Source of the DNA: Xanthobacteraceae bacterium
GTDB lineage: Bacteria > Pseudomonadota > Alphaproteobacteria > Rhizobiales > Xanthobacteraceae
Assembly: GCA_030037885.1 (NCBI GenBank)
Contig: JASHPU010000257.1
Coordinates: 1-64,000 of the forward strand
DNA: 64,000 bases
Direction of reading: 5' to 3'
Each line of letters starts with the position of its first letter. The first letter of the stretch is position 1. The position numbers were made by a program, and so were the translations under genes. The notes below the pieces were generated by a model. It searched no databases. It saw only the letters and a program-made list of their open reading frames with translations, and was not told where the DNA came from. Positions 1 to 64,000 of the stretch are shown in pieces.

Positions 1-375
1 CACCGCGTCTACAAGCACTACGATCCGCGGGCGAAAATCATGCAGAAGACGTGCCACGAGGTACTGCACGAACTCGGCCGCAACGACCCGCTGCTCGACG
101 TCGCCATGGAGCTCGAGCGCATCGCGCTGCACGACGACTATTTCATCGAGAAAAAGCTTTATCCCAATGTCGATTTCTATTCCGGGATCACGCTGCGGGC
201 GATGGGCTTCCCCACCGCGATGTTCACCGTGCTGTTCGCGCTGGCGCGCACCGTCGGCTGGATCGCGCAGTGGAAGGAAATGATCGAAGACCCGCACCAG
301 AAGCTCGGCCGGCCGCGCCAGCTTTATACCGGCGCGGAGCGGCGCGATTATCAGCCGATGTCGAAACGAAGATGA
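1..375 (+). CDS. gltA: Citrate synthase, C-terminal fragment (truncated by window start)
   Basis: Open from position 1; [22 protein letters not shown]...[42 protein letters not shown] is the citrate synthase C-terminus. Confidence 0.95.
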
Positions 376-383
376 GGCGAGCG

Positions 384-424
384 GCGAATGGTTAATCTAC
401 CTATTCGCCATTTCGCTATTCGCG
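384..424. repeat. Inverted heptamer repeat (GCGAATG / ATTCGCC-ATTTCGCT-ATTCGCG) between convergent gltA and fabH
   Basis: GCGAATG at 384-390 faces ATTCGCC...ATTCGC at 403-423; right arm closely matches 50215-50236. Confidence 0.75.
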
Positions 425-1444
425 CTTGCCGTCGTACGCCCAGGTCAAATAAACGCCGCCCCAGGTAAACCCGCCGCCGAAAGCGGCCATGAGCAGGCGG
501 TCGCCGGCCTTCAGCCTGGCCTCGTAATCCCATAGACACAGCGGAATGGTGGCGGCGGTGGTGTTGCCGTATTTGTGAATCGTCATCATGACGCGGTCGA
601 CCGGCAGCTTCATGCGCCCGGCAGTGGCCTCGATGATACGCTTGTTGGCCTGGTGCGGCACCAGCCAGTCGATGTCCTCGCTCAACAGACGATTGCGCTT
701 CATCAGCGCGACGGCGACCTCGGCCATGCGGGCGATGGCGAATTTGTAGACCGAGGCGCCCTCCTGATGCACGTAGTGCAGGCGCTTGGCCACGGTCTCG
801 GCGGTCGGCGGCATGCGGCTGCCGCCGGCCTTTTGGTGCAGATGCCGCATGCCGGATCCATCGGAGCATAACAGTGTGTCGATGATGCCGTAGCGCCGGC
901 TCGGCTCGACCAGCACCGCGCCGGCGCCGTCGCCGAACAGCACGCAGGTGGCGCGGTCGGTGTAATCGATGATCGCCGACATTTTGTCGGCGCCGACGAC
1001 GACGATCTTGCGGTATTGCCCGCTGGCGATGAACTGCGCCGCGATGGTCAGCGCGTAGACGAAGCCGGAGCACGCCGCCTGCACGTCGAAACTGCCGACG
1101 TTGCGGATGCCGGCCATGTCGCAGATCAGATTGGCGGTCGACGGAAACACGAAATCCGGGGTCGTCGTCGCGCAGATCAGCAGTTCCACCTCGCTGGCCG
1201 GTGTTGCGGTTTTTGCCAACAGGCCGCGCACCGCCTGCGCGCCCATATGCGACGTGCCGAGCCCGGCGCCGGTGAGAATGCGGCGTTCCTTGATGCCGGT
1301 CCGCGCGACGATCCATTGGTCGCTGGTGTCGACCATTTGCGCAAGCTTGGCGTTGGTCAGCACGTCCGGCGGCACATAGCCGTGCACAGCGGTGATCGCG
1401 GCGTACTGCGGTCGTTTTCGCGGAGTTTTAGTTGCTTTGTTCAC
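416..1444 (-). CDS. fabH: 3-oxoacyl-ACP synthase III (KAS III)
   Basis: GTG start overlapping lpxB stop (GTGA); MVDTSDQWIVARTGIKERRI, AACSGFVYAL, HQANKRIIEAT and GNTTAATIPL motifs. Confidence 0.9.
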   Translation of the reverse strand: MNKATKTPRKRPQYAAITAVHGYVPPDVLTNAKLAQMVDTSDQWIVARTGIKERRILTGAGLGTSHMGAQAVRGLLAKTATPASEVELLICATTTPDFVFPSTANLICDMAGIRNVGSFDVQAACSGFVYALTIAAQFIASGQYRKIVVVGADKMSAIIDYTDRATCVLFGDGAGAVLVEPSRRYGIIDTLLCSDGSGMRHLHQKAGGSRMPPTAETVAKRLHYVHQEGASVYKFAIARMAEVAVALMKRNRLLSEDIDWLVPHQANKRIIEATAGRMKLPVDRVMMTIHKYGNTTAATIPLCLWDYEARLKAGDRLLMAAFGGGFTWGGVYLTWAYDGKRE

Positions 1445-2649
1445 GCGGTGGCCTTCGCGAGAGCCCGGCGGCCGTACCGTGCCAAGTCGAGGACGATGCC
1501 GGCGGCTTGGCTGCTCGGCGCCGTCGTGCCAACACCCATGATCGCGTCGAGCCTGGCGAACGCCTCGGTCTGCCGCCGCCGCGCCGGCGTGTCGGCGATC
1601 AATGGCACCAGCGCATCCGCGAGTTTGTCCGCCGTGCAGTCGCGCTGCAGCAACTCCGGAACGATGGCTTCGCCGATCACCAGGTTGGCGAGTATGATGC
1701 TGAAGAGTTCCGGCAGCCGAGCCAGCCGCGCGCCGATCCACTCGATGGCCGGTATGCGATAGGCGGCGACAGTCGGAATGCCGGCCAGCGCCAGCTCGAG
1801 CGTCACGGTGCCGGAGGCCGCCAGCGCCGCACGCGCTTTACGAAATTGCGCCCATTTCTCCGCGGGGTCGACCACGATGCGCGGCTGCACAGCCCAGGCG
1901 GCGACGCCCTCGCGCACCCGCGCCAGCAGATGCGGCATAGTCGGCAGCACGAGGTCGATTGGACCGACCCGCCCCGCGACCTGTCCCATCGCCGCGCCGA
2001 AGATCGCGAGCAGCCGGCGAATTTCGCTGGAGCGGCTCCCAGGCAATACCAGGACGAGCGGCGGATCGGTCTGCCGGCGCTGCATCTCGTCCACGCTGGG
2101 CCGCAGCTCCGCCAGTCGTTCGATCAGCGGGTGACCGACATAGACGCATGGCGGGCCGCCGAGCCGCAGGTGCGCGGCCGGCTCGAATGGCAGGATCGCC
2201 AGCACGCAATCGGCGTAGCGGCGCATGGCCCGCGCCCGCCAGGGCCGCCATGCCCACACCGTCGGCGACACATAGTCGATGATCGGGATCGACGGTGCCA
2301 GCCGCCGCACGCGGCGCGCCACGCGATGAGTGAAATCCGGACTGTCGATGATGACCAGCGCATCGGGACGCGCCGCGATCACCGCGTCGGCGGTCTCGCG
2401 GATGCGGCGCAAGATCATAGGCAGCCGGCGCGGAATAGCGGTCACGCCAATGATCGACAGTTCGTCGATCGGGAAAGGGCTTGGGATGCCCGCCGCCGCC
2501 ATGGCACGTCCGCCAACTCCGGAAAGCTTCAAAGTACCACCCTCGCGCTCGACCAGCGCCCGCGCCAAAGCCGCACCCAGGGCGTCGCCGGATTCCTCGG
2601 CGGCGATGAGTTCGATCGCGAGCGATCGCGGCTGCGGCGCATGCATCAT
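1441..2649 (-). CDS. lpxB: Lipid-A-disaccharide synthase
   Basis: 402 aa ORF; AAEESGDALGAALARAL, YVSPTVWAWRPWRA, LPGSRSSEI motifs; lpx gene context. Confidence 0.93.
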   Translation of the reverse strand: MMHAPQPRSLAIELIAAEESGDALGAALARALVEREGGTLKLSGVGGRAMAAAGIPSPFPIDELSIIGVTAIPRRLPMILRRIRETADAVIAARPDALVIIDSPDFTHRVARRVRRLAPSIPIIDYVSPTVWAWRPWRARAMRRYADCVLAILPFEPAAHLRLGGPPCVYVGHPLIERLAELRPSVDEMQRRQTDPPLVLVLPGSRSSEIRRLLAIFGAAMGQVAGRVGPIDLVLPTMPHLLARVREGVAAWAVQPRIVVDPAEKWAQFRKARAALAASGTVTLELALAGIPTVAAYRIPAIEWIGARLARLPELFSIILANLVIGEAIVPELLQRDCTADKLADALVPLIADTPARRRQTEAFARLDAIMGVGTTAPSSQAAGIVLDLARYGRRALAKATA

Positions 2650-3560
2650 CGCGTGCCGTCTCCGGTGACGCCGACCAGAAACAGTCCGGCGCGGTCAGCC
2701 GCGGCGATCATTGCGGCGGGCTCGGCGATAATTGCGCTGCCGGCGGCTACCGCAATGCCGCCGAGTCCGGCGCGCGCCGCGTTCGCGACCGTTTGCGGAC
2801 CGATCGCCGGCAGATCGAAGCGGCGATCCTGGCCGGGCTTCGGCGCCTTGACCAGCACGCCGCTGCCTGGCGCAGTGGTGACGCGGCGCTGGGTCCGCAG
2901 CTCGACCAGACGATTGAGCATGTTGTCGGTGCCCTCGGCCGCCTCGACCGCGAGCACGTGATTGTTGGCGACCACTGCCCCCTGCCCGACATCGAAGGGG
3001 CCGAGCGCCGTGATCATTTGCAGGGCCCGTGCAATGTCGACGCGGTCGCGGGCCGACGGGTGATGGCGGCCGAGCACGCCTTCCGGCACGACGATTTCGG
3101 GAGCAACGTCGGCGATGCCGATGATGCGCAGGCCGTCTTCTTCGAGCAGACGCGCAATTCCCGACAGCAGGCGATTATCGCCGCCGTGAAATGCGCGCAC
3201 AATGCGGGGCATCAGCCGAATCGTGTGCCAGTCGAGACGGATTTTGCTGATCGGCGGCCGCAGCAGCGCGCCGATGAACAATCCTTCGCGGCATTGCTCG
3301 GCGCGCGCCAGACGCAGAAAGCGTCCGGACTGCCCGAGCGGGATCCAATGATGAGTGTGGCGCTCGACCACTTTGGGATCGGCCCAGCCGCGGATCGCGA
3401 ACATCACCGGACGCAGGCCGCGCTGCGCGATCGCGTCGGCCACGGCGCCCGGAAACGCACCGCCGCCGCAGATCAATGCGATCGAGCCCCCGACCGACGG
3501 CTCACCGGGCGGCGCACCCGCGGCAAGTTGCGGATCAGACGGCATCGTCACGCTGGTCAT
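2646..3560 (-). CDS. lpxI: UDP-2,3-diacylglucosamine diphosphatase LpxI (DUF1009)
   Basis: 304 aa ORF between lpxA and lpxB; GGGAFPGAVADAIAQRGLRPVMFAIRGWAD. Confidence 0.88.
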   Translation of the reverse strand: MTSVTMPSDPQLAAGAPPGEPSVGGSIALICGGGAFPGAVADAIAQRGLRPVMFAIRGWADPKVVERHTHHWIPLGQSGRFLRLARAEQCREGLFIGALLRPPISKIRLDWHTIRLMPRIVRAFHGGDNRLLSGIARLLEEDGLRIIGIADVAPEIVVPEGVLGRHHPSARDRVDIARALQMITALGPFDVGQGAVVANNHVLAVEAAEGTDNMLNRLVELRTQRRVTTAPGSGVLVKAPKPGQDRRFDLPAIGPQTVANAARAGLGGIAVAAGSAIIAEPAAMIAAADRAGLFLVGVTGDGTR

Positions 3561-4356
3561 GGCGGTGCTGCTGCCGAGCAGGTTGAATTAAGGCGCGTTT
3601 GCCTCCGGCGCGGATAAACGCGATGATTTTTTCGATCAACGGGTCCGTGGCGAAATCCTTCGCGACGGCTTCGATTCGATCGGCAAAGACGCCGTCGGCC
3701 AGGAACAGCGCCCGGTAGGCGCGGCGCAGCCGATGCAGATCGGCGCGCGTTGCGCCGCGGCGCGTCAGGCCGACCACGTTCAAGCCGGCGAGATCCGCGA
3801 TCTGGCCGCCTGACGCAAAGCCGAAAGGGATGAGGTCGCCCGAGGCGCCCGACAAGCCGGCGAGCATCGCGCCTTCTCCGATCCGCACGTATTGATGAAC
3901 GGCAGCCTGGCCGCCGAGAAAGACGTGGTCGCCGATCGCGACGTGACCGCCGATCACCGCATTATTGGCGAAGGTGACGGAATTGCCGACGTGGCAATCG
4001 TGGCCGACATGGGAGCCGACCATGAACAGGCAGCCCTCGCCGACTTCGGTGACGCCGCCGCCATCCTCGGTCCCGGTATTCATGGTGACGCCCTCGCGCA
4101 GCTCGCAGCGCGGGCCGATGACGAGCCGCGTCGCGCCGCCGCGATAATGCACCGATTGCGGCGGCGTGCCGAGCGAGGCGAACGGATAAATGATCGTGCC
4201 GGCGCCGATCGTGGTCACGCCGGTGACGTGGACGTGAGCGACGAGCCGCACGCCGTCGGCGATCTCGACCTTGGGGCCGATGACGCAATACGGCCCGATC
4301 TCCACGCCCTCGCCCAGGCGCGCGCCGCCGGCCACGCGCGCCGCGGCATCGATCAC
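3535..4356 (-). CDS. lpxA: Acyl-ACP--UDP-N-acetylglucosamine O-acyltransferase
   Basis: Left-handed beta-helix hexapeptides; GTG start VIDAAARVAGGARLGEGVEIGPYCVIGP overlapping fabZ stop; the longer tracked ORF is an over-extension. Confidence 0.92.
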   Translation of the reverse strand: MIDAAARVAGGARLGEGVEIGPYCVIGPKVEIADGVRLVAHVHVTGVTTIGAGTIIYPFASLGTPPQSVHYRGGATRLVIGPRCELREGVTMNTGTEDGGGVTEVGEGCLFMVGSHVGHDCHVGNSVTFANNAVIGGHVAIGDHVFLGGQAAVHQYVRIGEGAMLAGLSGASGDLIPFGFASGGQIADLAGLNVVGLTRRGATRADLHRLRRAYRALFLADGVFADRIEAVAKDFATDPLIEKIIAFIRAGGKRALIQPARQQHRHDQRDDAV

Positions 4357-4811
4357 GATCTGGCCCCGCCGAGCATCGCGCCGATGACGGCTTCGGCGAT
4401 CAGCGCACTGCCGACCTTGGCTTCGGCGCGGTACCACCACATGTTGCCGCGGTGGGCGGTTTTCTTGATGTGATACTCGATGCGGTCGCCGGGCAAAGCG
4501 GGCTTGCGAAACTTCGCCTTGTCGACGGTCAACAGGTACATCGCACGCATTTCCTCTAATTTTATGCGGCGCAACACGATGACGGCGCCGGTTTGCGCCA
4601 TGCCCTCGAGCAGCAAGACACCGGGCATAACCGGATAGTCCGGGAAGTGGCCGAGAAACTGCGGCTCGTTGATGGTGACGTTCTTGATGCCGATGGCGGA
4701 TTCCTCGCCGCGAATCTCGACGATACGGTCGACCATGACGAACGGGTAACGGTGCGGCAGTATGCGCAAAATCTCCGCGATCTCGGCGGCCTCGACGGTG
4801 TCGGTATTCAT
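4353..4811 (-). CDS. fabZ: 3-hydroxyacyl-ACP dehydratase
   Basis: ILPHRYPFVMVDRI...NEPQFLGHFPDYPVMPGVLLLEGMAQTGA. Confidence 0.94.
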   Translation of the reverse strand: MNTDTVEAAEIAEILRILPHRYPFVMVDRIVEIRGEESAIGIKNVTINEPQFLGHFPDYPVMPGVLLLEGMAQTGAVIVLRRIKLEEMRAMYLLTVDKAKFRKPALPGDRIEYHIKKTAHRGNMWWYRAEAKVGSALIAEAVIGAMLGGARS

Positions 4812-5875
4812 GGCCTGTCCTCGTTCGACTTGACGGCGGCAGACTTGGTGGCGGCCGACTTGGTGGCAGCAGACTTGTTGGCAGCAGACTTGCCGCCGCC
4901 ACGGCCCGCAACATCCGCTTTGACGCGGTTTTGCCCGGCAATGACCGCGCCTTCGCCGATCGTCACGCCTGCGGCAATGCAGACCTGCCCTCCTATTATG
5001 ACAAAATCCCCCGCGGTCACGCCACCTTCCAGGCCTGCCTGCGGCGCAACCAGACAATGGCGGCCGAGGCTGACATCGTGCCCGATCCGCACGAGGCTAC
5101 CAATGGCGGTGCCCTCGCCGGTCACGGTGTCGCGGATGCAACCACGGTCGATTGTGGAATTGGCGCCGATTTCCACGCCGTCCTGGATGATGACGCGGCG
5201 GGTTTGCGGGATTTCAAGATGCTGATCGGCGTCAGACGGAAAGCCGAACCCCGCCTCCCCGATCCGCACGCCGGAATGAATGGTGACGCGATCGCCGATC
5301 AGGGCGTGCAGAATGGTGACGCCGGGGCCGACCGCGCATTGCCGCCCGATGCGCACGTCAGGGCCGATAGCTGCGCCGGCGCCGATCACCGTGCCGGCGC
5401 CGATCTCGGCGCGCGGTCCGATCACGGCTAGAGGATCGATGGCGACGCCGGCCTCGATCCGCGCCGTGGCGTGCACCTGGGCGTCCGTGGCGCGACCGCC
5501 GCCCTCGAACAGCGAGGATGGTCGCGGCGTCTCGGCAAACAGCGCGCGCGCCACCGTCGCAAAGGCACGGTACGGCGCGTCGGTGACGAGCGCGGCGAGG
5601 CCGGGCGGCGCCGACGACACAAGGCCCGGCAGGACAAAACAGGCCCCGGCATGGCTTGCCGTCAGCTCATTCCGGTGCGCCGGCTGGTCGATGAAGCAGA
5701 TGTCGGCCGCGCCGGCCTCATCAAGCGCGGCGATATTGCGGATGCGGCGCTCGCGCAGCTCTTGCCGCGCCAGTTGCGCGCCGGTCAGGTCGACGATGGC
5801 GGCGACGGTCAGCTCCGCGCTCGGCCGCACGGCGGCCGGATATGTGTCCGCCGCTGGCGAAGCTCGTGGCCGCAT
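4808..5875 (-). CDS. lpxD: UDP-3-O-(3-hydroxyacyl)glucosamine N-acyltransferase
   Basis: Hexapeptide repeats and lpxD-fabZ-lpxA context; C-terminal KSAA-repeat tail. Confidence 0.92.
   Translation of the reverse strand: MRPRASPAADTYPAAVRPSAELTVAAIVDLTGAQLARQELRERRIRNIAALDEAGAADICFIDQPAHRNELTASHAGACFVLPGLVSSAPPGLAALVTDAPYRAFATVARALFAETPRPSSLFEGGGRATDAQVHATARIEAGVAIDPLAVIGPRAEIGAGTVIGAGAAIGPDVRIGRQCAVGPGVTILHALIGDRVTIHSGVRIGEAGFGFPSDADQHLEIPQTRRVIIQDGVEIGANSTIDRGCIRDTVTGEGTAIGSLVRIGHDVSLGRHCLVAPQAGLEGGVTAGDFVIIGGQVCIAAGVTIGEGAVIAGQNRVKADVAGRGGGKSAANKSAATKSAATKSAAVKSNEDRP
4827..4901. repeat. 15-bp coding minisatellite (five units) encoding KSAA(N/T/V) repeats in the LpxD C-terminus
   Basis: gactt... 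units begin at 4827, 4842, 4857, 4872 and 4887. Confidence 0.85.
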
Positions 5876-8406
5876 CAGAAGTGGGTTCCGCCGCCGAACT
5901 GGAAGAATTGCGTGCGGTCATACCACTGATGCATGATCGGGTAAGCAAAATCGAAGCGCAGCGGACCGAACGGCGAGTTCCAGATCAAGCTGGCGCCCGC
6001 CGACACGCGCGGCGTGGCATCGTCGGTATAGAGCATGGCGCAGCCGCCGCCTTTGGCGCCCGGCGGCATCGGCGGCGCACAGACGATACCGTTCACGGGG
6101 CCGTTGATTTCGCCGGTCGCCGGGCTCGACGTTTCGCCCTGGTAGCCCCACTCCGATCCGGAATCGATGAACACGGCGCCACGGAAGCCGCTATCCTTGG
6201 GCAGAAAATAGAGCGGATATTGCAGTTCGAGACTGGCGCCCCAGTACATCGTGCCGCCGAGTGCGTCCCCGGTCCCGTAGCCGAACTCGAAATTGGTAAC
6301 GTCACGCGGCCCGATGCCGGCCGGTTCGAAGCCGCGCACCAGATTCGGTCCCATCTTGAAATCGTTGAGCATGGATACCGACTGGCCGCCAAGGCCGAGG
6401 ATGTTGCCGGCTTGCAGATGGAGGATGCCCACAAGATCGGAGACCGGCTCGTAGTAGCTGTGGAAATCGACGCTGGTGCGCATGAAGTCCGAGTTGCCGC
6501 CGAGCCCGGCAAAGTCCTGTCCGAAGTTCAGATTGATGCCGCTGGTCGGATCCTTGTTGTTGTCGAGCGTGTTGTAGATCAGGCCATAGCCGACCATCGA
6601 GGTTATCGTTGTTCCTTCGCCGAGCTCGACGCGGATCGGAAGCGAAGCCTGACCGTATTCGAGGCAGTTGAGCGGGGTCGGCGCCAAGCCGTTGGCCGCC
6701 AGGTACGCCGGCGTCCAAAACGCATTGTTCGCATTGAAATTGTCGCAGTCATCATACAACGCCGGCAATTGAATCGACTGCGTATACAGCGAATAGCGCA
6801 GCTGCACGCTGAAATCCTCGCGCAGCGGGATGCCGAATTTCAAGGTGCCGCCGATCGATTCGGTACCGTACGAGAAGTAGTTGTTGGGCAGCGTCTGCTT
6901 GGCGAACAGATCGACGCCGGCGCCGATCCGCTGGTCGAGGAAATACGGCTCGATGAAATTGAGCTCGGCGGCGCGGACGTATTCGCCGTAGGTCACCGAG
7001 GCCTTGGCAAAACGGCCGGTGCCCAACAGGTTGCGCTCGGAAAGCGAGACCTCCACCATCCAGCCTTCCGCGGTGGAATAGCCGCCCATCACGGAGAAGT
7101 CGCCGGTCGACTGCTCGACCACGTCGATGTTGACGATGACGCGATCCGGCGCCGAGCCGGGCTCGTTGGTGATCTTCACCGACTTGAAGAAATTCAGGTT
7201 CTTGATGCGCCGCTCGGCGCGGTCGATCAGCGCGCGGTTGTACGGATCGCCCTCGTTGATGTCGAGTTCGCGCCGGATCACGTAGTCGCGGGTGCGCGTG
7301 TTGCCGCGAATGTTGATGCGCTCGATATAGGCACGCGTGCCCTCGTCCACGACGTAGACGACGCCGACGCTGCGCGTCTGCGGGTTGCGGTCGCCGCGCG
7401 GACGCACGGTGCCGAACGGATAGCCGCGCCGCGCCATTTCGACCGTCAAGTCTTCGACGGTCTTTTCCACTGCTTCGCCGTTGTAGACGTCGCCCTTGTG
7501 GGTCAAGACCAGCGGCCGCAGCGTATTTGGATCGACCGCCCGCACGTTGGACTGAACGTCGATCGTGCCGAAGCGGTAGCGCGGGCCTTCCTCGATCGTG
7601 AACGTGATGATGAAGCCCTTCCGCGCCGGATCGTATTCGCCGGTCGCGGAAACGACCTGCACGTCCGCATAGCCGTGCTTGAGATAGAAGCGGCGCAAGA
7701 GGTCGCGGTCGGCCTCGATACGATCGGGGTCGTACACGTCGGTGGTCTGCAGAAAGCTCAGCCAGTTCGAGACCGCGGTCTTGATGACCTCCTTGAGCCG
7801 CCAGCTCGAATAGGCGTGGTTGCCGACGAAATTGATCTGTTTGACCCCAGTCTTCTCGCCCTCGTCGATCTTGAAGATCAGGTCGACGCGATTGTTGGGA
7901 CGCTCGATGATCTGCGGCGTGACTTTGACGTCGAAACGGCCATTGCGATGATAGATTTCGATGATGCGCTCGACGTCGGCCTGCACCATCGGTTTGGACA
8001 GCGTGCCGCGCGCCTTGGACTGGATCTCGGCCTGCAGCTGCTCGTCCTTCATCCGGTGATTGCCCTCGAACGCGAGGCGGTCGATCACCGCAGCTTCCAC
8101 GACGGACACGATGACGCGGCTGCCCTGCGTGGTGACGTGGATGTCCTGAAACAGGCCGGAGGCGTAAAGCGCCTTCAATCCGGCGTCGATCTGGTCGGCA
8201 TTGAGCCGCTCGCCGGGCGTCGCCTTGAAGTACGAGCGGATGGTGTCGGCCTCGACCCGGCGGTTGCCTTCGACCACGATCTCGGTTGCCGCCGTATGGT
8301 CCTTGGGCGCCGCCAGCGCCCCGCTCGGCGCCAAGCCAAACAAACCCACCGCGAGGAGCAAGCCGGCCAAGACAAGCCCTCGTTTTACCCGCACCCACTT
8401 CATCAT
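5875..8406 (-). CDS. bamA: Outer membrane protein assembly factor BamA (POTRA + beta-barrel)
   Basis: Signal peptide MMKWVRVKRGLVLAGLLLAVG; VEGNRRVEADTIRSYF POTRA; C-terminal aromatic barrel end (FQFGGGTHF); rseP-bamA-lpxD order. Confidence 0.94.
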   Translation of the reverse strand: MMKWVRVKRGLVLAGLLLAVGLFGLAPSGALAAPKDHTAATEIVVEGNRRVEADTIRSYFKATPGERLNADQIDAGLKALYASGLFQDIHVTTQGSRVIVSVVEAAVIDRLAFEGNHRMKDEQLQAEIQSKARGTLSKPMVQADVERIIEIYHRNGRFDVKVTPQIIERPNNRVDLIFKIDEGEKTGVKQINFVGNHAYSSWRLKEVIKTAVSNWLSFLQTTDVYDPDRIEADRDLLRRFYLKHGYADVQVVSATGEYDPARKGFIITFTIEEGPRYRFGTIDVQSNVRAVDPNTLRPLVLTHKGDVYNGEAVEKTVEDLTVEMARRGYPFGTVRPRGDRNPQTRSVGVVYVVDEGTRAYIERINIRGNTRTRDYVIRRELDINEGDPYNRALIDRAERRIKNLNFFKSVKITNEPGSAPDRVIVNIDVVEQSTGDFSVMGGYSTAEGWMVEVSLSERNLLGTGRFAKASVTYGEYVRAAELNFIEPYFLDQRIGAGVDLFAKQTLPNNYFSYGTESIGGTLKFGIPLREDFSVQLRYSLYTQSIQLPALYDDCDNFNANNAFWTPAYLAANGLAPTPLNCLEYGQASLPIRVELGEGTTITSMVGYGLIYNTLDNNKDPTSGINLNFGQDFAGLGGNSDFMRTSVDFHSYYEPVSDLVGILHLQAGNILGLGGQSVSMLNDFKMGPNLVRGFEPAGIGPRDVTNFEFGYGTGDALGGTMYWGASLELQYPLYFLPKDSGFRGAVFIDSGSEWGYQGETSSPATGEINGPVNGIVCAPPMPPGAKGGGCAMLYTDDATPRVSAGASLIWNSPFGPLRFDFAYPIMHQWYDRTQFFQFGGGTHF

Positions 8407-8560
8407 GCGCAAAGCGCCCTTATTCCCCTCGCGTAGCCGCCCCCGAACTGGCGGGTCGCTCACGTCCCTTAAGCCCTGTCCCCGATCAACGCTCTTGCCG
8501 TTACCCGGCCATCCTCCATCTCCGGTCTTTGTTCCGCCAAGCGTTGCAGCGCCCTAACCC

Positions 8561-9712
8561 CTAAGACGCTGCCAAGTGCACGATGTCATTGAAAGTTGCA
8601 AATATCATCAACATCAGGACGATAGCGAAGCCGATGCGGAATCCGACCTCCTGGGCTCGTTCCGACAGCGGACGGCCGCGCAGGGCTTCGATCGAATAGA
8701 ACAAAAGATGACCGCCATCGAGCAACGGAATCGGAAACAGGTTTAACAGCCCGATCGACACAGACAACACCGCCGCCAAGTGGATGAGTGCCACAAAGCT
8801 CACGCTGGCGACCTGTCCAGACATTTGCGCGATGCGGATGGGCCCGCCGAGTTCATCGGCGGCCTCGCGGCCGACGATGACCCGGCCGAGATAAGTCAAG
8901 GTCTTGTCGACGACGAACCAGGTTTCCTGCACCCCGAGCACCAAAGCACGCGGCGGCGAGACCGGCTGATATTTCACATCGCCGGGGGCCGGAGAGCGCA
9001 TTATGCCGAGCAAGCCGATGTGGTAGACGTTGCCGAATATGTCCTTCTCTTCGCGCAGTTGCGGCGTGGCCTGCAGCGCGATCTGTTTGCCGTCGCGCTC
9101 CACCGCGATGTTGAGGCGGTCGCCGGTGCTGTCGGAGACGATTCGCTGCATGTCGGCGAAGCTGTCGATCTTCTCACCGTCGATCGCGAGCACCATATCG
9201 CCCGGCTTGAAGCCTGCCGCGGCGGCCGGGCTGCCGGGCTGCACCTGATCCACCCGGGGACTCAATGTCTGCATCCCAAAGATCATGAAAATCCCGGCGA
9301 AGATCACGATCGCCAAAATGAAATTGGCGATCGGCCCCGCCGCAACGATGGCGGCGCGCTTGAGCACCGGCTGAAAGATCAAGCTTTGCTCTCGTTCCGC
9401 GGCGTCCATGGTCGAAGCACGCGCTTTATCGGGCGTGCTGGCGGCCGTCTCATCCCCAAAGAATTTGACATAGCCGCCGAGCGGGATTGGGGCGATTTTC
9501 CAGCGCGTACCGTGCCGATCGTAGAATCCGGCGATTTCCGGTCCGAATCCGATCGAGAAGACGAGGACTCGCACGCCGCACAAGCGCGCGATCAGGAAAT
9601 GCCCCAATTCGTGAAAAAAGACGACGATACTGAGGACGAACAAGAAGGGCACGAGGTAGTGCAGGATATCACTACCAAGCCCTTGTAAATGCGAAATAAT
9701 ATCCGTCCCCAT
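8561..9712 (-). CDS. rseP: RIP metalloprotease, site-2 protease
   Basis: FFHELGHFLIARLCGV (HExxH), PDZ region, NLFPIPLLDGGHL. Confidence 0.94.
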   Translation of the reverse strand: MGTDIISHLQGLGSDILHYLVPFLFVLSIVVFFHELGHFLIARLCGVRVLVFSIGFGPEIAGFYDRHGTRWKIAPIPLGGYVKFFGDETAASTPDKARASTMDAAEREQSLIFQPVLKRAAIVAAGPIANFILAIVIFAGIFMIFGMQTLSPRVDQVQPGSPAAAAGFKPGDMVLAIDGEKIDSFADMQRIVSDSTGDRLNIAVERDGKQIALQATPQLREEKDIFGNVYHIGLLGIMRSPAPGDVKYQPVSPPRALVLGVQETWFVVDKTLTYLGRVIVGREAADELGGPIRIAQMSGQVASVSFVALIHLAAVLSVSIGLLNLFPIPLLDGGHLLFYSIEALRGRPLSERAQEVGFRIGFAIVLMLMIFATFNDIVHLAAS

Positions 9713-9756
9713 AATGCTGTCCCACGCCCCAAACGCGCCAACCCCGAGCCCGGACG

Positions 9757-10983
9757 CTAGGATGCCATTGCGGCAATTTCGGGCAAGAGCTGGGACGCTA
9801 GTCTTCTTGCCATATGGTCAATGGCGATCGCCTGCTCAACAGATTGTGGCTCGCCGGTGGCGCCTTTGCGCTCCGCCGCATCCAAAGTCGCCTCGACGAG
9901 GGCAGGGATTCCGGGAAATCCGAGCCGGCCGGCGACGAATTCGGCCACGGCGATTTCATTGGCGGCATTGAGAACAGTGGGTGCGCCGCCGCCGGCTTCC
10001 AGGGCGCGCCGCGCAATCGCAAGCGCCGGGAAGCGAATCGGGTCCGGCTCCTCGAAGCTCAACGCGCCGATCCGGGCAAGATCGAGCCGCTGTGCCGGCG
10101 TGGTCATGCGGGCCGGATGCGCCAGGCAATGGGCGATCGGAATGCGCATATCCGGCGAGCCAAGCTGCGCGATCACCGAACCATCGCGGAATTCGACAAG
10201 ACCATGGACCACGGATTGCGCATGCACCACCACGTCGAGTTCCTCGGACCCCAGGCCGAACAGATGATGGGCCTCGATCAGTTCGAGGCCTTTGTTCATC
10301 AACGTCGCCGAATCGATCGTGACCTTGGGCCCCATTGACCAGGTCGGATGCTTGAGCGCCTGTTCGAGCGTGACCTTGCGTAGGGCTTCCAGCGGCCAGG
10401 TCCGGAACGGCCCGCCTGACGCCGTAAGGATGATGCGCTTGACATCCGCGCGACGGCCGGCGCTCAAGGCCTGAAAGATCGCGTTGTGCTCCGAATCGAC
10501 TGGAAGCACCGCTGCGCCGGCGGCCGCTGCGCGGCGCATGAACAGGGCGCCGGCGCAGACCAGGCATTCCTTGTTGGCCAGAGCCACGGTCGCGCCGCGT
10601 TCGGCCGCGGCGAGTGTCGGCTCGAGACTGGCGGCCCCGGTGATTGCGGCCATGACCCATTCGGCCGGCCGCCGCGCCGCCTCGACCAGGGCGCCAGGGC
10701 CCGCCGCCGGCTCGATACGGGTCCCGGACAAGCCGGACTTCAAATCCTGATAGGCGGCGGGATCGGCGATAGCGGCAAAGCGTGCGTTGAGTTCGCGCGC
10801 GAGTTTGGCCAGCGCTACACCGTTGCGGCGCGCGGTCACGGCCTCGACGCGGTAACGGAGCGGGTCGCGCCGCAACAGGTCAACGGTGCTTGAGCCGATC
10901 GAACCCGTAGCGCCGAGGAGCGTCACCGTGCGCGGCACGGTGGCCAATAATTCGACCGTCGCCAGCGGCTGCGTCTGTGTCAT
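9757..10983 (-). CDS. dxr: 1-deoxy-D-xylulose-5-phosphate reductoisomerase
   Basis: [40 protein letters not shown]. Confidence 0.94.
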
Positions 10984-10987
10984 CGCC

Positions 10988-11857
10988 CTACCATAGCAGC
11001 AAGCCGTGAGCCACGGCACCGGTTCCACCGCGTGCGATGCCGATGACAGCCGCCGCGGCCGCGGCGAACAGGAAGCCGTCGAGCCGGTCCATCAGGCCGC
11101 CATGACCGGGGATGATCCGGCCGGCGTCTTTGGCTCCAAAGCGCCGCTTGACAGCGGATTCGAAGAGATCACCGACTTGGGCCAAGAGCGATAACACCAA
11201 CGCCATAACTGCAAGACTCGCCAAACGACCGTTGCCGCTCGCATAAGCGACCGCGATACCGCCGGCAACCCCCCCGGCAAGGCCGCCGATCGCGCCGGAC
11301 CAGGTCTTATTCGGCGTGACCCGCGGCCAGAGCAGCGGACCGCCCCAGCCGCGGCCGACGAAAAAGGCCAAAATATCGGTCATCCAAACACTTAGCGCCA
11401 CAAACAGAAAGGCCTCGAAGCCGAGTTGTTCGTCGCTGCGCAGCAGCGCCGGACCAAGAAAGCCGATACCGGCATACACCACCCCGCCGCCAGCCCATCC
11501 GACAAGAGCGACGCGCCGCTGTGGAGCCGCAAAGGCGACGAGACCGCCGGCCAGCGCACCAAGGGCCACGGCTGCCGCGGCTGCAGCCGGATGGCCCATT
11601 CCGGCCAGAATCAATGCTGCCGCCAGCGCCGCCCATCCCGGCGCGAGCAGCCGAAGGTCCGTGCGGCCGGCGACAAGATGCATCCATTCCCAAAGCATCC
11701 CCGCCGCCGCGAGCGCGCAGAGGCTGAGAAAGGCCCAGCCGCCCACATATGCAATCGCCAGTACGACCGGCGCCAGTACGGCAGCCGATGCGGCCCGGAC
11801 GACAAGGTTGTGGCGTGCGTCGCTGTCCCCGGCGCCGCGGCGTGGTGCGGTGGTCAC
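10988..11857 (-). CDS. cdsA: Phosphatidate cytidylyltransferase
   Basis: Polytopic; [13 protein letters not shown]...[13 protein letters not shown]...[25 protein letters not shown]. Confidence 0.93.
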
Positions 11858-12633
11858 GATCCGGTTTGCGCTGCGAGCCCGCCGAAGCGGCGTTCGCGCC
11901 GGTGGTATTCGGCAATGGCGCTCTCCAGCGCCGCCTTATCGAAGTCGGGCCAATTGATCGGCATGAATACCAGTTCGCTGTAGGCCGATTGCCAAAGCAA
12001 AAAGTTCGACAGGCGCTGCTCGCCGCTGGTGCGGATGATGACGTCGGGGTCGGGCAGGTCGGCGCTGTCGAGATGGCGGGCGAGCAAATCCGGCGTGATC
12101 GCATCGGCCGCGAGGCGACCTGCGGCGACCTCCGCCGCCACTTGGCGGGCGGCACGCGCAATCTCCTGGCGGGAGCCGTAGTTGAAGGCGACCACCAGTG
12201 TCAGGCCATCATTGGCCCGGGTCAAATCCTCGGCTTCCTGCAGCAGCAGCCGGATGTCGCGGTCGAGGTCGTTGCGTTCGCCGACGATGCGCACCCGCAC
12301 GTTGCTCTTGTGCAGGTCGACCAGGTCGTTGCGGATGAAACGGCGCAGCAGGCCGAGCAGATCTTTTATTTCCGACGCCGGCCGCGACCAGTTTTCCGAG
12401 CTGAAGGAAAAAATCGTCAGCACCGCGATGCCCAGATCGTTGGCGGCGCGCACGGTCTTGCGCAGCGCCTCGACGCCGCGGCGATGACCCTCAACGCGTG
12501 GCAGTCCGCGCGCCGCCGCCCAGCGTCCGTTGCCATCCATGATGATGGCGACATGACGCGGTATCGCAAAGCCGTCGCCGTCCGACTTCGCCGGCGGAAC
12601 CGCCTGTTGTGTCGCGCCCGATATCGTGCTCAC
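11854..12633 (-). CDS. uppS: Undecaprenyl diphosphate synthase
   Basis: [61 protein letters not shown]. Confidence 0.95.
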
Positions 12634-13193
12634 ACCGTCATGATCTCCTTTTCCTTGGCGGCGAGCAGCTTTTCGACTTCCGCGATCAAGCCGTCGGTCG
12701 CCTTCTGCACGTCCGCGGCCTGCCGTTCGTGGTCGTCTTCGCTGATCTTGTGATCCTTCTCAAGCTTCTTGAGCAGATCGAGGCCGTCGCGGCGGACGTG
12801 GCGGACGGCGACGCGCGCGCCTTCGGCGTATTTGTGGGCGACCTTGACGATTTCGTGCCGCCGCTCCTCGTTCAGCTCCGGGATGCGCAGCCTGAGCACC
12901 TGCCCCTCGGTGGTCGGCGTCAGGCCGAGATTCGCCGCCGAGATCGCTTTCTCCACCGCATGCACCATGGAGCGATCCCAGACCTGCACGTTGAGAAGCC
13001 GCGGCTCCGGAACGCTGATCGTCGCCAGTTGATTGAGCGGCATGTTGCTGCCATAGGCCTCGACCTGAACGTGATCGACCAGGCCGGCCGAGGCGCGGCC
13101 GGTTCTTAGCCCGGACAGCTCCTGCTTCAATGACGTCAGCGCGCCCTGCATGCGGCGTTTGAGATCGTTGAGGTCAAAGGTGGCTTCTGCCAT
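12630..13193 (-). CDS. frr: Ribosome recycling factor
   Basis: [75 protein letters not shown]. Confidence 0.94.
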
Positions 13194-13316
13194 GGCGCCC
13201 TCCATGAGCGGCCGTTTCGGCCGTACGCCTCCCGGACACGGGAGGACCAAGAGTGTTTCTCCCCGGCCCGCGCGGTTGGCGGGAAGAAGGGGATGCCGCC
13301 GCAACGATCCGGGTGT

Positions 13317-14030
13317 TCAGCCGACAATCGTAAAGTGCCCGTTGCCGCGCAGCACGTTGGCGATCGCCCCCTGCTCCAGGATAGAGAACACAATGATAGG
13401 CATGCGATTTTCCTGGGCAAGCGCGAACGCCGTCGCATCCATGATCTTAAGGTGCTTGTCGAGCGCCACCTGGTGATCAAGCTTTTGGTAACGGGTAGCG
13501 GTCGCGTCGCGCTTGGGATCGGCCGTATAGACCCCGTCAACGTCGGTTGCCTTGAGCACGGCGTCGCAGCCCATTTCGGCGGCGCGCAGCACGGCGGTGG
13601 TGTCGGTGGTGAAATAGGGATTGCCGGTGCCGCCGGCGAACACGATGACCCGGTTATCCTCGAGGTGGCGCAGCGCTCGCTGCCGCTCGTAGGTCTCGCA
13701 GACCTGCGGCATCGACAGCGCCGACATGGTGCGTGCGCTGGCGCCGGCCCGCTCGATTGCGGTTTCGAGCACCAACGCATTCATGACGGTCGCCAGCATG
13801 CCCATGGCGTCGGCGGTGGGACGCGACAGGCCGTTCTCCGCGATCTGCGCGCCGCGCAGCACGTTGCCGCCGCCGACCACGACGCCGAGCCCGACCCCCA
13901 GCGCATGCGCGGCAACGAGATCGGCCGCGAAGCGGTCGATGGTCGGCTGATGGATGCCGAATTTTTCCGGGCCGCTCAACGCTTCGCCGGACAGCTTGAC
14001 CACGACCCGACGGTATTTCGGCTTGGTCAT
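13317..14030 (-). CDS. pyrH: UMP kinase
   Basis: [46 protein letters not shown]. Confidence 0.95.
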
Positions 14031-14133
14031 GAGAGATCATCCGCCCTGTCGGATGAAGCGAGCGCGGTCAAACGCATGGCTTCACTGCCAACCATCCCGC
14101 GGTGGGTTTCGCTACGCTCGATCCACCCTACAC

Positions 14134-15060
14134 CTAGGCGCCGGCGGGCGCCGCCATTTCTCCACCGAAATCGCCGCGTGGCCGGTCGATACCTTCGCCA
14201 AGCGCAAAACGGGCAAAGCCACCGACCTTGATTGGCGCCCCCACCTCGCCCTCGCTTTCCTTGAGCGCCTGCGCCACGCTCTTCTTGTCGTCGAAGATGA
14301 ACGGCTGATCGAGCAGGCAGACGTCCTTGTAGAAAGTCTTCAGGCCCGATTCGACGATCTTTTCCACGACGTTGGCTGGTTTGCCTTGCGCCTTGGCCTT
14401 GTCGGCCAGAACGTTGCGTTCGCGCTCGATGGTCGCGGCATCGAGACCTGACGGATCGATGGCCTGCGGATTGGAATTTGCGATGTGCATGGCCACTTTG
14501 CGGCCGATCGCCTTGAGCACGTCAGCCTTGCCGGCGGATTCGAGGGTGACGATGACGCCGATGCGGCCCAAGCCTTCGTCGGGCGAATTGTGCATGTAAT
14601 GAGCCACCACGCCGCGAGCGACCGCAAGGCCGGTGGCGCGGCGCAACGTCATGTTCTCGCCGATCTTGGCGATGGTTTCAGAGATCGCATCGGCAACGGT
14701 GCGGTCGCCGATCCGCGCGACAAGGATTTTGTCCACGTCAGCGCCAGCATCGAGGGCGACATTGGCGATCATTTTCACCAAGCCCTGGAACAGATCGTTG
14801 CGCGCCACGAAGTCGGTCTCGGAATTGACCTCGACCAGAACGCCCTTGCTGGCATTGAGCGCGGCCCCGATCAGCCCTTCGGCGGCGACGCGGCCGGCCT
14901 TCTTGGCGGCTTTCGACAGGCCCTTCTTGCGCAGCCAATCGACCGCGGCCTCGAGGTCTCCCCCGCTCTCAATCAGCGCCGCCTTGCAATCCATCATGCC
15001 CGCGTTGGTCTTGTCGCGGAGCTCTTTGACCATGCCGGCGGAAATGTTCGTCGTGCTCAT
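14134..15060 (-). CDS. tsf: Elongation factor Ts
   Basis: [37 protein letters not shown]. Confidence 0.96.
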
Positions 15061-15082
15061 TTGCCTTGATCCTTATTACGCT

Positions 15083-15228
15083 CGTCATCCCGGTAGCCGA
15101 GCGAAGCGCGGAACCTGAGATCCATGATCGCTGAGTACAGATATAGATAGTAACGCCGTCGGAGAGCTGCGCCGTTCGTGGGCATGGATTCCGGGCTTGC
15201 GTCTGCGGCGCGCCCCGGAATGACGCTT
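15083..15228. repeat. Imperfect inverted intergenic repeat (gtcatcccgg ... ccccggaatgac) between tsf and rpsB
   Basis: Inverted outer arms; related CGTCAT-type repeat at 41445. Confidence 0.55.
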
Positions 15229-16228
15229 ATTCCGGCTCGGCGGTCAGTTCCTTCGCCTTGGCGACCCAGCTCTCGACCCGGCCCGGCAGTCCGACCTCCT
15301 CGCCCACATTATGGGCGGCGGTCGGCGACAGTTCGGCGATCTGCTGGAAATGGAAGATGCCGAGGTCGTTGAGCTGCTTCTCGATGGCCGGCGAGACGCC
15401 GGGCAGTTTCTTCAAATCGTCGGCCACGCCGCGCGGGCCGGACAGCGGCTCGAAGCCGAGCCGGTTGGTCTCGGCCGGCAGTTCCTCGGCGACCACCGGC
15501 TCCGCCTGGGCGCCGATATCGATGCCGCGGGAACCCTGCGCCCGCGAAATGCCGTCGATCGCCGCCTTGGCGGCAAGATCGCAGTAGAGCGTGATGGCGC
15601 GGCTTGCGTCGTCATTGCCCGGCACGACGAAATTGATGCCGTCCGGATCGCAATTGGTGTCGACGATGGCGGCGACCGGCACGTTGAGCCGCTGCGCCTC
15701 CTTGATGGCGATGTCCTCTTTGTTGGTGTCGATGACAAACAACAGATCGGGCAGCCCGCCCATGTCCTTGATGCCGCCGAGCGCGCGATCGAGCTTGTCG
15801 CGCTCGCGCTGCAAGGTCAACCGCTCCTTCTTGGTGTAACCCTGCGCCTCGTCGGAGGCGAGCATCTCCTCGAGCTTGCGCAGTCGCTTGATCGAGTTGG
15901 AGACGGTCTTCCAATTGGTCAGCGTGCCGCCGAGCCAGCGCGAATTGACGTAATATTGCGCTGAGCGCTTGGCGGCGTCGGCGATGGCGTCCTGGGCCTG
16001 CCGCTTGGTGCCGACGAACAGGATGCGGCCGCCTTTGGCCACCGTGTCGCTGACCGCCTGCAGCGCATGGTGCATCATCGGCACCGTCTGCGTCAGGTCG
16101 ATAATGTGGATGTTGTTGCGGGAGCCGAAGATGTACTCGGACATCTTCGGGTTCCAGCGGTGGGACTGATGGCCGAAGTGGACGCCGGCTTCCAAAAGCT
16201 GGCGCATGCTGAAATCAGGCAGCGACAT
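15227..16228 (-). CDS. rpsB: 30S ribosomal protein S2
   Basis: [41 protein letters not shown]. Confidence 0.96.
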
Positions 16229-16270
16229 AGATCTTCTCCGGTTGATCCGCCGCGGACCGATGAGCCTCCC

Positions 16271-16309
16271 CTCCCTTCGCTCTCCCGCATTGTGGGGGAG
16301 CGAAGGGAG
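16271..16309. repeat. Long near-perfect hairpin in the rpsB 5' leader (16-bp arms, 7-nt loop)
   Basis: CTCCCTTCGCTCTCCC-GCATTGT-GGGGGAGCGAAGGGAG. Confidence 0.8.
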
Positions 16310-16427
16310 CGGGCAACCACCGGACGGCCCCCTTTCGAGGGCCAAGGTCCGCGTGTGAAGTTGCGCGGCTTATATAGCGGGTAACTGACAAAGCGCAACG
16401 CACAATTCCGGCTGCATCCTAGTCTAA

Positions 16428-16556
16428 AACCATCGCTTTGCCGAGCTTGGCAGCATCGAGGTCATCGGCTCGCCCACCGATTTCGGCAAGGTCGTCGCGG
16501 CGGAAACAGCGAAATGGGCTAAGGTGATCAAGTTCGCCGGCATCAAGGCGGCGTGA
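16428..16556 (+). pseudogene. Truncated C-terminal remnant of a Bug/TTT solute-binding protein
   Basis: NHRFAELGSIEVIGSPTDFGKVVAAETAKWAKVIKFAGIKAA* reads in one frame but has a stop (taa 16425-16427) just upstream; collinear with the C-terminus of the next gene (LAAFGAVVMTSTPAEFGKFIAAEIDKWAKVIKFANIQAD). Confidence 0.85.
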
Positions 16557-16653
16557 CCGGGACGGAAGGTCGCGGGAATCAACAGGCGGCAGCCGATACA
16601 ATCGGCAAAGGCTTGCGACGCAGCCTTGGCAGCAGCCTTGGAAGGAGACAACG

Positions 16654-17631
16654 ATGCGGCTGGCGCGCAGACGCTTGGTGCAACTGGCCGCGGCCGCGAC
16701 CATTGCGCCGGCGGCAGTGCGCTTTGCCTGGGCGCAAGCCTATCCAGCCAAGCCGATCCATCTCATTGTGCCGTCGCCGCCGGCCGGCACTTTCGACATC
16801 GTCGCACGGCTCGTCGCCAATGCGGCGGCACCGCGGCTGCACCAACAATTCGTCGTCGAAAACCGCGGCGGTGCCGGCACCAATCTCGGCACCGGCATCG
16901 TTGCTCACGCGGCGCCCGACGGCTACACGCTGCTGCTGGCCGGATCGCCGGGCGCGATCAACGCCACGCTCTACCATAATCTCGATTTTTCCTTCGCCCG
17001 CGACATCGCGCCGGTCGCCAGCATCGAGCGCGCGCCGCTGATCATGGTGGTCAACCCGTCGCTGCCGGCCCAGACCGTTCCGCAATTCATCAGCTACGCC
17101 AAACAGAATCCCGGCAAGATCAACATGGGCTCGGGCGGCGCCGGCTCGACCGGCCACGTCGCCGGCGAATTGTTCAACATGATGGCCGGGATCAAGATGG
17201 CGCACGTGCCCTATCGCGGCGAGGCACCGGCGATCACCGATCTGCTCGCCGGCCAGATCCAGGTCGTGTTCTCGACGCCCGGCTCGGCGCTTTCCTACGT
17301 CAAGGCCGGCACGCTGCGCGCGCTCGGCGTCACCAGCGCAACGCGCATGGAGGTGCTGCCGCAGGTGCCGGCGATCGCCGCGTTTTTGTCCGGCTACGAA
17401 GCGGTGTCGTGGTCCGGCATCGGCGCGCCGGCCAAGACGCCGCCCGCGATCGTCGAAAAACTCAACGGCGCCATCAATGCCGCGCTGAGCGACCCGCAGC
17501 TCAAAACGCGGCTGGCCGCGTTCGGCGCCGTGGTGATGACGTCGACGCCGGCCGAATTCGGCAAGTTCATCGCCGCCGAGATCGACAAATGGGCCAAGGT
17601 CATCAAGTTCGCCAATATCCAGGCCGACTGA
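16654..17631 (+). CDS. Tripartite tricarboxylate transporter substrate-binding protein (Bug family)
   Basis: Signal peptide, [56 protein letters not shown]. Confidence 0.92.
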   Translation: MRLARRRLVQLAAAATIAPAAVRFAWAQAYPAKPIHLIVPSPPAGTFDIVARLVANAAAPRLHQQFVVENRGGAGTNLGTGIVAHAAPDGYTLLLAGSPGAINATLYHNLDFSFARDIAPVASIERAPLIMVVNPSLPAQTVPQFISYAKQNPGKINMGSGGAGSTGHVAGELFNMMAGIKMAHVPYRGEAPAITDLLAGQIQVVFSTPGSALSYVKAGTLRALGVTSATRMEVLPQVPAIAAFLSGYEAVSWSGIGAPAKTPPAIVEKLNGAINAALSDPQLKTRLAAFGAVVMTSTPAEFGKFIAAEIDKWAKVIKFANIQAD

Positions 17632-17697
17632 CGATCATGCATTCGCCGCGTTTTGCTTAAGCCGCGCAAAACGAACAAAGTTGGGAGGACAACGCCA

Positions 17698-18678
17698 ATG
17701 AGTTTTCCGCGCCGACATTTTTTGCGTTTCGCGGGCGCCGCCGCCGGCTTAGCGGCTGCGCCGGCGGTTTCGCGGCTCGCGCGCGCGGACGCCTATCCGT
17801 CGCGCGCGGTGCGTGTCGTCGTCGGCTTTCCGCCCGGCGCCGCCACCGACATTGTCGGCCGGCTTGTTGCGCAGGCGCTGGCGCAAAAATTCGGCCAGCA
17901 GTTCTTTGTCGAGAACAAGCCGGGCGCGGGCAGCAATCTGGCCGCCGACATCGTCGCGAAGGCGCCTCCGGACGGCTACAATTTGCTGGCCATGACCGTC
18001 ACCAACGCGGTCAACGAAACGCTTTATCGGAATTTGAGCTTCGATTTCGTGCGCGATCTGGTGCCGATCGCGCGCACCATCCGCTCCGCCAACGTCCTGG
18101 TCGTCAATCTCGCTGTGCCTGCGAACAACGTTGCCGAATTCATCGCTTATGCGAAGGCCAATCCGGGAAAACTCAACTATGCCTCCTACGGCTTCGGCAC
18201 CGCACCCAATATGGCGGGCGAACTGTTCAACATGCTGGCGGGGACCAGGCTCGTCCATGTGCCGTATCATTCGAACTTCATGCCGGATCTGCTGAGTGGC
18301 CAGGTGCAATTGTCGTTTCTGCCGGTGCCGCTGATCATCGGCTTCATCCGCTCCGGCAAGGTACGCGCGCTCGGCGTCAGCGGCACGAGCCGCTCTGATG
18401 CGCTGCCGGGCGTGGCGCCGATCGCGCAGACCGTGCCGGGCTACGCGGCCGACATTTGGCACGGCATCGCCGCCCCAAAAGCGACACCGCCCGCGATCGT
18501 CGACAAGCTGCACGACAGCATCGACGGCATTCTCACCGATCCGGCGATGAAGGCGAAATTCGCCAATCTCGGCGCCGAGCCGGCGCCGCTGAGCACCGCC
18601 GATCTGCGCACTTTCATTGCCGCCGAAGTCGGCAAATGGGCCAAGGTCATCAAGTTCGCCAATATCAAAGCAGGATAG
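17698..18678 (+). CDS. Bug-family TTT substrate-binding protein (Tat-like signal)
   Basis: MSFPRRHFLRFAGAAAG signal; YPSRAVRVVVGFPPGAATDIVGRL; VENKPGAGSNLAADIVAKAPPDGYNLL. Confidence 0.92.
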   Translation: MSFPRRHFLRFAGAAAGLAAAPAVSRLARADAYPSRAVRVVVGFPPGAATDIVGRLVAQALAQKFGQQFFVENKPGAGSNLAADIVAKAPPDGYNLLAMTVTNAVNETLYRNLSFDFVRDLVPIARTIRSANVLVVNLAVPANNVAEFIAYAKANPGKLNYASYGFGTAPNMAGELFNMLAGTRLVHVPYHSNFMPDLLSGQVQLSFLPVPLIIGFIRSGKVRALGVSGTSRSDALPGVAPIAQTVPGYAADIWHGIAAPKATPPAIVDKLHDSIDGILTDPAMKAKFANLGAEPAPLSTADLRTFIAAEVGKWAKVIKFANIKAG

Positions 18679-18686
18679 CATTGACC

Positions 18687-19676
18687 ATGACGTTTCGGCG
18701 CCGAGATTTTCTGCGCATCACCGCGGGTGCGGCGGCGCTGCCGCTGCTGCACCGCGCCGCTTGCGCGCAAGCCTATCCGTCGCGTGTCATCACCATCATT
18801 GTGCCCTACCCCGCCGGCGGCCCGACCGACACGATCGCGCGCATTCTCGCTGATCGCATGGGCGCGGTGCTGCATCAAAGCGTCATCGTCGAGAACGTCA
18901 GCGGCGCCGGCGGCAGCATCGGCGTCGGCCGCGTCGCCCGCGCCGCGCCCGACGGCTATACGCTGAGCATCGGGCACGTGCAGACCCACGTTCTCAACGC
19001 CGCCGTGATGAAGCTGCCCTACGACGTGGTGAACGACTTTGCGCCGATCTCGCTGATCGCCGACACGCCGATCTGGATCATTGCGACGAAGTCCCTGCCG
19101 GCGGACGATTTCAAAAGCTTCTTGACCTGGCTGAAAACGCAGAACGGCAAAGCCACGGCCGGCACGGTCGGCATCGGTGGACCGACCGAAATCGCCGGGC
19201 TGATTTTCGCAAAGGAGACCGGCACCCAGTTCCAGACCGCGCGCTACACCGGCGGCGCGCCGCTGCTGCAGGATCTTTTGGGCGGTCATATCGATTTCGC
19301 TTTCGGCCAGGCGGCGACCTATCTGAGCTACGTGCGCCAGGGCCAGCTCAAGGCTTATGCGGTGCTGCAGCCGAAACGCTGGTGGGCGGCGCCGGACGTG
19401 CCGACCCTCGACGAACTCGGCATCCACGACATCCACGCCAGCTTTTGGCATGGCCTGTGGGCGCCGAAGGGCACGCCGCCCGACATCATCGCCAAGCTCA
19501 ATGCCGCCGTCCGCGAAGCGCTGGCCGATCCCAGCGTCCAGCAGCGCTTGCGCAATGTCGGCCAGGAGGTCTGGCCGACCGCCGAGCAGACGCCGCAGGC
19601 GCTCGCCGCCAAGCAAAAGGCCGAGATCGCGCAATGGACGCCGATCGTCAAAGCCGCCGGCATCAAGCAGGAGTGA
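18687..19676 (+). CDS. Bug-family TTT substrate-binding protein (Tat-like signal)
   Basis: MTFRRRDFLRITAGAAAL signal; YPSRVITIIVPYPAGGPTDTIARIL. Confidence 0.92.
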   Translation: MTFRRRDFLRITAGAAALPLLHRAACAQAYPSRVITIIVPYPAGGPTDTIARILADRMGAVLHQSVIVENVSGAGGSIGVGRVARAAPDGYTLSIGHVQTHVLNAAVMKLPYDVVNDFAPISLIADTPIWIIATKSLPADDFKSFLTWLKTQNGKATAGTVGIGGPTEIAGLIFAKETGTQFQTARYTGGAPLLQDLLGGHIDFAFGQAATYLSYVRQGQLKAYAVLQPKRWWAAPDVPTLDELGIHDIHASFWHGLWAPKGTPPDIIAKLNAAVREALADPSVQQRLRNVGQEVWPTAEQTPQALAAKQKAEIAQWTPIVKAAGIKQE

Positions 19677-19720
19677 CGGCAGAAGCCGCACCAAAAACCC
19701 ATTACCGAGGGAGAACACAT

Positions 19721-20692
19721 ATGTCGCTGATCGATCGCAGAACGATGTCGATGCTCACGCTTGCGGCGCTGGCATCGCCGCGCGCGCTCGCCGCGGAGCC
19801 CTATCCGTCGCGCCCGATTCATCTCATCGTCGGCTTCACGCCGGGCGCCTCGTCCGACATCGTGGCGCGCCTGTTTGCCAAAGGCGCTCAAACGCTCGTC
19901 GGCCAGAACATCATCGTCGAGAACAAGCCCGGCGCCGGATCGAGCATCGCCGCCGGCTACGTCGCGCGTGCCGCCAGGGACGGCTACACGCTGATGGCCC
20001 CCGCGTTATCGACCTTGACCTACAAGATCGTGCATCCCGAAGCGCAGTACGACATGGCCAAGGACTTTGCGCCGATCGCGCTCCTTGCCGTCGGCCCGCT
20101 GGTGATGGCCGTCGATCCCAAACTCGGCGTCAACAGCGTCAAGGAGTTCACGGCGCTCGCCAAGGCGAAGCCGGGTAAGCTCAATTTCGGCACGGTCGGC
20201 CCCGGCAGCCTACCCGATCTCGCCGCCGAACTGTACGCGCAGCGCGCCGGCGTCAAGCTCGTGCAGGTGCCCTACCCCGGCAGTCCGCAGGTCACGACGG
20301 ACCTGATCTCTGGCCGCATCCAGATGAGCTTCCAAATTACGTCGGCGATCATCGGCCAGATCAGAGCGGGCCAGATCAAGGCGCTGGCAGTCGCGACCAA
20401 CAAGCGCTCCAACCTGCTGCCCGACGTGCCCACCATGGCGGAAGCCGGCATGCCGGACTTCGACACGCCGCTCTGGTTCGGCCTCGTCGCGCCAGCCGGC
20501 ACACCGCGCCCCGTGATCGACAAGCTCGCCGCGGCGGCGAAGCAGGCGATGCATGCGCCCGCGACGGTGGATTTGTTGGCCAAGCAGGGCTTCGCTCCGG
20601 AAGACATGGGACCCGATCAGTTCGCCGCTTTCATCAAGAGCGAAATCAAGCGCTGGTCAGCCGTCGTGAGCGGCGCAGGGGTGAAAATGTAG
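19721..20692 (+). CDS. Bug-family TTT substrate-binding protein
   Basis: YPSRPIHLIVGFTPGASSDIVARL; VENKPGAGSSIAAGYVARAARDGYTLM. Confidence 0.92.
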   Translation: MSLIDRRTMSMLTLAALASPRALAAEPYPSRPIHLIVGFTPGASSDIVARLFAKGAQTLVGQNIIVENKPGAGSSIAAGYVARAARDGYTLMAPALSTLTYKIVHPEAQYDMAKDFAPIALLAVGPLVMAVDPKLGVNSVKEFTALAKAKPGKLNFGTVGPGSLPDLAAELYAQRAGVKLVQVPYPGSPQVTTDLISGRIQMSFQITSAIIGQIRAGQIKALAVATNKRSNLLPDVPTMAEAGMPDFDTPLWFGLVAPAGTPRPVIDKLAAAAKQAMHAPATVDLLAKQGFAPEDMGPDQFAAFIKSEIKRWSAVVSGAGVKM

Positions 20693-20726
20693 CTCCGCGG
20701 CGTGCCCCTCTCCACTACGCCGAGGC

Positions 20727-21356
20727 TTATTTGGGCCGGCGGACGGCTTGCACTTTTCCGCTGCTTTCGCCGCCGCAGAAGAACCGGTCGCCACCATCGG
20801 ATTCCAGCCCCGACACGTTTGCTCCCGGCGGCATATCAAGTGTTTCCAGGACCTCACCCGTCTGAGGATCGACTCGCCGGATCTCGCTTTCGTTGCCTTC
20901 GGAAGTGGCGTGCCAGAGCTCTCCATCAACCCAAGTCACGCCCGTCACGAAGCGGTTGGATTCGATGGTGCGAAGGACCGCCCCGGTGTTGGGATCGATT
21001 TGATGGATCTTCCGGTTCCGATATTGCCCCATCCACAGCGAGCCTTCGGCCCATGCAAGCCCCGAACCGGCGCCCGCGGGCGCGGGAATCGTGGTGAGCA
21101 CGCGGCCGGTATGCGGATCAATCTTCTGGATGCAGCCGCCCGAAAGCTGGAACAGGTGGTGACCGTCAAAAGCCGTCCCAGCATGCGCGGCGACATCGAT
21201 GGCGCGGACCCTCGCGCCGGTCTGGGGATTGAGTGCGGTCAGCCTGTCTCCGGACGCAAACCAGACGTGCTGGCCATCGTAGGTGACCCCAGCGACGTGT
21301 TCGACGCCGGGGAATGGACCGTATTCGCGAACGATTTCGGCAGCGGATCGTTTCAT
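20727..21356 (-). CDS. Beta-propeller protein (glutamine-cyclotransferase/Vgb-like repeats)
   Basis: Repeated blades LNPQTGARVRAI, IDPHTGRVLTTI, IDPNTGAVLRTI, VDPQTGEVLETL. Confidence 0.7.
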   Translation of the reverse strand: MKRSAAEIVREYGPFPGVEHVAGVTYDGQHVWFASGDRLTALNPQTGARVRAIDVAAHAGTAFDGHHLFQLSGGCIQKIDPHTGRVLTTIPAPAGAGSGLAWAEGSLWMGQYRNRKIHQIDPNTGAVLRTIESNRFVTGVTWVDGELWHATSEGNESEIRRVDPQTGEVLETLDMPPGANVSGLESDGGDRFFCGGESSGKVQAVRRPK

Positions 21357-21365
21357 GCGCCGATC

Positions 21366-22586
21366 CTAGCCGCTCGGGAGCGGGCCCGGGAGTAACAAAG
21401 TTGTCGTAAAGCCAGGCAGCAGCCGGGTTATCCAGCGACGCGCCGGCCCGCGACCATATGACTGGACCTTGCCTGCGCTGGCGAGCGCGTCGAGCGCGCG
21501 CTGCACCGTTCGCGCGCTGGTTCCCAGTGCAAGCGACAGTGCCGAGCTCGACCACGATTCGCCGTCTGCGAGAAAGGCGAGCACGGTTGCATGCTCATCT
21601 TCGACCGGCGGTGCGAGCACGATGACCTTCCGTGCAGGCCGCGGCGCCAGTGCAAAGCCTCCCGTCGTCGCGCTGACGTCTGAGAGGGTTCTGAGCTTGA
21701 AGCGAAGCCGCCCGATTTCGACGCGCAACCGCGCGCAATGCGATTCATCGGCGTGCTTGGCCCGGAAAGCACGTGCGAGCAGCGTGCTCCTCGGGACGTC
21801 CGCCGGCCACGCTTCGCCCAATGCGCGTGCAAGTGCGAACAATACCGGACGCGTCGTAAGCGAGACCGCGGTATCGGCATCGCGCACGACATGGCGGCAC
21901 GCGTCAACGACAAGCACCCCCGACGCCAGCAGCGCTTCGACCTCCTCAAGCAGAACTAGCCGATCCTCGCCGGGCGCAATCAGGCGCGCGGCAGGTGTGT
22001 TCAGCACATGGGAGGTGCTTTCGACCTCGGCCATCAGCGCAGGGATGCCGGCCTGACGAGCGGCGCGTTCGGCGTCCACAAGCGCAGCGCGTGCCTTCTG
22101 CGTGCGCAGACGCCGCATCGCGATTCCCGCGATGACCAGCTCGTGGGCGGCGCGCAATGCCGCCGGCCAGACGGCGGCATCGAACTTCGCCAGTGCGCCC
22201 TCGGCCTCGGCGAGGCGCCCAAGCAGCAGTAGTCGCCGAACATCGAGATGCTGCGCGTGTGCGGCATTGGCTCGATCGCCGTGGCGCTCCAGCGTCCCCC
22301 GCGCCATATCGAGCGCCTTGCCGGAATAGCTCAAGTCGCGTGAGACGAGCGCAATCTCGGCCTCGGCGACGATGCATCTTGCACGGGCCAACGCCGCTTT
22401 CGGACCGAACGCGCGCGTCGCTTTTCGCAACAGAGCCTTGGCCCGATCGAGATCGCCGAGCTGAGCCATGGCGATGCCACGCAACGCCAGCGCCGGCGCG
22501 TCATTGCGCAAAGCGACCCGTTTCAATGCGCCGAGGGGATCACCCGCTGCGAGCGCCTGTCCTGCGGCAGTAATCAGCGGGTCCAT
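21366..22586 (-). CDS. Helix-turn-helix regulator with TPR-like N-terminal repeats
   Basis: Alpha-helical AL-rich N-terminus; C-terminal SSSALSLALGTSARTVQRALDALASAGKVQSYGRGPARRW winged HTH; divergent to SRPBCC gene. Confidence 0.6.
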   Translation of the reverse strand: MDPLITAAGQALAAGDPLGALKRVALRNDAPALALRGIAMAQLGDLDRAKALLRKATRAFGPKAALARARCIVAEAEIALVSRDLSYSGKALDMARGTLERHGDRANAAHAQHLDVRRLLLLGRLAEAEGALAKFDAAVWPAALRAAHELVIAGIAMRRLRTQKARAALVDAERAARQAGIPALMAEVESTSHVLNTPAARLIAPGEDRLVLLEEVEALLASGVLVVDACRHVVRDADTAVSLTTRPVLFALARALGEAWPADVPRSTLLARAFRAKHADESHCARLRVEIGRLRFKLRTLSDVSATTGGFALAPRPARKVIVLAPPVEDEHATVLAFLADGESWSSSALSLALGTSARTVQRALDALASAGKVQSYGRGPARRWITRLLPGFTTTLLLPGPLPSG

Positions 22587-22676
22587 CGGAATCCCGACAA
22601 ACTTGTAACTCCCACCGTTCCCACAGCCGACGCTATGTCCGTCCTGGGATCAACACCACAGAACGGAGAAAAGGCC

Positions 22677-23120
22677 ATGCCTGACATTCTGCATAAGGTC
22701 GGAATCAAATCATCCTCGCTGGATCATGTCTATCAGGCACTGGCCACGGTCGATGGCCTTTCCCGCTGGTGGACGAGCGACACGCGGGGCAACAGCAAGG
22801 TCGGCGGCGAGCTCCAGTTCCGCTTTGGTAACGGCGGATTCGACATGAAGGTTCTGGAGCTTGAGCCCGGCCAGCGAATTCGCTGGCAGGTGGCCGACGG
22901 GCCGGAAGAATGGCTCGGCACCAAGATCAGCTTCGACCTCAAACAGAATGGCGACTGGATCGTCGTTCTCTTCAAGCACCAGGGCTGGAAGGCGCCCGTG
23001 GAATTCATGCATCACTGCAGCACGAAATGGGCGGTCTTTCTCTTAAGCCTCAAGTCGCTACTCGAATCCGGCAAAGGCGCGCCCTGGCCGAACGAGATCA
23101 AGCTCGACGCGTGGGAATAA
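22677..23120 (+). CDS. SRPBCC/AHSA1-like protein
   Basis: SSLDHVYQALATVDGLSRWWTSDTRGNSKVGGELQFRFG...LEPGQRIRWQVADGPEEWLGTKISFDL. Confidence 0.8.
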   Translation: MPDILHKVGIKSSSLDHVYQALATVDGLSRWWTSDTRGNSKVGGELQFRFGNGGFDMKVLELEPGQRIRWQVADGPEEWLGTKISFDLKQNGDWIVVLFKHQGWKAPVEFMHHCSTKWAVFLLSLKSLLESGKGAPWPNEIKLDAWE

Positions 23121-23207
23121 CCGAACGCCGACCGGCTTCGTGCAGCATGCGCTATTCACGAAAGAGCTGCGCCGGGGAGCCTGCGCGCTTGAGGCTCAGC
23201 CGCGGCC

Positions 23208-26200
23208 CTACAGCGCCTCGACCGTCACCACGCCGGTCACCGCCTTGATGGCGCCGGCGATCTGCGGCGAGACCTTGAAGCGGCCGGGCAGCTTGACCTC
23301 GACCTCGCTGCCGCTCTGCAAAAGCAGCACCACGCTAACCTCGCCGTCCCCGGTCTCCGCGCCCCCGCCATTGCGCGCGGCGCCGTTGCGCGCCGGTTCG
23401 AGGCGGCGGGCGACGCCGCTCAGTGGCTCCTCGGTGCGCAAAAAGACGCGCAGCCCCTTCTGCATGCGCGCCGCCGCCTGGTCGAGCGGCTCGGCCGATT
23501 GGATACGCGCGCGCACCTCCTCGGCCTGCACTTCGGCGCTGAGCAACAGCAGCACCGCGGTGCCGGGCTCGAGCAGGTCGCGATACTGCGCCAAGCCTTC
23601 GGCGAACAGCACGGCTTCGTAGTGCGCGCTCGGGTCGGACAGCCCGATGATGCCCATCTTGCTGCCGCTCTTGGTGCGGCGCTCGGTGCGCGAGACCACG
23701 GTGCCGGCGACGCGGCCGGCGCCGGCACCGGCTTTCACCGCGCGGGAAAACTCGGCCCAGGACTGGACGCGCAGCCGCTTGAGCGCCGCCACGTAATCGT
23801 CGAGCGGATGGCCGGAGAGAAAGAATCCGACCGCCTCGTATTCGCGCTGCAGGCGCTGCGCCGGCAGCCACGCTTCGAGCGCCGGCAGCGCCAGCGGCTC
23901 GGGCGCGGCCACGCCGCCGAACAGCTCGGACTGGCCGAGCGCGGCGTCGTCATGGCTGCGCTGGGCGCTGGCGAGCAGCCGATCGACGGCGGCGAACACG
24001 CGGGCGCGGTTGGGCTCCATGGCGTCGAAGGCGCCGGCCGCCGCGAGCGATTCCAGCACGCGCTTGTTGAGCGCGCGCGGATCAATGCGGCGGGCAAAGT
24101 CGCCGAGGTCGGCAAACGGCCGCTCGCGGCGCGCCGCGACGACGCTGTCGACCGCCTGGCGGCCGACGCCGCGCAGCGCCGCCAGCGCATAGTGAATGAC
24201 GTTGCCGTCGACCTCGAACTCGACGCCCGAGCGATTGATCGACGGCGGCTCGACCTTGATGCCGAGCCGTTCTGCCTCGGCGCGAAACTCGGCGAGCTTG
24301 TCGGTGTTGCCCATGGCAAGCGTCATCGACGCGGCCAAGAATTCGACCGGATAATTCGCCTTCATGTAGGCGGTGTGATAGGTCAGAAGCGCGTACGGCG
24401 CCGAATGCGATTTATTGAAGCCGTATTCGGCAAATTTTGCGCAGGCCTCGAAGATGGTCTCGGCGTCGCTCTGCGCGATGCCGCGCTCGACGGCGCCGGA
24501 AATAAACGAATCGCGCTGCGACGCCATCTCCTTTTTGTCTTTCTTGCCCATGGCGCGGCGCAGGATATCGGCCCTGCCGAGACTGTAGCCGGCAAGATCG
24601 CGCGCGATCTGCTGCACCTGCTCCTGATAGGTGATGATGCCGTAGGTCGCCTGCAAAATCGGCTGCAGTTTCGGGTGCAGATAATCGGTCGGCTCATGGC
24701 CGAGTTTGCGCGCGCAATAGGTCGGGATATTGGCCATCGGCCCCGGCCGGTACAGCGCGACCAGCACGATCAGATCCTCGAAGCGGTCCGGACGCATATC
24801 GATCAGCGCCCGCCGCATGCCCGCGCTTTCCACCTGGAACACGCCGACTGTCTCGCCGCGCGCCAGCATCTCGTAGGATTTCCTGTCGTCGAGCGGCACC
24901 TTGGCCAGATCGAGGTCGATGCCGCGCCGGCGCACCAGTTTGACCGCGCGGTCAAGAATGGTAAGCGTGGTCAGTCCAAGAAAATCGAATTTCACCAGGC
25001 CGGCCGGCTCGACCCATTTCATGTTGAACTGGGTGACTGGCATCAGCGATTTCGGGTCGCGGTAGAGCGGCACCAGTTCGGAGAGCGGCCGGTCGCCGAT
25101 GACGACGCCGGCCGCATGCGTCGAGGCGTGGCGATGCAGACCTTCAAGCTTCTGGGCAATATCGAAGGCCCGCGCGATCAGCGGATCGCGGTCGCGCTCG
25201 GCCTGCAGCCGCGGCTCGTCGTCAATCGCCCGTTTGAGCGAGATCGGGTTCGCCGGATTCTGCGGCACCAGCTTGCATAACCGGTCGACCTGTCCATACG
25301 GCATCTGCAGCACGCGGCCCACGTCGCGGAGCACGCCGCGCGCCTGCAGCGTGCCGAAGGTGATGATTTGGGCGACGCATTCGCGTCCGTATCGTTCCTG
25401 CACGTAACGGACGACCTCGTCGCGCCGCTCCTGGCAGAAATCGACGTCGAAATCCGGCATCGTAATGCGTTCGGGATTGAGGAAGCGTTCGAAGATGAGG
25501 TCGAAGCGGATCGGATCGAGATCGGTGATGGTCAGCGCATAGGCGACCAGCGAGCCGGCGCCGGAGCCGCGGCCGGGTCCGACGGGAATGCCCTGCGCCT
25601 TGGCCCACTGGATGAAATCGGCGACGATCAAGAAATAGCCGGCGTATTTCATCTTCACAATGACGCCGAGCTCATAGTCGAGACGTTCGCTGTACTCGTC
25701 GGCGGTATGGCCGTGCGCAACTCCGTGCTTGGCGAGCCGCGCGGCGAGCCCGGCTCGGGCAGCCTGGCGGAGCGCCTCGGGCTCGCCGTTGCCGGCAGTC
25801 TCGTCGTCACGGCGGCCGCCGGAAAATCGCGGCAGGATCGGCGCCAAGGTGCGCGGGCGAAATGCGCAACGCTCGGCGATCTCGATGGTTGCAGTGAGCG
25901 CTTCGGGCAGGTCGGCAAACAGTTGCGCCATTTCGGCGCGGCTCTTGAAGCGGTGCTCGGGGGTGAGCTGCCGGCGGTCGCCATCGGCGATCAACTTGCC
26001 CTCGGCAATGCACAGCAGCGCATCATGGGCTTCGTAATCGTCGGCCTTGGCGAAGAACGGCTCGTTGGTGCCGACCAGCGGCAAACCTTTGGCATAGGCG
26101 AGTTCGATCAACGCCGGCTCGACCGCGTGTTCCGAAGCCGTGTCGTGGCGCTGCAGCTCGACGTACAGCCGGTCGCCAAACAGCTGCTGCAAGGTTTCGC

Positions 26201-26711
26201 AGCGCGCCGCGGCAAGCGCCTGCTGGCCGCCGGCGATGGCGAAATCGAGCGGCCCATCGGACCCGCCGCTGAGCGCAATCAGGCCTGCGGATTCGCCGTC
26301 AAACCAGTCGAGCTTGATATGGGGCCGCTCGTCCGGCGCGGTTTCGAGGTAAGCGCGCGAACACAACCGCATCAGCCGGCGATAGCCTTCTTCGCGAGCA
26401 GCCAAGAGAACGAGCCGCGGAAAGCTTACGTGCGCACCACCGGCACTGCCGATCGTGCCGGCCCGCTTGTCCTGGTCGCCGAAATCGACGGCGAGCGCGC
26501 ACCCGATGATGGGCTGAATGCCAGCGCCCGCCATCTTCTCGGAAAATTCCAGCGCACCGAACATGTTGTCGGTGTCGGTAAGCGCCAGCGCCGGCTGCCG
26601 GTCCGTCTTGGCCAATTCGGCAAGCCGCGCAATCGTCAGTGCGCCTTCGAGCAGCGAATAAGATGAATGCACGTGCAGATGCACGAAACGGGGTTCGGCT
26701 GGGGCTGGCAT
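23208..26711 (-). CDS. dnaE: DNA polymerase III alpha subunit
   Basis: PHP domain FVHLHVHSSYSLLEGA; PDFDVDFCQERRDEVVRYVQERYG; start placed at MPAPAEPRFVHLHVHS. Confidence 0.96.
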   Translation of the reverse strand: MPAPAEPRFVHLHVHSSYSLLEGALTIARLAELAKTDRQPALALTDTDNMFGALEFSEKMAGAGIQPIIGCALAVDFGDQDKRAGTIGSAGGAHVSFPRLVLLAAREEGYRRLMRLCSRAYLETAPDERPHIKLDWFDGESAGLIALSGGSDGPLDFAIAGGQQALAAARCETLQQLFGDRLYVELQRHDTASEHAVEPALIELAYAKGLPLVGTNEPFFAKADDYEAHDALLCIAEGKLIADGDRRQLTPEHRFKSRAEMAQLFADLPEALTATIEIAERCAFRPRTLAPILPRFSGGRRDDETAGNGEPEALRQAARAGLAARLAKHGVAHGHTADEYSERLDYELGVIVKMKYAGYFLIVADFIQWAKAQGIPVGPGRGSGAGSLVAYALTITDLDPIRFDLIFERFLNPERITMPDFDVDFCQERRDEVVRYVQERYGRECVAQIITFGTLQARGVLRDVGRVLQMPYGQVDRLCKLVPQNPANPISLKRAIDDEPRLQAERDRDPLIARAFDIAQKLEGLHRHASTHAAGVVIGDRPLSELVPLYRDPKSLMPVTQFNMKWVEPAGLVKFDFLGLTTLTILDRAVKLVRRRGIDLDLAKVPLDDRKSYEMLARGETVGVFQVESAGMRRALIDMRPDRFEDLIVLVALYRPGPMANIPTYCARKLGHEPTDYLHPKLQPILQATYGIITYQEQVQQIARDLAGYSLGRADILRRAMGKKDKKEMASQRDSFISGAVERGIAQSDAETIFEACAKFAEYGFNKSHSAPYALLTYHTAYMKANYPVEFLAASMTLAMGNTDKLAEFRAEAERLGIKVEPPSINRSGVEFEVDGNVIHYALAALRGVGRQAVDSVVAARRERPFADLGDFARRIDPRALNKRVLESLAAAGAFDAMEPNRARVFAAVDRLLASAQRSHDDAALGQSELFGGVAAPEPLALPALEAWLPAQRLQREYEAVGFFLSGHPLDDYVAALKRLRVQSWAEFSRAVKAGAGAGRVAGTVVSRTERRTKSGSKMGIIGLSDPSAHYEAVLFAEGLAQYRDLLEPGTAVLLLLSAEVQAEEVRARIQSAEPLDQAAARMQKGLRVFLRTEEPLSGVARRLEPARNGAARNGGGAETGDGEVSVVLLLQSGSEVEVKLPGRFKVSPQIAGAIKAVTGVVTVEAL

Positions 26712-26812
26712 GGGCGAGGGTACTCCTGGCCGAGCATTTAGCCCCGCCAAGCGATTCTCGTCACATGCGGCGGTGTTTTCCCCGATGTTCTTGGTGTGGT
26801 CGCTCACCGCAG

Positions 26813-26917
26813 TCACAACAGCCCAAGCACTTGCACCCAGACCGCAATGGTCGCCACGAACAACGCGACGGAGGCTAAAGCAGCCGCTTCCTCGACAACC
26901 ATGCGAACCATGACCAT
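26813..26917 (-). CDS. Putative 34-aa single-TM microprotein upstream of dnaE
   Basis: MVMVRMVVEEAAALASVALFVATIAVWVQVLGLL*; GGGGAG just before ATG; not in ORF track. Confidence 0.45.
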   Translation of the reverse strand: MVMVRMVVEEAAALASVALFVATIAVWVQVLGLL

Positions 26918-27163
26918 GCTCCCCGATTAGAACGTATAGGGAACATTGTTCACGCGAAGTTCACGAAGTCAAGGCCTTCGCCAAGATGCTTGCGGGGTTC
27001 GCGGCTGCGATTGGTAAATGATTTGTTGTGGAGGAATTCGACGGCAGGAACTTGCCGCAACTGCCGAGCAGCGGTGTAGCGTACGATTTTGCCGCACGCC
27101 GAATTGCCGCAATGGCAAGCGGCCTGTTGACGTCGCGCCTCAGGCGCAAACTGCGCGGAATAA

Positions 27164-27367
27164 ATGGCGCATCACGGGGTTCCCGGGCCCATGCAGGAAG
27201 TCGCTGAATACCGGGGTTATGCTGAGGATTGCCGGCGGATTGCGCGAACCACGAGCAATCCCGACGACAAACGCCGCTTGTTGGAAATGGCGACTGTTTG
27301 GGCGCTGCTGGCGGGCGAGCTCGAAGCGCAGCTTAATGGCGAACGGCCCGCCACCCTCGCCAAATAG
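27164..27367 (+). CDS. Small conserved hypothetical (YAEDC...W..LA type)
   Basis: EYRGYAEDCRRIARTTSNPDDKRRLLEMATVWALLAGELE; resembles 58696-58911. Confidence 0.55.
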   Translation: MAHHGVPGPMQEVAEYRGYAEDCRRIARTTSNPDDKRRLLEMATVWALLAGELEAQLNGERPATLAK

Positions 27368-27380
27368 AGCGCAGCGTGTC

Positions 27381-27890
27381 CTACGCCGCGCCAAGACACG
27401 CCGGCGACACGAACACCCGCACCTCGCGGCCGAGAAGCTGCAGCAGAATGGCGACGCGGTTGGCATCGGCGACGCGCTCGAGCACGCCGGTGGCTTCCGC
27501 AAAAACCCCGTCGATGAGGCGCACCGGGCTGCCCGGCCGCACGCCGGCGGGCAGGCCGAGCCGGACAAAGCCTTCGTCGGTCTCGCGGGCGCGGATCTCA
27601 TCGACGACACCGTCCGGAACCGGCACGGGATCTTCGCCGGCTGCGACCAAGCTGCTGACGCCAAACGTCGAATGAATCGAACGCCAGCGGTCGCGGGCCG
27701 GGTCGAGCGCGACAAACAGGTAGCGCGGAAACAGCGGCCGGACCACAACGTCGTGGCGGCGGGCGTGACGCCGCCCGCGGGCATAGCGCGGCAGATAGGT
27801 GGAAAAACCCTGGCGACGCAGATTGAGATTGGCGCGAACCTCGCCATTCGGTTGGGTATGCACGACGTACCAGCGCGCACCCGGCATCAT
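27381..27890 (-). CDS. NusG-like antitermination factor (RfaH-type paralogue)
   Basis: ARWYVVHTQPNGEVRANLNLRRQGFSTYLPRY...PLFPRYLFVALD NGN domain; GSPVRLIDGVFAEATGVLERV KOW-like. Confidence 0.85.
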   Translation of the reverse strand: MMPGARWYVVHTQPNGEVRANLNLRRQGFSTYLPRYARGRRHARRHDVVVRPLFPRYLFVALDPARDRWRSIHSTFGVSSLVAAGEDPVPVPDGVVDEIRARETDEGFVRLGLPAGVRPGSPVRLIDGVFAEATGVLERVADANRVAILLQLLGREVRVFVSPACLGAA

Positions 27891-28543
27891 GAGGAGGCTC
27901 CGCCGACGGAAGCAGCGGCTGCGAGGGCATGGACCCGCAGCAACGCCGGAACATGGACGCGCTCGGCGCCAAACGTGGCGAGCGCGGCTTGATAAGCGGC
28001 GCGCGAGTCGGACAGCGCGGTGATCAGCACCGCATCGATGCCGCCAGCCGGCGCGACCTTGCAGTCCAGACGGGCTTCTCCTGCGGGCAACGGCAGCACG
28101 CCGACGATCTCGACCGGGTGCTCACGGCCGACCAGGCGCGCGATCTCGGCGAGATCGCCGTCGCCAAGGAGGCCCAGCCGCTTTTGCCCGCGCGCCGCAG
28201 CCACGGCGAACAGCTCGGCGCATTGCGCGCGCGCTTGGCGGAAGAACGAGAACGAGTTGGCGAGATAGCGCGCGGTCAGCCGCGACTTTTCAGCAAAGCC
28301 TTGCGGGGTCAGGTAATAGGCGTAGCGGCGCGGCGGCGTGGTGCCGACCTTGATCAGCCCCTTGCGCACGCAGCGTTTGAGGTAGGCATTGGCCAGCCCG
28401 AGCGCGATGCCGAGCTCGCGCGCCACCGAGCGTTGCGTCACCGCGGGGTCACGCTCCACCGCGTCGAGGAGTTCGAGCATGATCGCGTCGTCGGACGCCT
28501 CGCGACGGACTGCGCCCGTCCAACCCGCTACCGGTTCTTGCAC
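27887..28543 (-). CDS. Winged-helix regulator (EPS-associated MarR-like) with C-terminal extension
   Basis: DPAVTQRSVARELGIALGLANAYLKRCVRKGLIKVGTTPPRRYAYYLTPQGFAEKSRLT; 4-nt overlap with RfaH-like gene. Confidence 0.75.
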   Translation of the reverse strand: MQEPVAGWTGAVRREASDDAIMLELLDAVERDPAVTQRSVARELGIALGLANAYLKRCVRKGLIKVGTTPPRRYAYYLTPQGFAEKSRLTARYLANSFSFFRQARAQCAELFAVAAARGQKRLGLLGDGDLAEIARLVGREHPVEIVGVLPLPAGEARLDCKVAPAGGIDAVLITALSDSRAAYQAALATFGAERVHVPALLRVHALAAAASVGGASS

Positions 28544-28767
28544 GCGGCCCCTCCACCCATTGCCCGGTCGCGTTCACCGTATGAACTGTATAGCCCGTTC
28601 ATCGCCTGAACGTCAAACCGCAAGGCACATGGCGTTACGTTCGCATCGCGACTCGGCCGGGAAACATGCTCACAGAACTGTGCACCGAACCGAACGCGGG
28701 GACTGAACTAAGCCAAGAGGGCTGGGGTTTTACGCAGCAACAATCGTCAAGTAGAGGAGGCCGGCCC

Positions 28768-29013
28768 ATGAAGGCCTTGCTTTTCGCAGCTGGACTGGTC
28801 GCTGCGGCGGGCGCGCTCACGAGCAGCGCGCAGGCACAAAACTATCCGTGGTGCGCGGTTTACGGCGGCAGAGGTGGCGGCGGACAAAATTGCGGTTTTT
28901 CGACATTCGAACAGTGCATGGCGACGCTGTCCGGCATGGGTGGCTTCTGCAACCGCAATACCCAGTTCGTGCCGCCGCCTGGACCTCACCGACGCTATCG
29001 GCGGTACGAATAG
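28768..29013 (+). CDS. DUF3551-like secreted protein
   Basis: Signal peptide then QNYPWCAVYGG...NCGFSTFEQCMATLSGMGGFCNRNTQF. Confidence 0.85.
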   Translation: MKALLFAAGLVAAAGALTSSAQAQNYPWCAVYGGRGGGGQNCGFSTFEQCMATLSGMGGFCNRNTQFVPPPGPHRRYRRYE

Positions 29014-29118
29014 AGATCATTCGAGCCAAGCGTGCTCCGGCGGCAAACATCGCCGCTCCGGAGCGGAGAGGTCCATCGGGGGCCGTGGCTGCAGCAGCCC
29101 AATGATTTGGAGGGGCGC

Positions 29119-29385
29119 ATGAGGCTCCGGCTTTTCCTCGCAAGTTCGATCATCGGCTTGGCCGGCTTCGCAACCGCTGCGCAGGCGCAAAACTATCCGT
29201 GGTGCGCCGACTACGGCGGGGAGATGGGAGGTTCGAGCAATTGCGGTTTTTCGACTTTCGAGCAGTGCATGGCGGCGCTATCCGGCATGGGCGGGTTCTG
29301 TAACCGCAACACGCAGTATGTACCGTCCGGCCCCGCCCCCGGCACGCAGTTGCGACGGCGACATCGACGGCCGCGGCACCGTTGA
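29119..29385 (+). CDS. DUF3551-like secreted protein, tandem paralogue
   Basis: QNYPWCADYGGEMGGSSNCGFSTFEQCMAALSGMGGFCNRNTQY. Confidence 0.85.
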   Translation: MRLRLFLASSIIGLAGFATAAQAQNYPWCADYGGEMGGSSNCGFSTFEQCMAALSGMGGFCNRNTQYVPSGPAPGTQLRRRHRRPRHR

Positions 29386-29427
29386 GCGCAATGATCGGAA
29401 TGCGCCGCGCCGTACAATGCGCCCGGC

Positions 29428-30162
<735 letters not shown>

Positions 30163-30169
30163 CGGCGGA

Positions 30170-31438
30170 TCACTCGTAGCGCAGCGCGTCGACCGGATCG
30201 AGACGCGCCGCGCGCCACGACGGGTAGAGCGTCGCCAAGAGCGAAAGGCCGAGCGCCATCACCAGCACCGCGGTGGTTTCCTTCACATTCATGTCGGCGG
30301 GCAGCTTCGACAAGAAATACAGCTCGGACGAGAACAGGTCGGTATTGGTCAGCCAGGACAAAAAGCGCCGGATCGAATCGATGTTGAGGCATACCACCGT
30401 GCCGAGCAGGAAGCCGGCCGCGGTGCCGACCACGCCGATCGCCGAGCCGGTGATGAGAAAGACGCGCATGATCGCGCCCTGGGTCGCCCCCATGGTGCGC
30501 AGGATGGCGATGTCGCTGCCTTTGTCCTTCACCAGCATGATCAGGCCCGAGACGATGTTGAGCGCCGCCACCAGCACGATCAGGGTGAGGATCAGGAACA
30601 TGACGTTGCGCTCGACCTGCAGCGCATTGAAGAAGGTGGCGTTGCGCTGGCGCCAGTCGATCATGTAGATCGGCCGCGCCGCGGCTTTGCCGACCAGGGT
30701 GCGGAAGCGGTCGATGTGATCGGGATCGTCGGTATAGACCTCGATCGCGGTGACGTCGCCGGTACGGTTGAAATAGGCTTGCGCCTCGGGCAGCGGCATG
30801 AAGACGAAGGCGGCATCGTACTCGCTCATGCCGATCTCGAACACCGCGGCGACCTTGTAGGCCTTGATGCGGGGCGTCGTGCCCATCGGCGTGACCGCGC
30901 CGCGCGGCGAGACCAGGGTGAGGTTGTCGCCGACCCGGACCGAGAGCTGCTCGGCGAGCCGGCTGCCAATGGCGATGCCCTGCCCGCCGTCGAAGCCGTT
31001 GAGCGTGCCTTGCTTGATGTTGCGGGCGATCGACCCGAGCTTTTCCAGATCGGCGCCGCGGATGCCGCGCACCAGCACGCCGGAGGCATTGAACGGCGAT
31101 GAGGCCAACGCCTGACCTTCGACGATCGGCGCGGCCAGGCGCACGCCCTCAACCTTGCTGACGCGGTCGGCGACGTCCTTCCAGTCGGTCAGCGGCGATT
31201 CGATCGGCTGGATCAGGAGATGGCCGTTAAGGCCGAGAATCTTGTCGAGCAGCTCCTGGCGGAAGCCGTTCATCACCGCCATGACGATGATCAGGGTGGC
31301 GACGCCGAGCATGATGCCAAGGAAGGAAAAGCCGGCGATGACCGAAATGAAGCCCTCCTTGCGCCGCGCCCGCAGGTAGCGCAACGACAACATCCACTCG
31401 AATCGAGTGAAGGGAGCGGTGCCGGTCGGCTCGGGCAT
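30170..31438 (-). CDS. lolC: Lipoprotein-releasing ABC transporter permease LolC/E
   Basis: [48 protein letters not shown]; FtsX-like C-terminus. Confidence 0.92.
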
Positions 31439-31531
31439 GCAGTTAGGGTCTCCGCGATCAGCCGGAGTTTCACACGATTCTGGCGCTTTCAAGCCGGGAA
31501 TCGTCGAAATGCCGCACGCCAGCGCACAGGT

Positions 31532-32851
31532 TCATACCGAAAGCCGCGCCAGCGCGTCGGCCGGGCTCATCAGTTCCCGCGTACCGTCAGTGCGGCGTTT
31601 GACCTCGACCTTGCCCTCGCCAAGGCTGCGCGGGCCGACCAGGATCTGCCACGGGATGCCGATGAGATCGGCGGTGGCGAACTTGGCGCCGGGCCGCTCG
31701 TCGAGGTCGTGGTAGAGCGTGTCGATGCCGTGGGCGGCGAGCGCCGCGTAGAGCTTTTCGCACGCCGCATCGGTATCGGCGGCTCCTTGCTTGAGGTTGA
31801 GGATCATGGCCCGGAACGGCGCCACCGGTTCCGGCCATTTGATGCCGGCCTCGTCGTGAAAGGCCTCGATGATTGCGCCGGCGAGCCGCGACACGCCAAT
31901 CCCATAGGAGCCGCCGTGGATCGGGCGCTCGACGCCGTCGGGACCCGACACGACCGCGTTCATCGGCACCGAATATTTCGTGCCGAAATAGAAAATCTGC
32001 CCAACCTCGATGCCGCGGGTCTGCAGCCGCCGCGGAGGCGGCACCTCGTGTTCGAAGCGGGCTTGGTCATGAACGTCCTGGGTCGCGGCGTAGAGGCTCG
32101 TCCACTGCCGGATGATGGGCGAAAGGTCGCCTTCGTAATTCACATCCTCGCTGGGAATGGCCAGATCGAGCACCCTTTCGTCGCAGAAGACGCCGGACTC
32201 GCCGGTCTCCGCCAGGATGAGGAACTCATGCGACAGATCACCGCCGATGGGACCGGTCTCGGCCCGCATCGGGATCGCCTTAAGTCCCATGCGCGCGAAG
32301 GTCCGCAGATAGGCGACGAACATCTTGTTATAGGAAAGCCGCGCCGCCGCCTCATCGATGTCGAATGAATAGGCGTCTTTCATCAGGAACTCGCGGCCGC
32401 GCATCACCCCAAAGCGAGGGCGCTGCTCGTCGCGGAACTTCCACTGGATATGGTAGAGGTTCTTTGGCAAGTCCCGGTACGAGCGGATCGCGGCGCGGAA
32501 GATTTCCGTGATCATGTCCTCGTTGGTGGGCCCGTAGAGCAGCTCGCGCTCATGGCGGTCCTTGATGCGCAGCATTTCCGGCCCGTAGGCGTCGTAGCGT
32601 CCGCTCTCGCGCCACAGGTCGGCCAGCTGCAGGGTGGGCATCAGGAGTTCAACGGCGCCAGCGCGGTCCTGCTCCTCACGCACGATCTGCTCGATCTTCT
32701 TGAGCACGCCGAAGCCCAGCGGCAGCCACGCATAGATGCCGGCGGCTTCCTGGCGGATCATGCCGGCGCGCAGCATCAGCCGATGCGAGGCAATTTCGGC
32801 TTCCTTGGGGGTTTCGCGCAGGATCGGCAGAAAATAACGGGACAGGCGCAT
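31532..32851 (-). CDS. proS: Prolyl-tRNA synthetase (short alphaproteobacterial type)
   Basis: [59 protein letters not shown]. Confidence 0.95.
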
Positions 32852-32953
32852 GCCGCCACAAACCCGATTCAACGGCGGAACACAACGGTAGTGTTTTTTT
32901 AGTCGCAGTCTCTGCAGGCTGATGACAGCAGGAAAAAGATCGATTACGAATGG

Positions 32954-33135
32954 CCATGGCTATCGTGGAAACCGTCTAAACGGCACCACGATAGTGGTCC
33001 AAGTCTTGGGAGGATGGCCTTCAGAGCGCGAACCAACGCCGCCCCACGCCGGACCAGGAATCCCCTAAGCAAGGCGTGGGTAAGGGGCCGAGATAAGGAA
33101 TTTTGAGGCAGGGTTTCGGCCCTGCCTTTTCTTTT
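32954..33135 (+). ncRNA. Candidate orphan structured small RNA
   Basis: Intergenic; successive inverted repeats CTATCGTGG/CCACGATAG (32960-32994), CCAAG/CTTGG, CCCACGCC/GGCGTGGG (33043-33080), then a T-tract terminator; no plus-strand CDS upstream. Confidence 0.4.
33106..33135 (+). terminator. Rho-independent terminator
   Basis: AGGCAGGG-TTTCGG-CCCTGCCT followed by TTTCTTTT. Confidence 0.8.
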
Positions 33136-33211
33136 CGAGGCGGCAGGTGAATCCCCCAAGGCGGTTTAGGATATTGATCTAAGTATCTGGGATAAAGCCG
33201 ATTTGCCACAA

Positions 33212-33481
33212 TTAATCATGCATACCGAACGGCGCCAAAAGGCCGTTGAGCGAGACCAGCCGATGGACATAGACGACGTAACACGCGACAAAAACACCCC
33301 CGGCGACCAGCGTCGTCCACAGGAGCTTGCGGCCGAGTTGCGGCAGCACTGGCGCGCCCGGATCGGTGCCCGGCGCGATATCGCCGCCCTCATGCTGGCT
33401 GTGCACGCCCCACGGCAGCACCGCGAACAGCACCACCCACCAGATCAGAAAAAAAACGGCGACCGCCGTGGTCTTGGTCAT
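33212..33481 (-). CDS. DUF1467 family membrane protein
   Basis: MTKTTAVAVFFLIWWVVLFAVLPWGVHSQHE...GAPVLPQLGRKLLWTTLVAG. Confidence 0.85.
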   Translation of the reverse strand: MTKTTAVAVFFLIWWVVLFAVLPWGVHSQHEGGDIAPGTDPGAPVLPQLGRKLLWTTLVAGGVFVACYVVYVHRLVSLNGLLAPFGMHD

Positions 33482-33492
33482 TTTTGCCGCGT

Positions 33493-33897
33493 TCAGGCTT
33501 GTTCGAGCTCGACCAGCGTTCCGGCAAAATCCTTCGGATGCAGGAACAGGACCGGCCTGCCATGGGCGCCGATCTTCGGCTCGCCGTCGCCGAGGATGCG
33601 CGCTCCGGCCGCCTTTAGCGCATCGCGCGCGGTGCGGATATCGGGCACTTCGTAGCAGACATGATGCATGCCGCCGTCCGGATTGCGTTCCAGAAATTTG
33701 GCGATCGGCGAATTGCCGCCGAGCGGCGCGATCAGCTCGATCTTGGTATTCGGCAGGGTAACGAACACCGTGGTAACGCCATGCTCGGCCTGCGGCACCG
33801 CGGCCGAAATTTTGGCGCCGAGCGCGTCGCGGTATATTGCTGCCGCCTTGGCGAGATCGGGCACCGCAATGGCGACGTGATTGAGCTTGCCAATCAT
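33493..33897 (-). CDS. mce: Methylmalonyl-CoA epimerase
   Basis: LNHVAIAVPDLAKAAAIYRDALGAKIS...DGGMHHVCYEVPDI. Confidence 0.92.
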   Translation of the reverse strand: MIGKLNHVAIAVPDLAKAAAIYRDALGAKISAAVPQAEHGVTTVFVTLPNTKIELIAPLGGNSPIAKFLERNPDGGMHHVCYEVPDIRTARDALKAAGARILGDGEPKIGAHGRPVLFLHPKDFAGTLVELEQA

Positions 33898-33924
33898 CGC
33901 TGACCTTCTCGCTTTCGAGGAAAA

Positions 33925-35595
33925 TTACACCTCGAGCACGTGGACGTGGCAGATCGGCTTTTTGTTCCACCGCTGTGCGATAGCGGAGCGCACGGCGCGG
34001 CGTACTGCTTCGGCGACGGCGTCGGGATCGCGCCGGCGCGGTCTTGGCATGGATTCGAAGGCCTCTTCGATGGCGTCGCGCGCGATGTCGGCGATGGAGG
34101 CGCCTCCGGCATCAGCCTCGGGAATGCCGAACAGCTCAATCTCGGGATCGGCGGCGAGCGCGCCGTTGTCGGTCAAAGCAAGCGCGACGCTGACCGCGCC
34201 GGAAAAACTCATGCGGCGCCGCGACGCGACGGTGCGCGCTTCGGCATTGATGAGCAGTATTCCGTCCTTGTAGAGGCGGCCGGAGGGAATCTGGTCGATA
34301 ATTTGCGCTGGCCCGGGCGCGAGCCGCACCAAGTCGCCATTGCGGCACACCACGACCTGCGGCACGCCGGCGCGGCGCGCCAAATCGGCATGCTCGGCGA
34401 GATGCAGCGCCTCGCCGTGGGCCGGGATCAGGATTTGCGGCTTGACCCAGCCGATCATGTCGAGGAGTTCGGCCCGCCGGGGATGTCCGGAGACGTGGAC
34501 CAGATGGGTGCGGTCGGTGATGACCTCGACGCCTTGGGCAACCAGCCCGTTGATCACCCGGTCCACGGCCTTCTCGTTGCCCGGAATGGCGCGCGAGGAA
34601 AAGATCACGCGGTCGCCCTTGGACAGCGCCACCTCCGGATGCTCGTCCTCGGCGATGCGGGCCAGCGCCGCGCGCGGCTCGCCCTGGCTGCCGGTGCACA
34701 GCGCCAACACCTTGTCGGGCGGCAGATAGCCGTAAGTGTCGGCGCCGCGGAACTCCTGCACGCCGTGGAGATAGCCGATCTCGCGCGCGACCTGCACCAC
34801 CCGCTCCATGGCGCGGCCGACCACGACGACTTCGCGGCCCGCGGCGCGCGCCGCATCGGCCACAGCGCGGATGCGGTCGACATGGGAGGCGAAGGTCGTC
34901 ACCGCGACGCGCGCTGGTGCCGTGCGCACAAGTTCGGCAATGGTTTTGGCGACGTCGGCCTCGGACGGCGACCGGCCCTCGCGTGCGGCATTAGTGGAAT
35001 CGCCGATCAGCGCCAGCACGCCCTCCGCCCCGAGCGCGGCAAGCCGCGCCGCGTCGGTCTTGGAACCGGTGAGCGGCGTCGGATCGATCTTCCAGTCGCC
35101 CGTGTGCAGCGCGGTGCCGGCGGCGGTGCGGATGGCGAGCGCGTTGGATTCCGGGATCGAATGGGCGACGCTGATAAACTCGACGTCGAACGGGCCGAGC
35201 GTCAAGCGCCCGCGCAGCGGCACGATATTAATTGGAATTTGTGGTGCGCCGGGCTCACCGAGCCGCTTGGCCTCGAACAAGGCGGCCGTAAACGGCGTGG
35301 CGTAAAGCGGCACGTTATTAAGCCGCGGCCACAGATCGATCAGCGCGCCCATGTGGTCCTCGTGGCCGTGGGTGAGCACCATGCCGACGATGTTCTTGCG
35401 CTCTTCCACGAGGTAGCGGATGTCGGGCATGATCAGATCGATGCCCGGCAATTGCTCCTCGGACGCGAACGACACGCCGCAATCGACGATGAGCCATTGC
35501 CGGCGGCGCTCGTCGCCAAAACCGTAGATCGAGAGATTCATCCCGATCTCGCCGATGCCGCCGAGCGGCGCGAACACGAATTCACTCTGCGCCAT
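33925..35595 (-). CDS. rnj: Ribonuclease J
   Basis: FAPLGGIGEIGMNLSIYG; VLTHGHEDHMGAL; ALCTGSQGEPRAALARIA; VSGHPRRAELLDMIGWVKPQ. Confidence 0.93.
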   Translation of the reverse strand: MAQSEFVFAPLGGIGEIGMNLSIYGFGDERRRQWLIVDCGVSFASEEQLPGIDLIMPDIRYLVEERKNIVGMVLTHGHEDHMGALIDLWPRLNNVPLYATPFTAALFEAKRLGEPGAPQIPINIVPLRGRLTLGPFDVEFISVAHSIPESNALAIRTAAGTALHTGDWKIDPTPLTGSKTDAARLAALGAEGVLALIGDSTNAAREGRSPSEADVAKTIAELVRTAPARVAVTTFASHVDRIRAVADAARAAGREVVVVGRAMERVVQVAREIGYLHGVQEFRGADTYGYLPPDKVLALCTGSQGEPRAALARIAEDEHPEVALSKGDRVIFSSRAIPGNEKAVDRVINGLVAQGVEVITDRTHLVHVSGHPRRAELLDMIGWVKPQILIPAHGEALHLAEHADLARRAGVPQVVVCRNGDLVRLAPGPAQIIDQIPSGRLYKDGILLINAEARTVASRRRMSFSGAVSVALALTDNGALAADPEIELFGIPEADAGGASIADIARDAIEEAFESMPRPRRRDPDAVAEAVRRAVRSAIAQRWNKKPICHVHVLEV

Positions 35596-36400
35596 CGGCC
35601 ACTATCTGATCGGGGTGAGAGACGCGCTCGGGATCGCCGGCGAGCGTAAAAACCTCGCCGGCGGCGATCGTTTGCAACGTGCCGTCGGCGCGGCGCAGCA
35701 GCAGGCAGCCGCTGTTGTCGAGGCCCTCGCAACGGCCGGAAAGTTCGCGGTCAGGCAGCCGCACGCGGATTGGCTCGCCGATGCCTGCGGCGCGGCCAAG
35801 CCAATCGTGACGAATGCCGGCAAAGCCTACGCCGCCCCGCCATTGCGCAAGACGGCGCAGCATGGCGCCCGAGAGCGCCGTGAACAATTCGTCGGCGCTG
35901 ACCGGCGCACCGGCCGCCGCCAGATCGGTGGCAGGGTAGCCCGTCTGCGCCGGATGATGCATGCAGTTCACACCGATGCCGATCGCCACGGTGATCTTTC
36001 CGCCGAGCATGCGGCCCTCGAGCAAAATGCCGGCCAGCTTTCCGCGGCCGCAGAGCACGTCGTTGGGCCATTTCAGCGCAAGACGCTGCGCCACCATAGG
36101 CGCGCGGTCGGCGAGCGCGTCAAGAACAGCAAGCGCGGCGACGAACGACAATTCGGGCGCATGCGGCGGTGGCGCCGGATCGTGAAGCAACAGCGTGGCG
36201 TAGAGATTACCGCGCGGCGAGGCCCAGGTGTTGCCGCGGCGGCCGCGCCCTTGCGTCTGCTCGCATGCCACGATCCACAGCGGCCGCGCGTCATCCGCGT
36301 GCTCGACGGCATGGCGCAGAGCCTCGACATTCGTCGAGGGCAAAACGTCATGCGTCGCCACGCGGAAACCCAAACGTCCGGCTGCCGGATCAAGCCGCAT
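35582..36400 (-). CDS. birA: Biotin--[acetyl-CoA-carboxylase] ligase
   Basis: ACEQTQGRGRRGNTWASPRGNLYATLLL; LALKWPNDVLCGRGKLAGILLE; ATG overlaps nuoN stop. Confidence 0.92.
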   Translation of the reverse strand: MRLDPAAGRLGFRVATHDVLPSTNVEALRHAVEHADDARPLWIVACEQTQGRGRRGNTWASPRGNLYATLLLHDPAPPPHAPELSFVAALAVLDALADRAPMVAQRLALKWPNDVLCGRGKLAGILLEGRMLGGKITVAIGIGVNCMHHPAQTGYPATDLAAAGAPVSADELFTALSGAMLRRLAQWRGGVGFAGIRHDWLGRAAGIGEPIRVRLPDRELSGRCEGLDNSGCLLLRRADGTLQTIAAGEVFTLAGDPERVSHPDQIVADGAE

Positions 36401-37833
36401 CAGAATAGCGAATGGGCGGCCGCACTTGCCGCGCCGACCAGCGGCCCGGGATAAACAAAGAACAAGATGTTGAACAGGCCGCACACCGCCAGCACGATGC
36501 GCAGCTCTATGGGCATGGCATAAAAGCCTTCGACGGCCTCGTCGAAATACATGATCTTGACGATTGCCAGATAATAATAGGCGCCGACCACGCTCGCCAG
36601 GACGCCGATTATTGCCAGCACGTAGAGGCCGGCCTTGATGGCGGCGAGGAAGACATAAAACTTGGCGAAGAAGCCGGCGAGCGGCGGCACGCCGGCCATG
36701 GAGAACAGCAGCATCGCCAGCAGGAACGCCATGGTCGGATGGGTGCGGCCAAGTCCGGCAAGCTGATCGATCGATTCCACCATGCCAGTCGAGCGCCGCA
36801 TCGCCAGGATCACAGCGAAAACGCCGAGCGTCATGGTGATGTAGATCGCCATATAGAGCAACACGCCCTGCACGCCCTCGGGCGTGCCGGCGGCGAGGCC
36901 GATCAGCGCGTAGCCCATATGGCCGATCGACGAATACGCCATCAGCCGCTTGAAATTGCGCTGGCCGATGGCGGCGAAGGAGCCGAGCAGCGTCGAGGCG
37001 ATGGCGACGAAGACCAGGATCTGCTGCCACTCGCTGGTAATGCCTGGAAACGCCACGACCGTGGCACGCACGAACATGGCGATGGCGGCGACCTTGGGCG
37101 CGGCGGCGAAGAACGCGGTGACCGGCGTCGGCGCGCCCTCGTAAACGTCCGGCGTCCACATGTGAAACGGCACCGCCGCGGCCTTGAAGCAGAAGCCGGC
37201 GAACAGAAAGACGAGGCCGAAGATCAGCCCGACGCCGCCTTGCGCCGCCACCTGGGCGATTCCGGTAAAGCTCACCGTGCCGGTAAAACCGTAGATCAGC
37301 GAGGCGCCATAGAGCAGCATGCCGGACGACAGTGCGCCAAGCACGAAATATTTCAGCCCGGCTTCGGTCGAACGCAGCGAGCCGCGATGGCTCGCCGCCA
37401 TCACGTAAAGCGGCAGGCTCATCAGTTCCAGGCCGAGATAAAGCGCGATCAGGTCGGCGGCCGAGATCAGCATCAGCATGCCGAGCGTGGAGAGCAGAAC
37501 GAGGACGGAATATTCGACGCGCTGCTGGCGCTCGCGCTGTGCATGATCGATCGACATGGCGACGGCGGCGGCTGAGCCGATCAGCGCCAAAATTTTGAGA
37601 AAGCGGGCGAAATCGTCGACCACGAAGCTGCCGCCGAAGCTCACCAGGCGGCCGGAGGGCAGCGCCAGCAGCACCGCGCCGGCGATCACCAGGAGCGCGA
37701 TTGCGGCAAAATCGACGACGCGGACGGAAGCGGCACCGAATACGCCGGCCATGAGCAGCGCCATGGCGCCGAGCCCGAGCACGATCTCGGGCAGCACCGG
37801 CAGAATAGCGGGATACGCCACGGCAGCCATCAT
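36400..37833 (-). CDS. nuoN: NADH-quinone oxidoreductase subunit N
   Basis: Polytopic; [46 protein letters not shown]. Confidence 0.95.
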
Positions 37834-37834
37834 C

Positions 37835-39340
37835 TCACCTCGCCAGCGCCGCCGTCTGCGCGCCGTTGAGCGCGTGGTGGTAATTGTCGATCAGCTGCGT
37901 GACCGAGGCGGCGGAGAAATCGAGCACCGGCTTCGGGTAGACGCCGATCAGGATGGTCACGATGATGAGCGGCGCGAACACGATCATCTCGCGCCAACCG
38001 ATGTCGCGGATGGCGGCCAGGCTCGCCTTTTCCAGCTTGCCGAAGATCACCTTGCGGTAGAGCCACAGCATGTAGCCAGCGGACAGGATCGTGCCGAGTG
38101 CCGCCAGCGTCGCCACCCAGGTGTTGACCCGGAAGGTGCCGATCATGGTCAGGAACTCGCCGACGAAGCCTGACGTGCCGGGCAAGCCCATATTGGCCAG
38201 CGCAAACACCATGAACACGAAGGCGTAGAGCGGCATGCGGTTGACGAGCCCGCCATAGGCGGCGATCTCGCGGGTGTGCATGCGGTCGTAGACGACGCCG
38301 ACGCAAAGGAACAAGGCGGCCGAGATCACGCCGTGGGACAGCATCTGAAAAATACCGCCGGAGACGCCCTGGGCCGTCACCGCGAACAAGCCCATGGTGA
38401 CGAAGCCCATATGCGCCACCGACGAATAGGCGATCAGCTTCTTCCAGTCCTCCTGCATCAAGGCGACCAGCGAGGTGTAGACGATGGCAATGACGGAGAG
38501 CGCATAAATCAGCGGCGCCAAGTGCTGCGTGGCGACGGGGAACATCGGCAGCGAAAAGCGCAAAAAGCCGTAGCCGCCCAACTTCAACAGGACGGCGGCG
38601 AGGATCACCGAGCCGGCGGTCGGCGCCTCGACGTGGGCGTCCGGCAGCCAGGTATGGACCGGCCACATCGGCAGCTTGACGGCGAACGAGGCCAAAAAGG
38701 CGAGGAACGCCCAGGTCTGCAGGCTGCGCGGAAAGCCGTGATGCAGCAAGGTCGGGATGTCGGTGGTGCCGGCGTCCCAGTACATCGCCATGATGGCGAG
38801 CAGCATGAACACCGAGCCGAGAAACGTGTAGAGGAAGAACTTGAAGCTCGCATAGACCCGGCGCGGGCCGCCCCACACGCCGATGATAATAAACATCGGA
38901 ATGAGGCCACCCTCGAAGAAAAAGTAGAACAGCACCAGATCGAGCGCGCAGAAGGTGCCGACCATCAGGGTTTCCATGACCAGAAACGTGATCATGTAGG
39001 CGCGCACGCGGCGCTGGATCGCGGTCCAGCTCGCCAGGATGCAGATCGGCATCAGCCCGGTGGTGAGGATCACAAACGGCAGCGAAATGCCGTCGACGCC
39101 CATCGCGTAGCCGATGGTGTTGCCGAGCCACGGGGCCTTTTCGACGAACTGAAAGTCGGGCGTGGACGGATCAAAGCGCCAGACCAGGATCAACGAAATG
39201 GCGAACGTGATCAGCGTGGTCCACAGCGCCACCCAGCGCGCGTTGCGCAGGCCGGCTTCGTCGTCGCCCAGGAAGGCGATGAACAGCGCGCCGGCAACCG
39301 GCAGGAACGTGACGACGGACAGGATCGGCCAGCTCGTCAT
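37835..39340 (-). CDS. nuoM: NADH-quinone oxidoreductase subunit M
   Basis: [62 protein letters not shown]. Confidence 0.96.
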
Positions 39341-41430
39341 CCGTGCGCTCCGTAGAACATGAACCAGGTCACGGCCGCGGCAACGCCGATCAGCATGGCG
39401 AAGGCGTAATGATAGAGATAGCCGGTCTGCAGCCGCACCACGTTGCGGGTGACGTCGAGCACGCGCGCGGATACGCCGTCAGGCCCGAAGCCGTCGATGA
39501 TAAAGCCGTCGCCGCCCTTCCAGAGCAGCCGGCCGAGCCACAAGGTCGGGCGGACGAGCAGATAGTCGTAGATCTCGTCGAAGTACCATTTGTTGAGCAG
39601 GAATTGGTAGAGCACGTGTTGCTGGCGCGCCAATTCCTCGGGCAGGTCCGGCCGGCGGATGTAAAACAGCCAAGCGACCAGAAAGCCGACGATCATCATC
39701 AATGTGGGCAGGATCGACAGCAGCAGTGGCACTTTCTCGGCGCCTTCGAACAGCGTGTCGGCGATGCCAAGCTGCAGCGAGCCGCGGAAGAATTCGTCGG
39801 TGCCGTGGCCGGTGAACACGGCGAGCGCCGGATAGCCGGCGGCGATCGAGCCGATGGCGAACAGCGCCAGCGGCACCAGCACGGTCAACGGCGTCTCATG
39901 CGCCGCCTCGTAGTGCGCGCGGTCATGCGGGGCGCCGTGGAAGGTCTTGAAAATCAGCCGCCAGGAATAGAACGCGGTCAACGCTGCGGCGCCGAGCGTC
40001 ATGACGAACCCGTAAGCCGCCATCGGATTGGTGCTGACGAGCGCCGACTCGATGATGGCATCCTTGGAGAAATAGCCCGCAGTGAACGGAAAGCCGGTGA
40101 GCGCCAGGGTGCCGATCAGCATGGTCGCGTAGGTGAACGGCAGCTTGCGCCACAGCCCGCCCATGTGGCGGATGTCCTGCTCGTGATGCATGGCGATGAT
40201 CACCGAGCCGGAGCATAAGAACAGCAGCGCCTTGAAGAAGGCGTGGGTGAACAGATGGAACATGCCGACCGAATAGGCGCCGAACCCCATGGCGACGAAC
40301 ATGTAGCCGAGCTGCGAGCAGGTCGAATAGGCGATGATACGCTTGATGTCGTTCTGCACCAGGCCGACGGTGGCGGCGAACATGCAGGTGGTGGCGCCGA
40401 TGAAGATGACGAAGGCCGACGCGCCCGGCGACAGCGAGAACAGCGGCGACAGCCGCGCCACCATGAACACGCCCGCGGTCACCATGGTGGCGGCATGGAT
40501 CAGGGCCGAGACCGGCGTCGGTCCCTCCATGGCGTCGGGCAACCAGGTGTGCAGCAGGAACTGCGCCGATTTTCCCATCGCGCCGATGAACAAGAGCACG
40601 CAGACGAGCGTCAGTGCATCGACGTCCCAGCTCAGGAAGTGATAGACCTTGCCGGCGAGGCTGGGCGCCTGGGCAAAGATGGTGTCGAAATCGACCGCAC
40701 CGGTGAGCGCGAAGACCGCAAAAATGCCGAGCGAGAAGCCGAAATCGCCGACGCGGTTGACGATGAAGGCCTTGATCGCCGCGGCGTTGGCTTCCGGCTT
40801 GTGATACCAGAAACCGATCAGCAGATAGCTCGCCAGCCCGACGCCTTCCCAGCCGAAGAACAACTGCACCAGATTGTCGGCCGTCACCAGCATCAGCATG
40901 GCGAAGGTGAAGAACGACAGATAGGAGAAGAAGCGCGGCTTGTACGGATCCTCCTCCATGTAGCCGATCGAATAGAGGTGAACCAGCGACGACACCGTGG
41001 TCACCACGGCCAGCATCACCGCGGTGAGCGGATCGATGCGCAGCGCCCAGTCGGAATGCAGATCGGCGAAGGTGATGAAGCTGAACAGCCGCACCCGCGC
41101 CTCATGGCCGGCGACGCCGACGTCGTAGAACGCGTACCAGGACAACAGGCAGGCGATGACGAGGAACGTGGTCGTGATCAACTCGGCCGGGCGCGAACCG
41201 GCAGCAGGCGGCTCGTCCGCCGGCTCCTCGACGTGGGTATTGGCGAAGGCGGCGTGCTGCTCGTGCGGCGATGGCGCGCCGCGCGGCCGGTGCTCGGCAA
41301 CGGGCGACGCCGCACGGTCGCCATGCGGCGGCGGGTCTTCGCCCGGCAAGCGGTTACGCGCGCCGAGCAGCGCGATAATGCCGGCGAGGATCGAGCCGAG
41401 CAGCGGCAGGGCGACGATGGTTTCGTACAT
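39337..41430 (-). CDS. nuoL: NADH-quinone oxidoreductase subunit L
   Basis: [41 protein letters not shown]; hydrophilic insert after TM1. Confidence 0.96.
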
Positions 41431-41447
41431 GCCGCTAGATCCCCGTC

Positions 41448-41470
41448 ATGCCCGCGCTTGTCGCGGGCAT
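41448..41470. repeat. Intergenic palindrome inside nuo operon (ATGCCCGCG-CTTGT-CGCGGGCAT)
   Basis: Perfect 9-bp arms between nuoL and nuoK. Confidence 0.8.
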
Positions 41471-41570
41471 CCACGTCTTGAATCTTTCATGACGCGTTGA
41501 AGTCACGGATGGCCAGGACAAGCCCGGCCACGACGGCTTCGCAGAACGATGATCTAATCCGCTCACACTT

Positions 41571-41879
41571 TCAGCCCTTCAACAGATCGATGTCTTCGAC
41601 CGCGATCGAACCCCGGTTGCGGAAATAGGCGACAAGAATGGCGAGCCCGATGGCGGCCTCCGCCGCGGCCACCGTGAGTACGATCAACGCATAGACCTGG
41701 CCGACGATGTCGCCCAAAAAGCTCGAGAATGCCACCAGGTCGATGTTGACCGCGAGCAGAATGAGCTCGATCGACATCATGATGATGATGACGTTCTTGC
41801 GGTTGAGAAAGATGCCGAAAATCCCGAGCGTGAACAGGATCGCGGCGACCGACAGATAATGGCCGAGCCCGATGATCAT
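41571..41879 (-). CDS. nuoK: NADH-quinone oxidoreductase subunit K
   Basis: [45 protein letters not shown]. Confidence 0.95.
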
Positions 41880-42484
41880 GACAGCCCCTGCCCCGGCTTG
41901 ACCTTGATCAGCTCGATGGCGCTGGCGGGCCGGCGCGCCACCTGCGCGGCAATGTTTTGGCGCCGCACCTGCGGCTTGTGCTGCAGCGTCATGACGATGG
42001 CGCCGATCATGGCCACCAGCAGGATGAGCCCCGCGGCCTCGAAGAAATAGACGTAGCGGGTATAGAGCACGAGGCCGAGCGCTTCGGTGTTGCTGACGTT
42101 TGCGGCGATTGGCGCCGCGACGTGCGCGGTCGCAGGCGCGATCGCCCAGCCGCCCACCAAAATCAGCAACTCGGCGAGCAGCACGGCGCCGATCAGGGCG
42201 CCGACCGGCAGGTAGTTGAGGAAGCCGTGACGCAGTTCTGCGAAATCGACATCGAGCATCATCACCACGAACAGGAACAGCACGGCGACGGCGCCGACAT
42301 AGACAACGATCAGAATCATGGCCAGGAACTCGGCGCCCAACAGCACGAACAGCCCGGCGGCGTTGACGAAGGCCAGAATGAGAAACAGCACCGAATGCAC
42401 GGGATTGCGCGCGGCGATCACCATGATCGCCGACGCGACGGCGACGCCGGCGAACAGATAAAAGAAGATCGCGTGAATGATCAT
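41876..42484 (-). CDS. nuoJ: NADH-quinone oxidoreductase subunit J
   Basis: [54 protein letters not shown]. Confidence 0.95.
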
Positions 42485-42496
42485 GAGCGGCCGCTG

Positions 42497-42985
42497 TTAC
42501 CTGTAGGGCGCATCGAGCGCGATGTTCTTGGCCAACTCGCGCTCCCAGCGGTCGCCGTTCGCAAGGAGGCGCTCCTTGTCGTAATAAAGCTCCTCGCGGC
42601 TCTCGCTCGCGAATTCGAAATTCGGCCCCTCGACGATGGCATCGACCGGACAGGCCTCCTGGCACAGGCCGCAATAGATGCATTTGACCATGTCGATGTC
42701 GTAGCGCGTGGTGCGGCGGGTGCCGTCGTTGCGCCGCGGCCCGGCCTCGATGGTGATGGCCTGCGCCGGGCAGATCGCCTCGCACAGCTTGCAGGCGATG
42801 CAGCGCTCCTCGCCGTTCGGATAGCGGCGCAGCGCGTGCTCGCCGCGAAAGCGCGGCGAGATCGGGTTCTTCTCGAACGGATAGTTGATCGTCGCTTTCG
42901 GCTTGAAGAAATAGCGCATCGACAGGACGAAGGCCTCGACGAATTCCTTGAGAAACACCGAACGGGCGGCTTGATCGAGCTTCAT
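42497..42985 (-). CDS. nuoI: NADH-quinone oxidoreductase subunit I (2x[4Fe-4S])
   Basis: [16 protein letters not shown] and [16 protein letters not shown]. Confidence 0.96.
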
Positions 42986-43001
42986 GGCGTCCTCGTGCCG
43001 C

Positions 43002-43268
43002 CTAGTGCGGTGCCGGCGGGCCGCCGGCACCGGCGAGCGCCTTGCCGATCCAATAGCCGAGCGTCGCCAGGATGGCGATGTCGATTCCCAGAATCGAGCG
43101 CCGCACCAGAGCGATCCGGCTCTCGAAATCCTCGCGCTCCTCCAGCGTGGTCGAGCCGCCCTGGGCGCGCAGATGGCGGTCGACGATGCGGATCGCCGGC
43201 ACGTAGACCGCGACGGCGACCACCGTTCCGATCAGCGCGCCGAGCCAGGCCGGCAGCGAATAATCCAT
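43002..43268 (-). CDS. Small two-TM hypothetical protein between nuoH and nuoI
   Basis: [38 protein letters not shown]...[20 protein letters not shown]; operonic position. Confidence 0.65.
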
Positions 43269-43280
43269 TGCGCGCTCCGT

Positions 43281-44306
43281 TCATTTCGCCGCCCAGCCGG
43301 TGACCTGCAGGACGCCGGCGACGATCGCGACCATCGCCAGCGAAATCGGCAAAAACACCTTCCAGCCGAGCCGCATCAATTGATCGTAGCGATAGCGCGG
43401 CACGAACGCCTTGACCATGGCGAACATGAAGAAGACGAACGTCGCCTTCAAGACGAACCAGACCACCCCCGGAATCCAGGTGAACGGCACCACCGGGAAC
43501 GGCGGCAGCCAACCGCCGAAAAACAGGATGGTGCACATGGCGCACATCGTGGTGATCGCCACGTATTCGCCCATCATCAGCATCATGTAGGGCGTCGAGC
43601 CATACTCGACCATGTAGCCGGCGACGAGTTCCGATTCGGCCTCCACCAGATCGAACGGCGGCCGGTTGGTCTCGGCCAGTGCCGAGACGAAGAAAATCAC
43701 CAGCATCGGCAATAGCGGCAACCAGAACCAGCCCAAAAATCCCCACGCGCTGTTCTGCGCTTCGACGATTGCCGACAGATTGAGCGAGCCCACGCACAAC
43801 AAGACGGTAATGATGACGAAACCGATCGAGACTTCGTACGACACCATCTGCGCGGCCGAGCGCAGCGCGGCGAGGAACGGATATTTGGAATTCGACGCCC
43901 ACCCCGCCATGATGACGCCGTACACGCCGAGCGACGAAATGGCGAAGATATAAAGAATGCCGACGTTAATGTCGGCGATCACCCAGCCGGCGCTGACCGG
44001 AATCACCGCCCAGGCCGCAAGCGCCAAGGTCGTGGTGACGAGCGGCGCGATGAGGAACACGCCCTTGTTGGCGCCGGCAGGAATGACCGGCTCCTTGAGC
44101 ACGAACTTGAGCAGGTCGGCGAACGATTGAAACAGGCCCCACGGTCCGACCACGTTCGGCCCGCGGCGGATCTGCACCGCCGCCCAGATTTTGCGGTCGG
44201 CATAGAGCAGGTACGCGACCGCGATCAGAAGCAGCACGAGCAGCAGCACGCTTTCGCCCAGCATGATCAAGAACGGCAACAGATAATCGGACCAGACCGC
44301 GGCCAT
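43281..44306 (-). CDS. nuoH: NADH-quinone oxidoreductase subunit H
   Basis: [60 protein letters not shown]. Confidence 0.96.
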
Positions 44307-44311
44307 CGTCT

Positions 44312-46393
44312 TTACTCCGCGGCCGTGATGCCGGCGCGCCGCTTGAGCGCCAATGCCGCGCATTCCGCCATCACCGCCGAGCAGCGCGCGATCGGATTGG
44401 TGAAATAGAAGTTGGCGACGCTGGAGCGGAACGGCGTGCGCTCGGTATTGCCGCCGGCTGAGGCGGCGAGCTTGTGCAGATCGGCCGGATCGCTGGGCGC
44501 GATCTGGCCCAGGCGCTGCAAGTGCGGATGCGCCTTGAACATCGTCTGGCGCAGGGCGGCAAGCGAATCGTAGGGCAGCCGATGCCCCAGCACGTCGGAC
44601 AGCGCACGCAAGATGGCCCAATCCTCGCGCGCGTCGCCCGGCGGGAACGAGGCGCGCATCGCCATCTGCACCCGGCCTTCGGTGTTGAGGAAGATTGCCG
44701 ATTTTTCCGGATAGGCTGCCCCCGGCAGCACCACGTCGGCGCGCGTGGCGCCGCGGTCGCCGTGGCTGCCGATGTAAACGACGAAGGCGCCGGGCGCGAC
44801 GTCGATCTCGTCGGCGCCGAGCAGAAACGCCACATCGAGCGTACCGGGCGCCGCCATCTGCCGCGCCGTGAGCCCACCCTCCCCCGGCACGAAGCCGAGA
44901 TCGAGCGCGCCGACCCGCGAGGCGGCGCTGTGCAGCACGCAATAGCCGTTCCAGCGGTCCTTGACTGCGCCGAGCTCGATTGCGGCTTTCGCCGCGAGCG
45001 CGGCGATGGCGGCGCCGTCGGCGCGCGCAAACGCGCCGGCGCCGACTAGAAGCAGCGGACGCTCGGCCTTGCGCAGCGCCTCGGCAAACGAATGCCGCGC
45101 CACCATGGCGAGCGTCTCAGGGCCGGCGCCGAGATAATCGTACGGATAAGTCAGGTCCGCCTTCGGGCCGATCAGGCCGATCGGGAAATTGCCGGCGCGC
45201 CAGCGCTTGCGGATGCGGGCATTGAGCACCGCGGCCTCTTTTCGCGGCGTCGCGCCGACGATCAGCAGCGCATCGGCCGTGTCGATACCGGCGATGGTGG
45301 GGTTGAACAGATAGGTCGCCCGGCGCCAGCGCGGATCGAGCGCGGAACCATCCTGCCGGCAATCGAGATTGACGACGCCAAGCCGGCTCATCAGGTCTTT
45401 GAGCGCGAAAATTTCCTCGACCGCGGCAAGGTCGCCAACCAGCGCGCCGATGCGCTTCGGATTTATGGGCGCGACCTTGGCGGCGATAGCCTTGAAGGCT
45501 TCTGCCCAGGTCGCCGGGCGCAGCCGGCCGCCTTGGCGAATATAGGGCTGATCGAGACGCTGGGTGCGCAGGCCGTCGACGACGTGGCGGGTCTTGTCGG
45601 AAATCCATTCCTCGTTGATGTCGTCATTGGTGCGCGGCAGGATGCGCATGACCTCGCGGCCGCGGGTGTCGATGCGGACGGCCGAGCCGAGCGCGTCCAT
45701 CACGTCGATCGATTCGGTCTTGCCGAGCTCCCAGGGCCGCGCCGTGAATGCGTACGGCTTGGCGGTGAGCGCGCCGACCGGACAGAGATCGACGACGCAG
45801 CCTTGCAGCTCCGAGGTCATCGCCTCTTCGAGATACGTCGTGATCTCCATGTCCTCGCCGCGCCCGGTGGCGCCGAGCTCCGGCACGCCGGCGACCTCCG
45901 CGGCAAAGCGCACGCAGCGGGTGCACTGGATGCAGCGGTTCATCGAGGTCTTGACCAGCGCGCCGAGATATTTGTCTTCGACCGCCCGTTTGTTTTCGCG
46001 GAAACGGCTGGCGTCGACGCCGTAGGCCATCGACTGGTCCTGCAGATCGCATTCGCCGCCCTGGTCGCAGATCGGGCAATCGAGCGGATGATTGATCAGC
46101 AAAAACTCCATGACGCCTTCGCGCGCCTTGCGCACCATCGGCGAGCGGGTTTTCACCTGCGGCGGTTCGCCCTTCGGCCCGGGGCGGCAGTCGCGCACGC
46201 CCCAGGCGCAGCTCGCCACCGGCTTCGGCGAGCCGACCAGTTCGACCAGGCACATGCGGCAATTGCCGGCGATCGACAGCCGCTCGTGAAAGCAGAAGCG
46301 CGGAATCTCGGCGCCCGCGGCCTCGCACGCCTGCAGCAGCGTGTATTCCGGCGGAACGTCGATCTCTTTGCCGTCGACGATGAGCTTGGTCAT
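44312..46393 (-). CDS. nuoG: NADH-quinone oxidoreductase subunit G
   Basis: [46 protein letters not shown]. Confidence 0.96.
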
Positions 46394-46394
46394 G

Positions 46395-46505
46395 TCAATG
46401 CCACGTCAGCCAAATCAACAACACCGCCGTGAGGATGATGCCGGCAGCGAGATCGAGCCGCATCGGGTTGGAGACGACGCGCCACGCAGTCGGTGAAATG
46501 GTCAT
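46395..46505 (-). CDS. Putative 36-aa single-TM microprotein between nuoF and nuoG
   Basis: MTISPTAWRVVSNPMRLDLAAGIILTAVLLIWLTWH*; purine-rich GGGAGCGAG upstream; fits the gap between nuoG start (46393) and nuoF stop (46517). Confidence 0.6.
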   Translation of the reverse strand: MTISPTAWRVVSNPMRLDLAAGIILTAVLLIWLTWH

Positions 46506-46516
46506 CGGCTCGCTCC

Positions 46517-47827
46517 CTACTCCGCCGCCACCGCGACCGGCTCGGGGTGCGGGTTCGCGGTATATTGGTCGATGCGCCGCTCGATCTCCGGGCGGAAGTG
46601 GCGAAGCAGGCCCTGCACCGGCCAGGCGGCGCCGTCGCCGAACGCGCAGATGGTGTGGCCCTCGATCTGCTTCGTCACCTCCCACAATAGATCGATCTCG
46701 CGCTTATGGGCGCGGCCATCGGCCATGCGTTCGAGCACGCGCCACATCCAGCCCATGCCCTCACGGCACGGCGTGCACTGGCCGCAGCTTTCGTGCTTGT
46801 AGAAATAGGAGATGCGCGCCATGGCGCGCACGATGTCGGCGGACTTGTCCATGACGATCACCGCCGCGGTGCCGAACGCCGACTTCTTTTCAAGGCAGCC
46901 GTCGAAATCCATCAGCAGCGTGTCGGCCTGATCGGCGCCGGCCGGAATCATCGGCATCGACGAGCCGCCCGGGATGACCGCGAGCAGATTGCCCCAGCCG
47001 CCGCGCACGCCGCCGGCATGGCGCTCGATCAGTTCGCGCAGCGGAATGCCCATCTCTTCTTCGACGTTGCACGGCTGCTCGACGTGACCGGAAATGCAGA
47101 ACAGTTTTGTCCCGGTATTGTTCTTCCGGCCGATGCCGGCGAACCACGCGGCGCCGCGGCGCATGATGTCGGGCACTTGCGCAATCGTCTCGACGTTGTT
47201 GACGGTGGTCGGGCAGCCATACAGGCCCATATTGGCCGGGAACGGCGGTTTGAGCCGCGGCATACCCTTCTTGCCTTCGAGGCTTTCGAGCAGCGCCGTC
47301 TCTTCGCCGCAGATGTAAGCGCCGGCGCCGTGGTGCAGGACAATGTCGAAGTCGAAGCCATGCACATTGTCCTGGCCGATCAGCTTGGCCTCGTAGGCTT
47401 CGGCGATCGCCGCCTCCAGCCGCTCGCGCTCGCGGATGAACTCGCCGCGGACGTAGATGAAGCAAGTATGCGCCGCCATGGCGCAGCCCGCGATCAGGCA
47501 ACCTTCGATCAACAGATGCGGGTCGTGGCGCATGATGTCGCGGTCCTTGCAGGTGCCGGGTTCGGACTCGTCGGCATTGACCACGAGATAATGCGGGCGC
47601 CCCGGCGCCACCTCCTTGGGCATGAACGACCATTTCAGCCCGGTCGCGAAGCCGGCGCCGCCGCGGCCGCGCTGGCCTGAGGCCTTGCATTCGTTGACCA
47701 GCGCCTCGCGGCCGCGCGCCAATATATCCTTGGTGCCGGCCCAGGCGCCGCGGGCGCGCGCCCCTTTGAGGCGCCAATCGTGTTGCCCGTACAGATTCTT
47801 GAAGATGCGGTCCCGGTCGGCGAGCAT
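46517..47827 (-). CDS. nuoF: NADH-quinone oxidoreductase subunit F
   Basis: [61 protein letters not shown]. Confidence 0.96.
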
Positions 47828-47832
47828 GGTCG

Positions 47833-48573
47833 TTACTGGCGCCTCGGATCGGTTGCGTCGGCAATCGGCGGCTTTGGCATCGGCGCTTCGTGGACGTTGG
47901 CGGCGGAGCCGGGTTTTTTGCCCTCGTCGTCCGGCGAATCACCCTCGCCTTGCGCACCCGTTTCATCGGCGAACAGCGATGGATCGGTCAACGTCATCGG
48001 TCCGCCGACCGGCGCCGAATTGATGCGGTCGATCTGCGGACCGGCCTTGACCGTGCGTCCGGCGGACAGATCGTTGATGATGCGCGTCAAGCGGTCGGGC
48101 GTAAGATCCTCGTAATAATCGGCGTTGATCTGCACCATCGGCGCGTTGACGCAGGCGCCGAGGCACTCGACCTCGACCCAGGAGAATTTGCCGTCGGCGC
48201 TGACCGCGTTCTCGTCGCCGATCATCCGGCGCAGCACTTTCTTCAGCTCGTCGGCGCCGCGCAGCACGCACGGCGTCGTACCGCAGAATTGCACGTGGAA
48301 TTTGCCGACCGGCGCCAGGTTGAACATAGTGTAGAAGGTCGCGATTTCGAGCACGCGGATGTTCGCCATGCCGAGCAGGTCGGCGACCGCCTCGATCGCC
48401 TTCTGCGGCAGCCAGCCGCCGCACTGCTGCTGCGCCCGCCACAGGATCGGGATGACCGCCGACTGCTGCCGGCCGCGCGGATATTTCTCGATCTGCGCCC
48501 TGGCCCAGCCAAGATTCTCGGACGTGAAGGCGAAGCTCGGCGGCTGTTTCTCGGCAAGGCGACGCACGCTCAT
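47833..48573 (-). CDS. nuoE: NADH-quinone oxidoreductase subunit E with C-terminal extension
   Basis: Thioredoxin-like [2Fe-2S]: [14 protein letters not shown]...[16 protein letters not shown]. Confidence 0.94.
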
Positions 48574-49760
48574 CGGTCGACCTCGCCGAACACGATGTCG
48601 ATCGAGCCGAGCACCGCCGAGACGTCGGCCAGCATGTGGCCGCGGCAGAGAAAATCCATCGCCTGCAGGTGGGGGAAGCTCGGTGCGCGGATCTTGCACT
48701 TGTACGGCCTGTTGCTGCCGTCGGCGATCAGATAGACGCCGAATTCGCCTTTCGGCGCCTCGACCGCAGCGTAAGCCTCGCCGGCCGGCACCTTGAAACC
48801 CTCGGTGTACAGCTTGAAATGATGGATCAGCGCCTCCATCGAGCGCTTCATCTCGGCGCGGCGCGGCGGCGCGATTTTACGATCTTCGATCAGTACGGGC
48901 CCCTGCCCGTCGGGCGCGCGCAGCTTGTCGATGCATTGCTTCATGATGCGTATGGACTGGCGCATCTCCTCCATGCGTATCAGATAGCGGTCGTAGCAGT
49001 CGCCGTTTTTGCCGACCGGAATGTCGAACGCGAGCTCGGAATAGCATTCGTAGGGCTGCGCCCGGCGCAAATCCCAGGCGGCGCCGGAGCCGCGCACCAT
49101 GACGCCGGAAAAACCCCGCGCCCAAGCGTCTTCCAGCTTGACCACGCCGATACCGACATTGCGCTGCTTGAAGATGCGGTTGTCGGTGAGCAGCACCTCG
49201 ATATCGTCGCAGACTTTCAGGAACGGATCGCAGAATGCCGCGATGTCGTCGATCAGCTGCGGCGGCAGGTCCTGGTGCACGCCGCCGACGCGGAAATAGG
49301 CCGCGTGCAAACGCGAGCCGGAGGCGCGCTCGTAGAACACCATGAGCTTCTCGCGCTCCTCGAAGCCCCACAGCGGCGGGGTGAGCGCGCCGACGTCCAT
49401 CGCCTGCGTCGTGACATTGAGCAAATGCGACAACAGGCGGCCAATCTCGCAGTACAGCACACGGATGAGCTGTGCGCGCCGGGGTATATCGATGCCGAGC
49501 AGCTTTTCCGCCGCCAGGCAGAACGCGTGCTCCTGGTTGATCGGCGCGACGTAATCGAGCCGGTCGAAATACGGAATCGCTTGCAGATAGGTCTTGTGCT
49601 CGATCAGCTTCTCGGTGCCGCGATGCAGAAGGCCGATATGCGGATCGACGCGCTCCACCACCTCGCCGTCGAGCTCGAGCACCAGCCGCAGCACGCCGTG
49701 CGCCGCCGGGTGCTGCGGCCCGAAATTGATGGTAAAGTTGCGAGTGGAGGCCTCTGTCAT
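48570..49760 (-). CDS. nuoD: NADH-quinone oxidoreductase subunit D
   Basis: [47 protein letters not shown]. Confidence 0.96.
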
Positions 49761-49779
49761 CAGAGAATCATCGTCTAAT

Positions 49780-49814
49780 GCGAATGGCGAATGGCGAATG
49801 GCGAATGGCGAATG
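49780..49814. repeat. Tandem heptamer array (GCGAATG)x5, left arm of candidate four-helix-bundle element
   Basis: Five exact consecutive 7-bp units. Confidence 0.95.
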
Positions 49815-49830
49815 GTGCGCGCGTCGGATA

Positions 49831-50208
49831 TCAACGCTTCTCCTGCAGCGAGCGAATGAGCAAGCGAAGCATCTTTCCCAAAGCCTCGCATTGTTGCATC
49901 GGGCCGATTATCTCGCCGCTCTTTATCAGGCCGACGCATGCGGCCAGCTGTAAATGCGTCTCCAATTCCTTCAAAGAACCCTGAGCGATACGAAGGTATT
50001 GGATAAAGGATTGGGTATTCTCCCGACCGTGACCTTCCGCGATATTCGCCGGTATCGATGCCGCCGCTCGCCGGATCTGAGCAGCAAGTCCGAACATCTC
50101 CTCTCTCGGGAAAGCGCGAGTGAGGCGATAGCTGAGTTCGGCGAGAGTCATTCCCTCCTGCCAAACACGAAGGTCGCGATAGGATTTTATCGTTCGACCG
50201 CTCGACAT
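49831..50208 (-). CDS. Four-helix-bundle protein (23S rRNA intervening-sequence-protein-like family)
   Basis: [82 protein letters not shown]. Confidence 0.9.
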
Positions 50209-50214
50209 TCATCT

Positions 50215-50247
50215 CTATTCGCCACTCGCTATTCGCCATTCGCCATT
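50215..50247. repeat. Inverted heptamer array (ATTCGCC/ACTCGCT)n, right arm of candidate element
   Basis: ATTCGCC ACTCGCT ATTCGCC ATTCGCC ATT at 50217-50247, reverse complement of the left-arm unit. Confidence 0.92.
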
Positions 50248-50681
50248 ACCATCTGCAAATCTGCCGCCTTTTTGGCCTTGGCGGCGAGCCGCCCATTAAA
50301 CCTGTCCCACTTCACCACGAAGCGTTCGTGGCGGCCTTCGCCGATCAGATCGATGCCGTCGTGGGCCTTGACCTTGAAGGTGATCCGATTGTCAACGATC
50401 TCGGTTACTTCGACGTCGACCGTTACCGTCAACCCAGGCGGCGTTGCGGCGAGATGGCTGACATCGACGTGCACGCCGACGCTGCCTTCGCCGGGATCGA
50501 GATGCGGCGCCAACAGCTGCGTGCAGGTCCACTCCATCAGCACGATCATGAAGCCGGTGGCGAACACCTTCGGCATCGCCGCGATCTCGGGCGCCTCCGG
50601 ATAGGTGTACGGCACCGTCTTGTTCTCCGGCACCCTGTAGGCGAAGCGGTGGGTAAGCCCCCGTTTGAGCGTGGGTTTCAT
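50229..50681 (-). CDS. Thioesterase, FlK (fluoroacetyl-CoA thioesterase)-like hot-dog fold
   Basis: MKPTLKRGLTHRFAYRVPENKTVPYTYPEAPEIAAMPKVFATGFMIVLMEWTCTQLLAPHLDPGEGSVGVHVDVSHLAATPPG; last residues MANGE* lie in the heptamer repeat. Confidence 0.85.
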   Translation of the reverse strand: MKPTLKRGLTHRFAYRVPENKTVPYTYPEAPEIAAMPKVFATGFMIVLMEWTCTQLLAPHLDPGEGSVGVHVDVSHLAATPPGLTVTVDVEVTEIVDNRITFKVKAHDGIDLIGEGRHERFVVKWDRFNGRLAAKAKKAADLQMVMANGE

Positions 50682-50682
50682 C

Positions 50683-51306
50683 TCAACCCCCCTGCCCGCC
50701 GCCCGGCTTCGACGCCTTCTCGTCGCCGGGCAGGACGTAGTCGGTGCCTTCCCAAGGCGACAGGAAATCGAAGGTGCGGAATTCCTGGGTCAGCCGCACC
50801 GGCTCGTAGACGACGCGCTTGAGTTCGTCGTCGTAGCGCACCTCGACAAAGCCGGTCAGCGGAAAATCCTTGCGCAGCGGATGGCCCTCGAAACCGTAAT
50901 CGGTCAGGATGCGGCGCATATCCGGATGGCCGGTGAACACGATGCCGTAAAGATCGAACACTTCGCGTTCGAACCAATCGGCGCCGGCGTAAACGTCGAT
51001 GATGGACGGGACCGGCATCGTCTCGTGGGTCGCCGTCTTCACGCGCACGCGCACGTTATGCTTGGGCGAGAGCAGGTGATAGACCACGTCGAAGCGCCGC
51101 TCGCGGCTCGGCCAGTCGACCGCGGTGATATCGATGATGCAGCAGAACTGGCAGCGCGGGTCGTCGCGCAGAAAGCGCATCACCGCGACGATGTCGGCGG
51201 CGCTGGCGGTGACGTTCAGCTCGTGAAAGTCCACGCTATAGGCAGTGACCGCGTTGGGCAGCGCGGCAGCGATGGTCCGGCCGAGCGTATCGAGCGTCTC
51301 GTTCAT
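50683..51306 (-). CDS. nuoC: NADH-quinone oxidoreductase subunit C
   Basis: [43 protein letters not shown]. Confidence 0.96.
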
Positions 51307-51308
51307 GA

Positions 51309-51902
51309 TCAGCGCTCGATTGTCGCAGTGCGGCGGATCTTCTTTTGCAGCAGCAGTATGCCGTAGAGCAGCGCCTCGGCAGACGGCGGACAGCCCGGCA
51401 CGTAGATGTCGACCGGCACGACGCGATCGCAGCCGCGCACCACCGAATACGAATAATGGTAATAGCCGCCGCCGTTGGCGCACGACCCCATCGAGATGAC
51501 GTAGCGCGGCTCCGGCATCTGGTCGTAGACCTTGCGCAGCGCCGGCGCCATCTTGTTGCACAATGTACCGGCGACGATCATCACGTCGGACTGGCGTGGC
51601 GAGGCGCGCGGCGCGAAGCCGAAGCGTTCGACGTCGTAGCGCGGCATCGACACCTGCATCATTTCGATGGCGCAGCAGGCGAGCCCGAACGTCATCCACA
51701 TCAGCGAGCCGGTGCGGGCCCAGGCAATCAGATCGTCAGCCGCTGCGACAAGAAAGCCCTTGTCGGTGAGCTGGCTATTGACGTCGGAGAAAAACGGGTC
51801 GTCGGCGCCGATCGGCTTGCCGGTCCGCGGCTCGAGCACGCCCCGGGACGGTGCGGCGATGGCGGGTTCGCTCAATCCCATTCGAGCGCTCCCTTCTTCC
51901 AT
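51309..51902 (-). CDS. nuoB: NADH-quinone oxidoreductase subunit B
   Basis: [69 protein letters not shown]. Confidence 0.96.
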
Positions 51903-52249
51903 TCATAGATAAAACCGATCGTCAGTACCGCAAGGAAGATCATCATCGCCCAGAAGCCGAACGCGCCGACCTGCCCGAATGTCGCAGCCCACGGAAACAG
52001 GAACGTAACTTCCAGATCGAAGATGATGAACAGGATCGCCACCAGATAGAAGCGCACGTCGAACTTCATGCGGGCGTCGTCGAAGGCGTTGAAGCCGCAC
52101 TCGTAGGCCGACAGTTTTTCCGGATCGGGCTGCTTGTAGGCAAGCAGAAAGGCCGAGGCGAGCAGCGCCAGCGCGATCACGGCGGAAACGCCGATGAAGA
52201 TGATGAGCGGCAGATAGGCAAGCAGCAACTGGTTCATCGCTTCGCTCAT
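51872..52249 (-). CDS. nuoA: NADH-quinone oxidoreductase subunit A
   Basis: [43 protein letters not shown]. Confidence 0.95.
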
Positions 52250-52639
52250 CGACAGTACTTGTGAAAAACAAACTCCGGTTACGGCATCAACATGTCCATC
52301 GCCGCGGCCTTCCGCAACGATCCCGCCCTCCCCCGTTGCGGGGTGCATCAGGGTGCGGAGAGCGACTGATTTGCCGGCAAAATCGGCGGATTCGCGCTGC
52401 AAATCGAACGCGGCGACCCTTACCGCAGCGCACCGCAAGGCGCAAGGCGCGGGGCAAGCGCAATACATGACATAAACATGGTCGCACGGGCCGGTCTTGG
52501 CTTTCGCAAGTCCGAGTACGGGCAAATCGACCTGGGGCGCCATGCGTCGGTTCCCGGCATTGACGCGGTTGCCGACCGCAATGCTACGATCCGGCAAGAA
52601 ATGGCAGGATCCGACAAGAGTTGCGCCGGGAGGAAAGCG

Positions 52640-53635
52640 ATGCAGCCGACGAGCGTTCGGCGGCACGGCTTACGCGCGCGCGTCATCGTGGCGCTGGCGG
52701 GTACGCTTACGCTTGCCGCAGCGCTGCCGGCCGCCGCGGAAAACTTTCCGGATCACCCGATCAAGCTGATCGTGCCGTTCGGACCCGGCGGTCCGCCGGA
52801 CGTGGCGGCTCGCCTCATCGGCGCGTACCTCTCCGACCATCTCGGTCCGGTGGTGGTCGAGAACCACGTCGGCGCCGGCGGCACGCTGGCGGCGCGCGCC
52901 GTCGCCACGGCAGCGCCAGACGGCTACACATTATTGGCCGGCACCGCCGGCTCGCTGTCGATCAGCCCGCAGCTGTACAAGAACGCCGGCATCCACCCGC
53001 TGAAGGATTTTGCCGCGGTGGCGCTCGTCTCCTCGGCGCCGCTGGTGCTGGCGGTCCACAAGTCGGTTCCGGCGCACAGCGTCAAGGCGCTGGTCGCCTA
53101 CGCCAAGGCCAATCCGGGCAAATTGAACTACGGCGCGGTGATCGGCACGCCGCCGCACTTGAGCGGCGAAATGTTCAAGCACATCACCGGCGCCGACATC
53201 GTGTTCGTGCCGTACAAATCGGCAAGCCAGGCGACCACCGACGTGCTAGCGGGCCAGATGAACATGACCTTCGAAGGCACGACCGCCATCGTGCCGCTGA
53301 TCAAGTCCGGCCAGTTGCGGGCGCTGGCAGTGACCGCCCCGCAGCGCATCCCGGAACTGCCGGATGTGCCGACCATGGATGAACTCGGCTACCGCGGCAT
53401 GCCGCCGGATTCGTGGCAGGCGATCGTGGCGCCGGCCGGCACGCCGGCGCCGATCATCGACAAGATCAATGTGGTGGTGAACCAGGGCCTGGCGACGCCG
53501 GCGATGCAGGAAAAAATCAGGCGGCTCGGCGGCGTGCCGGAACCGCATTCGGTCAAGGAGTTTGCCGACTTCATCGCCGCCCAATACAAGCGCTGGGGCG
53601 ACGTGCTTCGCATCACCGGCGTGATGCTCAATTGA
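52640..53635 (+). CDS. Bug-family TTT substrate-binding protein
   Basis: [52 protein letters not shown]. Confidence 0.92.
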
Positions 53636-53651
53636 GGTAGAAACGCGAAAT

Positions 53652-54647
53652 ATGCAAATGCCTCATTCGTTGGTCCGCTTTCGACTCGCGTTCGTCCTGT
53701 TGGCCGCTGCGGCCGCCGTCCTGCTCGCTGCGCCGTCGAGCCGGGCCGACGATTATCCGTCGCGGCCGGTAAAAATCATCGTGCCGTTCGGCGCCGGCGG
53801 CCCGACCGACGTCTATACCCGCGACATCGCCGAGGAATTGCGCCAAGCGCTGCACCAGCCATTCGTCATGGAGAACCGCCCGGGCGCCGGCACCACCATC
53901 GGCACCGAGCTTGTCGCCCACGCGACGCCCGACGGCTACACGCTGCTGATGGCCAGCAGCACCCAGACCGTCAACGAGACATTGTACGAAAACAAGCCGT
54001 ACAGCCTGCTGCGCGACCTCGTGCCGGTCGCACCGTTGATGGAGAACGATCTGGTGCTGGTCGTAAACCCGTCGGTACCGGCAAAAAATCTGACCGCGTT
54101 CTTGGCGCTGGCGCGGGCCAAGCCGGGAACCATCAATTTCGGTTCATCCGGGCCCGGCTCGAACTATCACATGGCGGCGGAGCTTCTGAAGCAGCTCACC
54201 GGCATCAACATCGTGCACGTGCCGTACAAGGGTTCCACCGGCATGCGCATCGATATCCTCAGCGGCCAAATCCAAATGCTGTTCGACTCCATTCCGACCA
54301 TGACTCCCCAAATCAAGGCTGGCAAAGTGCGCGCGCTGGGCACCAGCGGCCTCAAGCGCTCGCCCATTCTGCCGGACGTGCCGACCATCGCCGAAACCGT
54401 TCCGGGCTTTCAGTTCAGCCAATGGGTCGGCTTCATGGCGCCGAAAGGCACGCCGGCGCCGATCATCGACACGCTCAATCGCACCATCACGGCGATCTTG
54501 AGCCGACCCGACATCAAGGCGTCCTGGGAGGCGCAAGGCGCAACACCGATGGTGATGACGCAGCCGCAATTCGCCGCCTTCATGCAGGCGCAGGTCGACA
54601 AATGGGCCAAGGTGATCAAGACCAATCACATCGCGCTTATTCATTAA
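53652..54647 (+). CDS. Bug-family TTT substrate-binding protein
   Basis: YPSRPVKIIVPFGAGGPTDVYTRDIA; MENRPGAGTTIGTELVAHATPDGYTLL. Confidence 0.92.
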   Translation: MQMPHSLVRFRLAFVLLAAAAAVLLAAPSSRADDYPSRPVKIIVPFGAGGPTDVYTRDIAEELRQALHQPFVMENRPGAGTTIGTELVAHATPDGYTLLMASSTQTVNETLYENKPYSLLRDLVPVAPLMENDLVLVVNPSVPAKNLTAFLALARAKPGTINFGSSGPGSNYHMAAELLKQLTGINIVHVPYKGSTGMRIDILSGQIQMLFDSIPTMTPQIKAGKVRALGTSGLKRSPILPDVPTIAETVPGFQFSQWVGFMAPKGTPAPIIDTLNRTITAILSRPDIKASWEAQGATPMVMTQPQFAAFMQAQVDKWAKVIKTNHIALIH

Positions 54648-54663
54648 CTCAGGACACGGAGCC

Positions 54664-55596
54664 ATGAACGACGTCGCCACGCAGAGCACCGCCGCGGTCA
54701 AAAGCGAAGAGCATTGGACGGAAAAACCCGGCGGGGTGAAGCTGTTCATGTTCGAGAAATACGCCGCCGCACCGGCAAAAGCGGCAGGCACCATTCTGTT
54801 CGTCCACGGCTCGTCGATGGCAGCGCAGCCGACCTTCGATCTGCAGGTGCCGGGCCGGCCCGATTCATCGGCGATGGATTTTTTCGCCAAGAAAAACTTC
54901 GATTGCTGGTGCGTCGACATGGAGGGCTACGGCCGCTCCACCAAAGACCGCGACAACAATGCGCCGATCGCGCAGGGCGCCGACGATTGCCTCGCTGCCG
55001 CCGCCTATATTCAAAAACTGCGCGGCAACCGCCCGTTTATGGTCTACGGCATTTCCTCGGGCGCGCTGCGCGCCGCTTTGTTCGCGCAGCGCCATCCGGC
55101 GCTGGTCGGCCGGCTCGCGCTCGACGCCATGGTGTGGACCGGCGAAGGCTCGCCGACACTGGCGGGGCGGCGCAAGAAGCTGCCCGAGTTTGCCGCCAAG
55201 AACCGCCGGCCAATCGACAAGGCGTTCATCCATTCGATCTTCGACCGCGACCATCCCGGCACCGCCGAGGAACGCGTCATCGATGCCTTCGCCGACGCCG
55301 TGATCGCGCTCGACACGTCGGTGCCGACCGGCACCTATGTCGACATGTGCGCGCACCTTCCCGTGGTCGATCCGGAAAAGATCACGGTGCCGACGCTGAT
55401 CATGCGCGGCCAATGGGACGGCATCGCCGGCTTTGCCGACCTGGCGGCGTTCTTCGAGCACCTGCCCAACCCGGACAAGCATTTCGCCGTGATGCCCGGC
55501 ATCTCGCATGCCAGCTTCCAGCAGAAGAATTACATGCTGGTCTATCACATCCTCTTGAGCTTTTTCATGCAGCCGGCGCCGATCTATCGGGGATGA
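54664..55596 (+). CDS. Alpha/beta hydrolase
   Basis: ILFVHGSSMAAQPTFDLQ; CWCVDMEGYGRSTKD; VYGISSGALRAALFA (GxSxG nucleophile elbow); PGISHASFQQKN. Confidence 0.88.
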   Translation: MNDVATQSTAAVKSEEHWTEKPGGVKLFMFEKYAAAPAKAAGTILFVHGSSMAAQPTFDLQVPGRPDSSAMDFFAKKNFDCWCVDMEGYGRSTKDRDNNAPIAQGADDCLAAAAYIQKLRGNRPFMVYGISSGALRAALFAQRHPALVGRLALDAMVWTGEGSPTLAGRRKKLPEFAAKNRRPIDKAFIHSIFDRDHPGTAEERVIDAFADAVIALDTSVPTGTYVDMCAHLPVVDPEKITVPTLIMRGQWDGIAGFADLAAFFEHLPNPDKHFAVMPGISHASFQQKNYMLVYHILLSFFMQPAPIYRG

Positions 55597-55621
55597 TGCC
55601 GACGCGCGCTGTTCTCGCCGC

Positions 55622-56062
55622 TCACCTCACGGTGATGACCAGGCCGTTGAGATCCGCGCTGACGATGGCGCCGACCGAAGTTCCGGTAAGCGTCAGCACC
55701 GCGCCGTGCTGGTTGGTGAGCACAATCGCCTGCGCGCCACGGCCGATGGCCGCGCCGACGTTCCCGGCGGCGTAGACGCCGGAGACGTCCGCTGGGCTAC
55801 GGATGTGGCTCACGGTGCCGCGAAAGCGTGTTTCGGAGGCGCCGAAGGTGAATCCGTAGCTGAGGCCGCCGATCCCGATCGGGTATTGCCTGCCGTGGAA
55901 GAAGAGCGTGCCCGAGCCGCCCGAGCCACCGACGACAAAGCCCGCCTTGATGACCCTGAAGCTGATGCCGCCGCTGTCGGCGTATGCCGCGGACACGACG
56001 GCCGCGCCGGCCAAGACCAGCAATGCGGTCACGCTCGCACGAAGGACGGATAAGGTGCGCAT
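55622..56062 (-). CDS. Secreted hypothetical protein, possibly DUF1134/Ysc84-like
   Basis: Signal peptide; GGISFRVIKAGFVVGGSGGSGTLFFHGRQYPIGIGGLSYGFTFGASETRFRGTVSHI. Confidence 0.55.
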   Translation of the reverse strand: MRTLSVLRASVTALLVLAGAAVVSAAYADSGGISFRVIKAGFVVGGSGGSGTLFFHGRQYPIGIGGLSYGFTFGASETRFRGTVSHIRSPADVSGVYAAGNVGAAIGRGAQAIVLTNQHGAVLTLTGTSVGAIVSADLNGLVITVR

Positions 56063-56309
56063 GGTGTTTCCTCCAAAAAACGAATGAGCACGCGAATCGG
56101 CTTTGCCACCCGGAACCATACTGCGCGGGCGGGCTGCCGCCTAATTTCGTGCTGCTTTCCGCGGCCCGTGACCTCCTCCAATCTTTGGGCGAGCACGCGG
56201 AGATCGCGCGGCACTTCAGATGCCGCACGGCTCTTTGTAGAGGAGATTTGGGTGCACACCACTTGGGAAAAGCAGTTTTCTGTGAATTTCGCAGTGCACT
56301 ACGCCCGCC

Positions 56310-56861
56310 ATGAGCGCCGACTCGGTGCATTACTGGCGCACTGAGGTTCGTCGCAAATTCGGCTCTCGTCATCGGGGGACGCCGGTGGGTCGCATCAGCA
56401 TCGCTTTCAGCGTCTTTGTCGTCTTCGCCGTAGCATCCGCGTCAGCCGCCGAACTACCGGCGCGCAAGGCTGGGCTCTGGGAGATCACCATCGCGGGTTC
56501 CCATTCGATCAAAGTGCGGCAGTGCTCCGACGCGGCAAGCGATCAAGCAATGGCCCAGGCCGGCATTGGCCTTCCCGGCGACTGTCCGAAGCGTGACGTG
56601 CAGGAATCCGGCAGCGCCATCACCATCGATTCCGTGTGCAAATCTGCGGGCAAGACCACGACCTCGCACATCGTCATCACCGGCAGCTTGGACAGCAAAT
56701 ACACCATGACCATGACGAGCCAAGCGCCGGGAACGTCTGTTCGAGGACCGATGACGCTCTATGCCGAATGGCTCGGGCCCTGCCGCGCAGACCAAAAGCC
56801 GGGCGACGTGATCATGCCGGACGGCACCAAGGTCAATGTTCTCCAGGCGGCCGGCCGCTAG
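56310..56861 (+). CDS. DUF3617-like secreted protein (start may be the GTG at 56385)
   Basis: AELPARKAGLWEITI...QCSDAASDQ...CPKRDVQESGSAITIDSVCKSAGKTTTSHIVITGSLDSKYTM. Confidence 0.75.
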   Translation: MSADSVHYWRTEVRRKFGSRHRGTPVGRISIAFSVFVVFAVASASAAELPARKAGLWEITIAGSHSIKVRQCSDAASDQAMAQAGIGLPGDCPKRDVQESGSAITIDSVCKSAGKTTTSHIVITGSLDSKYTMTMTSQAPGTSVRGPMTLYAEWLGPCRADQKPGDVIMPDGTKVNVLQAAGR

Positions 56862-56986
56862 CGGTACGCGCCAAGGCGGACCGGATCGCCGAGAAAGTCT
56901 GAGGCCGCACATGGCGCCTTACCGACGCGGCCTGCCAACCCCAGCGGTCTCACAACATATTGAAATTTCAGAAGTTTTTCTGACGG

Positions 56987-57063
56987 TGGCGGGAGCGACG
57001 GGGCTCGAACCCGCGACCTCTAGCGTGACAGGCTAGCGCTCTAACCAACTGAGCTACGCCCCC
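56987..57063 (-). tRNA. tRNA-Asp (anticodon GTC)
   Basis: GGGGGCGTAGCTCAGTTGGTTAGAGCGCTAGCCTGTCACGCTAGAGGTCGCGGGTTCGAGCCCCGTCGCTCCCGCCA; cloverleaf, encoded CCA. Confidence 0.96.
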
Positions 57064-57297
57064 GCGGGCGCGCCCGGCAATTAAGGCCCGGCCCCCTTTA
57101 AGTCAAGGATTTCCGGGGCCAATTGCAATTCCGCACGCTGCCTTAGAGGCGCCACAACAGCACTGGACATAACGCGCCGATGCTGAAAACATCGGTGGAA
57201 TCGGCAAAACAAGCGTGGTCAGGTCAAACCGAATCGTCTAACTGCAAAATTGGCGAGGGGCGCTGTTTCGCCGACCCCGCTTATCGAGGAGGGCCAA

Positions 57298-57591
57298 ATG
57301 GCAACCAAACCAGCCACTACCGTCACATTGAAGCACCTTGCGGCAAGCCTTGCCGAGGACAACGAGCTTTCGAAAAAGCAGTCGGAGGCCATCCTCGCCG
57401 GACTGGTCGGGCAGATCGTCAAGCATCTGAAAAAGGGCGAGCGCATCCGCATCGGCGGGCTCGGCATCCTGCAGGTGCGCAAGCGCGCCGCCCGCATGGG
57501 CCGCAATCCCGCGACCGGCGAGCCGATCCAGATCAAGGCCAGCAAGAAGGTCGCCTTCCGCGCCTCGAAAGAACTCAAAGAGGCGATCTGA
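57298..57591 (+). CDS. HU-family DNA-binding protein
   Basis: MATKPATTVTLKHLAASLAEDNELSKKQSEAILAGLVGQIVKHLKKGERIRIGGLGILQVRKRAARMGRNPATGEPIQIKASKKVAFRASKELKEAI. Confidence 0.94.
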   Translation: MATKPATTVTLKHLAASLAEDNELSKKQSEAILAGLVGQIVKHLKKGERIRIGGLGILQVRKRAARMGRNPATGEPIQIKASKKVAFRASKELKEAI

Positions 57592-57772
57592 TTTTTCGGA
57601 GGACGGTGAACGGGACAGATGACGGAAGGCGGAGAGCCCGTCTTCCGTACCCTGTTGCTTGCTCGCTGTTCTGGCCAAGCGAGGCGGTTGGGCGCTTGCG
57701 CCTAGCCTTCAGAGTTTACTTTTCCCCGCCACCTACGGGCGCTGGCGTGTGCCATCAACACGCGACACATCT

Positions 57773-57990
57773 ACAATCTTTTCTTCGTAAAGGCTCGGCC
57801 AGAGGGGGGACTTCAGGTATTTCTCAAACGGGAATGCTTGCGCATCATCCGAGAAGGCTACGTAGCTCTTCAGCTTCCGTGGTGCATACTTGGACGTCTA
57901 TGACACTTCCTTCGCATTGTGCCTTGCCATCTGCTCCTTCAAATCGGCGGCAATGCCAGTGTAATAACGGTCAGGAACTCGAGCTTTGAA
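57773..57990 (-). pseudogene. Degraded GIY-YIG nuclease gene
   Basis: Minus-strand frame SFKARVPDRYYTGIAADLKEQMARHNAKEVS*TSKYAPRKLKSYVAFSDDAQAFPFEKYLKSPLWPSLYEEKI: family-typical but with internal stop, missing N-terminus and divergent C-terminus. Confidence 0.75.
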
Positions 57991-58128
57991 GGATAGAGAC
58001 GGACCTCATTACCCTCTCCAGCCCGCGTTCGTGTCTCCGGCACTTCGGCGCGGCAGCCTTCGCTCTTCGAGCTTCCACCAAATCGGCAATTGGCTGGCTC
58101 GCCGAGCCGAAGCTCGACGAGCGAAGGC

Positions 58129-58204
58129 TGGTGGGCGGTGACGGACTCGAACCGCCGACTTTCTGCGTGTAAAGCAGACGCTCTACCGCCTGAGCTAACC
58201 GCCC
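58129..58204 (-). tRNA. tRNA-Val (anticodon TAC)
   Basis: GGGCGGTTAGCTCAGGCGGTAGAGCGTCTGCTTTACACGCAGAAAGTCGGCGGTTCGAGTCCGTCACCGCCCACCA. Confidence 0.96.
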
Positions 58205-58357
58205 TCGCAGGCAGATGTATCGCCGTGCTGTGCTGCCGCGCAAGCGCTTTGCGATCCCGCCAACGCGATCCGTCAGCTGCCATCGCTCTTTAACGCGTAG
58301 TGCGCTAAAATGCTTGTGTGCCGCCGCGGTCGACCGGCAGGCCAGGAAGGGAACGCC

Positions 58358-58636
58358 ATGATCCGCATCGGGACACTGACGCTCGCTTGGCTCCTCGGCA
58401 GCGCCGCTGTCGCGCTGGCGCAGTTTCCGCCGCAACCCGGCGCACCAAAGTGTGCGTCGCCGTCGCAAGGCACGCCGCAAGAGCGCGCCGCCTGTCAGCC
58501 GGATGTGACCAGATTCTGTCAGGCCGAGTTGAAGACCAATGAATGCGACGTGTTCGCCATTCTCGGTTGCCTGCAACGCAATCGCGCCCGCCTCGGCGCG
58601 CCATGCCGGCAAGTCCTGATCAGGAACGGCCAGTGA
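58358..58636 (+). CDS. Small secreted cysteine-containing protein
   Basis: Signal MIRIGTLTLAWLLGSAAVALAQ; paired cysteines C..ACQPDVTRFCQAELKTNECDVFAILGCLQRNRARLGAPCRQVL. Confidence 0.7.
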   Translation: MIRIGTLTLAWLLGSAAVALAQFPPQPGAPKCASPSQGTPQERAACQPDVTRFCQAELKTNECDVFAILGCLQRNRARLGAPCRQVLIRNGQ

Positions 58637-58695
58637 GCGCGTTGCGCCAACGCCGCCGCAACACAATGTGGCGCTGACCGCGCAATCGCCGATCG

Positions 58696-58911
58696 TCAAT
58701 CCTGATCGAAGCCGGCGAGCGACGGCGCCGCAGCATCCTCGGCTGTCACGGTCGCGGACCAGGACGGTCCACGCGCAACGTGCTCGGCAAGCAGGACCCA
58801 GGATTGCGCCAGCGTCAGCCAGAGCGCCTTGTCGCTTTCATGTTCGGAACGCTGCGCCATCGCAACGCACTCCTCGGCATAGCGGCGGTGGTTGGCGGCG
58901 GTAGTCCCCAT
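58696..58911 (-). CDS. Small conserved hypothetical (YAEEC...W..LAE type)
   Basis: NHRRYAEECVAMAQRSEHESDKALWLTLAQSWVLLAEHVARG; resembles 27164-27367. Confidence 0.6.
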   Translation of the reverse strand: MGTTAANHRRYAEECVAMAQRSEHESDKALWLTLAQSWVLLAEHVARGPSWSATVTAEDAAAPSLAGFDQD

Positions 58912-59151
58912 GACACTCCCCTACGCAACGGCACTCTTGCAATTATCGGCCCCGAAGTTCGGCCTCGGCTGGATCGGTTGATGGCCGAACGCGGGCGAAG
59001 GACGCAATAATAAGGGCGATGGAACCGGCACAGGTTTGCGTTTGCTTCATGGCATAGCCCCGGCTTCTGCTGCTGAGAACCGGGCCGCCGCAATTTGGCG
59101 TCGATTTTATCGGCATCAATCCATGCAAAAATGATTAGCTGCGCTGCAACA

Positions 59152-59186
59152 TATATTGTGCACTGCAATATAAGCGCTCTTATATT
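59152..59186. promoter_or_regulatory. Overlapping AT-rich inverted repeats upstream of DUF1127 gene
   Basis: TATATTG-N7-CAATATA (59152-59172) and AATATAAG-CGCT-CTTATATT (59167-59186). Confidence 0.6.
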
Positions 59187-59229
59187 TGTTCCATGATTCC
59201 GGCGCTAGAGCCGGAAGAAAGGATGCAGA

Positions 59230-59379
59230 ATGTTTTCCCTGATCCATTACCTGCAGGCGTGGAGGCAATACGGGGCGGCGGTCCGCGAGCTGTCCAATCT
59301 TAACGACCGCGAACTGGCCGACATCGGCATTACCCGCTCTGATATCCCCCAAGTCGCCTGGGACCACGCGCGGCGCTAA
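59230..59379 (+). CDS. DUF1127 (YjiS-like) small protein, 49 aa
   Basis: MFSLIHYLQAWRQYGAAVRELSNLNDRELADIGITRSDIPQVAWDHARR*; not in ORF track (short). Confidence 0.9.
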   Translation: MFSLIHYLQAWRQYGAAVRELSNLNDRELADIGITRSDIPQVAWDHARR

Positions 59380-59405
59380 CGAAGAGCTGCCGGATAAACG
59401 CTGAA

Positions 59406-59440
59406 GCCTGCGCCCGCCATCGTGCGGGCGCAGGCTTTTT
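59406..59440 (+). terminator. Rho-independent terminator after DUF1127 gene
   Basis: GCCTGCGCCCGC-CATCGT-GCGGGCGCAGGC-TTTTT. Confidence 0.93.
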
Positions 59441-59451
59441 GGCGTCGGCGC

Positions 59452-60231
59452 CTACGAACCGGCCGGCTCCATGCCCTTGGCTTTGATGATCGGCAGGGCA
59501 TGCGGCCCGGAGAGGAATTGAACCAAGCCGCGCGCCACCGCACCGTCTTTCGCCGCGGTCGCGACGCCGGCCGCGTAAACCGTGAAGTTCTGAATCTCCG
59601 CCGGCAGCGGGCCGACCAAGGTCACGCCGGGGACGGGCAGAATTTCGCTGATCTGGTGGATGCCCAACTCGGCCTCGCCGTCGGCGATGTGGCTGGCAAC
59701 TTCGCCACCCTGAACCAGAACCGCCTTGGCGTTGACCTCCTCGGCGATGCCGAGCCGTTCCAACAGTTTTGCGACATAAATGCCGCTCGAGCCGCCTGCT
59801 TTCGGGTCGATATAGGCCACCGATTTGGCCGCAAGCAGCGCGCGCTTGAAAGCGTCAACCGTCGAAATATCGGGCAGCGGCGCGCCGGCCTTGACCACGA
59901 CGCCGACGCCGGTGCGCGCCAGATTGGCGCGGCTGCCCGGCACGATCTTGCCCTCCTTGGCGAGGCTGTCGATCGCTTCGGGGGTGAGCACGGCGACGTC
60001 GAACGTCTCGGCGCCATCGCGGATCAGCTTCAGGTGCTGGCCGACCGTGCGGTAGGTGACGTTGAGCTTGTTGCCGCTGTCCTTTTCGTACTGGGCGGCG
60101 AGCGGCGTGAGCACCTGTTTGAAGGCGCCGCCGGAGATGACGGTGACCTCGGCGGCTTGCGTGGTCTGGGACATGGCGGCCTGGGCGATGGTGACGAGCG
60201 CGAAAGCGACAACGGCGGATCTCAAGTGCAT
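59452..60231 (-). CDS. ModA-like periplasmic substrate-binding protein (orphan)
   Basis: Signal peptide; VTVISGGAFKQVLTPLAAQYEKDSGNKLNVTYRTVGQHLKLIRDGAETFDVAVLTPEAIDSLAKEGKI. Confidence 0.82.
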   Translation of the reverse strand: MHLRSAVVAFALVTIAQAAMSQTTQAAEVTVISGGAFKQVLTPLAAQYEKDSGNKLNVTYRTVGQHLKLIRDGAETFDVAVLTPEAIDSLAKEGKIVPGSRANLARTGVGVVVKAGAPLPDISTVDAFKRALLAAKSVAYIDPKAGGSSGIYVAKLLERLGIAEEVNAKAVLVQGGEVASHIADGEAELGIHQISEILPVPGVTLVGPLPAEIQNFTVYAAGVATAAKDGAVARGLVQFLSGPHALPIIKAKGMEPAGS

Positions 60232-60242
60232 GGCACCGCGCC

Positions 60243-60740
60243 TCATCGCTTGTACAGGCCCATGATTGCCGCCTTGGCCAGCGTATTGAAATGCAGATTG
60301 AAGCCGACCACCGCCGCCGACGTATCAGGCGTGACGTCGAGCCTTTCGGCCTTCACCGCGAACACGGTGAACAGATAGCGATGCGGATGGTCGCCCTGCG
60401 GCGGGCACGGCCCGCCATAGCCGGGCGCGCCGAAATCGGTGCGGGTCGCCAGCGCGCCAGCCGGCAATCGGCCGCCGCCCGATCCGACGCCCTCGGCAAG
60501 CTCGGTGACGTTCGCCGGAATATTCACCACCAGCCAGTGCCAGAAACCGGAGCCGGTCGGCGCGTCCGGATCATAGCAGGTGACGGCGAAGCTTTTGGTG
60601 CCGTCCGGCGCCCCCGACCATTTGAGATGCGGCGATTTGTTGCCGCCGGCGCAGCCGAAGCCGAACGTGGCGGAGAGGATGAAATCGTTCGGCAGATAAT
60701 CGCCGTCCTTGAAACTGTTGCTGCTGACCGTGAATGCCAT
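60243..60740 (-). CDS. YbhB/YbcL family (PEBP-like) protein
   Basis: GGNKSPHLKWSGAPDGTKSFAVTCYDPDAPTGSGFWHWLVVNIPANVTELAEG. Confidence 0.9.
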   Translation of the reverse strand: MAFTVSSNSFKDGDYLPNDFILSATFGFGCAGGNKSPHLKWSGAPDGTKSFAVTCYDPDAPTGSGFWHWLVVNIPANVTELAEGVGSGGGRLPAGALATRTDFGAPGYGGPCPPQGDHPHRYLFTVFAVKAERLDVTPDTSAAVVGFNLHFNTLAKAAIMGLYKR

Positions 60741-60841
60741 GGCGACCTTCCTTTGTCTCGTCACGGCGAAGAATAGTCGGCCCGCCGGCCGAAGAAAAGC
60801 AGCCGTTGGCGGCAGCGCCGCCGCCGTGTTAGCGAGCCGCC

Positions 60842-61315
60842 ATGCCGGTCCTGCCGCTCGCCGAGATTGCCGCGCTGTTGCCCGCGCGCGGCGCGCTGAT
60901 CGGGCTTGATCTCGGTACCAAGACCATCGGCGTTGCGGTCAGCGATCCGGATCGCCGGGTCGCGGCGCCGGTCGAAACGATTATGCGCAAACGCTTTGCC
61001 GTCGACGCACAGCGCATCCTCGCGCTTGCCGCCGAGCGCCGCACCGTCGCTTACGTGCTCGGCCTGCCGGTCAACATGGACGGCAGCGAAGGTCCGCGAG
61101 CGCAGGCGACGCGCGCCTTTGCCCGCAATCTGGAAAAGCTCACTGCGCTGCCGATCGCGCTGTGGGACGAGCGGCTGTCGACCGCCGCCGTGGAGCGCGC
61201 GCTGATCCGCGCCGCCGCCAGCCGCGCCCGGCGCAAAGCCGTCATCGACCAGCACGCGGCGACCTATATCCTGCAGGGCGCGCTCGATCGGTTGGCAGGA
61301 CTTGCTGCGCGCTGA
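60842..61315 (+). CDS. ruvX: Holliday junction resolvase RuvX/YqgF
   Basis: GLDLGTKTIGVAVSDPDRRVAAPVETI; VLGLPVNMDGSEGPRAQ; WDERLSTAAVERAL. Confidence 0.93.
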   Translation: MPVLPLAEIAALLPARGALIGLDLGTKTIGVAVSDPDRRVAAPVETIMRKRFAVDAQRILALAAERRTVAYVLGLPVNMDGSEGPRAQATRAFARNLEKLTALPIALWDERLSTAAVERALIRAAASRARRKAVIDQHAATYILQGALDRLAGLAAR

Positions 61316-61336
61316 TCGACACGCCCCGATCGTCGC

Positions 61337-62965
61337 TCAGCCTTCCGGCAGCGCGCGCTGCAGAAGAAGCTGCGTCACTGATGGATCGAGTGTGGCTGTT
61401 CCGTACAATGTCGCGTGCGATTGCGTGAGCCGGGTGCGGACAAACGCGTCCGCAACAGCGACGGGCGCGCTGGCTTTCAGCGCCCGCGCGCTCGCCATCA
61501 GCGCCAACTTGCCGACGAGGGAGCGCGGATGCGCCTCATCCAAACCCGCAGCATCGCCATCGGCCAGCGCAATCCCGGTCTCATGTGACAGCGCAGCCGC
61601 CACATCAGCCTCCGCCTCGCCCTTGAGCGCGCGCAGCACGTCGAGGCACATGACGTTGCCGGAGCCTTCCCAGATGGCGTTGACCGGCGCTTCGCGGTAG
61701 AGCCGCGGCAGCATGCTTTCCTCGACGTAGCCGTTACCGCCGAGGCACTCCATGGCTTCGTAGATGAATGCCGGCGCCGTTTTGCATATCCAATATTTAG
61801 CGGCTGGCGTGACGAGCCGCGCATAGGCCGCCTCGCGCGCATCGTCGGCAGCGCGATCGAACGCGCGGCAAAGCCGCATCACCAGCGCCACCGCGCCTTC
61901 GAGCTCGAGCGCCAGGTCGGCGAGCACCGCGCGCATCATCGGCTGGTCGATAAGCCGCTTGCCGAACGCGCTGCGGTGCCGGCAATGGTGCACGGCCTGC
62001 GCCAGCGCCATGCGCATCAAGCCCGCTGAGGCGACGGCGCAATCGAGCCGGGTGAGCTGCACCATTTCCAAAATAGTACGGATGCCAGCGCCCTCCGCGC
62101 CGACCCGCCAGGCGAAGGCGTCGGCGAACTCGACTTCGCTCGAGGCATTGGAGCGATTGCCGAGCTTGTCCTTCAGGCGCTGCAGGCGCAGCGCATTGAC
62201 CGAGCCGTCGGGCCGAAACCGCGGCAGCAGAAAGCAGGTGAGCCCGTCTGGCGCCTGCGCCAGCACCAGGAAGGCGTCGCTCATCGGCGCCGACATGAAC
62301 CATTTGTGGCCGACGACGGAATAGGCTTCGCCGTTGGGCGTCGCACTCGTGGTATTGGCGCGCACATCGGTGCCGCCCTGCTTTTCCGTCATGCCCATGC
62401 CGAGCGTCATGCCGGATTTTTGCCACCACGGCCGCAATGTCGGGTCGTAGCTGCGGCTAAGCACCTTGGGCGCGATCTTGGCGAGCAGCGCCGGATCGGC
62501 GGCCAGCGCCGCCAGCGCCGCACGCGTCATGGTGATCGGGCACAGATGTCCGGTCTCGATTTGCGCCGTCATATAGAAGCGTGCCGCGCGCAAAACTTCC
62601 GAGGGCGCCGCCGCGTGCCGGCCGCTTTCGCTCCAGGTCGAGGCCTGCAGACCAGCGGCGATGCTCTCGCCCATCAGGCGGTGATAGGCCGGATGGAACG
62701 CGACGCTGTCGCTGCGAAAGCCTTTGGCGTCGAACGCATGCAGGAGCGGCGGGTTCTCGTTGGCCTCCCGGCCCAGCGCGATCATCGCCGCGCTGCCCCA
62801 ATGGCGGCCGAATGCCGACAGCGCCGCCATCAGCCCGGCGCCCCCACCGCCGTTCGCCTTGACAGCTTCCACCAACGGACCGTCGCTCGCGAATAGATCG
62901 ACGTTCTCGTAAGGCGGCGACTGGTTGAACACCTCGTGGGTATCGAAGCGCGAGCGGGCGGCCAT
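61337..62965 (-). CDS. Acyl-CoA dehydrogenase, AidB-like
   Basis: SRFDTHEVFNQSPPYENVDLFASD; GMGMTEKQGGTDVRANTT; CLGGNGYVEESMLPRLYREAPVNAIWEGSGNVMCLDVLRAL. Confidence 0.92.
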   Translation of the reverse strand: MAARSRFDTHEVFNQSPPYENVDLFASDGPLVEAVKANGGGGAGLMAALSAFGRHWGSAAMIALGREANENPPLLHAFDAKGFRSDSVAFHPAYHRLMGESIAAGLQASTWSESGRHAAAPSEVLRAARFYMTAQIETGHLCPITMTRAALAALAADPALLAKIAPKVLSRSYDPTLRPWWQKSGMTLGMGMTEKQGGTDVRANTTSATPNGEAYSVVGHKWFMSAPMSDAFLVLAQAPDGLTCFLLPRFRPDGSVNALRLQRLKDKLGNRSNASSEVEFADAFAWRVGAEGAGIRTILEMVQLTRLDCAVASAGLMRMALAQAVHHCRHRSAFGKRLIDQPMMRAVLADLALELEGAVALVMRLCRAFDRAADDAREAAYARLVTPAAKYWICKTAPAFIYEAMECLGGNGYVEESMLPRLYREAPVNAIWEGSGNVMCLDVLRALKGEAEADVAAALSHETGIALADGDAAGLDEAHPRSLVGKLALMASARALKASAPVAVADAFVRTRLTQSHATLYGTATLDPSVTQLLLQRALPEG

Positions 62966-63105
62966 GGTAAAAGACCTTGCGGAGACTCAATCGTAGCACG
63001 CCGCCCGGTTCCGCGCTTTTTTCCTCTTTTTCGGTGCATCACTCCGCCGCGCCGGCGCCGACAGGCTTGCCGGCACGCGCCGATTGGGCCTATAGCAGCA
63101 CTTTA

Positions 63106-64000
63106 ATGACCAGGGCTCTGCCGCCGACCCGCCACATCACTTCGATCAACGACCTCAGCAACAAGGAGATCGAGACGATCTTCGAGGTCGCCCAAGGGTT
63201 TTTGCAGAACTTGGCCGACCCCAACGTTCCCTACCGCATCGGGCGGAGTACCGACCTCGCCGCCACATGCATTCTGGCGAGCCTGTTCTACGAGCCCTCG
63301 ACGCGCACGCGGCTGTCGTTCGAAAGCGCCATGCTGCGGCTCGGCGGCGCCAATATCACCAGCGCGGATCCGGCGGTGAGTTCCGCCGCCAAGGGCGAAA
63401 GCCTCGCCGACACCATCCGCGTGATCTCCAATTACTGCGACATCGTCGTCATCCGCCATCCGCGCGACGGCGCGGCGCGGCTGGCCGCCGAATATTCGCA
63501 AATTCCGGTGATCAATGGCGGCGACGGCAGCCACGAGCATCCGACCCAAACGTTGTGCGACCTGTTCACGCTGCGCACCAAGAACAAGAGTTTGCGCAAC
63601 ATGAAGATCGCGATCTCGGGCGACCTCAAAGGCAGCCGCACCATCCATTCCTTCGTCTATGCGCTGGCGCGCTTCGGCGCCACCATCGATCCCTTACCGG
63701 CGCCCGGCATGGAACTGCCGCCGCACGTCGACCGCCGCCTGCGCGAAGAATTTCACAGCCGCATGGTGTCGAAAACTTCCGGCGAGGCGGATAGCGGCGC
63801 GATCGACGCGCTCTACGTTACCGCGGACCAGCCGCATCAGCTCGCGCTGATCCCGGAGCCGGAGAAACACGAGGACATCGTCCGCAAAAAGATCGACGCG
63901 GTCTATGTCACGCGCTTTCAGAAGGAGCGCTGGGCCGAGAAGGAGCGACCCTATCCGAAGATCGACGCCAAATTCATGCGCGACGAAAAATATTCGGAAG
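63106..64000 (+). CDS. pyrB: Aspartate carbamoyltransferase, partial at window end
   Basis: LFYEPSTRTRLSFESAMLRLGG; VIRHPRDGAARLAAEYSQIPVINGGDGSHEHPTQTLCDLFTL; open to 64000. Confidence 0.85.
   Translation, partial: MTRALPPTRHITSINDLSNKEIETIFEVAQGFLQNLADPNVPYRIGRSTDLAATCILASLFYEPSTRTRLSFESAMLRLGGANITSADPAVSSAAKGESLADTIRVISNYCDIVVIRHPRDGAARLAAEYSQIPVINGGDGSHEHPTQTLCDLFTLRTKNKSLRNMKIAISGDLKGSRTIHSFVYALARFGATIDPLPAPGMELPPHVDRRLREEFHSRMVSKTSGEADSGAIDALYVTADQPHQLALIPEPEKHEDIVRKKIDAVYVTRFQKERWAEKERPYPKIDAKFMRDEKYSE

Follow-up and report, generated by a model that had tools for sequence, protein, structure and literature searches.

Inverted heptamer arrays around a four-helix-bundle gene: a candidate class of minimal insertion elements in bacterial operons and 23S rRNA

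In REP/BIME systems with RAYT, a gene is flanked by inverted short repeats and the same repeats are dispersed through the genome without the gene, an arrangement like that of the four-helix-bundle (4HB) element described here. Tandem heptamers are themselves known as dispersed intergenic repeats: GGGAATC and GGGGAYT in Xanthomonas and Nostoc, the STRR of cyanobacteria and TAACTGA in Beggiatoaceae, with about 70 of the Xanthomonas arrays forming convergent pairs (PMC4692102, PMC4679880). The author of the Beggiatoaceae study raised, as speculation, the idea that what moves might be a protein binding the repeats (PMC4679880); the text of neither paper mentions a 4HB/S23 protein. Proteins of the 4HB family (S23p, or 23S rRNA-IVP) are known from intervening sequences (IVS) of rRNA. 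In Coxiella, tandem GACAGAT heptamers lie 5' of the S23p ORF of an IVS that has been called a selfish element and that RNase III cuts from the transcript, and a solved relative of the 4HB protein is a pentamer (PMC4990558). The family PF05635 and the DGR protein Avd have been treated as homologous (PMC10053308). Heptamer arrays and S23p-bearing rRNA IVS have been known separately (PMC4692102, PMC4679880, PMC4990558), and in the openly accessible literature that we searched we found nothing that joins heptamer arrays to the 4HB family outside rRNA IVS.

The locus studied here lies in a window of 64 kb, by which we mean the whole stretch of DNA that was analysed. A preliminary description had claimed inverted heptamer arrays bracketing one intact 4HB ORF, situated between nuoD and the thioesterase/nuoC genes; the first part was confirmed by TRF and by the PF05635 (23S_rRNA_IVP) match, which far exceeds the curated cut-off of 33.8 bits, and the second by the matches to PF00346, PF22636 and PF00329 (Table 1).

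Table 1. The 4HB element and its host operon in the window.
Feature	Position	Strand	Evidence
4HB (S23p / 23S rRNA-IVP) gene, 125 aa, sole gene of the element	49831..50208	minus	PF05635, 120 bits
5' arm, G-rich on the coding strand, units TGGCGAA/TAGCGAG/TAGCGAA	50217..50247	minus	TRF, 83% match (ATTCGCC x4.4 on the forward strand)
3' arm, C-rich on the coding strand, (CATTCGC)5.1	49780..49815	minus	TRF, 100% match (GCGAATG x5.1 on the forward strand)
Upstream host gene, FlK-type thioesterase	50229..50681	minus	PF22636, 118.6 bits
Downstream host gene nuoD, complex I 49-kDa subunit	48570..49760	minus	PF00346, 400 bits
Host gene nuoC, complex I 30-kDa subunit, 5' of the thioesterase gene	about 50683..51306	minus	PF00329, 168 bits

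The two arms are the best two period-7 arrays of the whole window. The 5' arm ends 9 nt from the 4HB start codon and the 3' arm lies a short way 3' of the stop codon. The last codons and stop of the thioesterase gene (...MANGE, stop) fall within the 5' arm, so that the array provides the stop codon of its upstream neighbour. The window contains no rRNA, and the element sits between two protein genes rather than inside a 23S rRNA gene. Its only ORF with a family match is the PF05635 gene; no Y1 (HUH) transposase is encoded in the element and PADLOC returned no defence match. Inverted arms are present, and the flanks of related empty sites are too diverged to define a target-site duplication. 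The thioesterase gene between nuoC and nuoD is fluoroacetyl-CoA thioesterase-like, and the junctions of relatives in the genus align to it too. Elsewhere in the window a 15-bp tandem repeat, GACTTGGTGGCAGCA (x4.4, 4827-4892), is unrelated to the element.

We sought flanking arrays beside 4HB genes elsewhere, using 80 homologous loci drawn from a one-genome-per-species collection, of which 79, the window included, had enough flank. Period-7 arrays occurred on both flanks at 59 of these 79 loci, against 1 of 405 control positions, which is far beyond chance; every other period from 3 to 13 was found at no more than one of the 79, and period 14 passes as twice 7. Where arm units were common to both sides they were inverted in 60 loci and direct in 2. 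The shared anatomy is a G-rich 7-bp array 5' of the start codon and an inverted C-rich counterpart 3' of the stop, and it was found in Alphaproteobacteria, cyanobacteria, planctomycetes, acidobacteria, gemmatimonadetes, chloroflexi, and beta- and deltaproteobacteria. In a second sample, Pseudomonadota genomes picked without regard to similarity to the window protein, the family was present in 63 of 399 genomes; arrays were found on both sides by the strict measure at 29 of 59 loci and were strong on at least one side at 45 of 59. Polarity is nearly constant, with G exceeding C in the 5' arm of 123 of 130 loci and C exceeding G in the 3' arm of 127 of 130. At 71 of 74 loci the upstream gene has its stop codon within -15 to +10 nt of the array start, and often the array contains it. 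Heptamer arms also flank cyanobacterial and Riemerella plasmid copies, the Riemerella copy having sufB on one side and an iron-sulfur assembly accessory gene on the other.

A core motif common to all units has no more than marginal support, at 3.34 bits where shuffling reached up to 3.22. Unit-by-unit mirroring of the two arms, as hairpin-templated correction would leave, was not found (0.80 for a locus's own arms, 0.82 for swapped arms). We also dropped a comparison of neighbour-gene orientation by longest ORF, because antisense ORFs in GC-rich DNA make the longest ORF unreliable. At many loci (e.g. L039, L040 and L043) the innermost unit beside the 4HB start codon reads TAGGGA(TG); this resembles a Shine-Dalgarno sequence, and the 4HB gene may thus draw its ribosome-binding site from the array.

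About 44 different heptamers occur among 118 loci, and mapping them on a tree of 166 4HB proteins revealed that the repeat unit goes with the protein clade and not with host or locus. Copies at the hibadh junction form one clade, all with TAGGCAG units, and copies at spwe form another, all with 8-bp units (TAGGGCAG); because one clade uses 8-bp units, we abandoned a strict 7-bp rule. At the spwe-junction loci L325, L328, L331, L332 and L287, where this sister 4HB clade has 8 bp in place of 7, the unit reads CAGTAGGG, with up to about 20 copies in one arm. A single clade present at two loci, nuo and alphaE, has TAGCGAA-type units throughout, and planctomycete and acidobacterial proteins nested in a mostly alphaproteobacterial clade have GCGA-type units. 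At the nuoC-nuoD junction the patristic distances of 4HB and NuoD proteins are unrelated (Spearman 0.04, permutation maximum 0.27), and unit identity correlates with 4HB distance (0.42) far better than with NuoD distance (0.10). The NuoD proteins of the loci L034 and L226 are sisters, yet the 4HB proteins of these loci belong to different clades with different units. We therefore conclude that this junction has been occupied repeatedly.

Empty sites were also sought. In a rhizobial genus (g51), probably Mesorhizobium to judge from its resemblance to two named loci, L068 and L085, 51 of 61 genomes contain one to five PF05635 genes. Four junctions of co-directional genes in this genus are, depending on the genome, either empty or occupied by arrays and gene, so that presence/absence polymorphism at the same sites among close relatives is seen at all four; at three of them gene-less inverted arrays with assorted units also occur. 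Some alphaE copies consist of an apparent 3' end of the gene with one arm, and are deletion derivatives. Gene and arrays act as one unit: at fixed junctions of co-transcribed genes, or within 23S rRNA, it may be there in full, be missing, or be represented by arrays only.

Other palindromic repeats occur at positions of this kind. At the hibadh junction, L426 and L427 have a different palindromic repeat (TGCATGTCGCCCAAAAGTG...) where other genomes have heptamer arrays or the 4HB element, and L428 (G495) is a near-spacerless palindrome in which (TAGTGAG)n runs straight into a long inverted TGACTAC array. At L240, L270 and L279, repeats of the GTCATTGCGAG...GCAATCCAG type or the GCCCGGG type stand exactly where sister species have heptamer pairs; these intergenic spots are landing sites common to several repeat families.

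The window copy itself seems to have resided in the nuoC-nuoD region for a long time. None of the 19 relatives of the genus that were searched has the 4HB gene, and nuoD-thioesterase junctions in genus relatives (L172, L153, L148) contain one-arm heptamer remnants without the gene, which suggests loss of an older element. Since all 19 lack the gene and some retain array remnants at the junction, the window copy is not a fresh insertion.

These observations bear on the possibility that the 4HB gene is an immobile, vertically inherited host gene, with its arms a regulatory or RNase III-processed hairpin co-evolving by slippage and gene conversion. The arms do form a strong RNA stem: in the window element, read as operon-strand RNA, they pair with each other and leave the gene in the loop (z = -4.5). 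It is also true that the hibadh and the spwe copies each form a single clade, and that most gene-less arrays in the window's genus lie at positions common to sister species and differ mainly in unit number. We nevertheless judge such immobility distinctly improbable: each of the four junctions is empty in some close relatives, the 4HB and NuoD trees are unrelated, one junction can be occupied within a single genus by 4HB clades that differ in their units, and gene and unit type are shared across phyla. The same gene and repeats at the same nuo position in all relatives, with a vertical phylogeny and no other flanked copies, are not what is seen. From presence/absence, tree incongruence and clade-specific units, we therefore regard the gene with its arms as a discrete insertion element.

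Gene-less arrays are far more numerous than genes. The window's genome has one PF05635 gene, yet a heptamer pattern of two units matches it 87 times, where the reversed control gave 2 matches. The arrays are mostly paired, as a G-rich array, a spacer of 10-57 nt and a C-rich array, and there are about 40 gene-less array loci. Their presence in the window's own genome counts in favour of the mobile element that had been proposed. Four sister species among the 19 genus relatives have 29-90 pattern matches and the other fifteen 1-12; the 4HB gene was not detected in the four array-rich assemblies, which are incomplete, and arrays persist there. In the window's genus, g1, many gene-less pairs are at orthologous positions in sister species with differing unit number; relatives also show some of these sites empty.

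Dispersed gene-less arrays reach their highest numbers in genomes that have a 4HB gene of the matching clade. In g51, octamer matches outside the gene's own locus had a median of 49 in genomes with the 8-bp-unit gene and 3.5 in those without it (P = 0.0009, kinship ignored), and TAGGCAG matches a median of 22.5 with the cognate gene and 8.5 without (P = 0.003, kinship ignored). Genomes with the 8-bp gene that lack the hibadh gene have only 0-17 TAGGCAG matches. When one heptamer served for all, genomes with and without the gene differed only weakly (P = 0.07); the difference was clear once gene variants were paired with their own unit. From these counts and from the agreement of unit with protein clade, our best inference is that a 4HB protein recognises the unit of its own element and helps arrays to spread in trans.

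The arrays might instead be the mobile part, moved by an unrelated host activity such as an IS200/IS605-type Y1 transposase, as in REP/RAYT, or by hairpin-driven template switching, with the 4HB gene a passenger or a domesticated array-binding regulator. This would suit the great excess of gene-less arrays and their persistence where the gene is undetected, the solo arms and deletion derivatives, and the 4HB protein, in which family-profile searches recognised no catalytic domain. A passenger, however, is not expected to dictate the unit, which tracks the 4HB clade across hosts and loci, and genomes with a given 4HB gene are enriched in the arrays cognate to it. We think spread of the arrays by such an unrelated activity rather unlikely, and favour an element in which the protein takes part.

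That protein belongs firmly to the S23p family (TIGR02436, 115 bits, cut-off 24). Its AlphaFold model (pLDDT 94.6) has four helices, and in Foldseek searches matched Xanthomonas XCC0516 (2gsc, TM 0.87), BT_0352 (2rld, TM 0.78) and Avd (4dwl, TM 0.76), as well as the DGR RNP 8ub7. Residues L13, P34, Q44, R47, N55, I56, A57, E58, G59, G77, S78, E81, E83 and T84 are invariant in 49 relatives. The structural likeness to Avd, the published treatment of the two as homologous (PMC10053308) and a distant similarity in sequence (21.6 bits with the Avd model NF033474, below its cut-off of 80) would all fit retro-mobility, in which the 4HB protein acts as Avd does with a reverse transcriptase (RT) supplied in trans. 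Among the 61 g51 genomes, however, RT occurs in 24 of the 51 with the 4HB gene and in 5 of the 10 without it (Fisher P = 1), and three single-contig genomes (G130, G482 and G487) contain genes and arrays and lack any RVT_1 match. We conclude that RT is not required, and consider retro-mobility extremely improbable.

The same anatomy occurs in rRNA. One homologue, L312, is a genuine 23S rRNA IVS, its 4HB ORF in sense orientation within a helix tip near position 1218 of the LSU model and its heptad arms reading GGATTCAGGAATCAG... and CTGATCCCTGATCCCTGACCTCTGA. The same genome also holds copies outside rRNA, one with clear arrays (L232) and one with weak arrays (L309).

We consider it likely that the window harbours a small insertion element, consisting of inverted 7-bp (in one clade 8-bp) arrays around a 4HB gene, that spreads by protein-aided copying of its arrays and is tolerated through RNA processing. 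The 4HB protein would recognise the array that belongs to it, in the form of single-stranded DNA or a hairpin RNA, and with host replication and recombination enzymes would help to copy or insert arrays, both those of its own element and, in trans, those of gene-less pairs. Operons and rRNA would tolerate the insert because the arms can fold into a long stem excisable from the transcript, as the Coxiella 23S IVS and RNase III suggest. The preliminary description had proposed a minimal mobile element that ends in tandem repeats, carries a single cargo gene and lacks a transposase, and the comparative tests support it: flanking arrays recur beside other 4HB genes, and empty, gene-less and gene-bearing states occur at the same g51 junctions. 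To judge from sequence comparisons, such elements would form a widespread class, with tandem-heptamer ends, one 4HB/S23p gene and MITE-like derivatives, and we infer that they move. Whether they are a separate, very widespread class of mobile elements, in which a non-enzymatic 4HB protein specifies and spreads its own repeat and of which 23S IVS are the rRNA-inserted members, is to our minds evenly poised.

If this interpretation is right, it joins the S23p/IVP proteins, the origin and mobility of rRNA IVS, and the abundance of intergenic 7-bp tandem repeats, and would account for heptamers being the commonest long simple repeat of bacterial genomes. A small protein with no recognised catalytic domain would then specify and spread a short DNA repeat, with a binding specificity that differs by clade (7 or 8 bp), and the unrelated small ORF found between genes of conserved operons (nuo, suf and others) would be accounted for.

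Each of the known systems shares part of this anatomy. Avd is alike in fold, whereas the window protein scores below the Avd model cut-off and the element has one gene, with neither a reverse transcriptase nor a linked template repeat. Unlike REP/BIME with RAYT, the 4HB element has no Y1 transposase; its ends are lineage-specific tandem 7-bp arrays and its protein is a small four-helix bundle. The 23S rRNA IVS share with it the S23p family and an ORF in the loop of a terminal-inverted-repeat stem, while the window copy differs in its position in a protein-coding operon, its explicit tandem heptamer arms and its dispersed gene-less copies. With the heptamers of Xanthomonas, Nostoc and Beggiatoaceae, finally, the 4HB arrays have in common that they are dispersed, intergenic and tandem.

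Follow-up and report, generated by a model that had tools for sequence, protein, structure and literature searches.

Within the 64,000-nucleotide stretch of Xanthobacteraceae DNA analysed here (the window; contig JASHPU010000257.1), two unrelated minus-strand genes end inside arrays of the same seven-nucleotide repeat, and this raises the question of how a repeat comes to supply the ends of proteins. One gene (50229-50681, minus strand) codes for a FlK-like (fluoroacetyl-CoA-type) thioesterase of 150 amino acids, as judged by a match to PF22636 (E=1.6e-34) and by orthologues; the other is fabH (416-1384, minus strand), which codes for beta-ketoacyl-ACP synthase III (PRK09352/TIGR00747, and orthologues). 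The thioesterase reading frame finishes AAT GGC GAA TAG CGA within the heptamer array at 50212-50250, which encodes its final residues, MANGE, and the TAG stop (50229-50231, minus strand). Likewise, fabH finishes AAG CGC GAA TAG CGA within the array at 401-423, the right arm of a hairpin that gives the gene its last two codons and its stop (416-418, minus strand). The first-pass annotation had placed both TAGs inside heptamer arms and read both as GC GAA TAG CGA, which we confirm. It had also treated the shared frame as a telling coincidence, but the frame follows automatically from the repeat, in which the TAG of GCGAATAG is the one regular stop; since pure array sequence contains no other, any arm-supplied stop must read GC GAA TAG CGA. 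The 'homologous position' claimed for the two stops holds within the 7-mer and fails across the arm, since the unit used differs between the two genes - fabH uses the outermost, the thioesterase one lying two to three units in. The pair of arms at 50215 flanks an S23 gene, and the fabH one belongs to a short gene-less hairpin.

The S23-bearing copy (49780-50250, 471 bp) sits within the nuo operon, between the thioesterase gene and nuoD, the latter lying downstream of the element (48570-49760, minus strand, NuoD equivalog match). Upstream of the thioesterase gene is nuoC (50683-51306, minus strand), recognised by orthologues across the order and by its C-terminal motif. The upstream arm (50212-50250; 5' on the nuo coding strand) reads GCGAATG/GCGAATA/GCGAGTG/GCGAATA on the minus strand, and the downstream arm (49780-49818, plus strand) is inverted relative to it and pairs with it in the predicted fold. 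The gene between them (49831-50208, minus strand), co-directional with nuo, belongs to the S23, or 23S rRNA-intervening-sequence, family of four-helix-bundle proteins (PF05635, E=6e-35; TIGR02436, NF008911). The short hairpin (378-423; arms at approximately 378-391 and 401-423; fold z=-3.2) occupies the junction between fabH and the 3' part of a citrate synthase gene convergent to it (1-375, plus strand, PF00285), whose native stop lies 2 nt before the hairpin. An Rfam search of the window returned two tRNAs only.

A pattern search of the whole genome yielded 158 array matches, 72 of them forward and 86 reverse, where a reversed control gave 1 and 0; the matches resolve into about 33 inverted heptamer elements. 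Nearly all are built alike, with a GCGAATR array on the left, its inverted counterpart on the right and a short interior between the two. These inverted 7-mer arrays measure about 46-140 bp, and apart from that at 50215 most copies are short hairpins without a gene. Structure prediction pairs the arms as RNA stems, with z scores from -3.2 to -8.9 (-4.96 for the S23 element). No co-evolution of arms was found, in that an element's own arms match no better than arms swapped between elements (p=0.97). One copy (L053:3860-3987) and its orthologues L164 and L178 have an interior with GGAGCTTTCACGAGTCA-like segments, one to three repeats of which stand between the heptamer blocks in a species-variable manner.

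A survey of the located copies and their flanks in this genome, a 309-contig draft whose genes were called by a codon-usage script rather than taken from curated annotation, places the elements at gene ends. The predicted junctions that carry an element comprise 12 convergent, 16 tandem and 5 divergent, against 23, 124 and 34 among those that do not, such that convergent junctions are enriched for elements (12/33 versus 23/181, OR 3.9, p=0.0019). Of 40 element-facing gene 3' ends, 35 fall within a span of -43 to +24 nt around the edge of the element. A TAG stop within a continuing array terminates 9 of the 36 element-facing ends compared with 2 of 189 control ends, the ends at L033, L034 and L050 being borderline under the strict continuing-array rule; the association between gene stops and arms that the first-pass annotation had suggested looking for among all genomic copies thus exceeds chance. 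When only two cases were in view, sharing a frame identity that is automatic, it was reasonable to ask whether two genes had merely happened to run into repeats within one window, but the genome-wide figures, together with 15/47 versus 0/27 for nuoC in other genera (see below), make this highly improbable. The effect is also not restricted to the minus strand, as had been supposed: as four of the nine in-array stops belong to genes on the plus strand at their locus (L036, L042, L045 and L053), stop donation is not tied to one strand. In pure array sequence, inward reading meets 68 stops in 1160 codons and outward reading none in 1160. The first inward stop comes earlier than in shuffled sequence (median 26 versus 45 nt); at stopping all three frames the arms do no better than shuffled sequence (17 versus 18 of 56 sides). 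TAG is over-represented at element-facing ends outside the arms as well (15/26, versus 39/170 in the background).

What do these arrays do to the proteins they terminate? In FabH, the element and an AYDGKRE/K end are common to three close relatives (95-98% identity). Element-free congeners end in AYDGR, AYDSQ, AYNPQ, AY and so forth, and as these ends differ the FabH tail is naturally variable. The thioesterase measures 143-145 amino acids in element-free congeners, where its stop overlaps the nuoD start (TGATGGC and similar), against 150 in the present genome (G000) and 148 in several congeners that have degenerate in-phase 7-mers at this place; in G019, for example, the gene ends GCAAATG-GCGAATA-GCCGATA-GCAAATG-GCGAACA. 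To judge from the degenerate 7-mers of these congeners, the array at the thioesterase end looks old. In several congeners degenerate in-phase 7-mers make up both the thioesterase end and the nuoD start, which gives the impression of an old array taken over as the stop of one gene and the start codon of the other.

Eleven further genes were compared with element-free orthologues, most of which differ by 15-30%, so that what each gene looked like before insertion is an inference. Length equals that of the element-free orthologues at L033, L036, L049 (both genes) and L053, and exceeds it by a few residues at L034 (both genes), L042 and the right gene of L045, as it does in the thioesterase; L043 has an altered tail, and the left gene of L045 falls within the natural range. 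Conserved sequence is lost in none of the compared genes, which are as long as their element-free counterparts or a few residues longer, contrary to the earlier expectation that insertion costs residues. At L036 and L053 length is the same without the element, so the native stop lies in register with the first unit. At L033 the element-free orthologue in G002 has an identical end (KLE, then TAG), so the native stop there merely abuts the array; for that copy this is the outcome that the first-pass annotation had named as refuting its reading. What survives of the idea that the arm is a ready-made stop is that it abuts or overlaps 3' ends genome-wide, that many genes end on its TAG, and that few C-terminal residues are changed; the coincidence of frame, the restriction to one strand and the cost in residues find no support.

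As an independent check, we turned to S23 homologues from public genomes. GCGAATR arms lie on both sides of the gene at 32 of 80 S23 loci and on one side at 8 of 80. In 46 of 90 loci (family-level loci included), many of them alphaproteobacterial, S23 is found between nuoC and nuoD; among these are nine of the ten S23 genes in the other sampled genomes of the family. The nuoC TAG is taken from the arm in 15 of 47 distinct ends with an S23 element versus 0 of 27 without (p=6e-4, a value that overstates independence, the loci being from related taxa). Examples of such arm-supplied ends are PGDEKRSGE in Bradyrhizobium and GDEKRSE in Rhodopseudomonas. Past the conserved GDEK there are 2-5 residues with the element (outliers 13 and 15) and mostly 2-9 without; with tails of such similar length, the switch to an arm-borne stop shows no cost, here in a different gene and in different genera. 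Some S23 loci of Nostoc and of Planctomycetota have arms as well.

Among 20 genomes of the genus, S23 turned up in one (G000; several of the assemblies are incomplete), so that it was not seen as a constant partner of the hairpins there, and the congeners G018 and G009 carry many hairpins with no S23 detected. Across 101 genomes of the family, at least 10 exact array hits occur in 6 of 11 S23-bearing versus 1 of 90 S23-free genomes (p=2e-6); a few of the hits in an S23-bearing genome come from the arms of the S23 element itself, and the sampled genomes are related. High hairpin copy number thus goes with S23 across the family, a correlation and not proof of mobilisation. A MITE-like origin of the short hairpins from a gene-bearing element would be one reading of the arm heptamer that they share with the S23 element and of their abundance mainly in S23-bearing genomes of the family; set against it are the many hairpins of G018 and G009. 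A search for target-site duplications yielded few empty sites (e.g. L052 in G015 and G002), which have diverged too far for a duplication to be recognised.

We consider it likely that an inverted-repeat family with degenerate GCGAATR arms settles, or survives, at and just past gene 3' ends, and that stop donation is a by-product of the repeat sequence and of selection for protein-sparing insertions, not an evolved stop-supplying device. Both arms point inward, such that a reading frame entering from either side would read the GCGAATAG-bearing strand, and because 7 = 1 mod 3 an in-frame TAG would often be met within a few units. An element placed right after a native stop would change nothing; one that interrupted or removed the native stop would have its arm TAG end the protein a few residues later. 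Insertion into a pre-existing gene end would, in that order of events, be presumably close to neutral. In sister species the same sites hold different arms, nothing, palindromes unrelated to the heptamer family (GTCATTGCGAG...CAATCC and the like) or, once, a small gene insert, with other palindromic repeats or inserts at L031, L033, L037, L040b, L044, L047 and L049; across four species, element positions persist although the arms change. With such turnover, gene ends look like permissive landing sites in general, for which the heptamer family would need no particular aim at stop codons. The unrelated palindromes at such intergenic sites include a GTCATTGCGAG...AAGCAATCC type and others (loci L150-L229; G018, G009, G015, G002), and at the L049 site G009 has a small insert resembling a putative toxin-antitoxin gene pair.

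Aim is what a target preference would imply: the element would recognise heptamer-like or TAG-containing sequence at gene ends (e.g. GAATAGC), and the native TAG would only be incorporated into the array. The excess of TAG at element-facing ends outside the arms is what such a preference predicts, and element-free or remnant orthologues often have TAG already, as at L033 in G002, L045 left (4/4) and L053 left (5/6). At the last two, where element-free outgroup orthologues are rich in TAG, the stop may in some cases be older than the element, or the sites may have lost an old array by decay. However, element-free orthologues use TGA where carriers use TAG at L036 right (G006 and G008), at L042 left, in most cases at L043 right and in 21 of 27 nuoC genes without S23, and some 'element-free' outgroups contain decayed heptamers, so that their TAG may itself be a relic; we find a target preference possible but doubtful. 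Could the stop-adjacent hairpin instead be kept for a function, its RNA stem protecting the 3' end, being cut by RNase III or slowing translation of the upstream gene, with the donated stop putting the stem where ribosomes terminate? The predicted stems are strong, positions persist across four species despite arm turnover, and precedents exist, since in E. coli REPs lying less than 16 nt from a stop codon reduce translation (earlier work cited in PMC12306157) and the Coxiella S23 element is excised from its RNA by RNase III (PMC4990558). That sister species lose copies or carry unrelated repeats at the same sites, and that an element's arms are no better matched than swapped ones, leads us to regard a retained function as unlikely.

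The reading that we prefer, of a repeat settling or surviving at gene ends with stop donation as a by-product, has company, as donation of stops by short repeats is already documented for GTAG REPs and TAACTGA heptamers. GTAG REPs (PMC3733652) are palindromes of 20-40 bp that carry a GTAG tag and often come with a RAYT transposase. Like these, the present elements are short palindromic repeats of high copy number that lie chiefly at convergent or co-directional junctions and within 20 bp of a 3' end; they are multi-copy, intergenic and 3'-end-adjacent and may supply TAG stops. Unlike GTAG REPs, they have arms built as 7-mer arrays (elements of about 46-140 bp, in place of a shorter palindrome with that tag), and S23, carried by one copy, is the only gene identified inside arms in the window. 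The TAACTGA heptamers of Beggiatoaceae and cyanobacteria (PMC4679880) likewise form 7-mer arrays whose forward repeats contain stops and overlap ORF ends, and their insertions succeed mainly at protein edges; they are, however, direct repeats that mostly face start codons and have stops in all three frames, with no inverted arms described and S23 not mentioned. The Coxiella IVS (PMC4990558) consists of an S23 ORF with inverted terminal repeats and heptameric repeats by the ORF, and is excised by RNase III. The likeness extends to size (about 0.43-0.47 kb), to an S23 (PF05635) ORF framed by long-stem inverted repeats and to variable-number heptamers beside it, whereas the element described here lies in a protein-coding operon instead of the 23S rRNA gene, has a different heptamer sequence and a stem that is predicted only. 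Literature searches for the GCGAATR 7-mer itself and for S23 in nuo operons returned nothing relevant; the heptamer family, its S23 member and the nuoC-nuoD home were not found in the literature searched.

These parallels invite a bolder and tentative proposal, which we think could be right but would not expect to be: that S23 with inverted 7-mer arrays constitutes a type of mobile element that is widespread in protein-coding operons, typically between nuoC and nuoD, and is related to rRNA intervening sequences, and that the short hairpins are its non-autonomous progeny, spread by S23 as RAYTs relate to REPs and persisting at gene ends because inward TAGs make insertion nearly harmless. The case offers, in one lineage, a repeat that sits at gene ends at almost no cost, its stop-bearing strand inward and its stop-free strand outward. 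It also ties the enigmatic S23 family, known from rRNA intervening sequences, to inverted 7-mer arms in the respiratory complex I operon across many alphaproteobacteria, and the association between S23 and the arms is a testable lead on both the role of the S23 protein and the spread of the repeat.

Other repeated sequence is present in the window. At 28828-29325 a repeat search showed a sequence of at least 87 bp that is present twice, 351 bp apart and with 86-90% similarity. Several tandem paralogues with shared segments (families D1-D8), resembling putative tripartite-tricarboxylate-type binding proteins, lie at 16731-20530 and 52850-54620.
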